A stretch of DNA of 64,000 nucleotides from Coleophoma eucalyptorum (Eukaryota > Ascomycota > Leotiomycetes > Helotiales > Dermateaceae): positions 310,001 to 374,000 of the forward strand of contig JALRME010000002.1 in the NCBI GenBank assembly GCA_026120035.1. Direction: 5' to 3'. This document shows, one piece after another, positions 1 to 64,000 of this stretch; position 1 is the stretch's first letter, and each line of letters opens with the position of its first letter. The notes below the pieces were generated by a model, which saw nothing but the letters and a program-made list of their open reading frames with translations, had not been told where the DNA came from and ran no database searches. Position numbers and translations under genes: made by a program.

Positions 1-229
1 CCAAGATCTTTGCAGACAGGGTGCAGACCCGGCTGGACTCAGCCCTGCCACCAAGGAGGAAAAGAAGGCCTTATCTAACGACCGGTTGGGTCAATATACA
101 AGAGAACCCCAAAAGGATGGCAACAGAAACATCATGTTACCCGAGCAGACACGAAGCTCGAGGAATGCAGAAATAAAAGCTGAGGGGCAGGTGTCGATCG
201 CTATCAACAATATTATGAAGAAGTTTTGA
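1..229 (+). CDS. 3' end of an unidentified gene, truncated by the window edge
   Basis: A reading frame with no stop enters from the left edge (first whole codon at base 2) and ends in TGA at 227-229, giving about 75 residues. The segment is hydrophilic and rich in Lys, Glu, Gln and Asn, and ends in a run resembling a short helix (SIAINNIMKKF). Chance open frames of this length are not rare. The coding call rests on the codon mix and the low-complexity charged composition typical of C-terminal tails. No domain is recognisable, so no function is assigned. It could also be a 3' UTR shadow. Confidence 0.35.
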   Translation, partial: QDLCRQGADPAGLSPATKEEKKALSNDRLGQYTREPQKDGNRNIMLPEQTRSSRNAEIKAEGQVSIAINNIMKKF

Positions 230-863
230 ACTCTCGAGAGGTGTGCGCGGAAATGTTTGTCACTAGCTAGCTGTATGGAAAAGCTTGGTATTAGGGCGTT
301 GGTAGAAAGGATTAAGTTAGACGACAAATGATGTTTTTGGCCAAATACTAGTACTTCTTATCCTTGTAAGTATACAAGTACCCAGGTAGTAGGGAAGGTA
401 GTCGTGTTTTAACCCTCCTATTCTAAGTATTGCGAGGGGTCACTGTAGGTGTATGAGAGTCCAATTCATCGATGATGTCGAATTCAGAGTATCAAGGTAA
501 CATGGTGGTGTTGAGGTTCTTCAGAACAACAACATCCTACTTGAAAGGACGCGATGCGTCATGAGTGTCATGTGACATACTGTCACATGACCTACCGGTC
601 AATTACAACTAAGTGTAATCTTCCAACACTAAGAACTCGTATATTAGCCTCCTTTTGTTTTTAGCAGCTCCTCCACTCCTTTCCTAGCATGTAATTTGAC
701 ATGTGGATTGCACAAAGCCAGAGTATCTGAAAGCTATTACAGGGTATAAAAAGATGTCAATCACATTCAGAAATATACTACTTCTGTTATATATATACAT
801 GAGCGTACAATGTTGTACATTGGTATTATGTTCCTTTCCATGCATCTTTATCACACAATCTGT
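230..863. other. Intergenic region, 634 bp
   Basis: Lies between the tail of the left-edge gene and the convergent 3' end of the PPR-type gene. No coding frame is convincing. The only structure seen is the inverted repeat at 567-591. Confidence 0.6.
567..591. repeat. Perfect inverted repeat, 11-bp arms, 3-bp spacer
   Basis: The left arm GTCATGTGACA (567-577) is the exact reverse complement of the right arm TGTCACATGAC (581-591), separated by TAC. Each arm holds an E-box-like CACATG/CATGTG core flanked by GT and AC. This could be a paired site for a bHLH-type factor or a short hairpin. It lies 270-300 bp beyond the stop codons of both flanking genes, so it is not an obvious promoter element for either. 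Confidence 0.6.
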
Positions 864-3413
864 CTATCTCGTCGCAGATCGTTGTTCGTCTCTGCGAAAG
901 ACCTTGCGACTCCGCGAAAGTGACTTGGACAAAACCGCCGATTTCAGATCTTTGATGCGTGGGAAAGTCTTGCCTCCCATTGCTCGATCGACTTGCGTGA
1001 CCATCTCTTCAAAGCTAAGTGGATTCCTCAATTTGGCTACTCTGTTGTGTAACCGCTGAGAGAGTCCGTGTCCATAGTATGTTACCAGTCTGTTGAAAAC
1101 AGCGCTTCTGACTGCAGGGACATCGATATATACACCGCATTGCTTGAGTTTTTGTAGCAGCGTAATTCCGGATGTAACCTCAATATGTGATAACGAAGAC
1201 ACTAGCTTCAGTTCATCTGGCTTTGGGCCTGTTGCCATCGAGGTGCATCGTGACATATAATGGTTTTGTATAGGCAATGCTTGTAGTGCTCGCTTAAACC
1301 CCCATTCCACGATTGATCGTTGCAGAGATGAGGAGAATATCTGGCGCAAAGGATGTAACGAGTGTGAACTCGAAATTAGCGGCAAAGAGCCACTACTTAA
1401 ATTAGGCCTTGCCGTCGTTTCAATCATGCCCCCGTTGGACTGCAAGATTGTACCTCTGGCTTGAGCGGAGCCATACCATGTTGCCAGGAATACACTGACA
1501 TGGTATAGTTTTTCAAGTTCGCCTGACATTCCTAGACGCAGAATGATCTCCCGCCAGTGAATGATTTGGATAGACCCGCCCAGAAAGAGAACTTCTTTGA
1601 ATATCTCTACAGTCATGGCAGTATCATCAATACTGCGCGACAGTGTAACAGGTCGGTGACCCCGTCGTCGTGGACGTAACGTGCTTTTTACCAAGAGCGC
1701 TATGCTTCTAGCCTGAAGCCGCGTCCCGTGTTCCCGCATTCTCTGCAAGATTTCTAGAGCACCATTAAAGTTGCCTACAGCAACAAGACATCTCAGCTCG
1801 AGGTTGGGCTTTTCCGAGCCAGAGTGGTTGCTGGCAATAACACGGATGGCAAGAGTTCTATTATACTTAGCCCAGTCTTTGGACTGATAATATGATGCCA
1901 ATAGATCTTCCTGGATCCTCCAGTCCTCTAGCACGTCGGGATGCTGGTCACTTTGCAATAACCCTTCAAGATATTCTTGTTGAAGATTCTTTGCAAACAC
2001 CGCAACGGCTCTCGAAAACACCGACTTTCCAATAGAGATGCCAAGATCTTTCAGTTGAGAAATTCTTTGTGAAACCATTTTAGCGTCCAGTTCCCGAAGT
2101 GCGATAGCCTGCAATGATAGAGGTCCAATTTCTTGGATTCCAAGAGTATGTACACCGTTAATAGCGGTATCTAAAGAAACCCAGGTTGTAGCAAACCACC
2201 GAGCGCCTAATTTGTCGTTGTAGTTTTTGACAGGTACGTGAAATGCTTTACCATGAATCAAATTCATTGTCTCTCGTGACAAAACCAAGTCTGGTAGTGG
2301 TTCTGCTGCAGAATCTGCAACCTTACTCAGGCTTCTCTTCACTAGAACAGCTGCTGCTGGCTGATACGAATTTACATAATGTAATAGTCGATCTGACGCT
2401 TTCGAAGTTGTTGGTACATCATCGTTTTGCAGCAAGAAAAAGTGCCATTCTAAGGCAAATTTAAATCTGTCCTGTTGACACAACAATGGGACAATCTTGG
2501 AATAGGTGTTGCGATGATTGTTTTCTTTGTAAACTTGCTTGAGTGCTGTCAAATCTCCATTCCATAAGACCACTTGACGACACATTTCAGCAAAGCCCTT
2601 AGGGCCTGGCGGATGGTGGCCAATCAGTCTACGATGCCAAATGAGGGCTTTTTGGCCCTGACCATTGAGTAAGCAGTGCTGCACAACCTTGGTGTACAGC
2701 AGGGTCCATCTCTTTCCAGTCATCTTTAGAAGCTCGTCCGCGTGGTGTATTAGACTTTCAAGAATTTCCGGCTGAACAAATCCAAGCTCCAAGAACATGT
2801 TCCAGAATACATTTGACAGTGGACCTGAAACTGGCAGCGTGATACGCCTCTCCATCATAGCCCTATAGATTGGCTTTATTCCTTCAATGCCAAACATTCT
2901 TTCTCGAAATTCAAGCAAGTCCATCCATAACTGCATATCGTGCATATTCTTGGAATCATCAACCAGTCTAGATTTCTCGGTTTTGTGGTCATCGAGGTTC
3001 GACTGATGTACCAGCTCCTCGTGCGTCCACGTAAGGTTTCTCCTTGTCCCAGGGAATCCAAGCTCTCGACGTGCTCTGTGCCTTTGAGTTTTTGCAGATT
3101 TACTTCCAGGGGAGATGCGCCATCCTTCCGACTCAACCTTGCGCACCACGATGTCTCTTTGGAGCGCTTCCTGTGCTACATCTTGCCGTTGAACGGTCTC
3201 AGCTTCTTCCAAGCTAATGGTCCCCAGGGCGTCATCATGACCAAATTTTATATCGTGGGCGGGAACAGCATACGCTGAGTACAGGCGGGAGTTAGGATGG
3301 GGCTTTCGAAGTCGTCGAATTGGTTGAATAGGTATGTAGTCGATTCCTGTCAAGCATCTTAGAAGATCCAGAGAAGATGGCCTCGAAAGGAGCTTTTGCA
3401 ATGCTGGGCGCAT
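864..3413 (-). CDS. Large mitochondrial PPR-type protein (849 aa)
   Basis: An uninterrupted 849-codon frame. The N-terminus (MRPALQKLLSRPSSLDLL) is rich in Arg, Ser and Leu with almost no acid, as expected of a mitochondrial presequence. The body is predominantly helical, with spaced hydrophobic-pair helices such as GNFNGALEILQRMREHGTRL near residues 555-575, which read like degenerate pentatricopeptide units. Fungal proteins of this size and design usually act in mitochondrial RNA processing or translation; that role is inferred. The start is the first Met of the frame. About 290 bp separate it from the divergent cox7 gene, so the two mitochondrial genes may share a promoter region. The C-terminus is basic (SKSLSRSRKVFRRDEQR). 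The family call is moderate because PPR motifs are weak by eye. Confidence 0.7.
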   Translation of the reverse strand: MRPALQKLLSRPSSLDLLRCLTGIDYIPIQPIRRLRKPHPNSRLYSAYAVPAHDIKFGHDDALGTISLEEAETVQRQDVAQEALQRDIVVRKVESEGWRISPGSKSAKTQRHRARRELGFPGTRRNLTWTHEELVHQSNLDDHKTEKSRLVDDSKNMHDMQLWMDLLEFRERMFGIEGIKPIYRAMMERRITLPVSGPLSNVFWNMFLELGFVQPEILESLIHHADELLKMTGKRWTLLYTKVVQHCLLNGQGQKALIWHRRLIGHHPPGPKGFAEMCRQVVLWNGDLTALKQVYKENNHRNTYSKIVPLLCQQDRFKFALEWHFFLLQNDDVPTTSKASDRLLHYVNSYQPAAAVLVKRSLSKVADSAAEPLPDLVLSRETMNLIHGKAFHVPVKNYNDKLGARWFATTWVSLDTAINGVHTLGIQEIGPLSLQAIALRELDAKMVSQRISQLKDLGISIGKSVFSRAVAVFAKNLQQEYLEGLLQSDQHPDVLEDWRIQEDLLASYYQSKDWAKYNRTLAIRVIASNHSGSEKPNLELRCLVAVGNFNGALEILQRMREHGTRLQARSIALLVKSTLRPRRRGHRPVTLSRSIDDTAMTVEIFKEVLFLGGSIQIIHWREIILRLGMSGELEKLYHVSVFLATWYGSAQARGTILQSNGGMIETTARPNLSSGSLPLISSSHSLHPLRQIFSSSLQRSIVEWGFKRALQALPIQNHYMSRCTSMATGPKPDELKLVSSLSHIEVTSGITLLQKLKQCGVYIDVPAVRSAVFNRLVTYYGHGLSQRLHNRVAKLRNPLSFEEMVTQVDRAMGGKTFPRIKDLKSAVLSKSLSRSRKVFRRDEQRSATR

Positions 3414-3704
3414 TCTGCACCTTTACTCGCAGCCGATTGGCAGAACAAGGAGGACGGAAACAGATCTCCATTGCATCTCTGCAATATCACAAGTGCCGAT
3501 CTTGCATTGAAGTGCGGTGTCTTCAAGCTGAAGCTGATGGAGGCTCTCTGAATAATTTCGCATGCGGCCGAACATCAGCGAGACAACGGGAGACTTGATT
3601 CCAATTAGTCAGCCACGCTAAGGATTTCCGAGCTTCGACTTCCATCGTACCATAGCGACGACGACCTTCTCAGATCATACCAATCTTCACAAAACGCAAT
3701 CACA

Positions 3705-4177
3705 ATGGCAGGGTAAGCAGTCAATTGCGATCCCTAGTTCTCTAGCATAAAACTCTACTGGCATATGCGTGCCGGAACCACAAGAGCCGTGGCAGCAGCG
3801 CCGCGACTGTCCGGGACCTCCTTCTGCTATCACGCCATGCTGATTTGTTTGTTCAATAGCTTCATCAACCGCGAGAACCGTGTTCCTCACTACCAGCGCC
3901 TATTCCAACAAGGCCAGGCGCAGCACGTCCGCCAATGGAACCAAGTACGTCCGCATCGAGCTTTACATGAGGGGGAAGGATAAGACTAATCAGGTATTCC
4001 AGACTGCTAAGAGCAAGATCATGCTGTACCCATACTACACCATGCTTTTCGGTGGCTTTGCTGGTATGCATATCTACCTTTTCAAATTGGGAATATCCAC
4101 TAACCCCAAGTAAAGGTTCTATGTACATGATGACCCGCATGGTCCTCGGACACAAGACCTGGTTCTCTGAGAACTAG
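3705..4177 (+). CDS. cox7: Cytochrome c oxidase subunit 7 (VIIa type), 74 aa, four exons
   Basis: Exons 3705-3712, 3860-3944, 3994-4063 and 4116-4177 join to 74 codons plus stop. The product is a small inner-membrane subunit of respiratory complex IV. It starts MAGFINRENRVPHYQRLFQ, has a single hydrophobic segment around LYPYYTMLFGGFAGSMYMM (residues about 43-61) and ends in MTRMVLGHKTWFSEN. The basic N-terminus, LYPYY before the membrane segment and the GHKTW tail match fungal Cox7. All three introns are GT-AG (147, 49 and 52 nt); the last has CTAAC before its acceptor. The first exon is only 8 nt (ATGGCAGG), so simple gene finders may miss it. It is divergent from the PPR-type gene, which is probably also mitochondrial. 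Confidence 0.9.
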
Positions 4178-4559
4178 ATATAAGAAATTGATGTGAAAGC
4201 CGACGATGAGTTGCGTATGAAACAGCTACGGACAGGCGAATGTGTATATTGAAGTCCAAAATAGATTTCTCCCTGATCTAAGACGGTTCCTGTGCATGAT
4301 ACAAATTCGATGTGTAATAGAAAGCTCCATTGTTCCTTCCTCCACACTTACCAGCATGATCACTGTACTGTGCATTTTCTCTATCAAACAATTTTAAGAG
4401 CTACAAACAGCGTAAATGTTAAGTTTTATTTGCCTGCTTTAATTGAATCTATCATGATCCCAGCTCAAGATAGTGTCCAAATACCTGCTGAAGGAAATGC
4501 CTGAGCTAGCGCTTTCATGATTATGCATCCGTATCCGTCGTCACACCAAGCCAATTCAT
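4178..4559. other. Intergenic region between convergent genes, 382 bp
   Basis: Holds the 3' flanks of cox7 (plus strand) and the Rtt103-like gene (minus strand). It is AT-rich with no supported coding frame. Confidence 0.6.
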
Positions 4560-6056
4560 CTAGGCCCCATTTCCACTATCTTGTCTTAACATCTCGGCAA
4601 CATCCGCATCTAGGCCATCCATGGCATCTCCTCCTAGATCAGGAAACTCTGCAGTATCGTTCAGTTTCCGCTTTTTGGCGCTTCCAATGCTAGTAGCAGC
4701 GGACGATGGTCTGTTGTAGGAAGTTGCGAGGCTGGATAAGAGGTCCAGCGCTGCGACAGGTTGGGGGGATGCGTTGGTTGCTTGTGGCGGGCTCAAAGAC
4801 GAAGCTTCTTTATGACCCCCATCAAGATTATAGTCCGGGACAGGTTGCTCTTGGTCTTGGGGGTAGCCTGGTGGTGTCAAGGCTTCAATTTCTGGACGGT
4901 CAGGTTCAGCGGGTGTCATGGGGGTGTGATTTGATCCAGGACTTCCATCTGGGCCAGCTGGAGTACCGGGGCTGTTGGAGGCAAAACCACGCATGATACT
5001 GTCTTCAACTTCCTTTTTCTTGTTATCAATCTCTTCCCTGCGGCTTGCTAGCATTTCTAACTGGCCCTCTTCTGTGGCCAAGGAAATTCGGTTTGTTTCC
5101 AGGACTTTCTCAAGTGCATCAATTAGAGCTTTTCTGGCCTTGATGCCCTCGGCAACAGCTCCCTCTGCATTTGCCAATGTTTTCAATAGTCCATTCAGAC
5201 GTGCTGCGTGGACTGGAGCAGACGGTGCAACCGCAGTTGGATCAGTGAGCTTGTCGAAGTCTTGATTGGCAGCATTGACGGAAGTCCTAGTTGACAGAAC
5301 CAATTTTGAGGCCGTTTGTTGTGGCGTGATCAGGGACTGGAGCTCGCTCGGGATTGAACTGGTGTTGGTAGAGAAGATAGAACCAGTTTTCCGGGTCGTG
5401 GCAGAGCGAGATTTGTCGAGTTCTGTCTGTTGTTAGTAGAGTATCGCAAAGTGATACCAGAGCTTAAGCCTTACCATCGATCCGTCCTTCGATTGCTTCC
5501 TGGATTGGAATCTCGAATATCTGCCGCTGCCTCCAGACTTCAACTACCCTCCTCAATTTCTGCTGAACCTCATTTGTAGCGCCCTTGTACGCGGTCGCGG
5601 TGGCCTCTGCGATGACGGGGGAAAATGCAATCAGGAAATCGTCCTTGCGGCGAGCTTTGGATTGCTGAGCGACCTCTGTTTTCAGATGATATTAGCACTG
5701 ACACCGAAACTTCAATAAACACCACGCTTGCGCAGAAGATGCCGAATAATTGTACTTACCATTTGCAAGATAGATGAGATTCAATCTCTTATTACTTCCA
5801 GAGTCCTTGAGACGTTGAAGCCAGAGCTGACCCGTTCGGTCTGCATGTCTCCTGCAAATAGACCAGTTAGATCTCTTATGGGTAATGGCTGGAATTCCGT
5901 TTGTTTTTACCTGTGGAACATCACCCACTGGGCGACTGTAACCTGAAAGGAGTCAGATTCTGAAAATGGTATGGAGATGCCAATACTTACAATGCTTTCC
6001 TGGGTCTCATTCAGAGCCGAGAGCTTTGCAAGAACAGCATCGTCGGTGTATGCCAT
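4560..6056 (-). CDS. rtt103: Rtt103-like RNA polymerase II CTD-interacting (CID) protein, 417 aa, five exons
   Basis: Exons on the minus strand are 5991-6056, 5911-5942, 5760-5851, 5475-5675 and 4560-5422, totalling 418 codons. The N-terminal 130 residues form a CID: LSALNETQESIVTVAQWVMF, then QLWLQRLKDSGSNKRLNLIY and LANEVAQQSKARRKDDFLIA, ending in RRVVEVWRQRQIFEIPIQEA. In this family the CID binds phosphorylated Pol II CTD and links the protein to termination and the Rat1 exonuclease. The middle is a coiled-coil stretch (LDALEKVLETNRISLATEEG region) and the tail is Pro/Ser-rich with a KKRK basic patch, as in fungal Rtt103. Pcf11 also has a CID but is larger and carries zinc fingers, which are absent here. 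All introns are short GT-AG. It is divergent from the clathrin light chain gene with a 397-bp spacer. Confidence 0.88.
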
Positions 6057-6453
6057 AGTTCAGGCTCTCTGTAGAAGAAATGAGTGAGAGTGGGTGGATA
6101 ATCAAGATGGAAGGATTTGGTCAAGATGTTTGTTTTGTCGTTTGTTGTGGCTTTCAAGATCTGCTATAAGGTCAAGCTTGATATTATTACTTAGCAAACG
6201 CGCAGAGCATCAATGGTAAACGAAATAGCTCAGGCAGACACTCCTCCAGCTTCGCGAAGTAAATCTCCTTGTAATCTGCGCAGTTCAGGCAAAAAGCAGG
6301 TTATTTGGTGGAATAGAAGATCAAAATATTGAAGGCTGAAGGTTCGAGCTGTCCGCTTGAGATCTAAGTTTAGCGCCATTTTAGCGTGGTTTCTACCTAT
6401 CGGCGAAAGACAACTTGCGATTACAGCATTAGAAGTCATCAACACATAACAAA
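6057..6453. promoter_or_regulatory. Divergent promoter region, Rtt103-like and clathrin light chain genes
   Basis: A 397-bp spacer between two divergent start codons. It must hold both promoters. No clear TATA box or coding frame was seen. Confidence 0.55.
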
Positions 6454-7289
6454 ATGGCTGACCGATTTCCTTCCCTCGAAGAGTTTGACTCTGGTGGTAA
6501 GTACAGATTTTGAAACTACTTGATCTTATAATAAACATCTTTTAATTCATCTATAGCTCAGACGGAGGCACAAGGAGATGGCATCTCAGGCGACGATTTC
6601 CTAACCCGCGAGAAGGCACTCCTCGGTGACGACGCTGATCAGTTCACCTCCGGCAATGACAACGCAGCATTTGTAGAAGATGGCGATGATGATCTTCTTG
6701 GTGGTGGCGGCGGCGGTGGAGGATCAAACGGGGATATGAACGAGTTCGAAAGCTCCTTTCCAGCAATTGATTCAACAAACGAGGTACGTCGTATTATGCA
6801 AAGGGGTTAATCATATAGAAGGTTAACATTATTGCGCGGTAGCATATGGCACCTGGCGGAACTATCACTGGCACTCCAGCCCCTTATCAATCTAGCTACC
6901 AACCACCAACTGACGAGGAAGAGCCTGAGGTCATCACTCAGTGGCGCGAACGCCGCGATCTAGGACTCCAGGACCGCGCCGAGAAGTCCGAAGCTCGCAA
7001 AGCTGAGACCATCAAGACTGCTCAGCAGAACATTGATGATTTCTACGAGAACTACAACTCCAAGAAGGAGAAGACGATCGCACAAAGCCGTCGCGAGGCT
7101 GAAGAGTTCCTGGCCAACCGAGAGGACACATCCGCTGGCGGAACCAGCTGGGAGCGTATTGCAAAACTGGTTGATCTGAGTGGCAAGGGGGCAAAAGGTG
7201 GTGCCAGTGGTGGCGGAAAGGAAAAGTTTAGAGAGATGTTGCTGGCTCTAAAGAAGGATGAGAACGCTCCTGGAGCTACTGGCATCTAG
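6454..7289 (+). CDS. clc1: Clathrin light chain, 238 aa, three exons
   Basis: Exons 6454-6496, 6557-6783 and 6843-7289 sum to 239 codons. The protein begins MADRFPSLEEFDSG. It has an acidic Gly-rich segment (DGDDDLLGGGG) followed by FESSFPAID, the conserved N-terminal light-chain motif. A charged helix then starts at VITQWRERRDLGLQDRAEKS; the WRERR-type start of the heavy-chain-binding helix is diagnostic. The C-terminus has SWERIAKLVDLSGK and REMLLALKKDENAPGATGI. Light chain regulates clathrin triskelion assembly in endocytosis and Golgi traffic. The first exon covers only the first 14 residues. It converges on cdc37. Confidence 0.93.
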
Positions 7290-7598
7290 GCGCATTATGA
7301 AAGCAGGGTGGGAAAGCATAGATGAAGTCCGTATTGATGCGGGCATTCTTTGTAATATTGTACATGGTTGGTTGCGTTCGTCGGATTGAGGCCCATCCGT
7401 CGATATGGGTTACGGCGTTGAAAATCGAGGAATACATCACATACCCAAGAGCTATCGATACTAGGCATTCTTGTGATTGATATCTACGGTACTGAATCAA
7501 CAACCATTATAACTACCAGGTGAAAACACTGCTCATTAATAATCTCCTTTGTTGTAATACAAGCTTCAAGACAAGACCATTTCACATGATTCCTGAGC
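7290..7598. other. Intergenic region between convergent genes, 309 bp
   Basis: Contains the 3' flanks of the clathrin light chain gene and cdc37. Nothing else is supported. Confidence 0.55.
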
Positions 7599-9219
7599 TC
7601 ACTCTGGGTCTCCATACTGCTCTTCAGCTGCGGCTGCAGCCTTCTCTTGCTCCTCAAATTCCTTCAGGGCAGCTTGGCCTTCCTCAGTTGTAGCATCAAT
7701 GATCTGCTCCTCGATGGATAACATTCCTCCCTTAGTTATAGTTAGTGTCTGTTGTGTTGGCTTTGGGAAGAATCATACCTCGCTAAGTTGTGCAACAATC
7801 TCTTCGGCCTGCTCCACACTCATCTTACCCAAGACCTTATTGACTTCATCTAACGAACCAGTTTCCAAGGCTCGTCGAAGCCCAGGTGGGAAAGCATTGA
7901 AAATTTCCCTAGCCTTTACCTGCTCAGGATCTTCACTGGTAGCTGGAGGGACCTGGATGTTGATCGTGGTACCTGGATCGACTGCATGAAGTTGGATTTG
8001 TTCAACTCCTCCGGAACCATCCGCCTCCTCACGAGCTCTCTGGGCTTCGATTTCCTTAGATCGAGATTTGATGCGAGCAAATGTTGAGTTGACATCGTCG
8101 AAAAAGACTTTCTGAGCTTGGTGGCCTTGGGTCGTGATACGTTTGAAAAATAATCCAACACCATCTCTACCACCAAGCGCTCTGCAGTATTGAAGTAGCA
8201 AGGCTTGATGAACACATTGTCTTGCGAAGTCATATTTTTCAGCAATGGCGCTATTGAAAGCCAACACCAACAAGCCGTCCGTCTCTCGCTCAGCAAGAAC
8301 CTCGGGATGCTGTGAAATGAACTGCAAGCAGGATTGGTAGTCGCCCATCTTGATTTGACCGAATTTCTTCCCAAGCTCGCTTGCCTCCACTTCAGCCTCA
8401 TCATCGTCGTCATCAAGTGGCTCGTCGACATCTGCATCCGCACCCGAAGACTGCTGGCCATCATCGTGGCCTTTGGTGAGTGCATGGGGGTTCAAGACCT
8501 CAACAGCTTGGACTTTTTCTGTCTTTTTAGGAGCTGGCTCAGCAGACTTTGATACATGAGAGCTGTCGAAACCAGTGTGCAATCCTTCGCTGGTGATCTT
8601 TCTACCCTCCTCTGCTTGCAATTTCTTCAATTCCTCCTCAAGCTTCAGTTGCAAGCCTTCTATCTTTGCCGCATGTTCCTTAACTTCCGCAACATATGCT
8701 TCATATTTGTTCTCTGGCTTATCCCCATCAACCTTAGTCTTAACCTGGTCAATGAGTACGGCCATCATTTTTGAATATGTAGGCAGCTCTGACTCCTGAG
8801 AGTGGACGCCTGCAGGTCTAGGTGGAGGATTGTCATCTCCAGCAGATTCCATGACTGCTTGAAACATAAGTTCATCTGGAGCACGCTTCTCAGCATCTGC
8901 CTTGTGTGATTGCAATGCCTCCAGGAGGCCATTGATTCGTTTCAGTAGCCCCTCATTGATGAGGCGTTCATATTTATAGGTCTCAATTTGATTCTTTCGT
9001 TGAGAACGTTCTTGGTGAATTTGGTTTTGCTTGGCTCGAATGAAAGACCTCTTGTCAACATTTGGGTGGACCTCGATGTCAGAGTCGTCGCTCAATTCAA
9101 GCGCATCCTATTTGCTTGTCAGCCTCGAGCTTCAGCCTGGTGGGATGGTGGGGATGTTGGAGGGGAAAGAAAAGGGTTTTTTGGTTCAGGCTTACCCATT
9201 TGCTGTAGTCGACCGGCAT
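7599..9219 (-). CDS. cdc37: Hsp90 co-chaperone Cdc37, 494 aa, three exons
   Basis: Exons on the minus strand are 9196-9219 (eight codons, MPVDYSKW), 7779-9107 and 7599-7730, totalling 495 codons. The join gives MPVDYSKWDALELSDDSDIE, the hallmark N-terminus whose Ser in the LSDDSD context is the CK2 site of this family and contacts kinase clients. HPNVDKRSFIRAKQ follows, then a long coiled coil. The Hsp90-binding domain includes LGKKFGQIKMGDYQSCLQFI, and a C-terminal helical domain ends in EEQEKAAAAAEEQYGDPE. Cdc37 delivers protein kinases to Hsp90. Without the tiny first exon the first in-frame Met (MSDDSD) lies inside the conserved motif and would truncate the protein. An acidic insert (DEPLDDDDDEAEVE) is near the middle. 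Confidence 0.95.
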
Positions 9220-9553
9220 CTTGATAATTTCAGTTCGTTGCTGGGTTGTTTCTTGTTGTGAAGAAAGCTGAGAAGGCTTGAGGTTTAAGTTGAATGGTCG
9301 TAGAATGTTCTGGGAGACAAGGCAGAGAATGGATGGTGGAGCTGCACGTGTTGTGTTTAGCGATCACCGAAGAAGCGATGACGGAGACTTGGAGCTAAAA
9401 ATGCTCTAGGTTAACATGTTGATGTGAGAGATGTCTGGACCCTCTCAGCTTCTCTCCTATTACCAAAGGTGACCATGAATGTTCAACGCCAGCGCAACCT
9501 CTCTTCGACACGGTGATGATAAATTTGAATGACCGTTATACGTCTAGAACGCG
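9220..9553. promoter_or_regulatory. Divergent promoter region, cdc37 and mdl1-type gene
   Basis: A 334-bp spacer between divergent start codons. It contains CACGTG near 9344-9349, an E-box-type core, as the only recognisable short motif. No coding frame is supported. Confidence 0.5.
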
Positions 9554-11935
9554 ATGCGCTCATCGATGGGGCCTGTTGGCCGAGGTTGGGGTTCTTCACT
9601 TCGCAAAATAGCAACGGGACAGCTCTCACAGACACATTCAATACCTTTCCCTATACGAATAGCCTCATCCGCGAGTGAGTGGAACTCTACTGGCTCTGGC
9701 AAGCTTCTTATATCTGCTGGACGAGCTGCGTTCCATTCCAGAGCAGCTCCCTTGAAGCCGCTTCCTTCGGTGCCCTTACATCCACAGCTCGGTCTTTCTT
9801 CACGATGGGGGCCTGCAGTTTCACAACTACGTCCATTCTATAGTACCTCAAACTTACAAGATGCACCAAAACCCATCGAAAGGCAAGATCATATAGAGCG
9901 AGAGCGAGCAAGGAAGGAAGAGGAGGAAGAAGACAGGTTGGACGAAAATCAAGGATTTGCAAAGAGTGAAAAGGCTTCACAGGCAGCTCAGGTGAACCTA
10001 GCAGCTCGCCTGTCGAGCGGGAAACAGCAGAAGAACTCGGCAGGTCTTGGTGAGATATGGAGGTTGATCAAAATTGCCAGACCGGAAGCAAGGTGGCTGG
10101 GATTAGCATTTGCTTTCCTTTTGATCTCCTCTTCCATTACCATGTCAATACCATTCTCTATCGGAAAGATTCTTGACCTTGCGACTAAAGACCCGTCCGA
10201 AGGGGCCACTCTGTTCGGACTGGATATGAAACAGTTTTATATTGCCCTCGCGGCCGTATTATCTTTTGGTGCTGCTGCAAACTATGGTCGTATCATCATC
10301 CTTCGTATCGTTGGGGAACGAATTGTCTCTCGTTTGCGATCTCAACTGTACCGCCGCACTTACGTCCAGAACGCTGAGTTCTTCGATGCGAACAGAGTTG
10401 GAGACTTGATCTCACGGTTGAGTTCTGATACTGTCATTGTTGGAAAGAGCATCACTCAAAATCTTTCCGATGGCTTAAGAGCTATTGTTAGTGGGGGTGC
10501 TGGGTTCGTTGCTATGGCGTGGGTGAGCACAAAATTAACCAGCATTCTCCTCCTGATGTTTCCTCCAATTGCTATTGGTGCCTTTTTCTATGGACGGACT
10601 ATTCGGAATTTGAGTCGAAAGATTCAACGAAACCTTGGTACTTTGACGAAGATTGCCGAGGAGAGACTTGGAAACGTCCGAACAAGTCAAGCCTTTGCGG
10701 GTGAGATACAAGAGATCGGGCGTTACAACCATCAAATCAAGAAAATCTTTGCTCTGGGACGAAAGGAGGCCATTATTAGTGCTACTTTCTTCAGCTCTTC
10801 TGGGTTTCTCGGGAATATGACAATCTTGGCTTTGTTGTACTCTGGAGGATCTATGGTCAAGAGCGGAATGATCAGCATCGGAGATTTGACGTCCTTCCTA
10901 ATGTACACAGCTTATGCTGGTTCCAGTTTGTTTGGTGTGTCTAGCTTCTACTCGGAGCTGATGAAAGGAGTTGGAGCCGCTAGCCGACTTTTTGAACTAC
11001 AAGACAGACAGCCAACAATTCCAGCTACTGTGGGTACCAAGGTTGTCTCTGCACAAGGTCCTATCAAATTTTCAAATGTTTCCTTTGCGTATCCTACCCG
11101 ACCAGCTGTCAAGATTTTTGACGGCCTAGATTTCGAGATTGCGCCTGGCACCAACGTGGCTATTGTTGGCCCAAGTGGTGGGGGTAAATCTACCATTGGA
11201 TCATTGCTCTTAAGATTCTACAACCCTACAGAAGGAACTATCTCAATCAATGGACAGGACATTTCGACGATGAACTGCAAATCTCTCAGGCGACGAATTG
11301 GTATGGTTGGACAAGAGCCTGTACTCTTCTCGGGCTCTATTGCCGAGAATATTGCATATGGAAAACCGCATGCTTCTCGATCAGAGATCATTGCCGCCGC
11401 CCGGAAAGCCAACTGCCAATTCATTAGCGATTTTCCTGACGGGTTGGACACTTCTGTAGGCGCACGTGGAGCACAATTATCTGGTGGTCAGAAGCAGAGA
11501 ATTGCTATTGCACGAGCATTACTGAAGAACCCTGATATTCTTATTCTGGATGAAGCAACCTCGGCCTTGGACGCTGAATCAGAGACTCTTGTCAACTCTG
11601 CTTTGGCTGCCCTTCTGAAGGGGCATAACACCACAATCTCAATCGCTCATCGCCTGTCGACAATTAAAAGATCAGACCACATCATCGTATTGGGTAGCAA
11701 TGGCAAGGTTGCCGAGACTGGTACTTACCAAGCGTTATCCGCCAATCCTGAATCTGCCTTTTCAAAATTGATGGAATGGCAAATGAGCGGAGGTGACGCC
11801 GATTACAAGCCTGAAGGTCGTATAACGGAGAAGGAGGAGATCCAAGGAGATTTGTTGGAGGCCGAAGATGTAGATAGTGTAGATGAAAAGGCGGCTGAGG
11901 AAGTTGCGGCGGGAAAAGCTAATGAGAGCAAGTAA
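9554..11935 (+). CDS. mdl1: Mitochondrial half ABC exporter, Mdl1/ABCB10 type, 793 aa, single exon
   Basis: The first about 100 residues are basic and Ser-rich (RKIATGQLSQTHSIPFPIRI), consistent with a mitochondrial presequence. A membrane domain then starts near residue 175 (WLGLAFAFLLISSSITMSIP). The nucleotide-binding domain has Walker A GPSGGGKST near residues 539-547, Q-loop GQEPVLFSGSI, signature LSGGQKQR near 642-649, Walker B ILILDEATSALD near 662-673 and an H-loop in SIAHRLSTIKRSD. One membrane domain plus one NBD defines a half transporter that dimerises. MSIPFSIGKILDLAT resembles Mdl1/ABCB10 rather than the iron-sulfur exporter Atm1. Yeast Mdl1 exports peptides from the matrix. The first Met of the frame is used; a second at codon 5 is possible. 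Confidence 0.9.
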   Translation: MRSSMGPVGRGWGSSLRKIATGQLSQTHSIPFPIRIASSASEWNSTGSGKLLISAGRAAFHSRAAPLKPLPSVPLHPQLGLSSRWGPAVSQLRPFYSTSNLQDAPKPIERQDHIERERARKEEEEEDRLDENQGFAKSEKASQAAQVNLAARLSSGKQQKNSAGLGEIWRLIKIARPEARWLGLAFAFLLISSSITMSIPFSIGKILDLATKDPSEGATLFGLDMKQFYIALAAVLSFGAAANYGRIIILRIVGERIVSRLRSQLYRRTYVQNAEFFDANRVGDLISRLSSDTVIVGKSITQNLSDGLRAIVSGGAGFVAMAWVSTKLTSILLLMFPPIAIGAFFYGRTIRNLSRKIQRNLGTLTKIAEERLGNVRTSQAFAGEIQEIGRYNHQIKKIFALGRKEAIISATFFSSSGFLGNMTILALLYSGGSMVKSGMISIGDLTSFLMYTAYAGSSLFGVSSFYSELMKGVGAASRLFELQDRQPTIPATVGTKVVSAQGPIKFSNVSFAYPTRPAVKIFDGLDFEIAPGTNVAIVGPSGGGKSTIGSLLLRFYNPTEGTISINGQDISTMNCKSLRRRIGMVGQEPVLFSGSIAENIAYGKPHASRSEIIAAARKANCQFISDFPDGLDTSVGARGAQLSGGQKQRIAIARALLKNPDILILDEATSALDAESETLVNSALAALLKGHNTTISIAHRLSTIKRSDHIIVLGSNGKVAETGTYQALSANPESAFSKLMEWQMSGGDADYKPEGRITEKEEIQGDLLEAEDVDSVDEKAAEEVAAGKANESK

Positions 11936-12762
11936 AGGCATGGGAAAGGTTACGGTATGGCGTTTAGTTGCATTTGGGATAGGCTCAAGCCATCAGCCTT
12001 TTTGTGTATTATACTCCGCTCGATGTGAAGTGGCCAAGAACAATCAATCTCTTCCATACTGAAGTGCTTCACCTTGCTCTGCACTCTAATTTTAATCATC
12101 TTGCTATTTCAAATCACTAAGATAGATTCCAGATCTATAAAAAGTACCGCATATCAAATAGGAAACCTCTACGCCCAACCACTGAAGAATATTGGCTCCC
12201 ACTTCGTGTTTTAAAAGCGTCTTGAGTTATTCATCCTTTATTGGGGGTCATTTTCACTAGCAGAGGCGAAAATAGGTAAAATAACCTGAGGACTCTTATC
12301 GTCGGATTGCTTTCGAACCACCTTAAAAAGAAGTGCTGTGCAATGAGATCTAATCCATAAAAATTAATATCTGGATTTCTAATTGAAAGAATAAATCACC
12401 GAGATCATTTCAGCCATAATAAATTTAATGATTTCGGTTTGGAATTGGAAGCAGCCCGGGCCAATGGGGGGGGGGGGGTCAGTTAAACAAATGGATTAAA
12501 AACAAACGTATAGATGTCGAACCTTGGTTTGCAGAGATTTTTATCTATCGCGATACATATGAGGACGAGCTAATGGTATTTCGCAATAACAGTCACAGTC
12601 AGGATATATAGCTAGCCAAAAGAAAATAGTTGGTTTCTTGACGTTCGGAGCCTTTATACACTCCATAGTGAACCGCGACGGGGCTAAAGACAGAACACCG
12701 GATAATTTCGCTCACGCTACAATAAACAAGCTCTCACTTCTCCAATTTCAAAGCTGCGTGAT
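11936..12762. other. Intergenic region between convergent genes, 827 bp
   Basis: AT-rich 3' flanks of the ABC exporter and coronin genes. It holds a pure G run near 12468-12478. No coding frame is convincing. Confidence 0.6.
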
Positions 12763-14938
12763 CTACGATCTGGCAGCCTCCAACTCTAGCTCCAATTGTC
12801 GGATGCGCTCGCTTTGGTCCTGTGGTCCCGAGCCTACTCTCATCTTCAGCGTATCCACCTCTTGGGCAAGCTTGCCAATTTTCTCGCTTTGAGCAGTAAT
12901 AGTCTTGGTTTGTGCTGCTATGAGGTCCTTGATTTGTTGCAGAGATGATTCCACGGAGCCATTGGATGAAGGTGTTGGTGAGTGGATTGGAGCTGATGCA
13001 GCGACAGGAGATGGGGAAGCAAGTGGAGACTGAACAGATTTGGAAACTGGCTGTGAGACTGGCATTGGCTTTATAGGCGATGTCTTAGTAGGTGATACAG
13101 GCTTAGAGTCCGCCTTTGCTGCTGCTGGAATGGATTTTTGCACCGGCTTGGCAATCTCCTCGAAGCTCGAGATCTCGTCTGCATCATCATCCTCTTCGTC
13201 ATCCTGAAACTTGTTGGCCATAGCCGAAATGGAGCCCTTCTGATCAGACATCGATGGAGGAGGAGCTCGTTGAGTGACTGGGGCAGGTTCTGGCTCTTTC
13301 TTCACAGGCACAGCCTTGGCTGGAGTTGGTGCAGCTGCAGGGGTTGGTGGCTTGTAGTCGGCTGGGACCTCTTTGGGAGCAGTGCCATCGAAAACACTTT
13401 CGAGATCGATCTTTGCCGGGATACCATCCTTTCCAGAAAGCCAGTCTGCAGCAGAGACCGCGGGCTTGCTGCCAATGGCAGGTGGATAAATGTCTGATTG
13501 GAAGACTTCCGCTCTTCGGGGGACTGTGAAGGAAATTGGTTCAATGTAAGCGTCATTAACTGTCTTGTATGCTCTCATGACCTCGTTCTCGTGGACCTGT
13601 ACAGAAGTCAGATTCGTCTCTTGATGCTAGGATTATCAAACTTACATTAAGGCCACGTCTTGGTAGAAAAGCAATTCCACGTTGAGGGTCGCCAGACTTG
13701 TATTCGGACAAGAACTCAAACTTGTCATTCTCGTATTCATAGTAACGAATGTTACCATCACTAGCTTTATTAGCAAAAGTCTTTCTGAAGTAAATTTACC
13801 TCTTACCCTTTTCCGGCAAGGTACAAACACTGGGTGCCGTCATCTGAGCATTGTTAGTATGTTGCCAACACAATATAAGAAAAACCTACCCCAGAATGGC
13901 ATGCAAACACCGGAGATGGAGTCCAAAACAGTAAAACCACCAATAGGTTCAGATGGGTTTCCAACATCCCATAGAGCCATTTGACGATCACTCATCTTAG
14001 AGAAACCAGTTGTAGCCAAGCGGTTATGTTCTCCCATCCAAGTGACTCTGCTATTTTTTGCACCGCTGTGGCCCTGGACTTCATGCGCTGGTCTTTCTTG
14101 GCGAACATCCCAAACTCTCAGTTTCTTGTCGCGGGAGGTGGTCGCAAGAAGAGATCCATTGGCGCTCCATGACAAAGACTGCACAATGTCTCCATGCTTC
14201 AGGGTAAGCTTCGATTGCCCAGTTCCAATATCCCAAAGTTTGATCGTGAAATCGCCAGAAGCGGATGCAAGAATATTTTCGGCCGCGGGGTTAAATAGGA
14301 CCTGTCCGACTTTTCTAAAAGCTTTGTTAGAGTGATATCATTGCTGGGGGTTGTGTTGCGCATACCTTGAGTGCCCAGTCAATTTGCTCAGAGGGGCAAC
14401 GTCTGTAGGTTCTTCGGCATCGGTATAGAGCGAGAAGCCTTCGGGCACCTGCCAGATGAAAACTTTTCCATCATCTGAACCAGATGCAATGACGCTGTCG
14501 TTGAATGGATTCCTAGCTTTCCGTCAATATTCATTATCCTGCCAGTTTCCTTCCCAGCCTACCAATCCGTATCAAGCACTGGTCCTGTATGGCCCCTGAA
14601 TAGTGGAATCTGCTCAGGCAAGCGGCCCTTCTCATTTACAGGTATAACTGCAAAAGCACCACCACCGCTGGCCTCCCAATTGACAGCAAGATATTCCGGG
14701 TTTGCCTGCACCGATTAGCTGTCGTGTCCCCCACATCCAGGTCCTCGAGCTCCTACCTTCACCAAATTTGTGTCCCAGGCATTGCGACTGATATGCAAGT
14801 TATCGTAGCATCCTTCTTTTCTGGTGGACTTTCCGAAGACGTGGCCTTGTAGGTTGTCAGCGTTAAACTGGTCTCGTGCAGCTATCCATAGTGCTGGAGC
14901 TTACGGTACTTCGACGCGCGCACGAAACGACCTGCCAT
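12763..14938 (-). CDS. crn1: Coronin, actin-binding WD40 protein, 607 aa, eight exons
   Basis: Exons on the minus strand are 14905-14938, 14757-14845, 14563-14705, 14366-14512, 13890-14314, 13807-13843, 13646-13760 and 12763-13596, totalling 608 codons. The N-terminus reads MAGRFVRASKYRHVFGKSTR, the coronin signature. WD repeats follow (FNDSVIASGSDDGKVFIW, ATTSRDKKLRVWDVRQERPA), then the coronin extension GDGNIRYYEYENDKFEFLSE and the C-terminal PRRAEVFQSDIYPPA. A long Pro/Ala/Ser-rich linker with an acidic patch (DDEEDDDADE) leads to a coiled coil (QSEKIGKLAQEVDTLKMRV) for oligomerisation. Coronin bundles actin and regulates Arp2/3. Seven short GT-AG introns are clear, including a 37-nt exon 6. 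Confidence 0.94.
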
Positions 14939-16306
14939 TTGGGCTTCTAGTGCATAAAAATGCTCTGTATCAGCAAGTTATGTTGGATTTTGAAAGATAT
15001 TTATGTTGCGAACGAGCGGCGCAAAGAAATGTTGATGATGCTTTGGTGGTGAAGGGGGAGGAGCTGTACTCTTTAGCGGACAAGGCTGCATGCGGATGTG
15101 ATCAGGCGCTGAAACCCAAAGCCATGCTCCGCCCACCAGTTTGATGGGGGGAGAAAGTCGCCCCTCGCTTGTAAGCTGTGTTTATGCGACCCCCTATTTT
15201 GCAAGAATCATTTACATGGGACCTCCTTTTCCCTTGTTTTCTATATTTGTGCAGACTAAAGGTTAGATGCCCTTCTTGTATAGGTCTATCCTAGAGAAAC
15301 AAACTCACAACTGGACGTCGTGCAGCATTGAGAGTTGAGTCACGTGTACCGTTTTCTCTCTCTGACCTCAGTAGAGAGATTCTCCAGATACAGTGATGCA
15401 TTAATCCGGTTTTCATTCTTCTCAGCTTGACCAGTGATAACTCCTTCGCCTTCGACTTCCGAAATTCTTCTTTGGTCTTAACCTGGTGTTACAGAAAGAC
15501 CTTCACTCGCTAGCTCAAGATCAAATCGGATGAACCAGTAAAACCCGCGAGTTCCAATGAAAGAACTTCTCAAACGGCATAATACATTTCTCAATCTATC
15601 GTTGCCCAAAAATAGATAAATACCTTTCCAGGTACCTTGCACTATTGTAAACACTTCGATGTATCTTGTTTGCGCTATGAAAGACTTCGAGTCTTGACCA
15701 GTAAGTAGACGCACCACCACCAAGTGTCAAACTATAGATAACCCACAAATTCCAATATAAGGCAGCAACAATACAAAATCCTAAATGACTTTGACTATTA
15801 GTTTGGCAATATTACAACTTCTGAAGCCCTTTCGGCGAACTTAAAAAGGAGCGAAGTGTTAGTATATATGTTAAAAGTCTAATAATCATGTGATAGGCTT
15901 TGTTTGCACTCCAGGCGTCAGTCAAGTACTTAAGGCAGGACACTTATAGTCTGCCGCAATCAATAGCTTTTCAACTTACAAGTACACTTCAAACTCCATA
16001 TCCCTTTCCTTCAACAATATTAATATTAAATGGGTTTACACTTGAGATAGTTCAGATCCATAAAGTCGGCATTCTCACTCCTTCGACACAAAGACCACGT
16101 AAAGTTTATTTGTCCTTACGGGATACCAATCGAGCTCCAGTTAAGGAAAGATCCAGCCGAATTCGCACCCCCCCCCCCCAATCTGCATAATTGGCGCCTA
16201 ATGTTCGGCTTAATGACCACACCCACCACGATCGCACAGTTTAGGGATTCTTGTACTTTCTTATACGACCATAAGCAATTTTGAAACAACATCTGTTATA
16301 AGATTA
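14939..16306. other. Intergenic region, 1.37 kb
   Basis: Upstream of coronin (minus strand) and of the tRNA gene. It becomes AT-rich beyond about 15.7 kb and carries a C run near 16169-16178. No coding frame with family similarity was seen. Confidence 0.6.
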
Positions 16307-16343
16307 AGTCGTATGGTCTAATGGTTATGATATCTCGTTCACA

Positions 16344-16356
16344 CAATGAACATGAT
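16344..16356 (+). other. Canonical tRNA intron (13 nt)
   Basis: The segment between loop base 37 (A16343) and base 38 (C16357) is CAATGAACATGAT. Its removal leaves a 7-base anticodon loop TTCACAC closed by the 5-bp stem. This is the position cut by the tRNA splicing endonuclease. Confidence 0.8.
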
Positions 16357-16378
16357 CCGAGATGGTTCCGGGTTCGAT

Positions 16379-16433
16379 GTAAGCATTAAACATTCTCTAA
16401 TCCTCACAGAATTCGCACTAACAAACATATCAG
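16379..16433 (+). other. 55-nt GT...AG insertion in the T-loop, spliceosomal-intron-like
   Basis: It begins GTAAGC, contains CACTAAC (CTAAC at 16418-16422, 11 nt before the 3' end) and ends ATATCAG. These match donor, branch and acceptor signals of the protein-gene introns in this window. Excision restores T-loop TTCGATC and B-box GGTTCGATCCC, which the insertion otherwise cuts in two. Length is typical of local spliceosomal introns (about 45-100 nt). Confidence 0.75.
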
Positions 16434-16463
16434 CCCCGGTATGACTATTCTGTTAAACAGTTC

Positions 16464-16476
16464 TTTTTGATTTTTT
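16464..16476 (+). terminator. Pol III-type T-run terminator of the tRNA gene
   Basis: Runs of five (16464-16468) and six (16471-16476) T residues begin 16 nt after the discriminator base. A small inverted repeat CTGTT/AACAG (16450-16460) lies between. Confidence 0.65.
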
Positions 16477-17629
16477 GTCAGTCACCCAAGACACTTTTGA
16501 ACCTGTGGAAGTGGTGGGTCGAGATACTTTCTATCGTGTAGATGTGGGGGCGGGCGAGAAAGGGCGGCGGCCCCGCTTCCAAAACTCTCAAGTGATTCTG
16601 AAGTCATTGACTAATTGATAAACTGATAAAGTCAAGGTAAACTTGATAAGTGCTGCAGCCATCAGCCACTTGCTATTTTTTTATCGGCAACCTCTGACTC
16701 TATCATATAGACTATTCAAATAGGTTACACTGAGCTTGGAAGGAGCATTCGAAAATACAATTCTTTGTCTGAGTCTATACATGTCTTTTAAAGTTCAAAG
16801 CCGTTGAATGTTGCTTTGATTGCTATTCAACCATCTGGCTTGGCTACAATAGTATGACTTCTCGTACACGAAGGAGCATCTAGTTCTAGCACTAGGTACT
16901 TTTTAAAGTACTGCAGTGCTAAGAGTGCTATTGCTTTAGAAGCTCCAAGACTATATTGAAGCCCAGGCAAAAGAGGCCGCAAACTAGACCGAGAGTCCTA
17001 CGAGTTTTAAGGCTTCTTGGGGTGATATAAGAGGTTAAGGAGCAGGAAAAAGTGATTTTGGTGTTTCGATGGACAAGCAACGGTCATTAGAGCTACAGGA
17101 TTAAATGTACAGGAAATATCTATATCTTAAGGCATTCAGAGTGGGGGGTGCTAGTGCTGGGCGGCTTTAATTATAAGCTAAGGAGAGTGTTAGTAATGCG
17201 AAGGCTTGATCTGTTGAGACGAGGAGTTAGTTTTACGATCTCATGTACATTCGAGCTGAATTGTTTACTCAATTATCCTAGCACGAAGCTGTGCATATTT
17301 ATTTTGAATCAATATTGTTTGATATTTACCGATTCAGATTTTCCTAGGGTCATAAAAGCTAGCTCCTTGGCTTAAATTACTTACAAGACGGATATATTTA
17401 AAACTGGCACATTAGATACTGCACAATTCTGACCTTAGAGTATTGAGAAGCGAAGTTTTAGTGGCTAATATCTTATTTATATCAACAATATTATGTCCAG
17501 CTATCACTGAAAATCAAGCGATACTCCATAGACCAATAAATGTACGATGAAGGAGTGGCTATAAGCTGGACCTTTCTATGTCCTCTTCCCTTCTCAAATT
17601 ATCCTGTAACCCATGAATATTCCTAATGA
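16477..17629. other. Intergenic region, 1.15 kb
   Basis: AT-rich with scattered frames, none convincing. It could include eroded repeats, but no inverted ends or transposase motif is visible. It ends at the stop codon of the DUF3468-type gene. Confidence 0.55.
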
Positions 17630-19441
17630 TCACAAAGTCTCAGTGACATTCCCATACCTCTTCACATCCTCAACTAATCTCCAAACCCCAAAACTCTCGC
17701 CATCACACCACCCATCAACCCACAATATGCTCGTCAGAATCTCTCTGAAATGTTGTATGTCCCGCACTTTGAGCTGGTTCAAAGTGTCGGCCAGAACTTG
17801 CACAAAGAAGTTTTCCATCCCACTAAGCCCACGAGCGGCTGACGCGCCTATGAAGAGGATCCAGACTAGGACCTGAGTGTCGTTGCTACTGGTTAATATA
17901 GTTGACAAAGTAAAAGGATTGATCCGAAATGGATTGAGGAAGGCATGTAATTGTAACGTAAGCTGCTTGTTGATCTGTGACGTCTTGGGTATATCCTTCA
18001 GTGCAAGATAGAGATAAAGTAGCGCTGCAACGCGAGCTATTTTTCGGACGAAATCTGCACCCATCACCTGGCCATCTTGATCCGTCAAACACGACAATCG
18101 ATAGCCGACGATATAACTACCGCGGGAAAATTGCTCTTGATCTTCATTTGAGGCTTTCTCTCCACGATTAAGAATTGTGGAGCAAATTGCCAGGGTGAGG
18201 AAGACTTCCTCTATATCTGTGCCGAGACTTTTTGTGAGGCTTATGTAGGAAGACGGGAGATAGCGATGTCTTATATGCCGGAGATACTCGGATAGACGGC
18301 CATCACAAACACGGTTTTCGAGGATTGGATATTGGAGTATCCTGTGAAAGGTCGAGGAAAAAGAGATATCGGCCCTGTGTGATATCGTGAGAATGAGCGC
18401 GTAGTAGGTATTGCGTTAAGAGAGGTGCATACCATCCTACTGATTTCTGCACCAGCTCATTAGAGCCAAGTGCTAATAGTCCTCCACGTGTTGACCTGTA
18501 GTATTCCAACGGTGAGCTCTCTGGAGCTCTATGTAGAATAACATGCATTTCTTACATCATTTGTGCGAGACCATTGAAGTGTGTTTGGGCACTTTCAAAC
18601 AAGCCATTTAGTACCTACAAATAAAAGTATCAACATCACAGCGTACTTCATGATAACGAGCTAACTACTAAGAGGGACAACTCACATCAAAGTGAGCGAG
18701 GTTGGCAACTGCGCCGATGGTCCCGTCGCTTATCTCAGCAGGAGACCATCTCAGTCTTTCATTGACAATCCGCAATGCCTCACCCCGATGGCAGAGCGCT
18801 TCCTGAGAGATTTCTTGTCCCACGCTAAGATCATTGTACAAGGTTAATAGTGATAAAGTTGCATTTAGCAATGCTGGATCTGCCATTGCATATGCTACGA
18901 ATGCCTCTGTAGGGTTGAATGCAAAGGAATTGGTCTTGGTCACATTTTGTTCTGCTCTATGGTTAAGAAGATATATGTTTTGATAGGTGATTGACTAACG
19001 ATAAAGCATCAATGCACGCTGCCTTGTCCCGCTTTTGATAGGCAGAGTCTCAAAGGGGTCGACTTTCCAGGTAGCTGGGTGCTGTATGATCGGATCTTGA
19101 TAGGGCTGAAGGCTTGCATTAACCTTGCATTGGCGTCCGTCTTGACGGTTGCTGTGGACTAAATTTTGCTCGAGCTGGGTCTTTACCTCTTGCACACCTT
19201 TGGCTGTGCCCTTCTTCTGCGTTTTTGGCTTGGCAGAGTCAAGCCGAAATCTCCCTTTCTGTGCTGCTTGTGGAGTCACTGCTTTGTCTCTCGCCGCTTC
19301 CTTGTAACCCGATTTCCTTTTTCGGACCGCATCTCTGATGGCGTGAGACCGTACTATACGCCGGGTCTCTTTATCGCCTGCTTGAGAGGGAGTGAAGGTC
19401 AGAAACTCTAGTTCTTGGTTTGGAAATTGGTCGTTGGCCAT
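17630..19441 (-). CDS. Fungal DUF3468-type putative regulator ('tachykinin family'-like), 514 aa, five exons
   Basis: Exons on the minus strand are 19000-19441, 18686-18954, 18556-18614, 18433-18495 and 17630-18341, totalling 515 codons. The N-terminus reads MANDQFPNQELEFLTFTPSQ followed by ETRRIVRSHAIRDAVRKRKS, the pattern of fungal proteins with a short basic N-terminus and a C-terminal DUF3468 (fungal-specific transcription-factor) domain. No Zn2Cys6 cluster is visible. The helical C-terminal half includes FNPTEAFVAYAMADPALLNA and SAARGLSGMENFFVQVLADT. The function is inferred to be regulatory; no target is suggested by neighbours. The Met at 19441 is chosen over an upstream in-frame Met because it directly precedes the conserved block. 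The second-exon acceptor is the least certain junction. Confidence 0.72.
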
Positions 19442-20713
19442 ATTGGGTCTTTTTCTGTTATTACAAGTGGTGCTGGCTTGGAACTCTCGCATCAAGACGC
19501 AAGGAAACTTCACAATGAGTTGAGATGATAATGACAAACCACCTCCATTCCATCGGAGCGTCAAAGATTCAATTACCTTATGTGGGCTGAATACCGTGGA
19601 AGAGCCGTCGCCGTGTTTGAATCTGAAGCAATGGAAATTACCGTTTTAGGCAAATGAACTCGGTTTCCTGATAAACAGCATCCGGCTTTGGATATTCTCG
19701 GTTTGCTTGTGCTTTGTCCAGCGGACATTCTTCAGCTAAAATGATCTATACACCCCATCGACGTCACAAAAGAATGATGATTGGTGTAGCAGACAGAAAA
19801 GATATCGAGAGCACGAATGGGAATAGAGCCTCATATTAGGGTCGAGTTTCAAGCGAAAAAACCTATTCGTGGCCACCGAATATAACGGCGCATATGTGCT
19901 TCCGTGCGACTCATCCTCGAGCTCAGGGCTGCCAGCCAGCCCACTCAAATCGACCACTCCCGATCCCAGATTTAGATCTCGGGAGGGGAAATAACAAGCG
20001 CGATCGATCTTCATGTTTCAACGGTAGACTCAAGGGTTGTTCAGTTGTAGGTGTGGCATATTCCACACGACTTGCCTAGGCGGAGGTCAAGGATCTGGAC
20101 AGCGGCCGACTTCTGCCTCGTGCAAATCAATCAACCAATGCAAACTTATATCTCACATAATCCACAACCCTGTGGTACACACTCCACTGCACTGGATTTC
20201 ATTCGGTGCCTTTGGTGATGATTTGTTGCGGCTGAAAGCAGCAGCCTCATTCTTTGCTGACCCCTCATCAACTCAACTGGATGATGGTGGTGTTTTCCAG
20301 CAACTCCAATGAAGTTGATCCCGCCATGCCATCGCATCCAGGATCTCAGCGCACCGCACGAATGAGCGAGGATTGCTACCTAGGATAGAAGGCTGTGCTT
20401 CCCAGGCGCATATCCTGCGGATTGATGCAGTCCTGTTGTCTGCCTAGTTATGGACATCGTTTCCTCCAGTCATCTACACTTTCCTGCGTGCCAGCCTTAT
20501 CCCCATTCAGGTGACCGACAACAAGATGTGAGTATGGTGTCGCAAGGCTGTGAGTTCTGTGTACGTATAATATCCATTTCCCCTTCCTCATCTTTCTCCA
20601 ACCTCGGGTTCTCTGGTACTACGGTACATACATTGATTCATGATCCTACAGCAACAACAACTTCTTTTGCGCTGGTTGATAGCCATTGTCCTTTATATCC
20701 ACCGCAGCCAAAT
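19442..20713. promoter_or_regulatory. Divergent intergenic region, 1.27 kb
   Basis: Lies between the divergent starts of the DUF3468-type and calpain-like genes. In the last 264 bp a frame runs into the calpain coding sequence from an ATG at 20450, but it looks non-coding (see rejected items). Confidence 0.55.
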
Positions 20714-23700
20714 ATGTCAGTCCAGTATGCATCCAGCGATTCTGAAGTTGACCGCCAGCGCGGGCCACCACCTCCCCTTGCCCCTAAACCAAAAAAGAAG
20801 AAGAAGCCTCTTCCACCTCAAGAGAGTATAAACAAGATCTGGTCCAAGTTTTCGGCTCCCAGATTCAGCAAGGCCACGGTCATTTTACCGACCACAGCAC
20901 CAGCTAAAAATGATCCGCCGACCTCGAAGACGCTCACCCCATCTCCTCCGCCAGACAATCTACTTGTGTCCGAGGATTTTGAAAGAGCTGTCTCAGAATG
21001 TCGGGCGAGAGTCAAGAAGCTCATCAAGGAGTGTAGGAGGGTAAATATGCGATATCGCGACCCTGACTTCGATATAGACTGGGATTTAAAATGGGGGAAA
21101 GGTTATTGTCTCAATAATCTTGACGAGACCAAGTTCGACATTTCAGGACACTCGTTCAAGAACCCACCCTCATCCGCACCGAAAGCTGTGAAAAGAGTGC
21201 ATGAAATTTTTGAGAAGCCTACCTTTATAAAAAGTAAAATTTCCCCAGCAGATGTTAAACAAGGTAAGCCATTTAAAGAACCTTGTGTTCTACTAGGGTA
21301 ACACCAATTCGATCCCACCTTTTGGATTTGGTTTGATCGATGCTTTGGCTAACATATCGCACAGGTCTCTTGGGGGACTGCTGGCTCATGGCAAGTCTCA
21401 CAGCTCTCGCGAATATGGAAGTTGGAATCCATCGCATCTGTGTTGAGTATGATACCAAGGTCGGAATTTATGGGTTCGTCTTCCATAGGGATGGCCAATG
21501 GATCATCTCCATTATTGATGATAAGCTGTATCTCAAATCACCTGATTGGGATTCCCCTTCGCACCAGAGAATTCTTCTGGAACAAATTGATCGAGAAGAC
21601 GTAGAAAAGGAGTATCGGAAAACTTATCAAACAGGTTCCCAGGCTTTGTTCTTTGCTCACTGTCGTGACCAGAATGAGACATGGCTGCCGCTTCTCGAGA
21701 AAGCATATGCTAAAGCCCATGGAGACTATGGTTCCTTACAAGGTGGTTGGATAGGGTAAGTTCCCTGGCAGTAATCCATAAGATAAATGTTAATTGGTTA
21801 CAGAGAGGGCGTCGAAGATCTCACGGGTGGTGTTACGACAGAGCTTCTAACATCAGATATTCTGGACACAGATGAGTTTTGGAATAATGAAATTCTAAAG
21901 GTGAATAAGGAGTTTCTATTTGGTTGTTCCACCGGACTACTCGATGGGGGCTACGGTAGCAGAGACGGGATTTCCGAAGGGCATGCATATGTAGTCATGG
22001 AGGCCCGAGAATTGTCGAATGGAACCCGACTATTAAAGCTTCGAAACCCATGGGGTAAGATCAAGAAAGGAAATTGGGAAGGCCCTTGGTCAGATGGAAG
22101 CAAGGAGTTTACACCTGAAGCCCAAAAAGAGCTGAACCACAAGTTTGGAAATGATAGCGTGTTTTGGATATCATATGAGGACCTGCTACGAAAATACCAG
22201 CATTTCGACCGAACACGATTATTCATGGACACCCCTGACTGGCGCCTGACCCAGAAGTGGATTAGTGTTGATGTACCATGGAAGGCTGAGTTCGAACAGA
22301 GGTTCCGGATTATCTTGAAGAAAGAGTCGCCGATTGTTCTGATGCTAAGTCAACTGGATGACCGATACTTCCAGGGGCTGGAAGGGCAATACAGCTATCG
22401 GTTGCAATTCAGGTTACACGAGGTTGACAGCCCTAGTGAAAATGACTACGTCCTGAGAAGTCATGGCAATTACCTGATGAACCGCAGTGTGGTCACAGAA
22501 CTCAGCAGTCTCCCAGCTGGCACTTACACGGTTTTCATCATGGTTGTAGCTGACCGCGATACCTCTTTGCCCTCTGTGGAGGATGTAGTGCGTAGGCAAT
22601 GTCGTAACAAAGACGATAATGACAAACTTTCTCAAGTGGGTGCTTCTTATAATCTTGCTCATAGCAAGGCTGCAGCGTATATGGAAGCGGTAACTGCAGC
22701 AAGAGCTTCTCAAGACAAGGCAAGGGCTAGAAAGACCCGAATCGCCCTAAGGAGAAAGAATTGGGAGGTAAGGCATATGAGTCGAGATTTAATGAGAAAG
22801 CAAGACAGGAAGAATTGCAAGAAACGCGAGGAGAAAGAAGCAAGGGATCAAGCCGAGGAAAAAGAGATACAGGAGAAGGAAGGAAAAGAAGCACAGGAGA
22901 AAGAGGATAAAATGCCTAAGGATCAGGGCGTCCAGACAGAGGGCCCAGGGGAAGTGATTTTTCAAAAAGAGGACAAGGCTGTGCAAACAGATTTACCTGC
23001 AAAAGATGAACAAATCACTCCACTTCCGCCTCTCACTGAAAAGGAGAAAGCAGTTCAAACTGAGAGCATGTCTGCATCAGTAACAGACCCAGGGACACCA
23101 GAAACCCCAAACTTCTCCGTTCCATCGCCGCCCTCTCTTCGAATGATGATCCCATACCCCGATCGCCACAACCGACACCAAAGTCCTCCTCGGAGCCCAG
23201 GCGACGCTCGCCGAACACACTATGGCAAAGAAACAACAAGGCGATATAGTCGCCGCGGCCCGCCACCACCGCCGACTCAGCAATACATCACCTCAGATGG
23301 CGAGTCTAGTGCTAGTCCAATATCAGATTTCGACAATATGTACAGTGATGATGACCCAACGCTGAAACCAAGGGTCACCCATGGAAACAATGGGAATGTA
23401 CCTCATGTATCAAAGTCGAAAAACCGTGACAGCGATGATGAGGATGAAGTAGACCCATGGAATTCAATTTGCATTGTTGGTTTTAAAGTTTACAGCAAAG
23501 ATGAAGGTCTAGAGCTGAAGGTAATCACGGACGGCATTGAATTGGCAGAAGTGAAAGCGCCTGGAAAGGAAGACGAAGAGGGCACAGATGCTGACATCGA
23601 GGATGCAGCCGAAAAGACAGGCCCAAAGAAAGGTGGTAACAAAGACGACAAGAAGATCGTTGAGACGTCAGATCAAGCCAAGATGAAAGCTGCTGAGGAG

Positions 23701-23898
23701 AATACTCAAGAAGCCGAGATGGAAATACTCACACAGCCAAAGACGCAAGCTCAATGTCCCGTCTCCACAGTCTCGTTGAAGCTGAAGGAGGATGAGGCTG
23801 TGGAAACGGTACATCAGGAGTATTCTGGGACTGGCAACTTTAGTCTTTCTGTGCGGTATGAAGGAACTTCAACTATAGATGTTGAGGTTATACGTTGA
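20714..23898 (+). CDS. Calpain-like cysteine protease, 1011 aa, three exons
   Basis: Exons 20714-21263, 21365-21755 and 21804-23898 total 1012 codons. The papain-like calpain core is complete: Cys in GLLGDCWLMASLTAL (about C189), His in SEGHAYVVMEARE (about H374) and Asn in LKLRNPWGKIKKGNWEG (about N395). A C2-like domain follows (WRLTQKWISVDVPWKAEFEQ). Then comes a long charged coiled region of Lys/Glu repeats with three VQT(D/E) motifs, and a conserved-looking C-terminal block DPWNSICIVGFKVYSKD. Fungal calpains cleave regulatory proteins; the pH-signalling member PalB/Rim13 has a different layout, so this is a separate class. The chosen Met starts MSVQYASSDSEVDRQRG, a Pro/Lys-rich leader. 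Introns are 101 and 48 nt. Confidence 0.88.
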
Positions 23899-25353
23899 TT
23901 GGGAGGTTTTATATTGGAGGTCTTGTTTTCTTTTGGGCATCCGAAGGATGGATGTCCTTATTAATGTTCCAAATCCGCCAAAGTCCACTCGCTTATGAGT
24001 TACAACTCTTGTGTTGTATGGACTTACCTACCCATAATAAATCAAGCTATCTCTTCTCACGTCATAAGATACGACCATCTATTTCTATAGCAACAGAACT
24101 AATATTGCATATTAGTATTGAACCATTCTCATAAAGGAAATCGTTCAGTTGGTCGAAAATGTGACATCAGAGATTTATGGACCAAGTGTTCACAGGGCCT
24201 TCGTGATATCATGCGTGTTTCGGGTTGAGAACGATCGTGGCAAGCTGTGTAGTGGTATTAATATTGGTAATATGAAAAGTTGTTTCATGCTTTCTCCTCA
24301 GTCGGCTGTCGAAAGGTCCCCAGCCTCATTTTCCCCAGCCTAATCACAGGTAAGCTGAAGCTGAAGCTGACGCAATTGGGTTCTTGTTCCTACTGGAATG
24401 AACTCATGCCACATCAAGCTCCTCGCAATACCCGTAGGAATCTCACTGTGCTTTGCGAGTGTGAGGGAAGGCAGCCTGCACACAATAATCATGTGCGAGA
24501 AACGATTCGTCCATTCGTAACGTTCATGTTTTTATAATCAAGGTACTGCTCTATTTTAAGGATCCCTTTCTTCTTCTGCAGAGATGGAAACTCTGAGCAG
24601 TTCCTGTTGAGTGATTGGTGCCATCTTGGGATGACACTACGTACAGTTGGCAGCCGTGCATTGGTGGCGAGTGAGGGATTGATTGCACGCCAACGGCTAC
24701 TGCTGTCAGTTGACACCACACTATGCAACCCCGAACTTTCCAGATGGCTGGAGATGCGAGGGATTCCACCAAAATAACAGACAAACCTTGGTCCAGGAAT
24801 TATCGGACAAGTGCAGGTCGCAAAGCTCGCTCCGTCGCTCACTCAACTTAATTGACTGATTAACTGGTTTCTGAGTAACTTGTTAAACCTCTGCCCCGGA
24901 ATATCCGGAACTAGAAGGCAAACAAAAGATGCTCAAGACGCAGCGCCCGATCTTCCCTTATTAATTTGGACAGACTTGTTCTCCAAAGTTTTGGCTTGAT
25001 TGGAAGGGTCCAATGTCTCACCAGGTTAGAGTTGCTCAGCATAACCAGTGAGGCATTGCTGATCAGGGAATGTCGCTCGTCGTTCGTCGCTTACCTCGCA
25101 TTGCGCCCCGAGTCGTCGTAATGGCTCGTGCTGACCGACTAATTGATTGACTGATTGAGCAGGCAAGGGGACCTAATTTCGTCACCTGTAGACTCTCGGC
25201 CGTGGAATTGGACTGTATATTTGTTGGAGGTGAAGTTGAGTGTAGAAATCTCGAGTATATATCCCCACCATCGTCCCGGTGTTCTTTCTAATTATCACCC
25301 ATATACCTCATCCACTCCACATTAAATCCACAAACCCCACCACCAAAGCCAAT
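23899..25353. promoter_or_regulatory. Intergenic region, 1.45 kb, promoter of the Ser/Ala-rich gene
   Basis: No supported coding frame. The 25.0-25.2 kb part carries recurring TTGACTGATT-like words, and a TATA box sits near its 3' end. Confidence 0.5.
25256..25262 (+). promoter_or_regulatory. TATA box of the first Ser/Ala-rich gene
   Basis: TATATAT lies about 95 bp upstream of the ATG at 25354. The paralogue at 49856 has a TATA box in a similar place. Confidence 0.55.
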
Positions 25354-26012
25354 ATGCAACCCAAGAACATTCTTGTCCTCGCTGCTTTCTATGCCTCTGC
25401 AGCAAATGCAAGTCTAGAAACTCCCACACTCGTATAAGACAAGAAAGCTAACCTGTCCCAAAGGCAGCGGCAGCGGCAGCGGCAAGTGGTATCTCAAGTG
25501 GTATCTCAAGTGGTATCTCAAGTGGTACCCTAAGCGGTGCCCCAAGTGGTACCATAAGTGGTTTCCCAAGTGGTACCCCAAGTGGTGTTGTAAATTGGTG
25601 GAGCGGCGTGAGCAGCGGCTGGGACGACTTCACTTCCGAGGCCGGTAGTTTCTGGGCGACAGCAACATCCATACCCGCGGCTTACTCATCGGCATGGAGC
25701 TCTCTCAACAGCGAAGCAAGCTTCTGCGCCAGCTCCCTCTCTGCTGAATTCTCCTCCGTGACCGCAACGGCCGCCAGCGCCTCGATGACCTCGGTCGTTG
25801 CTTCCCTCAACAGCAAAGCCAGCTCCGTCCAATCTTCGCTCGGGACCAAGGCTGCTGCGCTGGCTAGCTCGGCTGAGGCTACTTCCACTGATTCCAGTGG
25901 AAATGTTATCACAACCACCCGCGCCAACGGTGGGGCCAATTCATATCCAACTGGAGTTATTGGTGCTGCTGCCCTTCTTGGTGGCGCCGCTGCTTTTGCT
26001 GCCAATCTGTGA
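25354..26012 (+). CDS. Secreted, GPI-type Ser/Ala-rich protein with SGxx repeats, 200 aa, two exons
   Basis: Exon 1 (25354-25407) encodes the signal peptide MQPKNILVLAAFYASAAN. Exon 2 (25464-26012) starts with seven Ala, then eight four-residue SGxx units, then a Ser/Ala/Thr-rich body and a hydrophobic tail GVIGAAALLGGAAAFAANL typical of a GPI-attachment signal. Frame continuity requires a 56-nt GC-AG intron: donor GCAAGT, CTAAC branch, acceptor AAAG. Its phase and position match the GT-AG intron of the paralogue at 49856. The likely product is a small cell-wall or membrane-anchored glycoprotein; its role is unknown. A 32-nt GT intron starting at GTATAAG would also keep frame but is shorter than fungal introns normally are. 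Confidence 0.75.
25485..25580 (+). repeat. 12-bp coding tandem repeat, eight units (SGxx)
   Basis: Units AGTGGTATCTCA (three identical copies) are followed by diverged copies encoding SGTL, SGAP, SGTI, SGFP and SGTP. In-frame 12-bp units can expand or contract without breaking the reading frame. Confidence 0.85.
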
Positions 26013-27290
26013 GGGGATTCTTGGTTGGTGTAACATCTGTGATAGGTTATTGAATGGTTGGCTAGTGGTTAGAAATTGGAAAAGAGTTAGAACTGAAAGG
26101 AGTTGTGGCTAAATCGAATAACTGATATCTTAATAATAGAGACTTCAGGGGAAATATCAATCATTGACTTGTAGAATATGTACTTTTCAACAAGCTCTTA
26201 TAAGTGCCTATCGTGACTCTTGTCGAAAATATTATATCCTTATTGCTGCCAACTCGTCCTTCCAATTCTTTTACAAAGCATCGATCACTTATTGCATTTC
26301 TGGTTAGAAACTTAACAATCGTATGTTTAAATAAATTAAGAGAAGGCCAAATTTGTTCTTGGATATCGATACTTTTAAGGTTAATTAATGGGGCCCTTTC
26401 TTGGTCCCCGTTTCACAACACAATCCTTGTTGGCTTATCCATCATGCAACAACAACAACGAATGCTTTCACCATTTACTAATCAAAGAAATCATAGTCTC
26501 GTGAGACTTTGTCAGACTTAATCACAACTGGTCCTCTAACTTACCAGCCTTTTTCTCAAGCCAACCTAGCTCAGCAAGGCACAATATATTCTTTCGGCAT
26601 CTTCGTCTACAAAGATTACTAGCAGAAATTTCAATAAGAAATTATTCCAAATCTTACACAAATACTTGATTTTTAAACTTGATTTTTTTGATCATATATG
26701 ACTTTATGAATTTGAGCATAGAATGGTAAAAGTGACGAGCAAATAAATAACGAGCTAATAAGTCAAGCGAGCCGACGGACAATGGCAGCAGATACGTTTA
26801 TGGCTATATATCTATTTGAATTATTAGCATAGTAAACGGCTGCACTTTTCTATATATTTCACCAGTTCCGCTTCGGTCAACAGGACGTCGGCTTTATGTA
26901 GATGGAAAACAAAGTGGCTTTGAGTTTCTTCTTTTCTAAGAGCGTGAAGTCAAGACTATGTAGGAATACAAAATTGTATCAGACTAAATCAAACAAGTCT
27001 TGCTATTGAAGGAGTTAGCCCTAGTCAGCGCAGCCCTAGTTAGCCAGTATATCAACACTTACTAACAGATTCCCCACGATCCCGGTCCCCACGATTCCAG
27101 GAACATTCTTCTTTTTAGATATTCAGCGTGAACATCTCATTCCCACATTCACTTCACCTTTCAACCTCAAACCATCTTCTACAAATATCCAAAACCACTC
27201 TCAAATCCACCCTCAGAACCATCCCCAAACGGTAATACTTCCTCCGGTACTTCATGGTTACATAGCTAACGGAAGAACAAGCCAGCAAAG
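26013..27290. other. Intergenic region, 1.28 kb
   Basis: AT-rich, with the 3' flank of the Ser/Ala-rich gene and the promoter of the small Cys-rich gene. No coding frame is supported. Confidence 0.55.
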
Positions 27291-27647
27291 ATGTGCATCT
27301 ACAGCTCCAACTTCCACGCCTTCTGTGGACACGCCACCAAGCCAACTGTCTACGACATCTGCGAGGATGCAGTGAAGATGAATTCCATTTGTGCAGTCAA
27401 GGATGCCAAGTACATCTTCACCGTCACCAGCCCACATGGAGCCTGTCCCGCATGTGAGCGAACATTCAAGGAGCAGGGACACGTAACCATCCGCCCTGAG
27501 GAATTGGACCGCGCTAGAAGATTCGAGTTGAAGCAGAAGTCGTTGAGAGAGCAGACGGAGACGGAGAAGTCACTTGCGAAGCTGAGATTATGGCAGGAGT
27601 GGCTGGCGGGGAGGATATACAGCCCTCGCTTTTGGAGATCGAGATGA
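27291..27647 (+). CDS. Small Cys/His-containing protein of unknown function, 118 aa
   Basis: An intronless 118-codon frame. The N-terminal half has several Cys and His residues (MCIYSSNFHAFCGHATKP, DICEDAVKMNSICAVKDAKY, SPHGACPACERTF including a CPAC pair), which could bind zinc. The second half is a charged helix (EELDRARRFELKQKSLREQT). The pattern looks like a real small protein rather than a shadow because no coding frame is supported on the other strand. The start is the Met in an A-rich context (AAAGATG). The family is not recognised and no function is claimed. Downstream is the convergent F-box-like gene. Confidence 0.55.
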   Translation: MCIYSSNFHAFCGHATKPTVYDICEDAVKMNSICAVKDAKYIFTVTSPHGACPACERTFKEQGHVTIRPEELDRARRFELKQKSLREQTETEKSLAKLRLWQEWLAGRIYSPRFWRSR

Positions 27648-27967
27648 TGTTGGGCATGGGAATAGTTCTTTGATCAAGGCTATCTCGAGGCCACGGACCC
27701 AGATTTGGAGGAGACTGGGACTGTAGTGGATCGAGATGATATCAATCTCTGGTATCTGATAGCTTATCAACAGGACTGAATAGAGGGACATCTCGTGGAG
27801 TTATTGGCAATTGTCACAAGAAGTTGACTTAGTTTACGGAACTTGCTAGCCGATGCTTCTTCGGTCTACTTGCAAATTCCAATAGCCTCAATAAAAAACC
27901 CGTGCTTCTGAACCGAATAAACTGTTCTCCAATTCAGCCTCTTGATTCTTTGCATGGATGGGCCACC
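27648..27967. other. Intergenic region between convergent genes, 320 bp
   Basis: 3' flanks only; nothing else is seen. Confidence 0.5.
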
Positions 27968-28936
27968 TCATTCGAAGACACCGCTTAAAGGAATTGCCCC
28001 TTTAAAGTAGAGACAAGCCGGGCATTTGCAAGCAATGCCACGATTTAGTGTAGTTTGCTGATGAGAGAAATTGACCATCATAACGTTACTTTCCATGCCG
28101 CGAAATTCGCGATAGAACTCTTCTCTTGTGAGTCTTCGATGAGGATAGCGGATATCTCGCCGACCATGGGGTATCTTGCCGAACTTATAACTGTCGTAAC
28201 CCTCTCCCATCACCGTCCTCTCAATCTGCGCCTCCATATCATGATGGCAAGCTAGGAAGACCTCAAGTCTGTTCAAGCCTCTTAACTTCAATAACGATTT
28301 GCAGATTATGTCGTACGCGTCTTGGAAAGTTTTAGCATCGAATTTCGAGGCTCCCCCTTTGCGGATGTCGAAATATTCGGCTTGAGCCACAAGAGAGAAT
28401 TTCAGACGACTTAAATCTAGATGATGAGCTAGGAAGTCTATAGAGTTATTCAGGTCCCGAATAGTGCCTTGAAAGCCACGGTCTAGTTTGGTCACGAATG
28501 CTCGGGCACATCCAATGCGAAGCTCCAACTTTCGAATATATCCCATATTCCTTACCAAGAAATCTCCATGTTTGAAGAGAGGCACCAGGCTTTCGATGTA
28601 GACGACAACTCGGGTATAGCTAAAGAAGACCTCGTGGCAACTGGCGTTCATCTCTCGGTTCACTAAGAACAAGGCCGTGGGAAAATAGGGATTCTCGGCG
28701 TAGTTGGGCTCACGATATAGCTCGCAACAAAGGTTCCCAGCTTTGCCCCAGCCATAGCAGTGTAAACTCTGATCGACACCGACTTCTGCTATCCCAGTAT
28801 AGTTCAAGATATTGAGGCGGATCTCTTTGGGTAGTCTATCCCAAGGGAACGCAGTAGTCTTCGAGGAGATGTGTTCTTGCCCATCAGTCCAAAGCTCTCC
28901 CGAATAAAGCTCCACCGAATTTTCTGACATAATCAA
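27968..28936 (-). CDS. F-box-like protein of unknown target, 322 aa
   Basis: Single-exon frame. Near residue 30 it has FPWDRLPKEIRLNILNYTG, which resembles the start of fungal F-box or F-box-like domains (LPxEIRxxIL). The rest contains FLVNREMNASCHEVFFS and GYIRKLELRIGCARAF, common in the large fungal family of F-box-like proteins used to recognise or score targets. It may act as a substrate adaptor of an SCF ubiquitin ligase; this is inferred from the motif only. The C-terminal CKCPACLYFKG has a CxCxxC arrangement that might bind metal. Two Met codons open the frame (MIM); either could be used. Confidence 0.65.
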   Translation of the reverse strand: MIMSENSVELYSGELWTDGQEHISSKTTAFPWDRLPKEIRLNILNYTGIAEVGVDQSLHCYGWGKAGNLCCELYREPNYAENPYFPTALFLVNREMNASCHEVFFSYTRVVVYIESLVPLFKHGDFLVRNMGYIRKLELRIGCARAFVTKLDRGFQGTIRDLNNSIDFLAHHLDLSRLKFSLVAQAEYFDIRKGGASKFDAKTFQDAYDIICKSLLKLRGLNRLEVFLACHHDMEAQIERTVMGEGYDSYKFGKIPHGRRDIRYPHRRLTREEFYREFRGMESNVMMVNFSHQQTTLNRGIACKCPACLYFKGAIPLSGVFE

Positions 28937-29271
28937 ATAATTTGGCTTCCGAAGCTCAAGAGTTAAGTTTTCCGGTTGGAGAGCAGTGTATATAAGTGCA
29001 CCAATCGTCGAGTCTTACTCAGACATGCAGCATGGCTCTACCTCCTTGCTGGCACATTCCATCTATGGCATGCTGGAGCCTGCCATTACGTTATGGACGC
29101 ACAGTTAACCAGAGAAGATACGGCATGGCTGAGACATAATTGCTTCATTGCGCCAGTCAAAATCGCTCATAAACATACTTATAGACTTCCCTAAGCGCCT
29201 TTTACGCCACTGTGATCACAATTCAAGTCGCCTCACCCCAACCAGCAGCCATATCAGGCCAAATCCTTCCA
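28937..29271. other. Intergenic region, 335 bp
   Basis: Promoter side of the F-box-like gene and 3' flank of the DUF7726-like gene. No coding frame is supported. Confidence 0.5.
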
Positions 29272-29982
29272 CTATCTAGTTTGAATTTCAACCTTTCCAT
29301 ATTTATCCTCATAAGCTCTCTCGCCGGGGCCGAGGAGCAAATAAGGCCTGCTGGAACAGTGCGTGATATCGAAGCCCTCCGGACCATGGACCCTCTCCAT
29401 CTCCTCTCTGAACTTACTTTTGGGCTTGTTATCGCGGATACGAATCTTCTCAAAATAAACATAAGCAGCATAGAAAATGTTGGTGGTGTTTCCAGCTGAG
29501 GGTCCTTTCTTCTTCAGGAATTCATTGATGGATCTTGCCGCGACGTTGCGCCCGCTTGCGGCGGTGCACTCTCGTGCGAAGCCGGTTTGGGTCACGCCAG
29601 GCTTCTTGAGATGAGCGGGGATCTTCTTGCGAACTTCATCGCAAGTTTCAAAGACAGGGACAGCACCATTTTCCTCGCCGTCCAGGTGGATGGAGGAGAG
29701 GTCGACTGGTTCGGCCTTCTTGGCTTTCTTATTAGGTGCTGCGTCTGTCGTCTTCTTCCCTGCTTTGTCTGGGGTGGTGTTTTCTTTCTCATCTATCTCT
29801 TCGGCCTTGCGCTTGAGGGGTTTGTCGCCCTTTTGGTGGTCGAATAAGAACTTGCTCATAGTGGCGAAATAGTGGCCCCGAGAGGAGGGACTTACTGGCA
29901 ATATGGGCACATACTATTTTGGGGCGCTAATGTTGATGTTGCCATCAGCAACTGCCAAAGGAGCTTTTGAGATGGTCGACAT
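29272..29982 (-). CDS. DUF7726-like nuclear protein, about 217 aa, probable two exons
   Basis: The body carries a block typical of a fungal domain of unknown function: CDEVRKKIPAHLKKPGVTQT, RSINEFLKKKGPSAGNTTNI and FYAAYVYFEKIRIRDNKPKS. A Lys-rich N-terminal region (KAGKKTTDAAPNKKAKKAEP) looks like a nuclear-localisation segment. Two start models exist. The simpler begins at Met 29859 (MSKFLFDHQKG, 195 aa, no intron). The preferred one starts at 29982 (MSTISKAPLAVADGNINIS) and joins across a 60-nt GTATGT...GAG intron to YKFLFDHQKGD. The intron acceptor is not ideal, so the simpler start remains possible. It may bind DNA, but nothing in the sequence proves this. Confidence 0.6.
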
Positions 29983-31778
29983 GATGTTTTATTTTCTACT
30001 TAATTTTCCTTAAAATCGAACGCTATAGAATTGAATGTTTACTTTGAAAAAGAAAAGATGCAATGTGTACAGTCGCGTGTTGAAGACGCGTTATATATTC
30101 ACAGGACCTTACGTCATAGCGTTCTGGGGTAGAATGTCGGAGATGTTTCTACCTACATCTAGATATATAAAGGTTATCTTGAGGCCCGTGAGCAGAACCT
30201 GACCCTAGTGGTGATAACCAATAATTCTATGCTGATTTCTTACTGTTTCATGGCAATCTACCTTTTGCTTTATTCCACCTAAGCCCGAGTTGAACCGAAT
30301 TGGATAAGATCGCCATATAAAAGCAGCAAACGTGTGGTAGACAAACTATGATTGAGCATTGATGTTATGATTAGACCCAAAATAACATTTACATATCCAA
30401 GGTACGAGTAGAATTGTCGAACTATCTTGTTTCATTTGAGAAACATAAGGTAAAAGTGGATAACCCGATGCGGTCTACCTTCGTCTGCTGTGTATTGCGA
30501 AGCAAAGCAGGCTCCAATAGCATTTCATCCCGCAGTTTTAAGGTACCTTGATCACATTAAGATACAATCAACAAACCACACGATTAAAAGGTAGTCTGCG
30601 ATTCAGATATTCTTAAAGACGATTAAGATATTCTATAATAGTCAAATATTCTCGTCGCTTATTTTGCGACGGCCGCTGGACTTAGATGTGCTGGAACTGC
30701 AGCCGAAGCTTACCACAAGAATTGGATTGCTGGAAGAATCGCAGAAACCCCCAAATAAATTTCTTTGTACCCAAATTCGGGTCATCACGGGGGGCAGATA
30801 CAGGTTTCAACCGTCGAAGATTAAGCTCACTTCCCGAAAGGTTTGGTCTTGCAATGCAGTACGATATCAACCAGGAAAGTTGCAAACTATTGTACTACTA
30901 GTCCAAGGCCACAGCGATGATGAAGATTCCATACAAGTCAACTCTAGAAGATTATAATTACTTATGATGCCATGGTAGCATCCCAGGTAAACTCAATCTT
31001 AAACCCCAAGTCTGGAAATCCTGAAAGGATTCGCGCGGTTGTGTGGGTTTGGGGGAGGGGGGGGGGGGGAGCGAGGATCGTTTCTCAAATACACCAATCA
31101 TTCAGTACGGTATAATAAAATCTCAGTAGCTAAGACCTTGCTAATTTTTTAAAAGATTTCAATCGTGGACTTAACAAAGCTAACTAAGCACTCTAAGCAC
31201 CATATAACATGGAAGCCAAAGTAACTAATGAAACTCTTAACCGAACCGTCCCGATCGTTACACAATTGAGGCATACGGTAATTGATTCTCAGATGCGGAA
31301 CATGCAGCGTTCGTGATGATTGCTATGCTCCGAAAACGAGATCAGCAGGCTGCTACTTCGAACCGCGTCGAGACAGCTGTGAGTTGGATGTTTGGAACGG
31401 GTTGTCACGATGGTGGCTGAGCCGCATTTGAAACAAACTACAATGTTTTATACTTGACATCTAACCCTGTTTACGGAAACCTTTCCGTTGCTGATATCCC
31501 GCATTGTATTATATGCAGGAAGAACGGTAAAATATGGGGAAGTTTCGTCGCTTAATTAAATACCTGTAACAACTATGACTATACGCAGGATAGAATAATC
31601 ACCAGTTCTTGCAAAATAGGTTGCTGGGAAGAAGAATCAAGGCACTAAAAAGACTCAGAAAGTTTTGGGTATTTGATATGATAATATTCTATGATTAGGG
31701 TAACAAATTGGTGCAAGTTTATGACAGCCCAACCTCAAGCCCTGAGGTAAATCCAACACCAGCGCTAACAAAATTTCT
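29983..31778. other. Intergenic region, 1.8 kb
   Basis: AT-rich promoter and 3' flank DNA. It includes a G-rich run near 31052-31070 interrupted by a single A. No frame with recognisable features was seen. Confidence 0.6.
30091..30097 (-). promoter_or_regulatory. TATA box of the DUF7726-like gene
   Basis: TATATAA on the minus strand about 110 bp upstream of the start at 29982, which mildly favours that start. Confidence 0.4.
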
Positions 31779-32760
31779 TTACATGCAAGCACCACCGTCA
31801 ATACCGAGAACCTTTCCGTTAATCCATTCACCGTCCTGGCTGGCGAGGAAGCAGACAACACGGGCGATGTCGATTGGGAGACCGACACGGTGGAGTGGGG
31901 ACCATGTGCAAGCGTACTCATCAACCTCGTCATCAGACAACTTGGCTCCTCCTGGAATGTACTCTCTGCAGACAGCGTGGTACATATCGGTCTTAATTCC
32001 ACCTGGGGCAATGCAGTTGACTGTGATCTTCTTGTCACCGAAGTCAATGGCCATGCATCGGACGAAGGTCTCAATGGCACCCTTGGATCCAGAGTAGACT
32101 AAGAGAATTGTTAATTGCTTGAATGTCAACCTAGACGGCGAGAGAAGAACATACCAGTGTGCATTGGGACACCCTTGGCCTGACCAGTGATGGAACCCAT
32201 CATGATAAGTCTTCCACCAACCTCAAGGTTCTTGTAAGCCTCACGGGCAACGAAGAATTGACCTCGAGTGTTAATGTTCATGACACGATCGTACTCCTCC
32301 TCAGTAACATCCTTGACGTGGCCGAAAGTGACGACACCAGAGTTAGAGCAGACAATGTCAAGCTTGCCGAAGTGAGCAACGGCTTGGGCGAAGAGGGACT
32401 CAATGTCCTTGACGACGGAGACATTGCCTTGAATGGCGATGGCATCACTGCCGTTCTTCTTGATCTCAGCCACAACGGAGTCGGCGGCCTCGGAGGCGTG
32501 TGCGTAGTTGACAACAACCTTTGCTCCACGACGACCGAGCTCAACAGCCATCTCCTTACCGATTCCTCGTCCTGCAAAAATCATTAGGATGCTGCAAAAT
32601 ATGTTCGAAAGCTAGGGTTATTCCTACCGGAACCAGTAACCAAAGCTACCTTTCCCTCAAGGCTGGCAGATGGGAGTCCAAGAGGACCACGGACATCAGC
32701 AATTCCTGGTGCTCCATTGGTGGCAGCAGCGGCGACTGGAGTTTGCTCTGGTGCAGACAT
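31779..32760 (-). CDS. Naphthol (tetra-/trihydroxynaphthalene) reductase of DHN-melanin synthesis, 289 aa, three exons
   Basis: Exons on the minus strand are 32628-32760, 32155-32571 and 31779-32098, totalling 290 codons. It is a classical short-chain dehydrogenase: NADPH-binding [20 protein letters not shown], structural NSGV, catalytic Ser in [10 protein letters not shown] and YSGSK (Tyr-x3-Lys). The C-terminus [20 protein letters not shown] then GACM is close to fungal hydroxynaphthalene reductases, which reduce 1,3,6,8-tetrahydroxynaphthalene to scytalone and/or 1,3,8-trihydroxynaphthalene to vermelone. Related versicolorin reductases share much of this core, so a different polyketide substrate is possible. 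No polyketide synthase or scytalone dehydratase lies in the window, so melanin genes would be dispersed. A TATA box lies upstream. Confidence 0.88.
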
Positions 32761-34446
32761 TATGAAGGACTGAGAAATGGGTTATATAGATTTCTTGGAG
32801 CTGGAAAGAAGCTGTGTGATGGGAGAGTGAGTCTTAATGCGAGTGAATGATGAACAGAAGGGTTGATGCGAGCTGTCCCTTATATACTTCAAAACAGAAG
32901 CCAACTCTCATTGTTTCTGACGGTAAGTTGGTTGGGACACTACAAGCCATCGTATTCGCGCAAGGGTCTCCGTTTCGACATGCTCGACCTCAGCTTGTGC
33001 GCAAATCGTCCGAGTTGTCATCCAGTCTGAGGCTGTCAGTGGGAAGCACCGCCCAAGCTTCATCTTATCGCAGAGATGATGGGACGTCTTGGGAAAAGCG
33101 TCGTTGCGATGCGATCGCGCCGGTGCGGTAGTGTGAGTGGTGGGTTCGCAAAACACAGGTGGCGCGCATTGGCCCCCCTCGCAAGAGCGGTCGTGCAGCG
33201 CCCGCAGCGACCCATGGACATCGAATGACGGCCACCACACAGCCCGCACTGGTGGAAACATGGGATCGACTGTTTTGCGAAGTTCCCAAAAAAGCATTTC
33301 TGGGGAATGGGAGTCTTACCCACGGATTCCTCGACTGCGCTGTGCGTTTCATCTCAGCCGCTGGACTAAGAAGAGACACTCTCGGCCGAAGTCCACTGCT
33401 TCGCTCTTCGGCGTTGACGGACCGTTCGAAAGAGCGAAGTCGCGATGGACAACATGACAGCAAAGAAATCCCCAACCCTTGGCAACTCGTTCTTTCAGAC
33501 AAAAGGTTGCGGGTGCCGACTTTCTGCCCTCATTCAACTGACGAAAAGCAAAACGAGGACCAAGTTCCTCCTTTGTGCTAGGCCTTCTGTTCGATCCTCT
33601 CAACCAGAATAGATCTCCAAACAGCACTCGCTATTGCTTCTGCCATCTATAGATACTTCTATAGACCACCGATTCTAAGCATCTTTCAACTCTGGGTTGT
33701 GGAAACACAACGAGTCTGGGATGTGTGAAAATACTTATCTTAGCTGGAGAGGTCAGTATCTTTTGAGGCATGGGCTGTCACGAGAGCTTCAGTCCAGCTG
33801 CCACAGGCGGTGACATGTTGAACAGACTTGGGTTTCCAACATCAGACGACACTGAGCATGTCTGTTGAGAGAAAAAAGATCAGAGAACTCGGCGAGCGGA
33901 AGAAGAGGGTGGAGAGGGTAAGCGTCTTTATACCGCAATCCCAACCATGTTGCCTAACCCATGACAAAAACTTGGTATTAAGGCATTGACACCACCTGCG
34001 CCGAATCACTATCACACACAGTACGGACACGAGGAAGAAGTAAGCTATGCAAGTCACTGGCTAGAGTGGACTGCTGATAAATGAACCTCGTAATGACGAC
34101 AGTCGGGAATGATAGGCTGCTTTGATGTCCCCGGGCTGTGTATGGTTTGACGCTTTATGAAACTGGCTTAAATGGCATAAGCTTGTATGGACGATTTCGT
34201 AAAAATCCAGATTGATAGGGATGATTGGTGTGTACATTCAGATGCTCTCTTTTTTGAGGCGGCCATGAAACATCGCAATAGAACCCTCGGACTTCAAAGT
34301 CTAGATGGAGGCTTCAAAATCGTCCATATATTGTCTGCATAGGAACTTCTAATTTGATGGGATAGCAGTATTCTTTCTTTCCTTTGACCCTAACAGCTCT
34401 TTTCCCAATAAATTTCTCTTCTCTTCGTACTATACTTATTTTCAAT
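32761..34446. promoter_or_regulatory. Divergent intergenic region, 1.69 kb
   Basis: Lies between the divergent naphthol reductase and cupredoxin-like genes. The 33.0-33.6 kb part is clearly more GC-rich and open in several frames at once, but no frame shows a domain. Confidence 0.55.
32880..32886 (-). promoter_or_regulatory. TATA box of the naphthol reductase gene
   Basis: TATATAA on the minus strand, about 120 bp upstream of the start codon. Confidence 0.5.
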
Positions 34447-35246
34447 ATGCATTTTAATTCCGTAGCTCTACTCACTGCACTTGCAGCTGGCTTTTTCTCT
34501 CAAGCGACCTTCGCAAGCGAGATCTTAAATCGTATGTTTCCCACCAGCCAGGTCTTGGCCCTGGTGTGATCTTATACTCAGCAGCAATCACTAACTTATT
34601 TGGCTTAAAGGTTCACCTGCAGCCGGGGCCGCACCAGATCTAGGTAAAAAGGGAGCCAAAGGAGCAGCTAGCAAGACTTCCTCCGCTGCAGGAGCCGCAG
34701 CAGCCACTGGTGCTGCAACGGATTCCAAGATAATTAAGATCGTTGTCGGCTCTCCAAACAGGAACAAGTCACTGGCCTTCACGCCAAACGAGGTCACCGC
34801 AGCACCGGGTGATGTCTTGCAGTTTCAATTCTCTATGTTAAACCACACTGTCACTCAGTCAACTTTCGCAAACCCATGCATGCCCATTGCTGGCAGCGAG
34901 GCGAATGCAGCTGAGATTCACTCTGGATTCGTCCCAGTGGGAGCAAACGAGACAACTGTCACTACTTTTGAGGTCCCTATCAACAACACCCAACCCATGT
35001 ATCTCTACTGCGCACAAGGACCACATTGTATGCTGGGAATGGTCATGACGGTGAATGCGTGAGTTCTTCTTAGTCTTGATCTCTCTCCTTGCCAACTAAC
35101 CGACAATCAACAGGGCGGCCAACCAGTCATTCGCAGAGTACAAAGCGGCAGCCGCAAAAGCAACAGCAAATGTTCCAGCCAGCACTGTCAAGGGAGGAGT
35201 TTTGGGTAGCATACCCGCTGCTGATGCCGTTCCACCTCCACAATAA
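34447..35246 (+). CDS. Secreted cupredoxin-like (extracellular Ser-rich) protein, 221 aa, three exons
   Basis: Exons 34447-34531, 34611-35058 and 35114-35246 total 222 codons. A signal peptide (MHFNSVALLTALAAGFFSQA) is followed by a Gly/Ala/Ser-rich linker. A cupredoxin fold then runs from about KIIKIVVGSPNRNKSLAFTP to MYLYCAQGPHCMLGMVMTVN. The four type I copper ligands can be read: His in MLNHTVTQS, Cys in LYCAQ, His in GPHC and Met in MLGM. Fungal proteins of this class are extracellular and often GPI-linked; some are expressed during host contact or development. No oxidase partner lies beside it. The C-terminus (PAADAVPPPQ) lacks a hydrophobic GPI tail, so secretion in soluble form is likely. 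Introns are 79 and 55 nt. Confidence 0.82.
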
Positions 35247-35652
35247 GCTTTGAGTCCACGTGCTCAACTGGCTGAGGAGAGTCTCGGGGGGTAGCCTCGT
35301 GGAATAGCGGGCTCGGTCTTTGTTGTTTCGAAACACATATTATAGTCCAAAAGCACAGGCAAAACATAATAGCAGTGCTGGGTGCTGCTAAAAATAAAAT
35401 AAAAAAACAATGAAACTCCCAAATTTTGCCGTGTTGCTCTGGGTGATTTAGTGCCGGTTGCACTGGGCGCGCACCATCGCTTGATATGCAGCGCGCTAAG
35501 CTGAACCACCTTAGGTTCGCAAAGCGCATACGTGAGAGCATGCACCACTTCAGCTCTGAAAGAGGAAATCGATGGTCTTTGGCTTAACCAGGGCCCAGTA
35601 TAGAATACATTGAGACTAAGGCACCCGGAAATAGGGAAAGTAGATCTGTCCC
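35247..35652. other. Intergenic region, 406 bp
   Basis: 3' flank of the cupredoxin-like gene. Nothing else is supported. Confidence 0.5.
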
Positions 35653-36047
35653 TCACTTGCTCAAAACGTCACGAATACACGTATCGCAAAAGGCATCGGG
35701 GATGTGCAAAGCCGACATAACCTTCTTGGAACCTTGGAGCAGGAGGAACACTTGTGTCCTTTCGTAGAGACCCATGATGGTGACTGCGTCCTGAGTCAAC
35801 GGACGAAAATCGGCTTCAGCGAGAGAACTGGTGCATGACGCAGGAAGTTTGATGGAGATGGGGTCACAGTTGGGGTTGAATTATGCTTAAAGAATGTTCC
35901 CCCTCGGCAATCAACAACGGCAGATTGATTGTCCGAGACTATTTTCCTCGGCTGAACCACGCCGAAGCACTGCAGACAAATGAATGCATCACGGTTGACT
36001 TCTTGTACAATCGCAATCCATCTATCGAGGCGAAGCGAAACGAGAAA
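35653..36047 (-). pseudogene. Frameshifted coding remnant, family unknown
   Basis: Two open stretches on the minus strand look coding but lie in different frames. The upstream part (about 36047-35885) includes LDRWIAIVQEVNRDAFICLQ then CFGVVQPRKIVSDNQSAVVD. The downstream part (35880-35653) includes FNPNCDPISIKLPASCTSSL and HIPDAFCDTCIRDVLSK before TGA. They meet at about 35883 with a one-base frame change and no room for an intron. Both have natural amino-acid composition and several Cys. A start codon and further upstream sequence are missing. The upstream end abuts the divergent isochorismatase-fold gene at 36059. It could be a decayed gene or an assembly error. No family is recognised. 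Confidence 0.4.
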
Positions 36048-36058
36048 AAAAATTCAAG

Positions 36059-36875
36059 ATGCCTGAAAGTGTGGGACGAAGGTTGAGTAGGTGGACTGAC
36101 TGCATTGAATTCGTGAACCTGTATTGACCAGCCTGCAGCACGACCAGCACTCTTGTTCGTACCCCTCATCAGATTTCGGATAAGTGGAGCATGAGAAACT
36201 GATAAACGCTTCAGCATTTGTGATATACAAGAGAAGTTTCGGAAGCCAGTATGGGAATATGAAAAGATGTAGGGATTTCAGCATGTCAGTAGGACTGGAT
36301 GTTATATTAACACCCATGTGATCAGCATCGCGACGACACAGAAGATGATCAAGGCAAGCAATATCCTCAACATTCCCATTTTTGCAACGACACAAAATCG
36401 CGCCAGACTTGGCGAGACTTGCGCCGAGCTTGAAATCCCAAACGCTGTGGAGCATGCCGACAAGACCGCATTCAGTATGTGGATTCCATCCATCTCTAAG
36501 CATTTCTCATCCGCAACACCATCTGAGGTCGTGATCGTTGGTATTGAGTCGCATATCTGCGTTACTCAAACAACATTGGATCTCCTTGCCAATGGCCATA
36601 AAGTATATGTTTTAGCCGATGGTGTCAGCAGCTGCAATCCCCAGGAGATTCCTATTGCGCTGGCACGGCTGAGAGCTGCCGGTGCGGTGGTCACCACCAG
36701 CGAAAGTTTCTTATACGAGTGCATGGGCGATGCAAGCATTCCCGAGTAGGTCTCCAGTTTCCGTTGAACGATCCAGAAACTTACTTGCTGCAGGTTCAAA
36801 GGTATTGCCGGGCTCGTAAAGGAGACAAGCGCAGCCACAAAGGAGACAATGGCAACTCTCCTAAGCAAGATGTAA
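36059..36875 (+). CDS. Isochorismatase-fold cysteine hydrolase (ISOC2-like), 199 aa, five exons
   Basis: Exons 36059-36086, 36139-36154, 36215-36268, 36326-36745 and 36794-36875 total 200 codons. The joined protein starts MPESVGRRLTRPALFICDIQ and continues EKFRKPVWEYEKIIATTQKM. The catalytic triad of the family is in place: Asp in ICDIQEKF, Lys in ADKTAFSMW and Cys in GIESHICVTQTTLDLL. The C-terminal exon encodes EFKGIAGLVKETSAATKETM. ISOC2-type proteins occur widely in fungi; their substrates are largely unknown. Exon 2 is only 16 nt, and its donor GTTCGT is weak but needed to recover RPALFICD. If exons 1-2 are ignored the protein loses its catalytic Asp region. Confidence 0.8.
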
Positions 36876-38092
36876 TTGCACAAACACCTAGATTATACAT
36901 ACTCTATCTAAACAAACTAATTCAATTGCACATTCGAACCACTTGAAATAACTGAAATTATTGTTATCTCAATTTGATATATGCCACAAGTGAGTGAGTG
37001 AGTGTCACGCTTCGCGACCATTAAAATTATATTAAGTGAAGTGGCATTATAATCGCTCTATTTTACTTAATCTACTTGCTAAATCAAGAATAATTTAATT
37101 CTTAAGAAAGTTTCAGTAACCGACAAAGAGATCACTTTAACTTCGATTTTGCAAATAGGTTCCATGAATATTGCACAGCCAGTGACAAGAGTCGAGAGAT
37201 TGCCAAAGAACTGGTGAAAATCAAGAACCACAGCACTCAACCGAACCACCCCCCCCTCAACTTACAAGCCAAGTCCATTATCGCTTTGATAAGTTGCAAG
37301 CAGTCAACTGGCTGTTGGAAAACAATACAATATGGCGATAGTAACGACTCTGACTATGTATAAAATAAATAACATATAATACGGGAAATCATGTCCTGTG
37401 TGCAAACCTACGAGGTAAAATTCTGACAGCGGGATGGCCGCATGACCTAGGAAGTCACAGCCAGGGTTGAGACAGATCAAGGCGGCACACATCTTTTCAA
37501 TATAATAAGTCTCAGATCTCTGTTGAAAGAAAGGGTCATGTGATCCCGCGACAGGCACCTACATGTAAATAGACCTCCAGGCAGACCTTCACCTTCTTTC
37601 TATAATGTCAATGTCAATACCCTTAATTCTCACCCTCTCTATTGATCCCTTACATCGTTGCTCGCAACATCTCTGATGATTGACTAACTTCTGCACGAAA
37701 TACACAAAATTTTGTGAAGAATAAGGCTGTTTGAGACAGATGAGGGAATTGATATTAAAGCTGGTATTCTATGATTTTATATCAGCATTATGGCACCTGC
37801 CAGTTTACAGATGTGACAAATGAACAACCATGTGCTGCGATTTCTCTGCATAAGATCCGATTTTGAGGCATTTCCTAGAGATACTCCCTACTTTTCACTA
37901 TTCAAGATGATCTAGAATGCTTTTCTGAAACGAAAATTGATCAACGAAGATGGATGCCACTTGCTTGACCTTTAGGCATGGATTGAGAGAGAAAGAATAA
38001 GGCCATAGAAGTGTCTCTGCAAGCAATGGCCTATAGAGCACAATAAGACATCTTGCCGTTCATGTGTTTTTTGACGACGAAAACACCCGTAA
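36876..38092. other. Intergenic region between convergent genes, 1.2 kb
   Basis: AT-rich. A (GTGA)n microsatellite of about four units lies near 36989-37003. No coding frame is supported. Confidence 0.55.
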
Positions 38093-39304
38093 TTAAGGAG
38101 CCTCGCCTCTTTTCTTGGCCTCTTCCGCTTCTTTTTTTCTGGCAAGGTAGCGTTCCTTTGCACTCATAATATCACCCTCTGTCTTCCTACTCTTGCTTGC
38201 TCTCTCTAGTTTCTGTTGCTCCTCCTCTGCATCCTCGAGAGCTCGCTTCGTAGCTTGTTCCAATTGCGCTTCCATCATCCTTGATTGCCTCTCGCGCATG
38301 GCTTGTTTGCCGCCGCCCGCGCCAACGAAACCTGAACCTCGACTACGGTCCGACATAGCAGAACCTCCTCGGGATGTACCCGTTGCAGTCGCGCTCTTCG
38401 GTTTCGGAACAATGTTGAGACCGCCTTTGAGTAGCTGCCTCTTATCAACCACTTGGCCCTCATCATTGACTGCAATAGCACCGGCTTTCTTCTCGTTGAT
38501 CTCTCGGGCTATATCTGCCTCGGATTTGGTCTTCTCTTCCTCTTCTTCTGGCTTTGGTCCATTCTTAAGAGTTTCTTCTGCTGCTTTGACGACTTCTGCG
38601 TGCTTTTGCTCTCCTCGATCTAGCATATGTTTGTAGAAATTGGTCATTCCCGTACCTTTATTCTTCTTTGCCTCCTGCTCTTCTCTGATTCTCTCTTCTT
38701 CTTCTAGTCTCCGGTTTTCCTCTTGTTGCTTCTTGTACGCTGAGGTAACAAATTTCTCTTTATCAGCATATTCTTCACCCTCAGCCTCTCGTTCGCGTGC
38801 AAGTTTCTTCTCCTCTGCTATTGTGGCATCGCGTTTTCGAACTGCTGCTGCTGCAAGCAGATTCGTCATATATTTTGGTTTTCGTTCCCTGTCTTCTTCC
38901 GTGACTTTCTTCTGAGGTTTAAGTGAATCATACACAGCATCGTAGTCGTATATGTTCGCGTCGAGTTCTTCTGCCGTCTCTGCATGCTTCTTCGACGTAA
39001 ATGTTGTTGACAGGTCTCCATACATACTTATTGGAGCCTTCTTTGAGCCTCCAGGAGGCAGCTTGGGTTTGCCACCAGCTGCGAACTTCGTAGAGCCATT
39101 TCCAGCAGACTTTGGTGTAGGTACAGATTTCGATAGTCCTCCGAATTCACCAATCTCCTCAATACCAGTCTCTTGCGCCTGCGTGCTTTCTTCCTCCGAA
39201 TCTTCGTCTTCGTCAAATATTGGCTTCCTCTTGCCGGGTGGAGGTCTGCTTCCTAGTGGTTTCTTGGTGAGATTGAGACCATATGATAAGCCCTTGCCGG
39301 ACAT
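38093..39304 (-). CDS. NSRP1/CCDC55-like nuclear speckle splicing regulator (DUF2040), 403 aa
   Basis: Single exon. The N-terminus MSGKGLSYGLNLTKKPLG and the acidic FDEDEDSEEES patch are followed by the DUF2040-type core: EELDANIYDYDAVYDSLKPQ, RKPKYMTNLLAAAAVRKRDA and a long charged coiled coil (EENRRLEEEERIREEQEAKK, TNFYKHMLDRGEQKHAEVVK). In animals this family binds splicing factors in nuclear speckles; in fungi it is little studied, so a pre-mRNA splicing role is inferred. The Met at 39304 is preferred to an upstream in-frame Met because conserved sequence begins there. It is divergent from the NFKBIL1-like gene with a 298-bp spacer. Confidence 0.82.
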   Translation of the reverse strand: MSGKGLSYGLNLTKKPLGSRPPPGKRKPIFDEDEDSEEESTQAQETGIEEIGEFGGLSKSVPTPKSAGNGSTKFAAGGKPKLPPGGSKKAPISMYGDLSTTFTSKKHAETAEELDANIYDYDAVYDSLKPQKKVTEEDRERKPKYMTNLLAAAAVRKRDATIAEEKKLAREREAEGEEYADKEKFVTSAYKKQQEENRRLEEEERIREEQEAKKNKGTGMTNFYKHMLDRGEQKHAEVVKAAEETLKNGPKPEEEEEKTKSEADIAREINEKKAGAIAVNDEGQVVDKRQLLKGGLNIVPKPKSATATGTSRGGSAMSDRSRGSGFVGAGGGKQAMRERQSRMMEAQLEQATKRALEDAEEEQQKLERASKSRKTEGDIMSAKERYLARKKEAEEAKKRGEAP

Positions 39305-39602
39305 GATGAAAGGGTTTCTGAGCGTCGAGAGTGAACGATCATGCAAGAACAGTGAGCGAGGTCCAATGCAAGGCTGAGCTAAAATGATGTGAAGCGTAGT
39401 GGAGGTTGATTGGCCGCCAATCAGCGCTAAAGGATAAGAATTTCTTATCGAGCCTTGCCCCCAATACCATCATATTCATACTTCACATCAATGCAAGTAC
39501 CTCCCACAGTATGCTACTCGTTCCTCAATAGGCCACTTTCATGGCCAGAAAAATAATCAAGGGCTTTGAGGTTGTATCTGCCATCTTCAGCTGCGATCAA
39601 CG

Positions 39603-40616
39603 ATGACGTCCGAGGCAGACTCAGGTCCTGACCTGGCGAAAACGGTGGAAGGGGACGACTCAAAGAACGACGATTATACGATTCCACAGAGCTCGAAGTT
39701 TCGATTCAAGAAATCATCGAAACGGAGGTCGCACCGAAGTGAAGAGCCTCGAGGTTCTTCTCCTGATGGTAACGGAGAACGAGAGAAACATCACCGTCAT
39801 CATCACCGACACAAGCGACGCAAGAGAACTCCCAGCCGACAACCTGATGATCCATCGCAATACGATGATACTTATCTCCCAAACTCCTCGTCTAAAGAAT
39901 ATGTAGATCCTGATGTCGCATTTCGAGAGAGCTTATTTGATGCTATGGCGGATGATGAGGGAGCTCAATATTGGGAAGGCGTTTATGGACAACCTATACA
40001 TACGTATCCGAATATAAAAGAAGGCCCAACGGGAGAGCTCGAAAGGATGACGGATGATGAGTATACGCAATACGTCAGAGCCAAGATGTTTGAAAAGACC
40101 CACCAACATCTTCTTGAGGAGAAAGAGAGAAGAGACGAAGCAAGGGCAAAGGCAAAAGAGGAAAATGAGAGATATGCCAGGGAAGGCCGAGAGGAGCGGG
40201 AGAAGGCAGCAAGGTTCAGATCACAGGTCGAAGAGAGTCTCAGAAGAGGAGAACAGAGAAGAAGTCGCAAGGCTTGGTCAGAGAAATGGGAGGTATACGT
40301 ACAGAGCTGGGACAAGCTGGGGAGAGGTGGGTCGAAAGTTGCTATTGCATCCATACCTTGGCCGGTGGAAAGTGGCAAGCGCAAGGACATCAATCTAGAA
40401 GAGATTGAGAGATTCTTTTTGAATGCGCCCAGCGGTGGTCAGCCCACGGAAGCCCAGCTGTCCAAGATCTTAAAACTTGAGCGCGTGCGATGGCATCCTG
40501 ACAAGATACAACAGAAACTTGGAGGGCAGGATGTTGACGAGACCGTGATGCAAGCTGTGACTGCAGTGTTTCAAGCGATTGATCGCATGTGGTCGGATAT
40601 GCGAGATAGAAAATGA
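39603..40616 (+). CDS. NFKBIL1-like protein with C-terminal J-domain-like motif, 337 aa
   Basis: Single exon. The N-terminal third is Lys/Arg/His-rich (KHHRHHHRHKRRKRTPSRQ), typical of nuclear RNA-associated proteins. Conserved blocks are DPDVAFRESLFDAMADDEGA and YWEGVYGQPIHTYPN, then a charged coiled coil. The C-terminus has KILKLERVRWHPDKIQQKLG, matching the HPD-type motif found at the end of animal NFKBIL1 homologues, then FQAIDRMWSDMRDRK. The animal protein acts in mRNA splicing and export; the fungal role is inferred. It shares a promoter region with the NSRP1-like splicing gene, a suggestive pairing. The first Met of the frame is used. Confidence 0.78.
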   Translation: MTSEADSGPDLAKTVEGDDSKNDDYTIPQSSKFRFKKSSKRRSHRSEEPRGSSPDGNGEREKHHRHHHRHKRRKRTPSRQPDDPSQYDDTYLPNSSSKEYVDPDVAFRESLFDAMADDEGAQYWEGVYGQPIHTYPNIKEGPTGELERMTDDEYTQYVRAKMFEKTHQHLLEEKERRDEARAKAKEENERYAREGREEREKAARFRSQVEESLRRGEQRRSRKAWSEKWEVYVQSWDKLGRGGSKVAIASIPWPVESGKRKDINLEEIERFFLNAPSGGQPTEAQLSKILKLERVRWHPDKIQQKLGGQDVDETVMQAVTAVFQAIDRMWSDMRDRK

Positions 40617-41939
40617 TTTGCGACTGACTTGTGCTTTAATAACATAGCGATGGAGTTTGGATAAAATTTTCTGGGGTACATGGCATAAGGGCGATGAGGA
40701 CCCGTTGTATTTTGAAGCGTATCTTACAAGACGTCTTGTGCAAGCTCCACTATGTTGGCCCTTATCAGAGATCTCGAGGTTTGATGAGGGGTCGTCATGG
40801 TTGGGTCCACGGCAACTGACTTTCATATGGTAGTATTACTGATGCTATCGTTTTTGGCTTAAGAGAATCAACAGTATGTTAGGCAGCTTAGTCCAACACA
40901 GAATTCTGTCCTTTGCGCATCATACCTTCAAGAGTTCATCCTGTCTGCTCCATGCATTACTTCAGTATGCCTGCCAAGCAAAGTCAATTGTCGAGGCTGG
41001 GACGAGCGTTTGCGGGTGGAATTGTGATCTCTCCCCTGCGCTGAATTAAGCTCACACAAAAGCAGTGATCTTATCACCCAGCGCGACAATTATTGGCAAG
41101 CAGAGAACGATGTTTCTCCAAGAGGCACTTAAGTCACAGCACATGTTATCAGTTGGAAAGAAAATATGGACCCGGAAAGCGAGGAAGCAGTAGCAGAAGC
41201 AAGGCGGGCAGGAGCAGTATTATTAAACTCCGGCTGAACTCATTGCCCCATACAAGTGGGCTGGATTTGCAGATGTGTCGCATCCGACCGCTGCACCCAA
41301 CTCATACCCAAACCTGAATCCTGCAATCCTGTCCTGTTCTCTTGTGGGAGAGCGAGGACAGCGACTTGGACTGCACAAATCCATCCAACATCTTATCTGC
41401 CTTGCTGAATGGATGGCAGCAGCATCTTGTCCATCGCCTCGCTGCTTTCGATAGCGTCTTTGACGCTACAAGAACTTACTACTGTACCCACGACGGAACA
41501 ATACGCGGGGTAAATCACATCTAGCTCAACCACCCAGCTCAGCTCAGCTCAGCCCGTTGCATGGCCACTTGTCGTCGTCGACTTGTAGTCCTCCTCAACT
41601 CATCTTAAGTCCGTCAATTGCATCAATTCGTGTCCCCCAGCCATACCAATCCATTGACGATATAGCTCTATCGATCCAAGGCCGTTCCCGACACTGGCTT
41701 GCGCCTGCACATCCTATCGACGTCCATTCCTCGTCGTGCCGCCAGTCAAACCTTAATTACGTCCATTCCTCGAGCGAGCACAAGGGCTGTATATCTGTTT
41801 TCAGCACACGTCAAGCTTTCCTCTTTCGCTGGTGCTGCTGTGTTGTTGTGTCCTGTCCAATCCCCGGCCAATACCTCCCATCGGATCCTGCTAGCTCGTC
41901 GACTGCTTCGACGGCATTCCTCCCCTCCAATTGCTTCAT
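40617..41939. promoter_or_regulatory. Intergenic region and probable long 5' leader of the PKA gene, 1.32 kb
   Basis: The last few hundred bases are pyrimidine-rich as in transcribed leaders. A short upstream ORF (ATG at 41561, 15 codons) and a (CAGCT)n run near 41535-41552 lie in it. No protein gene is supported. Confidence 0.5.
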
Positions 41940-43554
41940 ATGCCGACTCTCGGCTTCCTCAAGAAGAAACGGACCAAGGAGTCGCCAGGTCAGAACGACC
42001 TAGCCTCACCAATCTCGATATCGAGCACCACAACGAGCCCTATAACACCTACATCGTCACGAGGCTTCGATAATCCACTGACCCCCTCAGTCTCGACACA
42101 GTCCACCAATCCTCAAAGTCCACCACAATCCGCAGGCACAAAAGGTGATAGTCGCCCTGCTACAGCAGGTAATCAGGCGCAAATGACGCAAGGGGTTTCT
42201 CAATACCAACAGTATCAAGCAACCTCGCCTGGTACTCTAGGGAGTCCAGCGAACCTCCCCAGTATCAACAACCTTATCAATCCTCCACAAGTTGACGGGG
42301 CCTCCCAATCATACCCATCTCATATATCCACAAACAACCAACCTGCAGCTTTGAACGGTGGCAGCACTCAACAGCACAATATGCAGGCTCATCAGATGCC
42401 TCAGCAAGGTCAACAGCCACAGGCAGTTCGACAGACAAAGGGCAAATACTCATTGACGGATTTTGACATACAACGAACATTGGGTACTGGGAGTTTCGGG
42501 CGTGTACATCTCGTCCAGTCGAAGCATAACCAAAGGTTCTATGCTGTAAAGGTGTTGAAGAAGAGCCAGGTAGTCAAAATGAAGCAAGTGGAACATACAA
42601 ATGATGAACGACGAATGCTGCAAGAAGTTAAGCACCCATTCCTTATCACTCTATGGGGAACGTTTCAAGACTGCAAAAATCTATACATGGTCATGGATTT
42701 CGTCGAGGGAGGAGAGCTATTCTCACTGTTGCGGAAATCTCAGGTATGCTTTACTTAGAACATGGTATGTGAATTATGCTGATCTGTTCATTTAGCGATT
42801 TCCAAACCCCGTTGCAAAGTTTTATGCTGCGGAGGTCACCCTTGCACTTGAGTACCTGCATTCGAAAGAGATCATATACCGAGATTTGAAACCGGAAAAT
42901 CTGCTTCTCGATCGACACGGCCACCTCAAAATTACCGATTTCGGATTTGCCAAAAAGGTACCGGACATCACCTGGACATTGTGTGGGACTCCAGATTATC
43001 TTGCCCCAGAAGTCGTTTCTAGCAAGGGCTACAACAAATCGGTTGATTGGTGAGTGGGAACCGGAAACCAGGATAATATCGTCGTCTAACATACATACAG
43101 GTGGTCATTGGGCATTCTTATCTTTGAGATGCTTTGTGGGTTTACCCCTTTCTGGGACGGTGGATCGCCAATGAAAATCTATGAGAATATCCTCAAAGGC
43201 CGTGTCAAGTACCCGCCCTACATTCACCCTGATGCCCAAGATCTTCTACAACGTCTTATCACATCTGATCTGACCAAACGGTTCGGCAATCTTCACGGTG
43301 GTTCTGATGATATCAAGAAGCACCCCTGGTTCGCTGAGGTGACATGGGAGAGACTAGCAAAGAAGGATATTGATGCTCCGTACGTTCCGCCAGTTAAGGC
43401 TGGTGTCGGAGATGCAAGTCAATTCGACAAGTATCCTGAAGAGACCGAGGCTTATGGTCAAACTGGAAAAGACGAGTATGCAAACCCATGAGACATGTAG
43501 AGCTCCTCCACTGACTGTTGTCCTAGGTACATCAGCTTGTTCCGTGACTTCTAA
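41940..43554 (+). CDS. pka1: cAMP-dependent protein kinase catalytic subunit, 486 aa, four exons
   Basis: Exons 41940-42743, 42796-43049, 43101-43475 and 43527-43554 total 487 codons. A Gln/Ser/Pro-rich leader of about 170 residues precedes an AGC kinase domain: glycine loop [13 protein letters not shown] (182-194), AVK lysine (about 204), catalytic [14 protein letters not shown] in [10 protein letters not shown] and activation site [14 protein letters not shown]. The 28-nt last exon gives EYISLFRDF, the C-terminal FxxF-type hydrophobic motif of PKA; without it the frame ends at a stop in the intron. PKA transmits cAMP signals controlling growth, sporulation and pathogenicity in fungi. Among AGC kinases, the GTPDYLAPE and FRDF ending fit PKA best. 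Confidence 0.95.
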
Positions 43555-44382
43555 CCAACCTTGTATAATTTGGCATTCTTTGGAAGAGGAAGCATTTTAT
43601 TGCGTCTTCCTTATGAAGTCCTGCACATATAAGATTCGAGAAAGTGACCTTGATTGAAAGGTCATGTACTGTCTCTCAATTTCCTTATGGTATCTCTATC
43701 CAAGCTCGGATTGGATTAGGTGGCGGCAGGCTGGCGCGAATTGGCGGAACAGGAAATGGAAATGGACAGGCTATAGCTTTTTGGGCAAAGACAAAGGACT
43801 GCCGTTACTTGGGACAGCAGCGCCAATACATTGAATGGGGAACTGATGGAAATGGGCCAAACTGTCGTGTACGTCGTATGTGCGTCTATTCGTGTGAAAC
43901 TGAGTACTACTACCACGACTTTCCTCGCTGTTCCTCGCTACTCCCCTCTGACCCCAACACGCTTGTGGAGCGCTCTGGTTTGATTCCTATGTACTGTGGT
44001 CTCTTCCCAAGGGCAGACTTGATTTTGACTGGGTGATAGGTGGCATCAGCGTGGATGGTTCTGGTGTGGCCAGGTCAGTCCCCCAGCGTTCTGAGTGCGG
44101 TGCCTGCCTACCATACGAAAAAAGTACTAGAATTCAACGCTATCAAGATGGTTTTTTTTTGGCTGGATAGGTATATAATGAGGAAGACGAGTGAGAGTAC
44201 AGAGAAATACTGTAGACTTACTGGGTCCTCATGGGGTTAAAATGCGCATATAGTGTGCTCTGAAGACATGTAATATCACTAATGTGTACCTTCCACCAAA
44301 TCACTTCGAAGCTACCTAGCTAGCAAACCGGGGTATCATTCAACAACTTCATACTTCTCATCTACCATTCATCCCCATTTGT
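43555..44382. other. Intergenic region between convergent genes, 828 bp
   Basis: 3' flanks of the PKA and PRCC-like genes. A 130-codon frame at 43644-44036 has no recognisable feature. Confidence 0.55.
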
Positions 44383-45609
44383 TTACCAACCATACCGACT
44401 GCTAGCCTCTGCACGATTATTCTTTCCCTTGGCAAAACTTTCCTCCAACGCTTCCTTCTGGCTCTGCGCCGCGTTGACAAGCTGCTTCAAGCTATGCTTG
44501 CCTGGAGCAATTGATCGCACAGGATTATGCACCACCTGCTCTCCACTTGCCCGCAGTCTCTCGTTATGTAGATACTCCTGATCCGTGTTGAAATTAATGA
44601 TCTTCGCTGCGGATGATTGCCCATTCCGTGTCGCCCCAGACCCTCGCCCGAAAAGCTGGCGGCGTTCGGCTGCGCTGAGATTTAGATCCCCAGCGATGTC
44701 TGAAAGGGAAAGGTTTTGCGAAATGGGTGGTGTGGGCACGAAGGGTGGTGGTGTGTTATATTGCGTTGTCGTCGGTGTGTACTCCTCGTATGTGGGTTGG
44801 TAGGAGCTGGGTTCTTGGTCTTCTGCCTCACCGGTTTCTTGAGGGGTGTATATTAGAGGTTCATAGTCTCCTTTTGTGCCTACTGGCGTGGCAACTGAGC
44901 TTTCGGTACCCATAGAGAATAGAGATATTTTTGCGCGCGCTGCTGGCTTCTCTCTTGCTTTGGCCTGTGGTGTAGCAGGTGCAGATGTCTGAGTGAGGGG
45001 AAGCGCATCTGACGGTATAGCCTTCTTCTTCTTTGCAGGCTTTCTTGCCACTGATAATGGTTTGAACATCAATGGCTTCCCAACCAACTTGACTTCTTCT
45101 GCAGGCTTTTGCTCATGCCCGTTACCAGCTTGGCTTTTTGGTGGTGGTAAACTAAGCCCTGAACCGCTTCTCCCAGTAGTAGGAGCATCGTCGGTTCCTT
45201 CAATTTCGTATTCTCTTTCTGGCTCCGGCTCTCGACTAAATCCAGGCGCCGCACCGGTCTTCAAGTTCACGCCAGCTCCCAGACCCTTCTTCCCAGTATT
45301 GCCACCACCCAAAGTTGCGCTGCTCCCACTCACGCCCGTACGTTTGGGTGCGGGCAGGAAAGAATTGAAGCCTCCTAGACCTCCCCCACCTATCTTTGCG
45401 CGCTTTGCAGGCGGCCCATCATCGTTTGTGTTCGAGGTTGTTGCACTCTGGGGAAGAGAAACGCGGATTTTGCCCGGATTTGATCGATCTACTACTTTCT
45501 GGAAAGCGGGCTTGGAACCAAGTTTCGAGGAAGTTGCCGAGGCTTTTACTGGTGCTGGTGCTTCTTCGGTGTCTGAGGCATCAGAATCGGAGTAATCTAC
45601 AAGTCCCAT
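44383..45609 (-). CDS. PRCC-like protein (mitotic checkpoint regulator family), 408 aa
   Basis: Single exon. It opens MGLVDYSDSDASDTEEAP and has a Gly/Pro-rich region FLPAPKRTGVSG typical of the family N-terminus. The diagnostic C-terminal domain runs from NLSAAERRQLFGRGSGATRN through INFNTDQEYLHNERLRASGE to HNPVRSIAPGKHSLKQLVNA and ends EASSRYGW. Human PRCC is a nuclear, spliceosome-associated protein that interacts with MAD2B. A role in splicing or cell-cycle control in this fungus is inferred only. The KRAK and RKPAKKKKA patches may direct nuclear import. Confidence 0.86.
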   Translation of the reverse strand: MGLVDYSDSDASDTEEAPAPVKASATSSKLGSKPAFQKVVDRSNPGKIRVSLPQSATTSNTNDDGPPAKRAKIGGGGLGGFNSFLPAPKRTGVSGSSATLGGGNTGKKGLGAGVNLKTGAAPGFSREPEPEREYEIEGTDDAPTTGRSGSGLSLPPPKSQAGNGHEQKPAEEVKLVGKPLMFKPLSVARKPAKKKKAIPSDALPLTQTSAPATPQAKAREKPAARAKISLFSMGTESSVATPVGTKGDYEPLIYTPQETGEAEDQEPSSYQPTYEEYTPTTTQYNTPPPFVPTPPISQNLSLSDIAGDLNLSAAERRQLFGRGSGATRNGQSSAAKIINFNTDQEYLHNERLRASGEQVVHNPVRSIAPGKHSLKQLVNAAQSQKEALEESFAKGKNNRAEASSRYGW

Positions 45610-45887
45610 CTTGTGTTTGAGTCGTTCTTCGTTGTGATAATAATGGTCGCTTGTTCGGCCTGATTACGAAGTTATCAAGGTTGGTTTATTAGCGTCTACT
45701 AGCGCCTTCACTCAATCCCCCCACACTTCAGGCACAAGGCTGAGAGCCAGGCCTCTTCAAACATCTGCTTTGTGGTCCAAGATCAACATTGATCGATCAC
45801 ATTTGCGCAGCTCTACCATTCAATTACACCTTGGTGTCGCAACACGTCTCTCAGCTGGCTGACTGACACATTTCATCTGCATGCGCT

Positions 45888-48419
45888 ATGTCTGTCATCC
45901 AAGTTGAAGAGTATGTGACCGCTCCAACTCATTTACAGTGCTGATAGCTGACTCCTTGATTAGTTTGGTATCCTACCAATTGCGAACGAATTATCTGAAC
46001 TCCATCGCTGATGGAGTGGGTGAAAGAGTCATCACTATCAATGATGCTTTCCTAAATACTTCTGGCTTTAAAGCCGCGGGCTGGCGATCCAATCCCGCCA
46101 ATATAAAGCGCACGCATTCACCCCCGATACCAACAGCTATCGCTTCAGAATACTTCCAAGCGCCACCACGCCCAACAGGTCTGAATGGTCTTGAGGATGA
46201 AGGAGATGAGGGTGGATTAGTCAGAGGCGGGGGCGCAGGCGACACCGTGGGGCCTAGCATTGCTATCAAGAGACGACGTCGAAGAGAACAGATGGAGGAA
46301 GAAGACAGTAGTGATTTGAGCGACGACAGTGAAGACGATGGCGATCAAAGAGCAGCTCAGCAAATTAAGTTCGCGAAAATGCCAGTTCGGAATCGTTCTG
46401 GTTCGTCTCCAATTAGAAGCTCGAACCTACGGCAGGAATCTACCTTGATTTCTCCTACCAAAGCTTCTGCGAAACAGGTTCGAAGGGGGTCACAATCAGC
46501 GTTAGAAGCTGTGAAGGAACGGGCCCGAAGGGATACCGTGACGAGTAGTGAGTTATCTTCAGAAACCGAATTCGATGCTTCAGTAATTCAGAGGCAGCGG
46601 GAAGCTGGCAAAAACGCTGCAAAGGCTGGAAAGGCGTTGCACAAAGTCACTTCGAACGAACCTACTCTCGGAATTAAAAGGCAAGAAAGCGATCTCTTGG
46701 AAGATGAAGAAGAGGATTCTGATGGGTCAGATATGTCTTCTGCTTTCGCAGAGAGTATTGATTCTGCTTCCATCCTGGACAGTGTGGATGGAGGCTTGAA
46801 CGCCTCACCGGCGCACATAGTTGGTACATTACCGCGAGAACTCACCAAAGCATCTCCAAGGAAATCGAAACCCGCACCAGCTGTCTTGCAGGCGCTGCCA
46901 CCCCCAAGACCGATTAGCACTATACAACCAAAAAGTCTGCTCACTGCTGCCATCAAAGCTAAGCGTGCCAAGGCAGCAATGCCGTTCGAAAGCTTTGCAG
47001 CTCTATCGGGTCAGGGAGAGCCAAATCCTCTCAACCTGAGAATATGGGCGCCTTTTGCTACTTCTTCCACCAAGCCATACGAAGTACTCATCAGACGAAG
47101 TATTCAAGAAGACGAGGCAAACAATCGACAAGTCACAGTGGGCGATCTTATTGGTCTTAGTCTCTGGAGATATGCGGAAGAGAAACTCGAACCTTCAATA
47201 CCACAAGAGAAGCTCAATGTAAATTGGTGGACTCTACGTTTGGTTGAGGATGAAGAAGTGGACTATGACTTCCCAGCCTTAGAACGTACCAAACCTGTAG
47301 TGTCATTCACCACAGCCAATAATCGAGCCGCCAGGTCAAGATCAAATTCGAAGCCCTTCGATGAATTTGCGCTTGTCGAAGCAACAGAAGAGCAGTTCCA
47401 GCAGAACCAAGCACTTACACCTCAATTCAAACAAGAGGAAGTTGCATCCGAGCCCATGGATGATGAACAAACACCAAAGAACAGTCCTATACCAGCGCCG
47501 GCAATTTTAACAGGCCCACAAACCCGTCTGAATCCCCTCCTAACAACCATGTCGGCTCTTCGACAAAATTCCGGTCTAGCAGACATGCCTTCAACTATCG
47601 CGGTACCAACTACAAATGGTCCTGGCGGTACACAGAAGCTTTTGAGAATCCATATACATTCGCAAGATGCCCCAGCTGGACAAATGGTCACTCTGGACGT
47701 TACAACCCAGATGTACTTGGCTGATGTTCTTGATATAGTCTGCAAAAAGAGGCAGCTGGAGAAGGCCAATCATGTCCTGAAATTAACTGGCTCTGGTACT
47801 GTGGTACTTCTTGACCGAACTGTGGAGTCTATTGGGAATCGGACAGAGCTTGACTTATACAGACGACGATTTGCCACTGATGGCCCATTGACCATGTCAG
47901 GATCACCTAGCAGTAACAGTTCCCCGAGAATGGCCATGATGGCCGATGGTGCAGGCGTCAAAAAGATTAGAAAGGGGCCCATGATGGGAGCACATCCCCT
48001 TGCACAAGAAGCTGTGAAGCAGGATGAACTTGGCAGTGCAAACTACAGAAAGTATACTGTTTGGCGGAAACAGCCTATGAGATTTGTTGGAATGAACGAA
48101 CGTGTTCTTGCCATCGATGGAGAGTACCTGCACATCATGCCAGCTTCAACGGGTAAAACCATGTTCGAAGGCCAGGGGAAAACAACGACAGTGCACTTCA
48201 GTAACGTTGTTGGGTGCAAGGTCACCAGGCGGCACCCGACAAACTTCAAGGTACGGTTCCCACGATTACCTGTTTATTGGAGTGCGCTAACCATGTCAGG
48301 TGGTTGTATACAAGTCCAACGAGTCTAAGCGCTATGACTTTGAGGCTAAAAACTCAGATGAGGCAGCAGAGATCGTATTCGAGATCAAAAAGGGTATCGC
48401 ACCATATCATAACGTGTGA
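45888..48419 (+). CDS. sin1: TORC2 subunit Sin1/Avo1, 809 aa, three exons
   Basis: Exons 45888-45910, 45964-48250 and 48300-48419 total 810 codons. The N-terminus MSVIQVEDLVSYQLRTNYLN is conserved in Sin1. A Ser/Pro-rich acidic region leads to the CRIM domain (about residues 360-490), including WAPFATSSTKPYEVLIRR and NVNWWTLRLVEDEEVDYDFP. A Ras-binding-like segment follows (LLRIHIHSQDAPAGQMVTLD). A C-terminal PH domain runs from YRKYTVWRKQPMRFVGMNER to EIVFEIKKGIAPYHNV. Sin1 recruits substrates such as AGC kinases to TORC2 at the plasma membrane. The tiny first exon supplies seven and two-thirds codons. An overlapping upstream ATG at 45881 starts an 8-codon ORF in another frame. PKA lies 2.3 kb away, which may be coincidence. 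Confidence 0.93.
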
Positions 48420-49855
48420 GCGTTAGCAAATGCTACGCTATGCTATCGCTGTGATGATCGAATATATCCTTGAAAGTGAGATCGGAAGACGGAAGCGTTG
48501 GTACTTGCGACCGTGGCGGCGACAAAGACCTTGCATAAAGCCTTACCTCCGGCAGGCCATGATGCAACGCCACAATGAGATGTCGCCACGGTTAACGATC
48601 AAAGGAGCAACAGACTCCGCCCCAATGCTATTCGTTTGTGTGTATTTGCGGCAAACCCGAATCGGACCAATCGGTAACTGATACGTAATATGATTGCGGA
48701 AGGCCTCGCGCAATACTACTGGTTAGAAATGATGCGAGCAGGTTGCAAGTTTGGACAGCAATAAAGATGGCACTAACACAAACAGACGAAGCACCTTGCC
48801 ATATTTACGCAAAAGTCGATGACGAAGGGGTGGAATTGCTTTCTGAATCTAGATTTAGCGGCTGAAGGTCATGACCTGCAGCTAAAGAATGCTAACCGCA
48901 TCATAGCCCAGACTTCTGAAGCGAGCTAGTTTTGCCAAGTATGGGGTGCGGGTATTATCCTAGCGGCGATCTGTGACTTCAAGTATTTCTGCCTCGGAAA
49001 GTGTTTGCTTAACACAGAACACTTTGACCGTATGTGGTCATACAAGAATCCTTACTTGTGGGGATGAATTCAATCCCCCTTGGCTATTTGACAAGTTTTG
49101 ACCGCCAAGGCACCATGCAAACTTCGCCCATTTCCGCCGCGTGTACAGAGCCGAAGCATCATCGTATGTGGGCTTTCTCGCGTGTAGATGCTTAATCTTT
49201 CACGCTGCCGTTCCGCACATTAACAGTGTGGCTGCAGCTTGTCCTAAAGGTTCAACGTTCACATAGGTCAGAATTAGAGATTCTGCAAACAAGGCCCCGC
49301 ATAGTAGGCTAGGTCAGGGTCGTTTCCACACTGCCTTGTTTATTCCTTCAAGCAACAAGCCTAGCTCTTACTTTTAGTCAAGAGAGGGGCCACAACTCAG
49401 CCCTCCAAAGCAAGCACCAGAGGATGCAAGAAAAGCTGGGGAGCTGCGAGAAATCAGCGAGGGCAAGCAGCCGATTAGACGACTAAGCGGAGCCACCGCG
49501 GATCAGCAAGGGCTTATCCCAGTCGTCAGTCCAGTCCAGATGTTCCGATTGTTGATTGACTTCACTCTAAAACCTCCGTCGACAGGCGTCCACAGACCAT
49601 GAGGTGACGTCGAGGCCTCGATCAGAGATACCTCGTCTCAAATCCTTGTTCGTGATGCCACGAAATTCGCCTTGCCACTTTAGCTCCGAGCTATATCTCA
49701 TTCAAATTTTCGATCGATTCTTGGAGCGACATATATAAGAGGCTTCGCCATCCTCCATCAACTCTCTATTCAATCCGCACATTCAATCTTCATATCATCA
49801 GACAATCTAAATATCTACATACCCCCGACCTTATATCATCAACAACACCGCAACT
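48420..49855. promoter_or_regulatory. Intergenic region, 1.44 kb, promoter of the second Ser/Ala-rich gene
   Basis: No supported coding frame. It ends in a TATA box and a pyrimidine/AC-rich leader. Confidence 0.5.
49732..49738 (+). promoter_or_regulatory. TATA box of the second Ser/Ala-rich gene
   Basis: TATATAA about 118 bp upstream of the ATG at 49856, as in the paralogue at 25354. Confidence 0.6.
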
Positions 49856-50381
49856 ATGCAATTCAAGAACCTCGCTGTCTTGGCTTTGGCCTCCACCGTT
49901 GCCGTGAGTACTTTTGAAGCTCATACTTTTCATATCAAGTCCTAACCATTACTAGGCCCAAGGCTCAATCTCAAGTGATATCGCCTCCTTGACCTCTGCA
50001 GCTGGCTCCACTTTAGCTTCTCTCACCTCTCAAGCCACCTCCGCTGGCTCCGTAGCCAGCTCTGTCGCCAGCTCTGTTGCTAGCTCAATCTCATCCGAAG
50101 CATCCTCAGCAGCGTCATCAATTTCCTCTGACGTTGCGTCTCGGCAATCATCTCTGTCCTCTGTCGCTGCAACTGCTACCGGTTCAGCTGCATCCTCATT
50201 GTCATCAGAGCTCGCATCTCTCACCAGCAGCGCAAGCTCCAAGGCCTCTGCTGCCTCCAGTTCTGCCAGCTCTAAGGCTTCCTCTGCTTCCACCTCCACT
50301 GCTGGCGCCGCGTACCAGACTGCTGCTATCGGAGCTGCTGCTCTATTTGGTGGCGCTGCTGCTTTCGCTGCCAACTTGTAA
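49856..50381 (+). CDS. Secreted, GPI-type Ser/Ala-rich protein, 157 aa, two exons (paralogue of 25354-26012)
   Basis: Exon 1 (49856-49903) encodes MQFKNLAVLALASTVA, a signal peptide. Exon 2 (49956-50381) encodes AQGSISSDIASLTSAAGSTL, a body of Ser/Ala doublets, and a tail AAIGAAALFGGAAAFAANL nearly identical to that of the 25354 gene. The 52-nt intron is GT-AG (GTGAGT, CTAAC, CTAG). Shared start (MQxKN), intron position and phase, tail and TATA box show the two genes are paralogues about 24 kb apart. This copy lacks the SGxx repeat array. It is probably an abundant cell-wall or membrane-anchored protein; its function is unknown. Confidence 0.8.
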
Positions 50382-52821
50382 GCAAGTTATGGTGGTGACT
50401 GCCAGGAAGGGACTGTAATCAGAAGAGTGGGAAACACGATACATGCTAGTTGATGTTGACCGTCTGTTCATGTTAGATATCTGTTTCTATTATGTTGTAA
50501 TTAGGATAACTATCTTTGAGACAATTGATCACCATGTCAAATTTACGAACCCGGACATATCGTCCATTTGTGTGACTTTGGCTTTGGAGTATTCGCAAAT
50601 GCAGTGGTGCATTTAAATCTTACCCATGAAATCATTTTAATTTACTTTACTTCACAACTACAAACCTTCCCTTGCGATATCCACTCATTATCCAGGAAAT
50701 CAAAAACCAATTACGTCACAAAATATCAACAGTTTCATAAGCTATAACTTTAGAACTTGGCTCTCCACGGTCAGATGAGAAGACGAGTGAGGTTCAAACC
50801 CAAATTGGTGGGAAGTTAGGGAGTCGCCATCATGAAACAGAAAGTGACAAACGTGCGCCTCGCCCAACTAAGCCCTGCGATGTGTGTTGTGCGCCGCAGC
50901 TTTTTGAGAACGATTGACCTAACGATAACACTGTTACATACAAGCACTGCCTGTGCCACCTCGCCTGTGGGGCGATACGAGAGTTTGCCCTGTGCTGTGT
51001 GTATGTGTTGTTCTAGATCCCGGAGAGCGTTTACTTGCCGGAGAAGGCGGGCGGTGTTTGGGTTAGATGGGGGGTTTTTCGGGAAGGCGCTTTTCATTGT
51101 ACCTTATATCGTACATGTATGTTGTTTATTACATGTGAGATCGTGTTTCGATTCTTTGTTCTGGGGTTGCTTTTTGTCACGGAACGGTTTGTTGTCTTCC
51201 GCTGTTTATATCATACAAGGAAGATGACGCAGCTTTGGTGTATATTTTGTTTTTGGTTGGGCGAGGGGGGAATAGGCGACGCTTGGTATTTGAACTATAG
51301 ATGCGGCTCCCCGCTCCGCTATGTGAAGCGGCTGCCTACTTAATTACTTGTTTACTTGATGGCTTGGCTGGTTGACCACGTCCCTATATAAATGTATAGC
51401 ATAAAACGATCCCACCTATGTGTTTGAGACCCACGCTAAGTACCTACCTGGAGTATATGACCTCTTTAAAATATCTCAGGTTTTATTACCTACGAGACGA
51501 AGACGAAGGTGAAAGTAGAGACTAAAGAACCACCCCTTCCCTTTTAACTTCAAACCACAACACCATTGTATTTTTTTCCCCTTTCGAATAAATCCTCTTC
51601 TTTCTTTTTTCTTGTCCTGGTCTTCAAATATCAGGTAAATAAATAGTTAGGACTCTCATGTTATCCGCCGAAAAGGAATCCCAGAGTTATCCCCTTTATT
51701 ACTATGTCTCCAAAAAGATAGCGACTAGCTGGCAAACAGAAAAGCTTCCGTTTCTATTCATTTGAGCTTGCTCCTATTGGACCACACCGTTTTTTCTATA
51801 ATGCTAAGTGCGCATAATTGACGTTATACGGATGGAGGATGGCCAAGGAAGAGCAGGTGGTAAGATAAAGAGAGGACGGCGGCTCTGGGAAATGAAGGGC
51901 TTTGGCATGCTAAGACAGGTACTGTAATTGGAGACGACCACATGTCGTTGCTGGAGTCAATAAGCTGGCTGGGTATGTTTTCGCAGCATGATTTGTGCTG
52001 GAGATATTGTGTAAAGTAGGCTGGATAGACACAGCTACATACGTGCTCGATCTGTACACCTGGAGTAAGATGCCATGTACTATTCAAGTCAGAATGTATC
52101 GCATTACTAATTTGTGACAAATTTTTGACTAAGGAGAGAGTTTAGTTTTCATCAGGTAATGATTGATTGTGTGGATATACAGCATTAAGGTACGTTACTG
52201 TAACTGACGTTGTTGAGGCGAGCAGCATGACTTTGCTTACTATGCACAGAAAAGGCAGCAATAATGATACAGACGTGAGTGGCGTCTTGGATCAGCTCTT
52301 TTTGCTGGGAAACTATGTCAATATCTGTGACTGTAAATATTTGAATCATTACTGCGTTTGCTGGAAGTAACCCAGGGAATGAACACCAATGACCCAATGA
52401 CTTCCAAATCTCCTAATGTATGTCGATGATTGCTATCTGGTGTAGGCTGTACTAGAAATAATTCTTTGCATTTGTACAAGTCGTGGTCGATGTGCGTAGG
52501 ATTACAATATAGAAATCTGTTGCTCGCCTAGCAGTGATAGTAAAAGGCCATCGCAGCCTTCACTTCTGGCTATCATCGGTTGCGGCCATGAGCCTGAATC
52601 GCCCGACAACAAATAGAACTTCACATTCATATGAGAATATGTGATGTACTTTGGAGAGGCTATTGGTACGGCAGGAAGATGTACAAACCTTGAAATACAA
52701 CTTCCCGTCTTTGTTCCCCAAGAGGGCTATTTAGATAACTGCGGCACTTAGTAGAGAACTCAGCAACTCGCTGAGCTTGAATTCTGCAGTCACGGAAGTT
52801 ACCATAGTCGATCCTCCTGCA
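50382..52821. other. Intergenic region, 2.4 kb
   Basis: The longest stretch without a supported protein gene in the right half. A 131-codon frame at 50832-51227 is Cys-rich but shows no conservation pattern. The rest is AT-rich with frequent stops. Confidence 0.55.
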
Positions 52822-53310
52822 ATGCCACCACCAACCCTATCCTCAAAAGTCAGGTATTCCCACCCGGCAGAAGCCGATATGTCAAGGAACCAGTCTCCCA
52901 CATCACCATCTTTCGAACTCCTTCCTTACACACAACTCACAACAGAGCAGCGTCACTCCACGGTCCTGCTCGTATCAATCTACTCCATCGAACCAAACGC
53001 CTTCTTCCGACTCGTCCCACTCAACGACATCTCAAACATGCAAGAATTGATTGCAGTCTGTACAGCTCGATGGGCTGATGTTCTAGGGGCGAAGACGCTG
53101 GGGACGATGGCGATGGAGATGCCTTGGTCGGGAGTTTGGGTTGAGGTTGTGAGGAACGTGCAGAGTGACTGGTTTGAGTTCTTGAGGATCTTACATGCAG
53201 CATGGTATCCGAGTCCACGATTGGAAGGTGTAGTGGTCTATGTCAAGGTGTACTTTGCTGTGGAACCTCGTGCAGATGCAGCGAAACCCGCACCGAGGTT
53301 AGAAGGGTAA
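52822..53310 (+). CDS. Protein of unknown function, 162 aa
   Basis: Single exon from the ATG at 52822 (MPPPTLSSKVRYSHPAEADM). The core is plausible globular sequence: YTQLTTEQRHSTVLLVSIYS, FFRLVPLNDISNMQELIAVC and PWSGVWVEVVRNVQSDWFEF, with predicted strands, helices and several Trp. No Cys-rich or membrane segment is present. The family is not recognised. The composition and lack of a better opposite-strand frame support a real gene. The frame remains open 15 codons upstream of this ATG but has no earlier ATG. Confidence 0.55.
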   Translation: MPPPTLSSKVRYSHPAEADMSRNQSPTSPSFELLPYTQLTTEQRHSTVLLVSIYSIEPNAFFRLVPLNDISNMQELIAVCTARWADVLGAKTLGTMAMEMPWSGVWVEVVRNVQSDWFEFLRILHAAWYPSPRLEGVVVYVKVYFAVEPRADAAKPAPRLEG

Positions 53311-54402
53311 TTGACGTGCTTCAGATGTCAAGCCAAGCGTAGAAACTCGAGGGAGCTACTAGGACACGTAGGCAAGAGGCAAAAAGGGGTTCTTTACAGC
53401 TGGGGAGGCAAGAAATCCAAGTCATTGGTCTGGTCGCAAAGACTTCAGGCTTCTAAATGTATACCTTGAGTAAGTCATAAGCCAGCTTACCGAACCAAAT
53501 GATCCTATTTTGAGGACTGAGCTGTGGCTGATGGCTCGAGCTCGTTGAAACCAAATACTCACAGGACAGGCAAATAGTGCTTAACTCAACATTGTAAAGT
53601 TAGCATGCGAGAAGCGCAAAAAACAGCTCTGGTCCTCGCAAAATGGGGGGTTCAGATATTGAAGAGCTGCTCCGGTATGTTATGTGACTTCGGATGACAG
53701 CTTTGTATTGCTCTCGCATTGGCAGTGCAAGCCATGCTAAAAGTAGAGCAAGGCCAAGCGAAGCCAAGCATATTCAAGAATGCAGCAATCAAGATGGCCG
53801 ACTATCTTCACGTGTTCAAGCGAGGGGACAAAATTGGACAGAGCAGAACGAGTACCAGGTAACAGAGGAAGTGAGCGAGAGAGAGAAAGTGAGAGAGTGA
53901 GGGATGACGAGCGGGTGAATAAATGGCAAGGACGGATGGCGGATTAAGCCAAGTGAGTGAAGCAGTGCAAGCGGACCTAAGCGGCCTAGTTCTGATGCAA
54001 AGGCGAAGGCAATTGCCCCTCCTGCGTCGCAACTTTCCCCCAACGAGATTGAGATTCTTCAACATCTCCATTCCCAGAACCAATGGAGAGCCCGGGCTAG
54101 ACTCCAGGGTAACTTTCTATTTAATATATCATATCTTACATAGCTTGCGGCGCTTCTTGCAACAAAGTTCTTCTACACCTTTCTTCCTATCCATCTCCTT
54201 CGTTCATCCTTTCCTTGTTCTTCATCTCCAATCGTGTAGCTGTTGCCCCACTACAACGCTGCTCTCCCGCCCATGCCTGTTCATTAGGGATCTTGGTTAT
54301 TTATCTTGACCAGGCCAACATCTGTTTTTGGTTCTTCCTCTCCCCCAATTCCTTTTCTGGTGTACTGCCAGCACTTCATGCCCTTCCCGCAACACTTCCA
54401 AG
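53311..54402. other. Intergenic region and DGAT1-type gene leader, 1.09 kb
   Basis: Contains GAGA-rich sequence near 53877-53900 and a pyrimidine-rich leader from about 54140. No other gene is supported. Confidence 0.5.
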
Positions 54403-56126
54403 ATGGCCACGACCGTTAAAACCGCGACCGTCACATCTATCGAGACTCCTGGAGAGAATGGCCCTGTCCGGAGAGCTACGCCTTCGCATTCACATGTGAA
54501 TGGCAACGGAAATGCAAATTCCAACACAAATGGCACAACCACCAGAACCCAGACCTCAACCACGCTGGAGGCGTATGCAAGGAAACGATACAGACATGTA
54601 GCAGCTGTACATTCACGACCGAGGACATCCTGTCTCAGCCATGATGCTCAATCGTCACCCAGCTTTCTCGGATTTCGAAATCTCATGGTTATCGTCCTGA
54701 GTATGCTCCTACACACCACAGACCCAGCATCAGAACTGATGGTGATTAGTTGTCGGCAATCTGAGATTGATGATTGAGAATATCAAGAAGGTTCGTTTAT
54801 AATTCCATTCTTTGGTAGAATACCAAGCTCACAAGTATAGTACGGAGTCCTTATCTGCTTGCGATGCCACGACTACCGAAAGCAAGATCTTATCCTCGGT
54901 GCCGCCCTATACGTTATCATACCACTACATCTCTTCATAGCCTTTGTGATTGAATTGGCAGCAGCACGACAAGCCCGAGCTTCGTTGGTCGCAAACAAGA
55001 AGAAAGATGGGTCGACGAGCCCTACCGAGGAAGATCGGAGGAAGTTCCAAGCGACCTGGAAACTAATTGCTTGGGTACATGGTTTGAATGCAACCTTGTG
55101 TCTACTCATCACATCCGTGGTTGTTTACTTCTTCATCCACCATCCGTTGATCGGTACGATGAGTGAGGTGCACGCAGTCATTGTATGGCTGAAGACTGCT
55201 TCGTACGCCTTCACCAACCGAGACATTCGACATGCTTACCTCCACCCCTCAAAGCAAGAAGATGATGCTCTTCCAGAGATTTATTCAAAGTGCCCATATC
55301 CGCAGAACATAACTTTTGGAAACCTCACATACTTTTGGTGGGCCCCCACGTTGGTCTATCAACCTGTGTATCCCAGAACGGAGAAAATCCGCTGGACTTT
55401 TGTTGCAAAGCGAATGGCAGAAGTGTTTGGCCTCAGCGTTTTCATCTGGCTAGCCAGTGCGCAATACGCAGCACCAGTTCTCCAAAATTCTCTTGAGAAG
55501 ATGGCCGCATTAGACCTTGCCTCCATCTTAGAAAGACTGATGAAGCTATCCACCATCTCCCTTGTCATCTGGCTGGCGGGATTCTTCGCTTTGTTTCAAT
55601 CCTTCCTCAATGCGCTGGCAGAGGTCATGAAATTTGGGGATCGAGAGTTCTACACGGATTGGTGGAATTCGCCCAGTGTTGGAACATACTGGCGGACTTG
55701 GAACAAACCCGTTTACCAATTCATGAAGAGACATGTCTTTTCGCCCTTGATTGGGCGAGGATGGCATCCTGGACAAGCTAGTGTTGCGGTCTTTGTTTTC
55801 TCAGGCGTATTGCATGAGTTGCTGGTTGGAATACCTACGCATAATGTCATTGGTAAGACCAATTTGGTACCCCTTCTCATATCTTCAACTGATCAATGAT
55901 AGGCGTGGCATTCATTGGAATGGTAGCACAGCTCCCTCTCATTGCCATCACTGTCCCGCTCGAGAAGATGAACAGCATCAATGGTCGCATCATTGGAAAC
56001 TGTATCTTCTGGGTTAGCTTTACACTGATTGGGCAGCCCCTCGCTGCCCTGCTATACTTCTTTGCGTGGCAGGCTAAATATGGCAGTGTCAGTAAGACGT
56101 ATAATCCTGCTGCCATTAAATCTTAA
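54403..56126 (+). CDS. Diacylglycerol O-acyltransferase, DGAT1/MBOAT type, 524 aa, four exons
   Basis: Exons 54403-54700, 54750-54790, 54841-55852 and 55903-56126 total 525 codons. After a polar leader the first membrane region reads FLGFRNLMVIVLIVGNLRLM and continues IENIKKYGVLI, as in DGAT1. Conserved MBOAT features are REFYTDWWNSPSVGTYWRTW (the FYxDWWN motif) and the active-site His in FSGVLHELLVGIPTHNV. Several hydrophobic segments mark it as an ER membrane enzyme making triacylglycerol from diacylglycerol and acyl-CoA. The sterol acyltransferase branch (Are1/2) shares FYxDWWN, so sterol ester synthesis is a possible alternative; the ENIKKYGVLI region favours DGAT1. The 41-nt exon 2 is needed to keep the first membrane segment. 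Confidence 0.85.
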
Positions 56127-56490
56127 ATAGATGATTTATTTGGTTATTGGGTCTACATTGGTTTTAGGGGAATGGCTGGGTTGGATTGGGTTTGGATATA
56201 GATAATAAGTTGCCGTATAAAAAAAAGCATCGGACTACCTAGCTTAAAGTCTGCTATGGGAAATGAGATCTACGAGTGAGAACTAGCTATTTATTTGTTA
56301 CATGGATAGTATTACAAGTATCCTACAACACCCATCTAAAAACCCAGAAAATGCCACCATCAAACTCCAAATATTGCTACAGAAATTCTCGTACAGAACT
56401 CCCTCACTCACACTCAACTTCCCCACTCAACCACACCCCGGTACAGAAATTCTCGTACAGAACTCCCTCACTCACACTCAACTTCCCCAC
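56127..56490. other. Intergenic region between convergent genes, 364 bp
   Basis: Holds the 3' flanks of the DGAT1-type and Ste14 genes and most of a 64-bp tandem duplication. Confidence 0.6.
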
Positions 56491-56505
56491 TCAACCACAC
56501 CCCGG
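56378..56505. repeat. 64-bp perfect tandem duplication, two copies
   Basis: The unit starting TACAGAAATTCTCG and ending CCACACCCCGG occurs at 56378-56441 and again at 56442-56505. The second copy overlaps the last codons and stop of Ste14. The duplication is probably young because no mismatch is seen. Confidence 0.88.
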
Positions 56506-57426
56506 AATCCCCACCCAACTATTCCTTCTGTACACCTCATAACTCTCCCCAAAAAACCTAACCAACAACTCCTCCTCACCCTGGATCCGTGCATGAAAGA
56601 ATTTCCACAACACAACTGCATACCCCACTAAACACAGCCTATTACCCAACATCAGCTGACTCCCGATGCCCCACCAGAAGAACCCGAAATAAGACGGGTG
56701 CCGCAGGACGGCGTAGATACCCGAAGTGACGAGTCGGTGCGATGGGTCGCGTCTACGCTGCACGACGTGGTTGAAGTTCGTGCCTGCTTGTACCATGGCG
56801 ACACTGCGGATGGTTTGGCCGAGGAAGACGAGGAAGATACCTAGGGCTAGACAGAGGGAGGGAAGTGGACTTGGAAGGATAAACGTATTGGGAAAGAGAA
56901 AGTTCGTCAAGATACATTCGACCAAGGCGGAGAAATGTGCAATTGTATAGGCCGAGCCATTGCTAGAGAGCAGAAAGGATGAGATACTCGCTGCGGGCGT
57001 GTTGGTGTGTGCCGTAGTGAGGAACTCGAGGAAGTGGAAGATCGAGAGCAGGGCGATGAAGAAGGACGCGCGCCAGAGTTTTGTGCTGATGCTTTCTACG
57101 AGGAGCAGATACAGTGTGAGGAAGCTGGAGGAGGTAAGCGTTATGCCGAGTAAGAAGGATCGTCCTGCAATCCCAGATAGTGATTTGGGCTGGTGCGCGT
57201 AGTATTGCTTCTCGTATGCTAGCAAGGCGTCGTTGATAGTGGGGCCGTCACTTGTGTTGTTGTGGTGCCAATATTCATGAGTTCTATGCCCGCCTCCTAT
57301 GCCACCCCGGGAAAGCTGTTCGAGTGCATTTGCACTGCGGTTTCGCTGCTGCATATTTGTCGTGGTGAAGTTGGGATCTTGATGCTCGCCCAGATAGCTG
57401 TTCGCGGTAGCTTGTTCTGAAGCCAT
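56491..57426 (-). CDS. ste14: Protein-S-isoprenylcysteine O-methyltransferase (ICMT), 311 aa
   Basis: Single exon. Hydrophobic segments include GIAGRSFLLGITLTSSSFLT and ASFFIALLSIFHFLEFLTTA. The signature C-terminal SAM-binding region reads SHRLVTSGIYAVLRHPSYFG then FFWWGIGSQLMLGNRLCLVG and EEELLVRFFGESYEVYRRNS, ending WVGIPGCG. The enzyme methylates the C-terminal prenylcysteine of CaaX proteins such as Ras, Rho and a-factor-type pheromones in the ER. A polar N-terminal extension of about 100 residues precedes the membrane region. The first Met of the frame is used. The stop codon lies inside the second copy of the 64-bp duplication. Confidence 0.92.
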   Translation of the reverse strand: MASEQATANSYLGEHQDPNFTTTNMQQRNRSANALEQLSRGGIGGGHRTHEYWHHNNTSDGPTINDALLAYEKQYYAHQPKSLSGIAGRSFLLGITLTSSSFLTLYLLLVESISTKLWRASFFIALLSIFHFLEFLTTAHTNTPAASISSFLLSSNGSAYTIAHFSALVECILTNFLFPNTFILPSPLPSLCLALGIFLVFLGQTIRSVAMVQAGTNFNHVVQRRRDPSHRLVTSGIYAVLRHPSYFGFFWWGIGSQLMLGNRLCLVGYAVVLWKFFHARIQGEEELLVRFFGESYEVYRRNSWVGIPGCG

Positions 57427-57759
57427 GATGAATTTAGACCCCAGCCGTTATGCGGAAACCGAAATTTAGAATATATTCAGCGGCTACAAAAGAGATGAAG
57501 CATGGCGAAACAAATGGAATGAGTACAGAAAGCACTGGGCCTTGTGCTTGAAAGAAATTGGTGATTCGTTGTTGACAAGGCGAGGCTGAAGAACAATATT
57601 AAGACATTGAAAGGCGGCACGAGCCATTCTGCTGTCTAAATTGCCCTCACCGCTCTCAAGGTGCCACTTAGTTGGTCATCACCAACCCTAACCCCCATTG
57701 ATCAGGCATTCGCTCTATACGTTTTCTTCGGATCTCTTATTTTCTACGGATTTTAAACA
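57427..57759. promoter_or_regulatory. Divergent promoter region, ste14 and acetyltransferase genes
   Basis: A 333-bp spacer between divergent starts. No motif of note was seen. Confidence 0.5.
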
Positions 57760-58573
57760 ATGGATGCAAAAATTGACGTCAAAGAAAACGAGGCTCGTAT
57801 GCAGCGCGGTGAGTTGTATCATGCCTTTGAACCTGGTCTCGTTGCGAAAAGGCAGAAGTGTCACCAGGCCTGCAGCAGGTTTAACGCTGCAGGCCAGCTA
57901 GGGCGTAGAAAGCTTGTTGAACTTTCCAAAGAGTGAGTGATTTTGAATACTGTAAATTCATATTTGTTTCTAACCTATATAAATTTCCGCACGCATCTAT
58001 CAACATGTTCTAACAACTTTCTCAGTATTTTTGAGGACAAGTCTCCATTACCCTCCGCTGGAGCTTCAGAAGAAGAGGACTTCCAATTGCTCGCTGATGA
58101 GCCATACATTGATGGACCGTTCAAAGCAGACTATGGCTTCAATGTCAGGTAATCTTTTCTTCCTTTATTTCCCGGCTGCTGGTTTGACGCTTATGATCGC
58201 CCATAGACTTGGTAAAGGCGTCTACGTCAATTATAACAGCGTCTGGATTGACACCTGCACCATCACAGTTGGAGCCCGAACACTCATCGGTCCAAACTGT
58301 TCATTCTACAGTGGCACCCATCCTCTTGATCCGTTTCTTCGAAATGGTATCAACGGTCCTGAGCTTGGGAAGCCTATCGATATTGGTGAGGATTGTTGGT
58401 TTGGTGGTAATGTGATCGTACTTCCAGGAGTAACCATCGGTCGAGGCTGTACAGTTGGCGCCGGCAGTGTCGTTACCAAGGATGTCCCAGACTTTCACTG
58501 TGTTGCTGGTAATCCTGCAAGAATTATCCGAAAGATCGAAGTCAAACATCCAGATCCCGCCGTTCTGCCGTAG
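57760..58573 (+). CDS. Maltose/galactoside-type hexapeptide O-acetyltransferase, 220 aa, three exons
   Basis: Exons 57760-57932, 58026-58148 and 58207-58573 total 221 codons. The N-terminal MAC-type domain includes RMQRGELYHAFEPGLVAKRQ. The left-handed beta-helix reads LGKGVYVNYNSVWIDTCTIT, GARTLIGPNCSFYSGTHPLD (with the catalytic-type His), GEDCWFGGNVIVLPGVTIGR and VGAGSVVTKDVPDFHCVAGN then PARIIRKI. Such enzymes transfer acetyl from acetyl-CoA to sugars; the exact substrate in fungi is not known. Homologues in yeast and fungi are common and not strongly clustered. All introns are GT-AG (93 and 58 nt). Confidence 0.9.
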
Positions 58574-58696
58574 AAGGTCTCTTCATTCCATGAAGTTGAA
58601 CGACACATGAAGTTGAACGACTGTGCTTGCGCAAGAGCTTCTTCAATTTACAAGCCATGATCGACAAAGAAAGCATAGAGCTCATTTCCGGATGCT

Positions 58697-59291
58697 TTAA
58701 AGGCCGCCTTGGATGGAGAAAGACGATAGAATCAAGACCAATGCATTGATCAATGACCATATAAATGGAATCCAAGTTGACATCTTGAAATATCCAGCAT
58801 TGTATACCGCTCCAAGGCTACGAATATATTAGCTCTCTACACCGTAGATAATAAAGTCTCATGCAATAGGACATGCAGTAGCTTATGATTTCGTAAGGAA
58901 TAAGATAAACCGTTCACTCACATCAGTCCAACAAAGCTGCCAGCTAGTAAGGCCTCAACGCCCGCAATGAGCGCATACACCAATGGTATTGACCAAACAT
59001 ATTTCCATGCCGATTTGCCCTTTCCCAACTGCATAGCCACCGCAAATGCGGCTACAACGAGGTGAAGTGTACCAAAAATGATCAAAGTCCATAATAAGGT
59101 GTATCGCCAAATGTCGGTCGAGTAATATAGGTAATTCGCGACGCCAGGGGCAGCTTTGTACGGCCAGTAAAGACTAGGAAAAACAGGAGTCGCATAGTCA
59201 AGAGGCGCAGGATTGGAAATTCGGGCGCTGAAAGGTAATATGTCAGTCTTCTATAAGAATAATTGACGGGAAACACTAACTTTAATGCCAT
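58697..59291 (-). CDS. TMEM170-like integral membrane protein, 145 aa, three exons
   Basis: Exons on the minus strand are 59281-59291 (11 nt), 58922-59227 and 58697-58817, totalling 146 codons. The product begins MALNARISNPAPLDYATPVF and has three hydrophobic segments: RYTLLWTLIIFGTLHLVVAA, WSIPLVYALIAGVEALLAGS and IPFIWSLINALVLILSSFSI, ending QGGL. The layout and YYSTDIWRYTLLW match the TMEM170 family, whose animal members shape ER membrane and nuclear pores. A fungal role is inferred. The internal junction replaces a stop codon with IL and restores the last membrane segment (LGAVYNAGYFKMSTWIPFIW). It is divergent from pex8 with only 239 bp between starts. Confidence 0.82.
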
Positions 59292-59530
59292 GATGGCCCA
59301 GGAATTGAGGGGAAACCCTCTTGTCGAGGATGGAATGCAACAGAATGAAGGTTATCAGCCTCGTCGATCAGTATTGAGGTGGCTGGGCTGGCTTGATACT
59401 GCCCGAAGCGGAAGGCTGGAGAGACCTCGGCTGGAAGCATTGAGACCGCTACCATTCATCAGCACGAGCTTCACCCAAGCGGCTTGTACAACAGCGAAAT
59501 ATGAAAGAAGTCTGAACACAATCACGAACT
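59292..59530. promoter_or_regulatory. Short divergent promoter region, TMEM170-like and pex8 genes
   Basis: Only 239 bp separate the two start codons, so the genes probably share a bidirectional promoter. Confidence 0.55.
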
Positions 59531-61597
59531 ATGTCGGCAGATCGCCTGCTTACTACTGTGCTTCGTGCATTTCAAGGCCCTCCTGATCCACAACAGACTA
59601 ACAGGATTCTATCGACAACGACCTCGCTCCTCACGACTCTCTCGAATCCGCTAAATATTACCCTCTTGACTTCACAGCTCCTTATCGCTCCGGCAATATG
59701 GGAGCAAGCAGATGGATTGACGATATGTCTGCGCATAATCAGTGTCTATAATACTGCAGCAATCACGGTACGGCAACATACATTGGAGGGGAAGAATGTT
59801 ATGCAACCAAGACAATTGCAAGGCGGTGGATTGAGTTGTGATGACTGGGCAAAGGCCGTGGTCAAAGGTGCAGATGAACGATCACCAAGATGGCAGCATG
59901 TTCTAGTCATCGCAGGGGTGTTATTGGGTATGGAGAGCCAGGAAAGGAAGGGGCTGTCCCCAGGTCTCCGGACAACAATTGAGGATGCTATGGTGACTGC
60001 TGTGAACATGGCTTTAGAAGAAGCTACTCCTACAGGAGGAGTTGACTCAGATACCGTGGTACTCGCTTTGAACCATGCTTTCCCGCTCCTATCTGATCAT
60101 ATTCGAGCCGGGCTGAACTACGATGTCTTGGTTATGGTGATGGTCAGGGCGATGACATCTACAGAGGGCTTCCTAGAAGGTTACTTTGTTGAGGCAATCG
60201 ATTATGATGTGAAACAGCATCAGGGAGATAAGTTCGACTGGTCCATAAAATCCCCGTCGTTTCTTCAGCTGCAGAAGCTTGCATCAAAGCCTTTAGTGAC
60301 ATCCATGGGTCCATTATCAAGGCTTATTGCCCACGCTGTTGAGCATGTCCAAAATCCATTATTGTTGATCGAGGTCAGGCATCATCTAATGGATTTCACA
60401 AATCGGTTGCGAACAGGCTGGCAGAGAAACAAGCTATCAGAAATCGACCCTTCAGAAGAAAGTGCTTTCCTGACACCGGATACTTTACGGATCACATTAC
60501 CTGTGCTATGGCAAGTGCTGAAGACAGCTATGTTTGCTACAGTCGTTGTATTGCGGGCATTGATCGGAAGAACCTTGATTGACCCTGTTCTGTCAGGTAG
60601 GGATATGGCACCATGGATGGCATCACAAAGTTTGCTAGTACTACGAGATCTTCACTTTATTGGATCCAGACTTGGTGCCAATTCTTTCTCGGCGTATACG
60701 TTCGTCTACATGGCATCCATCGACATAATTACTAGGTTCCCAGTTGAGTCAAGAGAGCTGCTGAAGCAGATACACCCAGAGACAGCTGGACAAATTCCAG
60801 CACATCCATTACTACGTAGCATGGATTTGTTCTATCTCAACACGGCTGAACATTTTACACTCATACTATCTCCACCTGACAATGAGGTTCTTGTAGCCAC
60901 CCCTGCATCACCATACCTCAATCCAACAGCCAACAAGTACTTGCTCGAGATCTTCGAAGCTGCGCATAGCGCAATGCTGGCAGTATTTGCTGCGCCTCAA
61001 AATGCAGATCTCACTGCAAAGCTCATTCCATTCTATGTCGACTCACTCTTCACCTCCTTCCCTACAAATTTATCCCCCAGGCAGTTCCGCTTTGCGTTCA
61101 AGGCCCTGCTTCAGATTACCACACCGCCTGCAACACTATCGGCATCGCAACCAGCCTTGGCTGAGACGCTATTGGAACTCCTCCATCATAGAGCACTCAG
61201 TGCCCCAGTAGCACCGCTACCAAAGTCTCTGGCAATCAAGAGCCCCGAAGACGCAAAAGCCCAAGCTGACAACACCGTACTCTCAGAACAAGCGGTCTTG
61301 GTATTGACACTCCTAGATTCCCTTTCAAGCCTCCCACTTCATACTCTCGAAGACTGGCTCCCTCTTGCTGCAGATCTCGTTAACATAATTGATGATGGTC
61401 TCATGCGTGAGCAATGTAAAGCTCGATTCTGGGATATCTTGGAAAGTGGTGAGATGGATGTCGAGAGAAGTGCTGTTTGTGTTGCTTGGTGGACGAGTCA
61501 CGGTGGCAGGGAAAAGGTTCTCTTTGGCAGAAGAGAAGCTGAGAATGGTCCATTTATGAGTGGTGGGCTTGGGGCTAGAGACGGCAGTAAATTGTGA
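59531..61597 (+). CDS. pex8: Peroxin Pex8-like protein with C-terminal PTS1, 688 aa, single exon
   Basis: The protein begins MSADRLLTTVLRAFQGPPDP and ends GGLGARDGSKL; SKL is a classical peroxisomal targeting signal 1. Between them the sequence is helical throughout (RFAFKALLQITTPPATLSAS, LDSLSSLPLHTLEDWLPLAA), consistent with a repeat-helix scaffold. Fungal Pex8 is an intraperoxisomal peripheral protein of about this length carrying PTS1 and bridging the docking and RING complexes of matrix protein import. No enzymatic motif is present. Identification rests on length, SKL end and overall composition, so another peroxisomal matrix protein cannot be excluded. Confidence 0.72.
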   Translation: MSADRLLTTVLRAFQGPPDPQQTNRILSTTTSLLTTLSNPLNITLLTSQLLIAPAIWEQADGLTICLRIISVYNTAAITVRQHTLEGKNVMQPRQLQGGGLSCDDWAKAVVKGADERSPRWQHVLVIAGVLLGMESQERKGLSPGLRTTIEDAMVTAVNMALEEATPTGGVDSDTVVLALNHAFPLLSDHIRAGLNYDVLVMVMVRAMTSTEGFLEGYFVEAIDYDVKQHQGDKFDWSIKSPSFLQLQKLASKPLVTSMGPLSRLIAHAVEHVQNPLLLIEVRHHLMDFTNRLRTGWQRNKLSEIDPSEESAFLTPDTLRITLPVLWQVLKTAMFATVVVLRALIGRTLIDPVLSGRDMAPWMASQSLLVLRDLHFIGSRLGANSFSAYTFVYMASIDIITRFPVESRELLKQIHPETAGQIPAHPLLRSMDLFYLNTAEHFTLILSPPDNEVLVATPASPYLNPTANKYLLEIFEAAHSAMLAVFAAPQNADLTAKLIPFYVDSLFTSFPTNLSPRQFRFAFKALLQITTPPATLSASQPALAETLLELLHHRALSAPVAPLPKSLAIKSPEDAKAQADNTVLSEQAVLVLTLLDSLSSLPLHTLEDWLPLAADLVNIIDDGLMREQCKARFWDILESGEMDVERSAVCVAWWTSHGGREKVLFGRREAENGPFMSGGLGARDGSKL

Positions 61598-62394
61598 TTC
61601 TGGGCTTTACGAAAATGGACGGAGTTTTCGGTGTTCTGGAAAAGGGAAGAAGTAGGTCGGGAACATAGGATGGCTCTCCTTGATAGTATGATTTGAGTGC
61701 GTTTGGTTCGAAATCCTGTGGGATGGAGCTCGATACAGTAATCTACTCAGAAAAGATGATAACTAATGCGGAATTCAAATGAGGTCTTTAACATTCAATT
61801 TCCGCCGCCGGCATGCAATGCAGGCCGTACTGACACAGCGCCGTTTGAATCATAATCCAATTTGGAAGAGATTACTTTGAAGTGAAGCACCAAATACTAG
61901 AGTCAACGGCCCGGGACCCTATCATGGTCTCGGGGCTGTAAGAAATTAAAAGTGCAAGAGACACACAATTGTGTGGTCTATAGAGGCTAAGTCGCTCCTA
62001 CAACGCGTTATTATGGGCATTTCATCCCGAAGCGTCTTTATCCTTGGGATATACTTTGGGCTTAGTGAATCCCTAAGTGTGACTGAGACTCAAAAATAGG
62101 AAGACATTGGGGCAGTACGATGATGTAATGCTCCTTGTGATGAGCCTAGTAGGTCTCTATCAGTGCAGTCGACTGATAATTTTGTTCTTCAGAAATCTGA
62201 TAAAGTTGCTGGTTCCCTGATGAAAGCTAAACAGCTTAGGAAGATATATCGCGGCGCGGGATAATATTGAGCCGAAGAATCTCGATATCAGACGCTAATA
62301 ATTCGTTGCGTCTCGTGTACTTCCAAATCATTGTACCTAAACCAAACTCTTCATTACAACACCACAAAATTCAAGAAATGACACGACGGTAGAG
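61598..62394. other. Intergenic region, 797 bp
   Basis: 3' flank of pex8 and promoter of pfs2. A 4-codon upstream ORF (ATG 62378, TAG 62390-62392) ends two bases before the pfs2 start. Confidence 0.6.
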
Positions 62395-64000
62395 ATGTCT
62401 TTCGAACAGAGAGATTTTGGAGGTGCGGGTGGAGGAGATGCTGGAGCCGCGGCAGGCGGTAGTGGAGGATATGTACGAGGAAGAGGGCGACGTGAGTAGC
62501 TTGCGCTTTTCCTTTCTGCCCAGCCCTCGATCTATATTATTTGTTTCTTTGTCGACCCTGATAGAGCAAAAGTATTCAGAAAGACATCGAAATATTTGGT
62601 ACGATGTCGTATTTGTATATTCATGCTTTCTGTTGCATCGCGCTCAAAAACTGTCAAGCGACAACAGCACCGCGCCAATTCCAGCACAATCATCTGTTTC
62701 CATCCTCTCACACATGTTCCTTGTTTCATAAGTATCCTTCTTGGTGGGATACGGAGCATGGTGTACATAATGGTACAGAAGATGGATGAGAGTGTATGCG
62801 CAAACAATGGAGAGCACGATACTAATGGAGAGCCAAGCAAAGGTCCTGTCACCGACTACAGTGCAACCATGATACACTGGATGGGTCGCTACCGAAAACC
62901 AAAGCATAGGCCACTAGTAGGAGAGAGAGAGAGACCGAGTCCAAGCTACATTGTTGATGTAAGTCAAGTTTCCTTGTGACAGTAAATGTCAGCTGACCTG
63001 GGCAGATGATACCGCCGATACTGAGGCCCAACAACCCAGCAGATTCAATTCCAGCTAGGCATCTTCACTCGTCATTAAACAAGATCAAGCATCCTGTCAA
63101 TGTAGTGCGATGGACACCCGAAGGACGAAGATTGCTCACAGCGTCAAGCAGCGGAGAGTTTACCTTGTGGAACGGCACGGGATTTAACTTTGAGACAATC
63201 ATGCAGGCACATGATGTAGCCATCAGAGCACTGTCATATTCACACAGCGATGACTGGCTGATATCAGCTGATCACGATGGTATCATTAAGTACTGGCAGC
63301 CAAATTTCAACAATGTCAAGGTCATTCAAGGACACACAGACCCCATCAGAGATCTTGCGTTCAGCCCAAATGACTCCAAATTTGTCACGGCCTCGGATGA
63401 CTCCACGTTGAAGATATTCGATTTTGCTGGAGGAGTTGAGGAGTCTTCGTTGACAGGTCACGGTTGGGATGCAAAGAGCGTTGATTGGCATCGTACGAAA
63501 GGTCTACTTGTCTCTGGATCCAAGGACCATCTTGTGAAACTTTGGGATCCCCGCTCTGGCCGATGCCTCACATCTCTTGCTGGACACAAGAATACAATCA
63601 CGAAGACGTTGTTCGAGCCTCTCACGGGTAACTGCCTCGCAACTTCAGCGCGCGACCAGACCGTACGGATCTTCGATCTTCGCCATATGCGTGACGTCCT
63701 GCTTCTGAAAGGACATGAGAAAGACGTCTCTACCATTGCATGGCACCCAATTCACCCGGGATTCCTTAGCACTGGAGGCTCTGATGGTGCACTCTTCCAC
63801 TATCTCCTCGATGAGCCTAATACTCCCGCAGATCAAGCTCATACAATCGCTCCATGGGATACATCTGACCCAGGCAATGCACCTGCACAAACCATCTACC
63901 CAGCACACAAGCTCCAATACGCACACGATTTCGCGATCTGGTCATTGGACTGGCATCCACTAGGCCATATTCTCGCAAGCGGATCGAACGACCGCGTCAC
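62395..64000 (+). CDS. pfs2: Polyadenylation factor subunit Pfs2, WD40, 5' part (runs off the window)
   Basis: Exons 62395-62491, 62843-62958 and 63006 to the window end. The Gly-rich start [20 protein letters not shown] ends [20 protein letters not shown] across the first intron (351 nt, the longest in the window), then [13 protein letters not shown] and [10 protein letters not shown]40 repeats follow: [96 protein letters not shown] and [22 protein letters not shown] and the seven-repeat order identify Pfs2, the scaffold of the cleavage and polyadenylation factor. The C-terminus lies outside the window. The first acceptor is chosen because it restores RRPVTDY. Confidence 0.92.

Follow-up and report, generated by a model that had tools for sequence, protein, structure and literature searches.

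Split nuclear tRNA genes in Coleophoma eucalyptorum suggest cutting by the spliceosome besides the usual tRNA enzyme

Introduction

Can a nuclear tRNA gene carry an intron of the kind that is removed from mRNA and still give rise to a tRNA? In eukaryotes, tRNA splicing is taught as a process separate from the spliceosome. The question is raised by a locus of the fungus Coleophoma eucalyptorum, located within a 64,000-nt stretch of contig JALRME010000002.1, the whole of which is termed the window here. A first-pass annotation, made from the letters of the window, described a tRNA-Val(CAC) gene whose T-loop is split by a segment with spliceosomal signals, and knew of no GT-AG intron described in a fungal nuclear tRNA. 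That statement is consistent with full-text literature searches in which, among the matches listed, none reported a nuclear tRNA gene with a GT-AG intron. Here, the anatomy of the gene, its relatives in the genome (45,259,943 bases, 45.3 Mb, in 101 contigs) and the manner in which its transcript might be processed were analyzed.

Results

Anatomy of the tRNA-Val(CAC) gene

The gene lies at 16307-16447 on the forward strand, as do all of its parts given below, and both reading of the sequence and ARAGORN reveal a tRNA body that is interrupted twice. The first exon (16307-16343, nucleotides 1-37) comprises the 5' strand of the acceptor stem, the D arm and the anticodon CAC at nucleotides 34-36; it belongs to the tRNA-Val(cac) that ARAGORN calls after removal of 55 nt. 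An ordinary anticodon intron of 13 nt follows at 37/38 (16344-16356), recognized in the first-pass annotation and equally reported by ARAGORN. The second exon (16357-16378, nucleotides 38-59) provides the 3' strand of the anticodon stem, the variable loop, the 5' strand of the T stem and the T-loop letters TTCGAT. At this point, between nucleotides 59 and 60, a spliceosomal-type insert of 55 nt is located (16379-16433), starting with GTAAGC and ending with CAG; its presumed branch-point sequence ACTAAC occupies 16417-16422, and its CTAAC stops 11 nt short of the 3' splice site, exactly as had been described. The final exon (16434-16447, nucleotides 60-73) supplies C60 of the T-loop, the T-stem strand CCCGG, the acceptor 3' strand TATGACT and the discriminator A. 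The first downstream run of four or more T, TTTTT at 16464-16468, is the presumed Pol III terminator; it starts 16 nt after the tRNA, and a TTTTTT run comes next.

Deletion of the 55 nt leaves a tRNA of 73 nt with the T stem CCGGG/CCCGG, the loop TTCGATC, the discriminator A and the acceptor AGTCGTA/TATGACT, in which seven of seven positions are paired, one of them as G.U, so that dissection and ARAGORN both uphold the structure first proposed. The complete cloverleaf, the anticodon and the expected conserved bases are present after splicing. The checklist for these bases consisted of U8, the GG of the D-loop, U33, T54, T55, C56 and A58. The first-pass annotation had also suggested that a tRNA finder be run with and without 16379-16433: in the unspliced gene ARAGORN found no tRNA, even when introns could be as long as 200 nt, and after the deletion it called tRNA-Val(cac) with a 13-nt intron. 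Furthermore, both ends of the insert were shifted by up to 25 nt, which gave 2601 deletions, and ARAGORN was rerun on each. A tRNA was obtained from 28 of the 2601, and the sole GT..AG deletion among the 28 is the observed one. Folded by minimum energy alone, the spliced tRNA of 73 nt shows the cloverleaf only in part, and the unspliced gene folds no better than its shuffles (z 0.50; 135 of 200 shuffles fold as well).

At default settings ARAGORN found no tRNA in the 64-kb window, and Rfam gave nothing there at gathering scores; for 15800-17000, searched at E ≤10, the only Rfam match was a weak and unrelated snoRNA, below its cut-off. A self-splicing group I or II intron was rejected as a candidate, as 54-57 nt is too short for such an intron, and the Val insert has no Rfam match in the window. 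When introns of up to 120 nt were allowed, ARAGORN proposed a tRNA-Met (21316-21497) containing an 89-nt "intron", a call that was taken as spurious. Elsewhere in the window, the Cdc37 gene (7773-9107, reverse strand) encodes a protein 97% identical to that of Coleophoma cylindrospora and 79% identical to that of Phlyctema vagabunda, and a perfect 64-nt tandem duplication is found at 56378-56505.

Further split tRNA genes and the specificity of their detection

In an intron-deletion scan, each stretch of 35-120 nt that matches GTRNG..YAG and contains a CTRAY motif was deleted and ARAGORN was rerun. Across the window and loci L001-L123, nine of 1147 deletions yielded a tRNA, and these nine, found in overlapping loci, represent three genes: Val, Lys and Ser. 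A split Trp(CCA) gene was found later, outside that scan, by the same deletion test. When no signal other than GT..AG was demanded, the window gave a tRNA in two of 23,102 deletions (Val and one spurious Met) and the reversed window in two of 33,411; specificity is therefore given by the splice signals and not by ARAGORN alone. Chance resemblance or an error of assembly would be a serious concern for a single locus standing alone. Here, the split genes occupy four loci on four contigs, the deletion scan returned nothing from Markov sequence (0 of 1332), the reversed window (0 of 261) or reversed loci (0 of 928), and the full signal set gave 2 of 400,000 for random 55-mers, which together render such an origin exceedingly improbable.

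The three further genes, at the least, are split by inserts of 54-57 nt with the same signals at other positions of the cloverleaf. Lys(UUU), on contig C11 near 590.3 kb (L062), carries a 54-nt insert at 9/10 and lacks an anticodon intron. Ser(GCU), on contig C14 near 610.3 kb (L113:2091-2242), has a 54-nt insert in the D-loop at 15/16 together with a 17-nt anticodon intron. Trp(CCA), near 259.4 kb on contig C46 (C46:259330-259560, L124), has a 57-nt insert at 53/54, the border of T stem and T-loop, together with a 12-nt anticodon intron. Thus an anticodon intron is present in three of the four split genes, and Val, Ser and Trp have two introns each. ARAGORN found none of the four before the insert was deleted. 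The label Glu(ctc) that it gave to the spliced Trp gene was rejected as a one-base shift, CCA being read from the loop CTCCA.

The patterns used to search the genome performed differently. A T-loop-intron pattern gave 14 matches, against 40 in the reversed control, and in the scan only the Val gene among them yielded a tRNA. A D-arm-intron pattern gave 16 matches against 83; these include the Lys gene, and one other overlaps an ordinary tRNA. It was luck that first revealed the Ser gene, which lies beside an unrelated D-arm match (L113); a later pattern (three matches against seven in the control) struck it directly. The Trp gene was struck at its acceptor end, again by luck, by a B-box pattern (two matches against four), and a Trp pattern returned 26 places against 20, two of which are Trp genes. 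The four split genes are thus a minimum and not a complete census, and, since two of the four were lucky finds, the existence of further ones is suggested. The genome-wide RF00005 search, with 62 matches, is clearly lossy, as nuclear genes for Leu, Phe, Tyr, His and Pro are all missing from the loci read, and absence from that list therefore carries no meaning. Two more pattern matches, C13:2679884 and C31:197851, show CTAAC..CAG followed by a tRNA-like motif. On contig C56 (128,081 bases) there is a dense cluster of many kinds of tRNA, which is probably the mitochondrial genome.

Uninterrupted paralogues and the exact ends of the inserts

The boundary scan of 2601 shifted deletions was likewise applied to Lys, Ser and Trp, and in each there is one GT..AG solution, identical to the observed insert. 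With any ends allowed, a tRNA was given by 405 (Lys), 320 (Ser) and 213 (Trp) deletions; as so many deletions other than GT..AG also yield a tRNA, the tRNA model alone leaves the ends unfixed. In these three genes the ends are fixed by paralogues, the sequence of which is continuous across the insertion point. The body of the uninterrupted Lys paralogue (L088, C9:367.8 kb) is identical to that of the split gene at 74 of 74 positions and has a 10-nt anticodon intron. The Ser paralogue (L055) is uninterrupted and identical at 81 of 81 positions, with an anticodon intron of 20 nt versus 17. Two uninterrupted Trp paralogues, C7:590267 and C11:725973, read ATCCG and then directly TTCAAATC; over the 44 nt compared, from the anticodon to the T-loop, they differ from the split gene by three and two letters, all inside the anticodon intron. 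Between split gene and paralogue, flanks of 300 nt or shorter gave no blastn match at E ≤1 for either Lys or Ser.

A T-run is found downstream of all four genes and none inside the inserts. Runs of four or more T begin 16, 3, 2 and 17 nt downstream of Val, Lys, Ser and Trp, respectively, the one at Ser being a run of seven T. The anticodon loop of Lys itself holds TTTT, likewise in the intact Lys paralogue. These results bear on the possibility that each split tRNA lies inside a longer Pol II transcript, a lncRNA or UTR, to which the GT-AG intron would belong, the tRNA being a by-product if it is made at all. Such a reading would accord with the normal occurrence of spliceosomal introns in Pol II transcripts and with the partial cutting of the tRNA promoter boxes. 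Against it stand the T-runs downstream of each split gene and the ends of the introns, which in all four genes exactly restore a tRNA at four different places in the cloverleaf; the four loci were selected by this very restoration test, and for three of them the uninterrupted paralogues confirm the ends. We consider a Pol II host transcript very improbable, and return to the reading of the inserts as introns of the tRNA genes themselves.

Signals, composition and structure of the inserts

All four inserts start with GTAAGC (three) or GTAAGG (one), end with CAG and contain CTAAC 11-12 nt from the end, the distance being 11 nt in Val, Lys and Ser and 12 nt in Trp. In four of four, the 5' splice site and the branch sequence are like those of other introns in this genome and exact removal restores the tRNA, as for spliceosomal U2-type GT-AG introns. 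For comparison, coding introns were sought where open frames of at least 60 codons stand on both sides and a stop lies inside; 38 of 113 candidates passed a splice-signal score, a set chosen partly by its signals and surely containing false members, from which a strict subset of 20 was drawn. The median length of the 38 is 54 nt, and their commonest starts are GTAAGT (10) and GTAAGC (6); a branch motif lies 8-11 nt from the end in 20, and CTAAC occurs in half. It can be observed that the tRNA inserts resemble the coding introns of the genome in both signals and length.

The inserts depart from the coding introns in composition and structure, by statistics that rest on four inserts. TTT is absent from four of four, compared with 11 of the 38 coding introns (hypergeometric p 0.012) and five of the strict 20. 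The longest T-run in each insert is two, and the difference in T content from coding introns is not significant (p 0.056). G amounts to 9% in each, with two G outside the splice motifs, which is poorer than in the 20 strict coding introns (p 0.006), one of which is as G-poor. Minimum free energy per nucleotide ranges from 0 to -0.025 (-0.005 kcal/mol for Val) versus a mean of -0.106 in the strict set (p 0.0004), the least structured member of which, at -0.022, overlaps the Trp insert. Few T-runs and little structure are as expected if T-runs stop Pol III and structure competes with the folding of the tRNA; a common origin could alternatively explain the shared composition.

No insert is a copy of another, and only the Lys/Ser pair of the six possible pairs exceeds shuffles (p 0.01, uncorrected). 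As to introner-like copies, a genome-wide DNA search with the Val gene returned only the gene itself, and no copy of any of the four inserts is present in the DNA of the window and the fetched loci. A stretch of 15 nt just upstream of a tRNA-Met (L023:1474-1488) is identical to part of the Ser insert (blastn-short E 0.012), probably by chance.

The positions 53/54 and 59/60, occupied in Trp and Val, are also sites of ectopic introns in archaea (PMC4090602), which invites the reading that the inserts are ectopic introns of archaeal or algal type, cut by the tRNA-splicing endonuclease at a bulge-helix-bulge (BHB). A strict BHB, with a 3-nt bulge, a 4-bp helix and a 3-nt bulge, is present in none of the four. 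In the strict geometry the central helix has two pairs in Val, one in Ser, two in Trp and two in Lys, of four, and the inserts are nearly unstructured. Moreover, a start of GTAAG, an end of CAG and CTAAC at 11-12 nt are common to all four inserts, and the tRNA endonuclease is not known to require such signals. Excision of the inserts by the endonuclease at a BHB is therefore highly doubtful, and a spliceosomal nature remains the preferred reading.

Search for a second Val(CAC) gene

A genome DNA search with the whole gene or its mature form, in which very common words were skipped, gave no match besides the gene itself. A pattern of the Val D arm, with up to three mismatches, matched 12 places, versus 10 in the control, and this gene is the only Val among them; eight share one other D arm, seven of those loci being Asp(gtc) according to ARAGORN, and the other three hold no tRNA recognizable by eye. 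A pattern from the anticodon to the B box gave 13 places versus nine, corresponding to Ser(AGA), Asp or, by eye, no tRNA. A pattern for an intronless Val(CAC) gave 25 places, known as counts without letters, versus 28 in the control. The outcome is thus "no second copy found" in a partial search, and not "single copy". GTG accounts for 27 of the 133 Val codons in four open frames, and the genome has two nuclear Val(UAC) genes. A Val(UAC) tRNA might read GTG by wobble.

Promoter elements and proposed processing

The internal promoter boxes are not all intact on reading of the sequence. Measured against the box consensus, the B box of Val retains the core GGTTCGA with its final CC displaced by the insert; the A box is cut by the insert in Ser, and is nearly whole in Lys because the CAG end of the Lys insert happens to supply the letters. 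Judged from these sequences, the disruption of the Val B box and the Ser A box should weaken the binding of TFIIIC. At the usual distance, Val and Lys lack a TATA-like hexamer; Ser has one (TATATA, approximately 37 nt upstream), as do 20 of 55 upstream regions of intact tRNA genes. Fungal and plant tRNA genes may rely on upstream TATA boxes (PMC3978253).

From the features above we infer that the split gene is transcribed, that its transcript is spliced by the spliceosome, that the steps have a definite order and that the product functions. Pol III, perhaps aided by AT-rich sequence upstream, would transcribe the split gene as far as the downstream T-run. An insert kept free of T-runs and of structure would allow Pol III to continue and the exons to meet. 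Subsequently, the spliceosome would remove the 55-nt intron in the nucleus, by which the T arm would be restored; only after this step could the tRNA fold and be processed by RNase P, RNase Z and the tRNA-splicing endonuclease, the last removing the 13-nt intron. The spliceosomal step would come first because these three enzymes require a folded tRNA body.

Discussion

The sequences of these split tRNAs suggest that they are cut by the spliceosome besides the usual tRNA enzyme. The first-pass annotation had supposed that one transcript may need two splicing machineries, and this is the reading best supported by the present sequence evidence. It extends to other loci: three more genes are split by inserts with these signals, and their paralogues, which lack the insert, show the GT..AG segment to be precisely the extra part. 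We regard it as probable that the locus represents a working nuclear gene for tRNA-Val(CAC) with an endonuclease intron at 37/38 and a spliceosomal intron in the T-loop, belonging to a class of at least four genes. With somewhat less assurance, though still on the favorable side, we propose that nuclear tRNA genes of this fungus have been colonized by spliceosomal introns at many cloverleaf positions, that their tRNAs arise only when the spliceosome and the endonuclease act consecutively on the transcripts, and that Val(CAC), if single-copy, depends on this.

The alternative that most deserves weight is that the split genes are dead copies, in which an intron or an intron-like element has inactivated one member of a family while the rest of the family works. 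The uninterrupted paralogues of Lys, Ser and Trp mean that the split copies could be dispensable, the insert interrupts an internal promoter box in Val and in Ser, and tRNA genes of eukaryotes with such insertions are generally regarded as pseudogenes (PMC4090602). There is, on the other hand, no damage in the four tRNA bodies; those of Lys and Ser are identical to the intact copy even though the anticodon introns differ and the flanks are unmatched. A recent insertion would leave the tRNA body intact too. Moreover, each insert has a full set of splice signals, with T-runs and structure avoided, and no intact copy of Val(CAC) was found in the partial search. Weighing these points, we judge inactivation rather unlikely, and functional genes with spliceosomal introns are the reading carried forward.

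If the genes are expressed, the spliceosome acts on pre-tRNAs, and two splicing systems work sequentially on one short molecule. If this is true, tRNA finders that allow introns only in the anticodon loop miss real eukaryotic tRNA genes, and, should Val(CAC) really be single-copy, the supply of a tRNA is coupled to mRNA splicing. Furthermore, the four loci make both the sites of spliceosomal intron gain and the openness of Pol III transcripts to the spliceosome directly testable.

In introner elements and fungal intron gain, several introns of like size appear at new sites. The four inserts are similar to these in their sizes and new sites, and differ in not being mutual copies. In archaea, in Cyanidioschyzon merolae and in nucleomorphs, tRNA genes are interrupted within the D or T arm, in some cases by two or three introns (PMC4090602, PMC3978253). 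The archaeal ectopic sites include 53/54 and 59/60, as in Trp and Val here. The non-canonical introns of archaea and C. merolae have BHB motifs and are cut by the tRNA endonuclease, and the Guillardia theta nucleomorph has introns of 3-24 nt, with a mechanism that is not established (PMC4090602, PMC3978253). In contrast to the BHB-based introns of archaea and C. merolae, the present inserts have GT-AG signals and no strict BHB. The review by Yoshihisa regards eukaryotic non-canonical tRNA introns as supposedly rare, names nucleomorphs and C. merolae, and takes most other insertions in the D or T arm as pseudogenes; the string "spliceosom" does not occur in it (PMC4090602). The description of tRNAscan-SE 2.0 has noncanonical introns sought in archaeal tRNAs and eukaryotic genes limited to one intron (PMC8450103), whereas Val, Ser and Trp here have two.

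Among the closest precedents are the ectopic spliceosomal introns in the nuclear rDNA of lichen fungi, for example one of 57 bp in Cladonia grayi; yeast spliced one lichen rDNA intron (57 bp) out of rRNA (PMC8527467). Those introns are like the present ones in being short, of similar length and placed in a fungal structural RNA, and differ in that they interrupt a Pol I transcript of repeated rDNA, whereas single tRNA genes are interrupted here. U6 is a precedent for spliceosomal introns in Pol III RNAs; for tRNA genes, none was found among the papers listed. The U6 snRNA gene of Schizosaccharomyces pombe has an mRNA-type intron that the spliceosome removes (PMC8917221, PMC10484740), and, like the inserts described here, it is a short mRNA-type intron in a Pol III transcript. 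U6 is itself a component of the spliceosome, with its intron near the catalytic nucleotides, which a tRNA is not; a tRNA, unlike U6, must form a cloverleaf, and three of the four split tRNA genes carry an anticodon intron as well.
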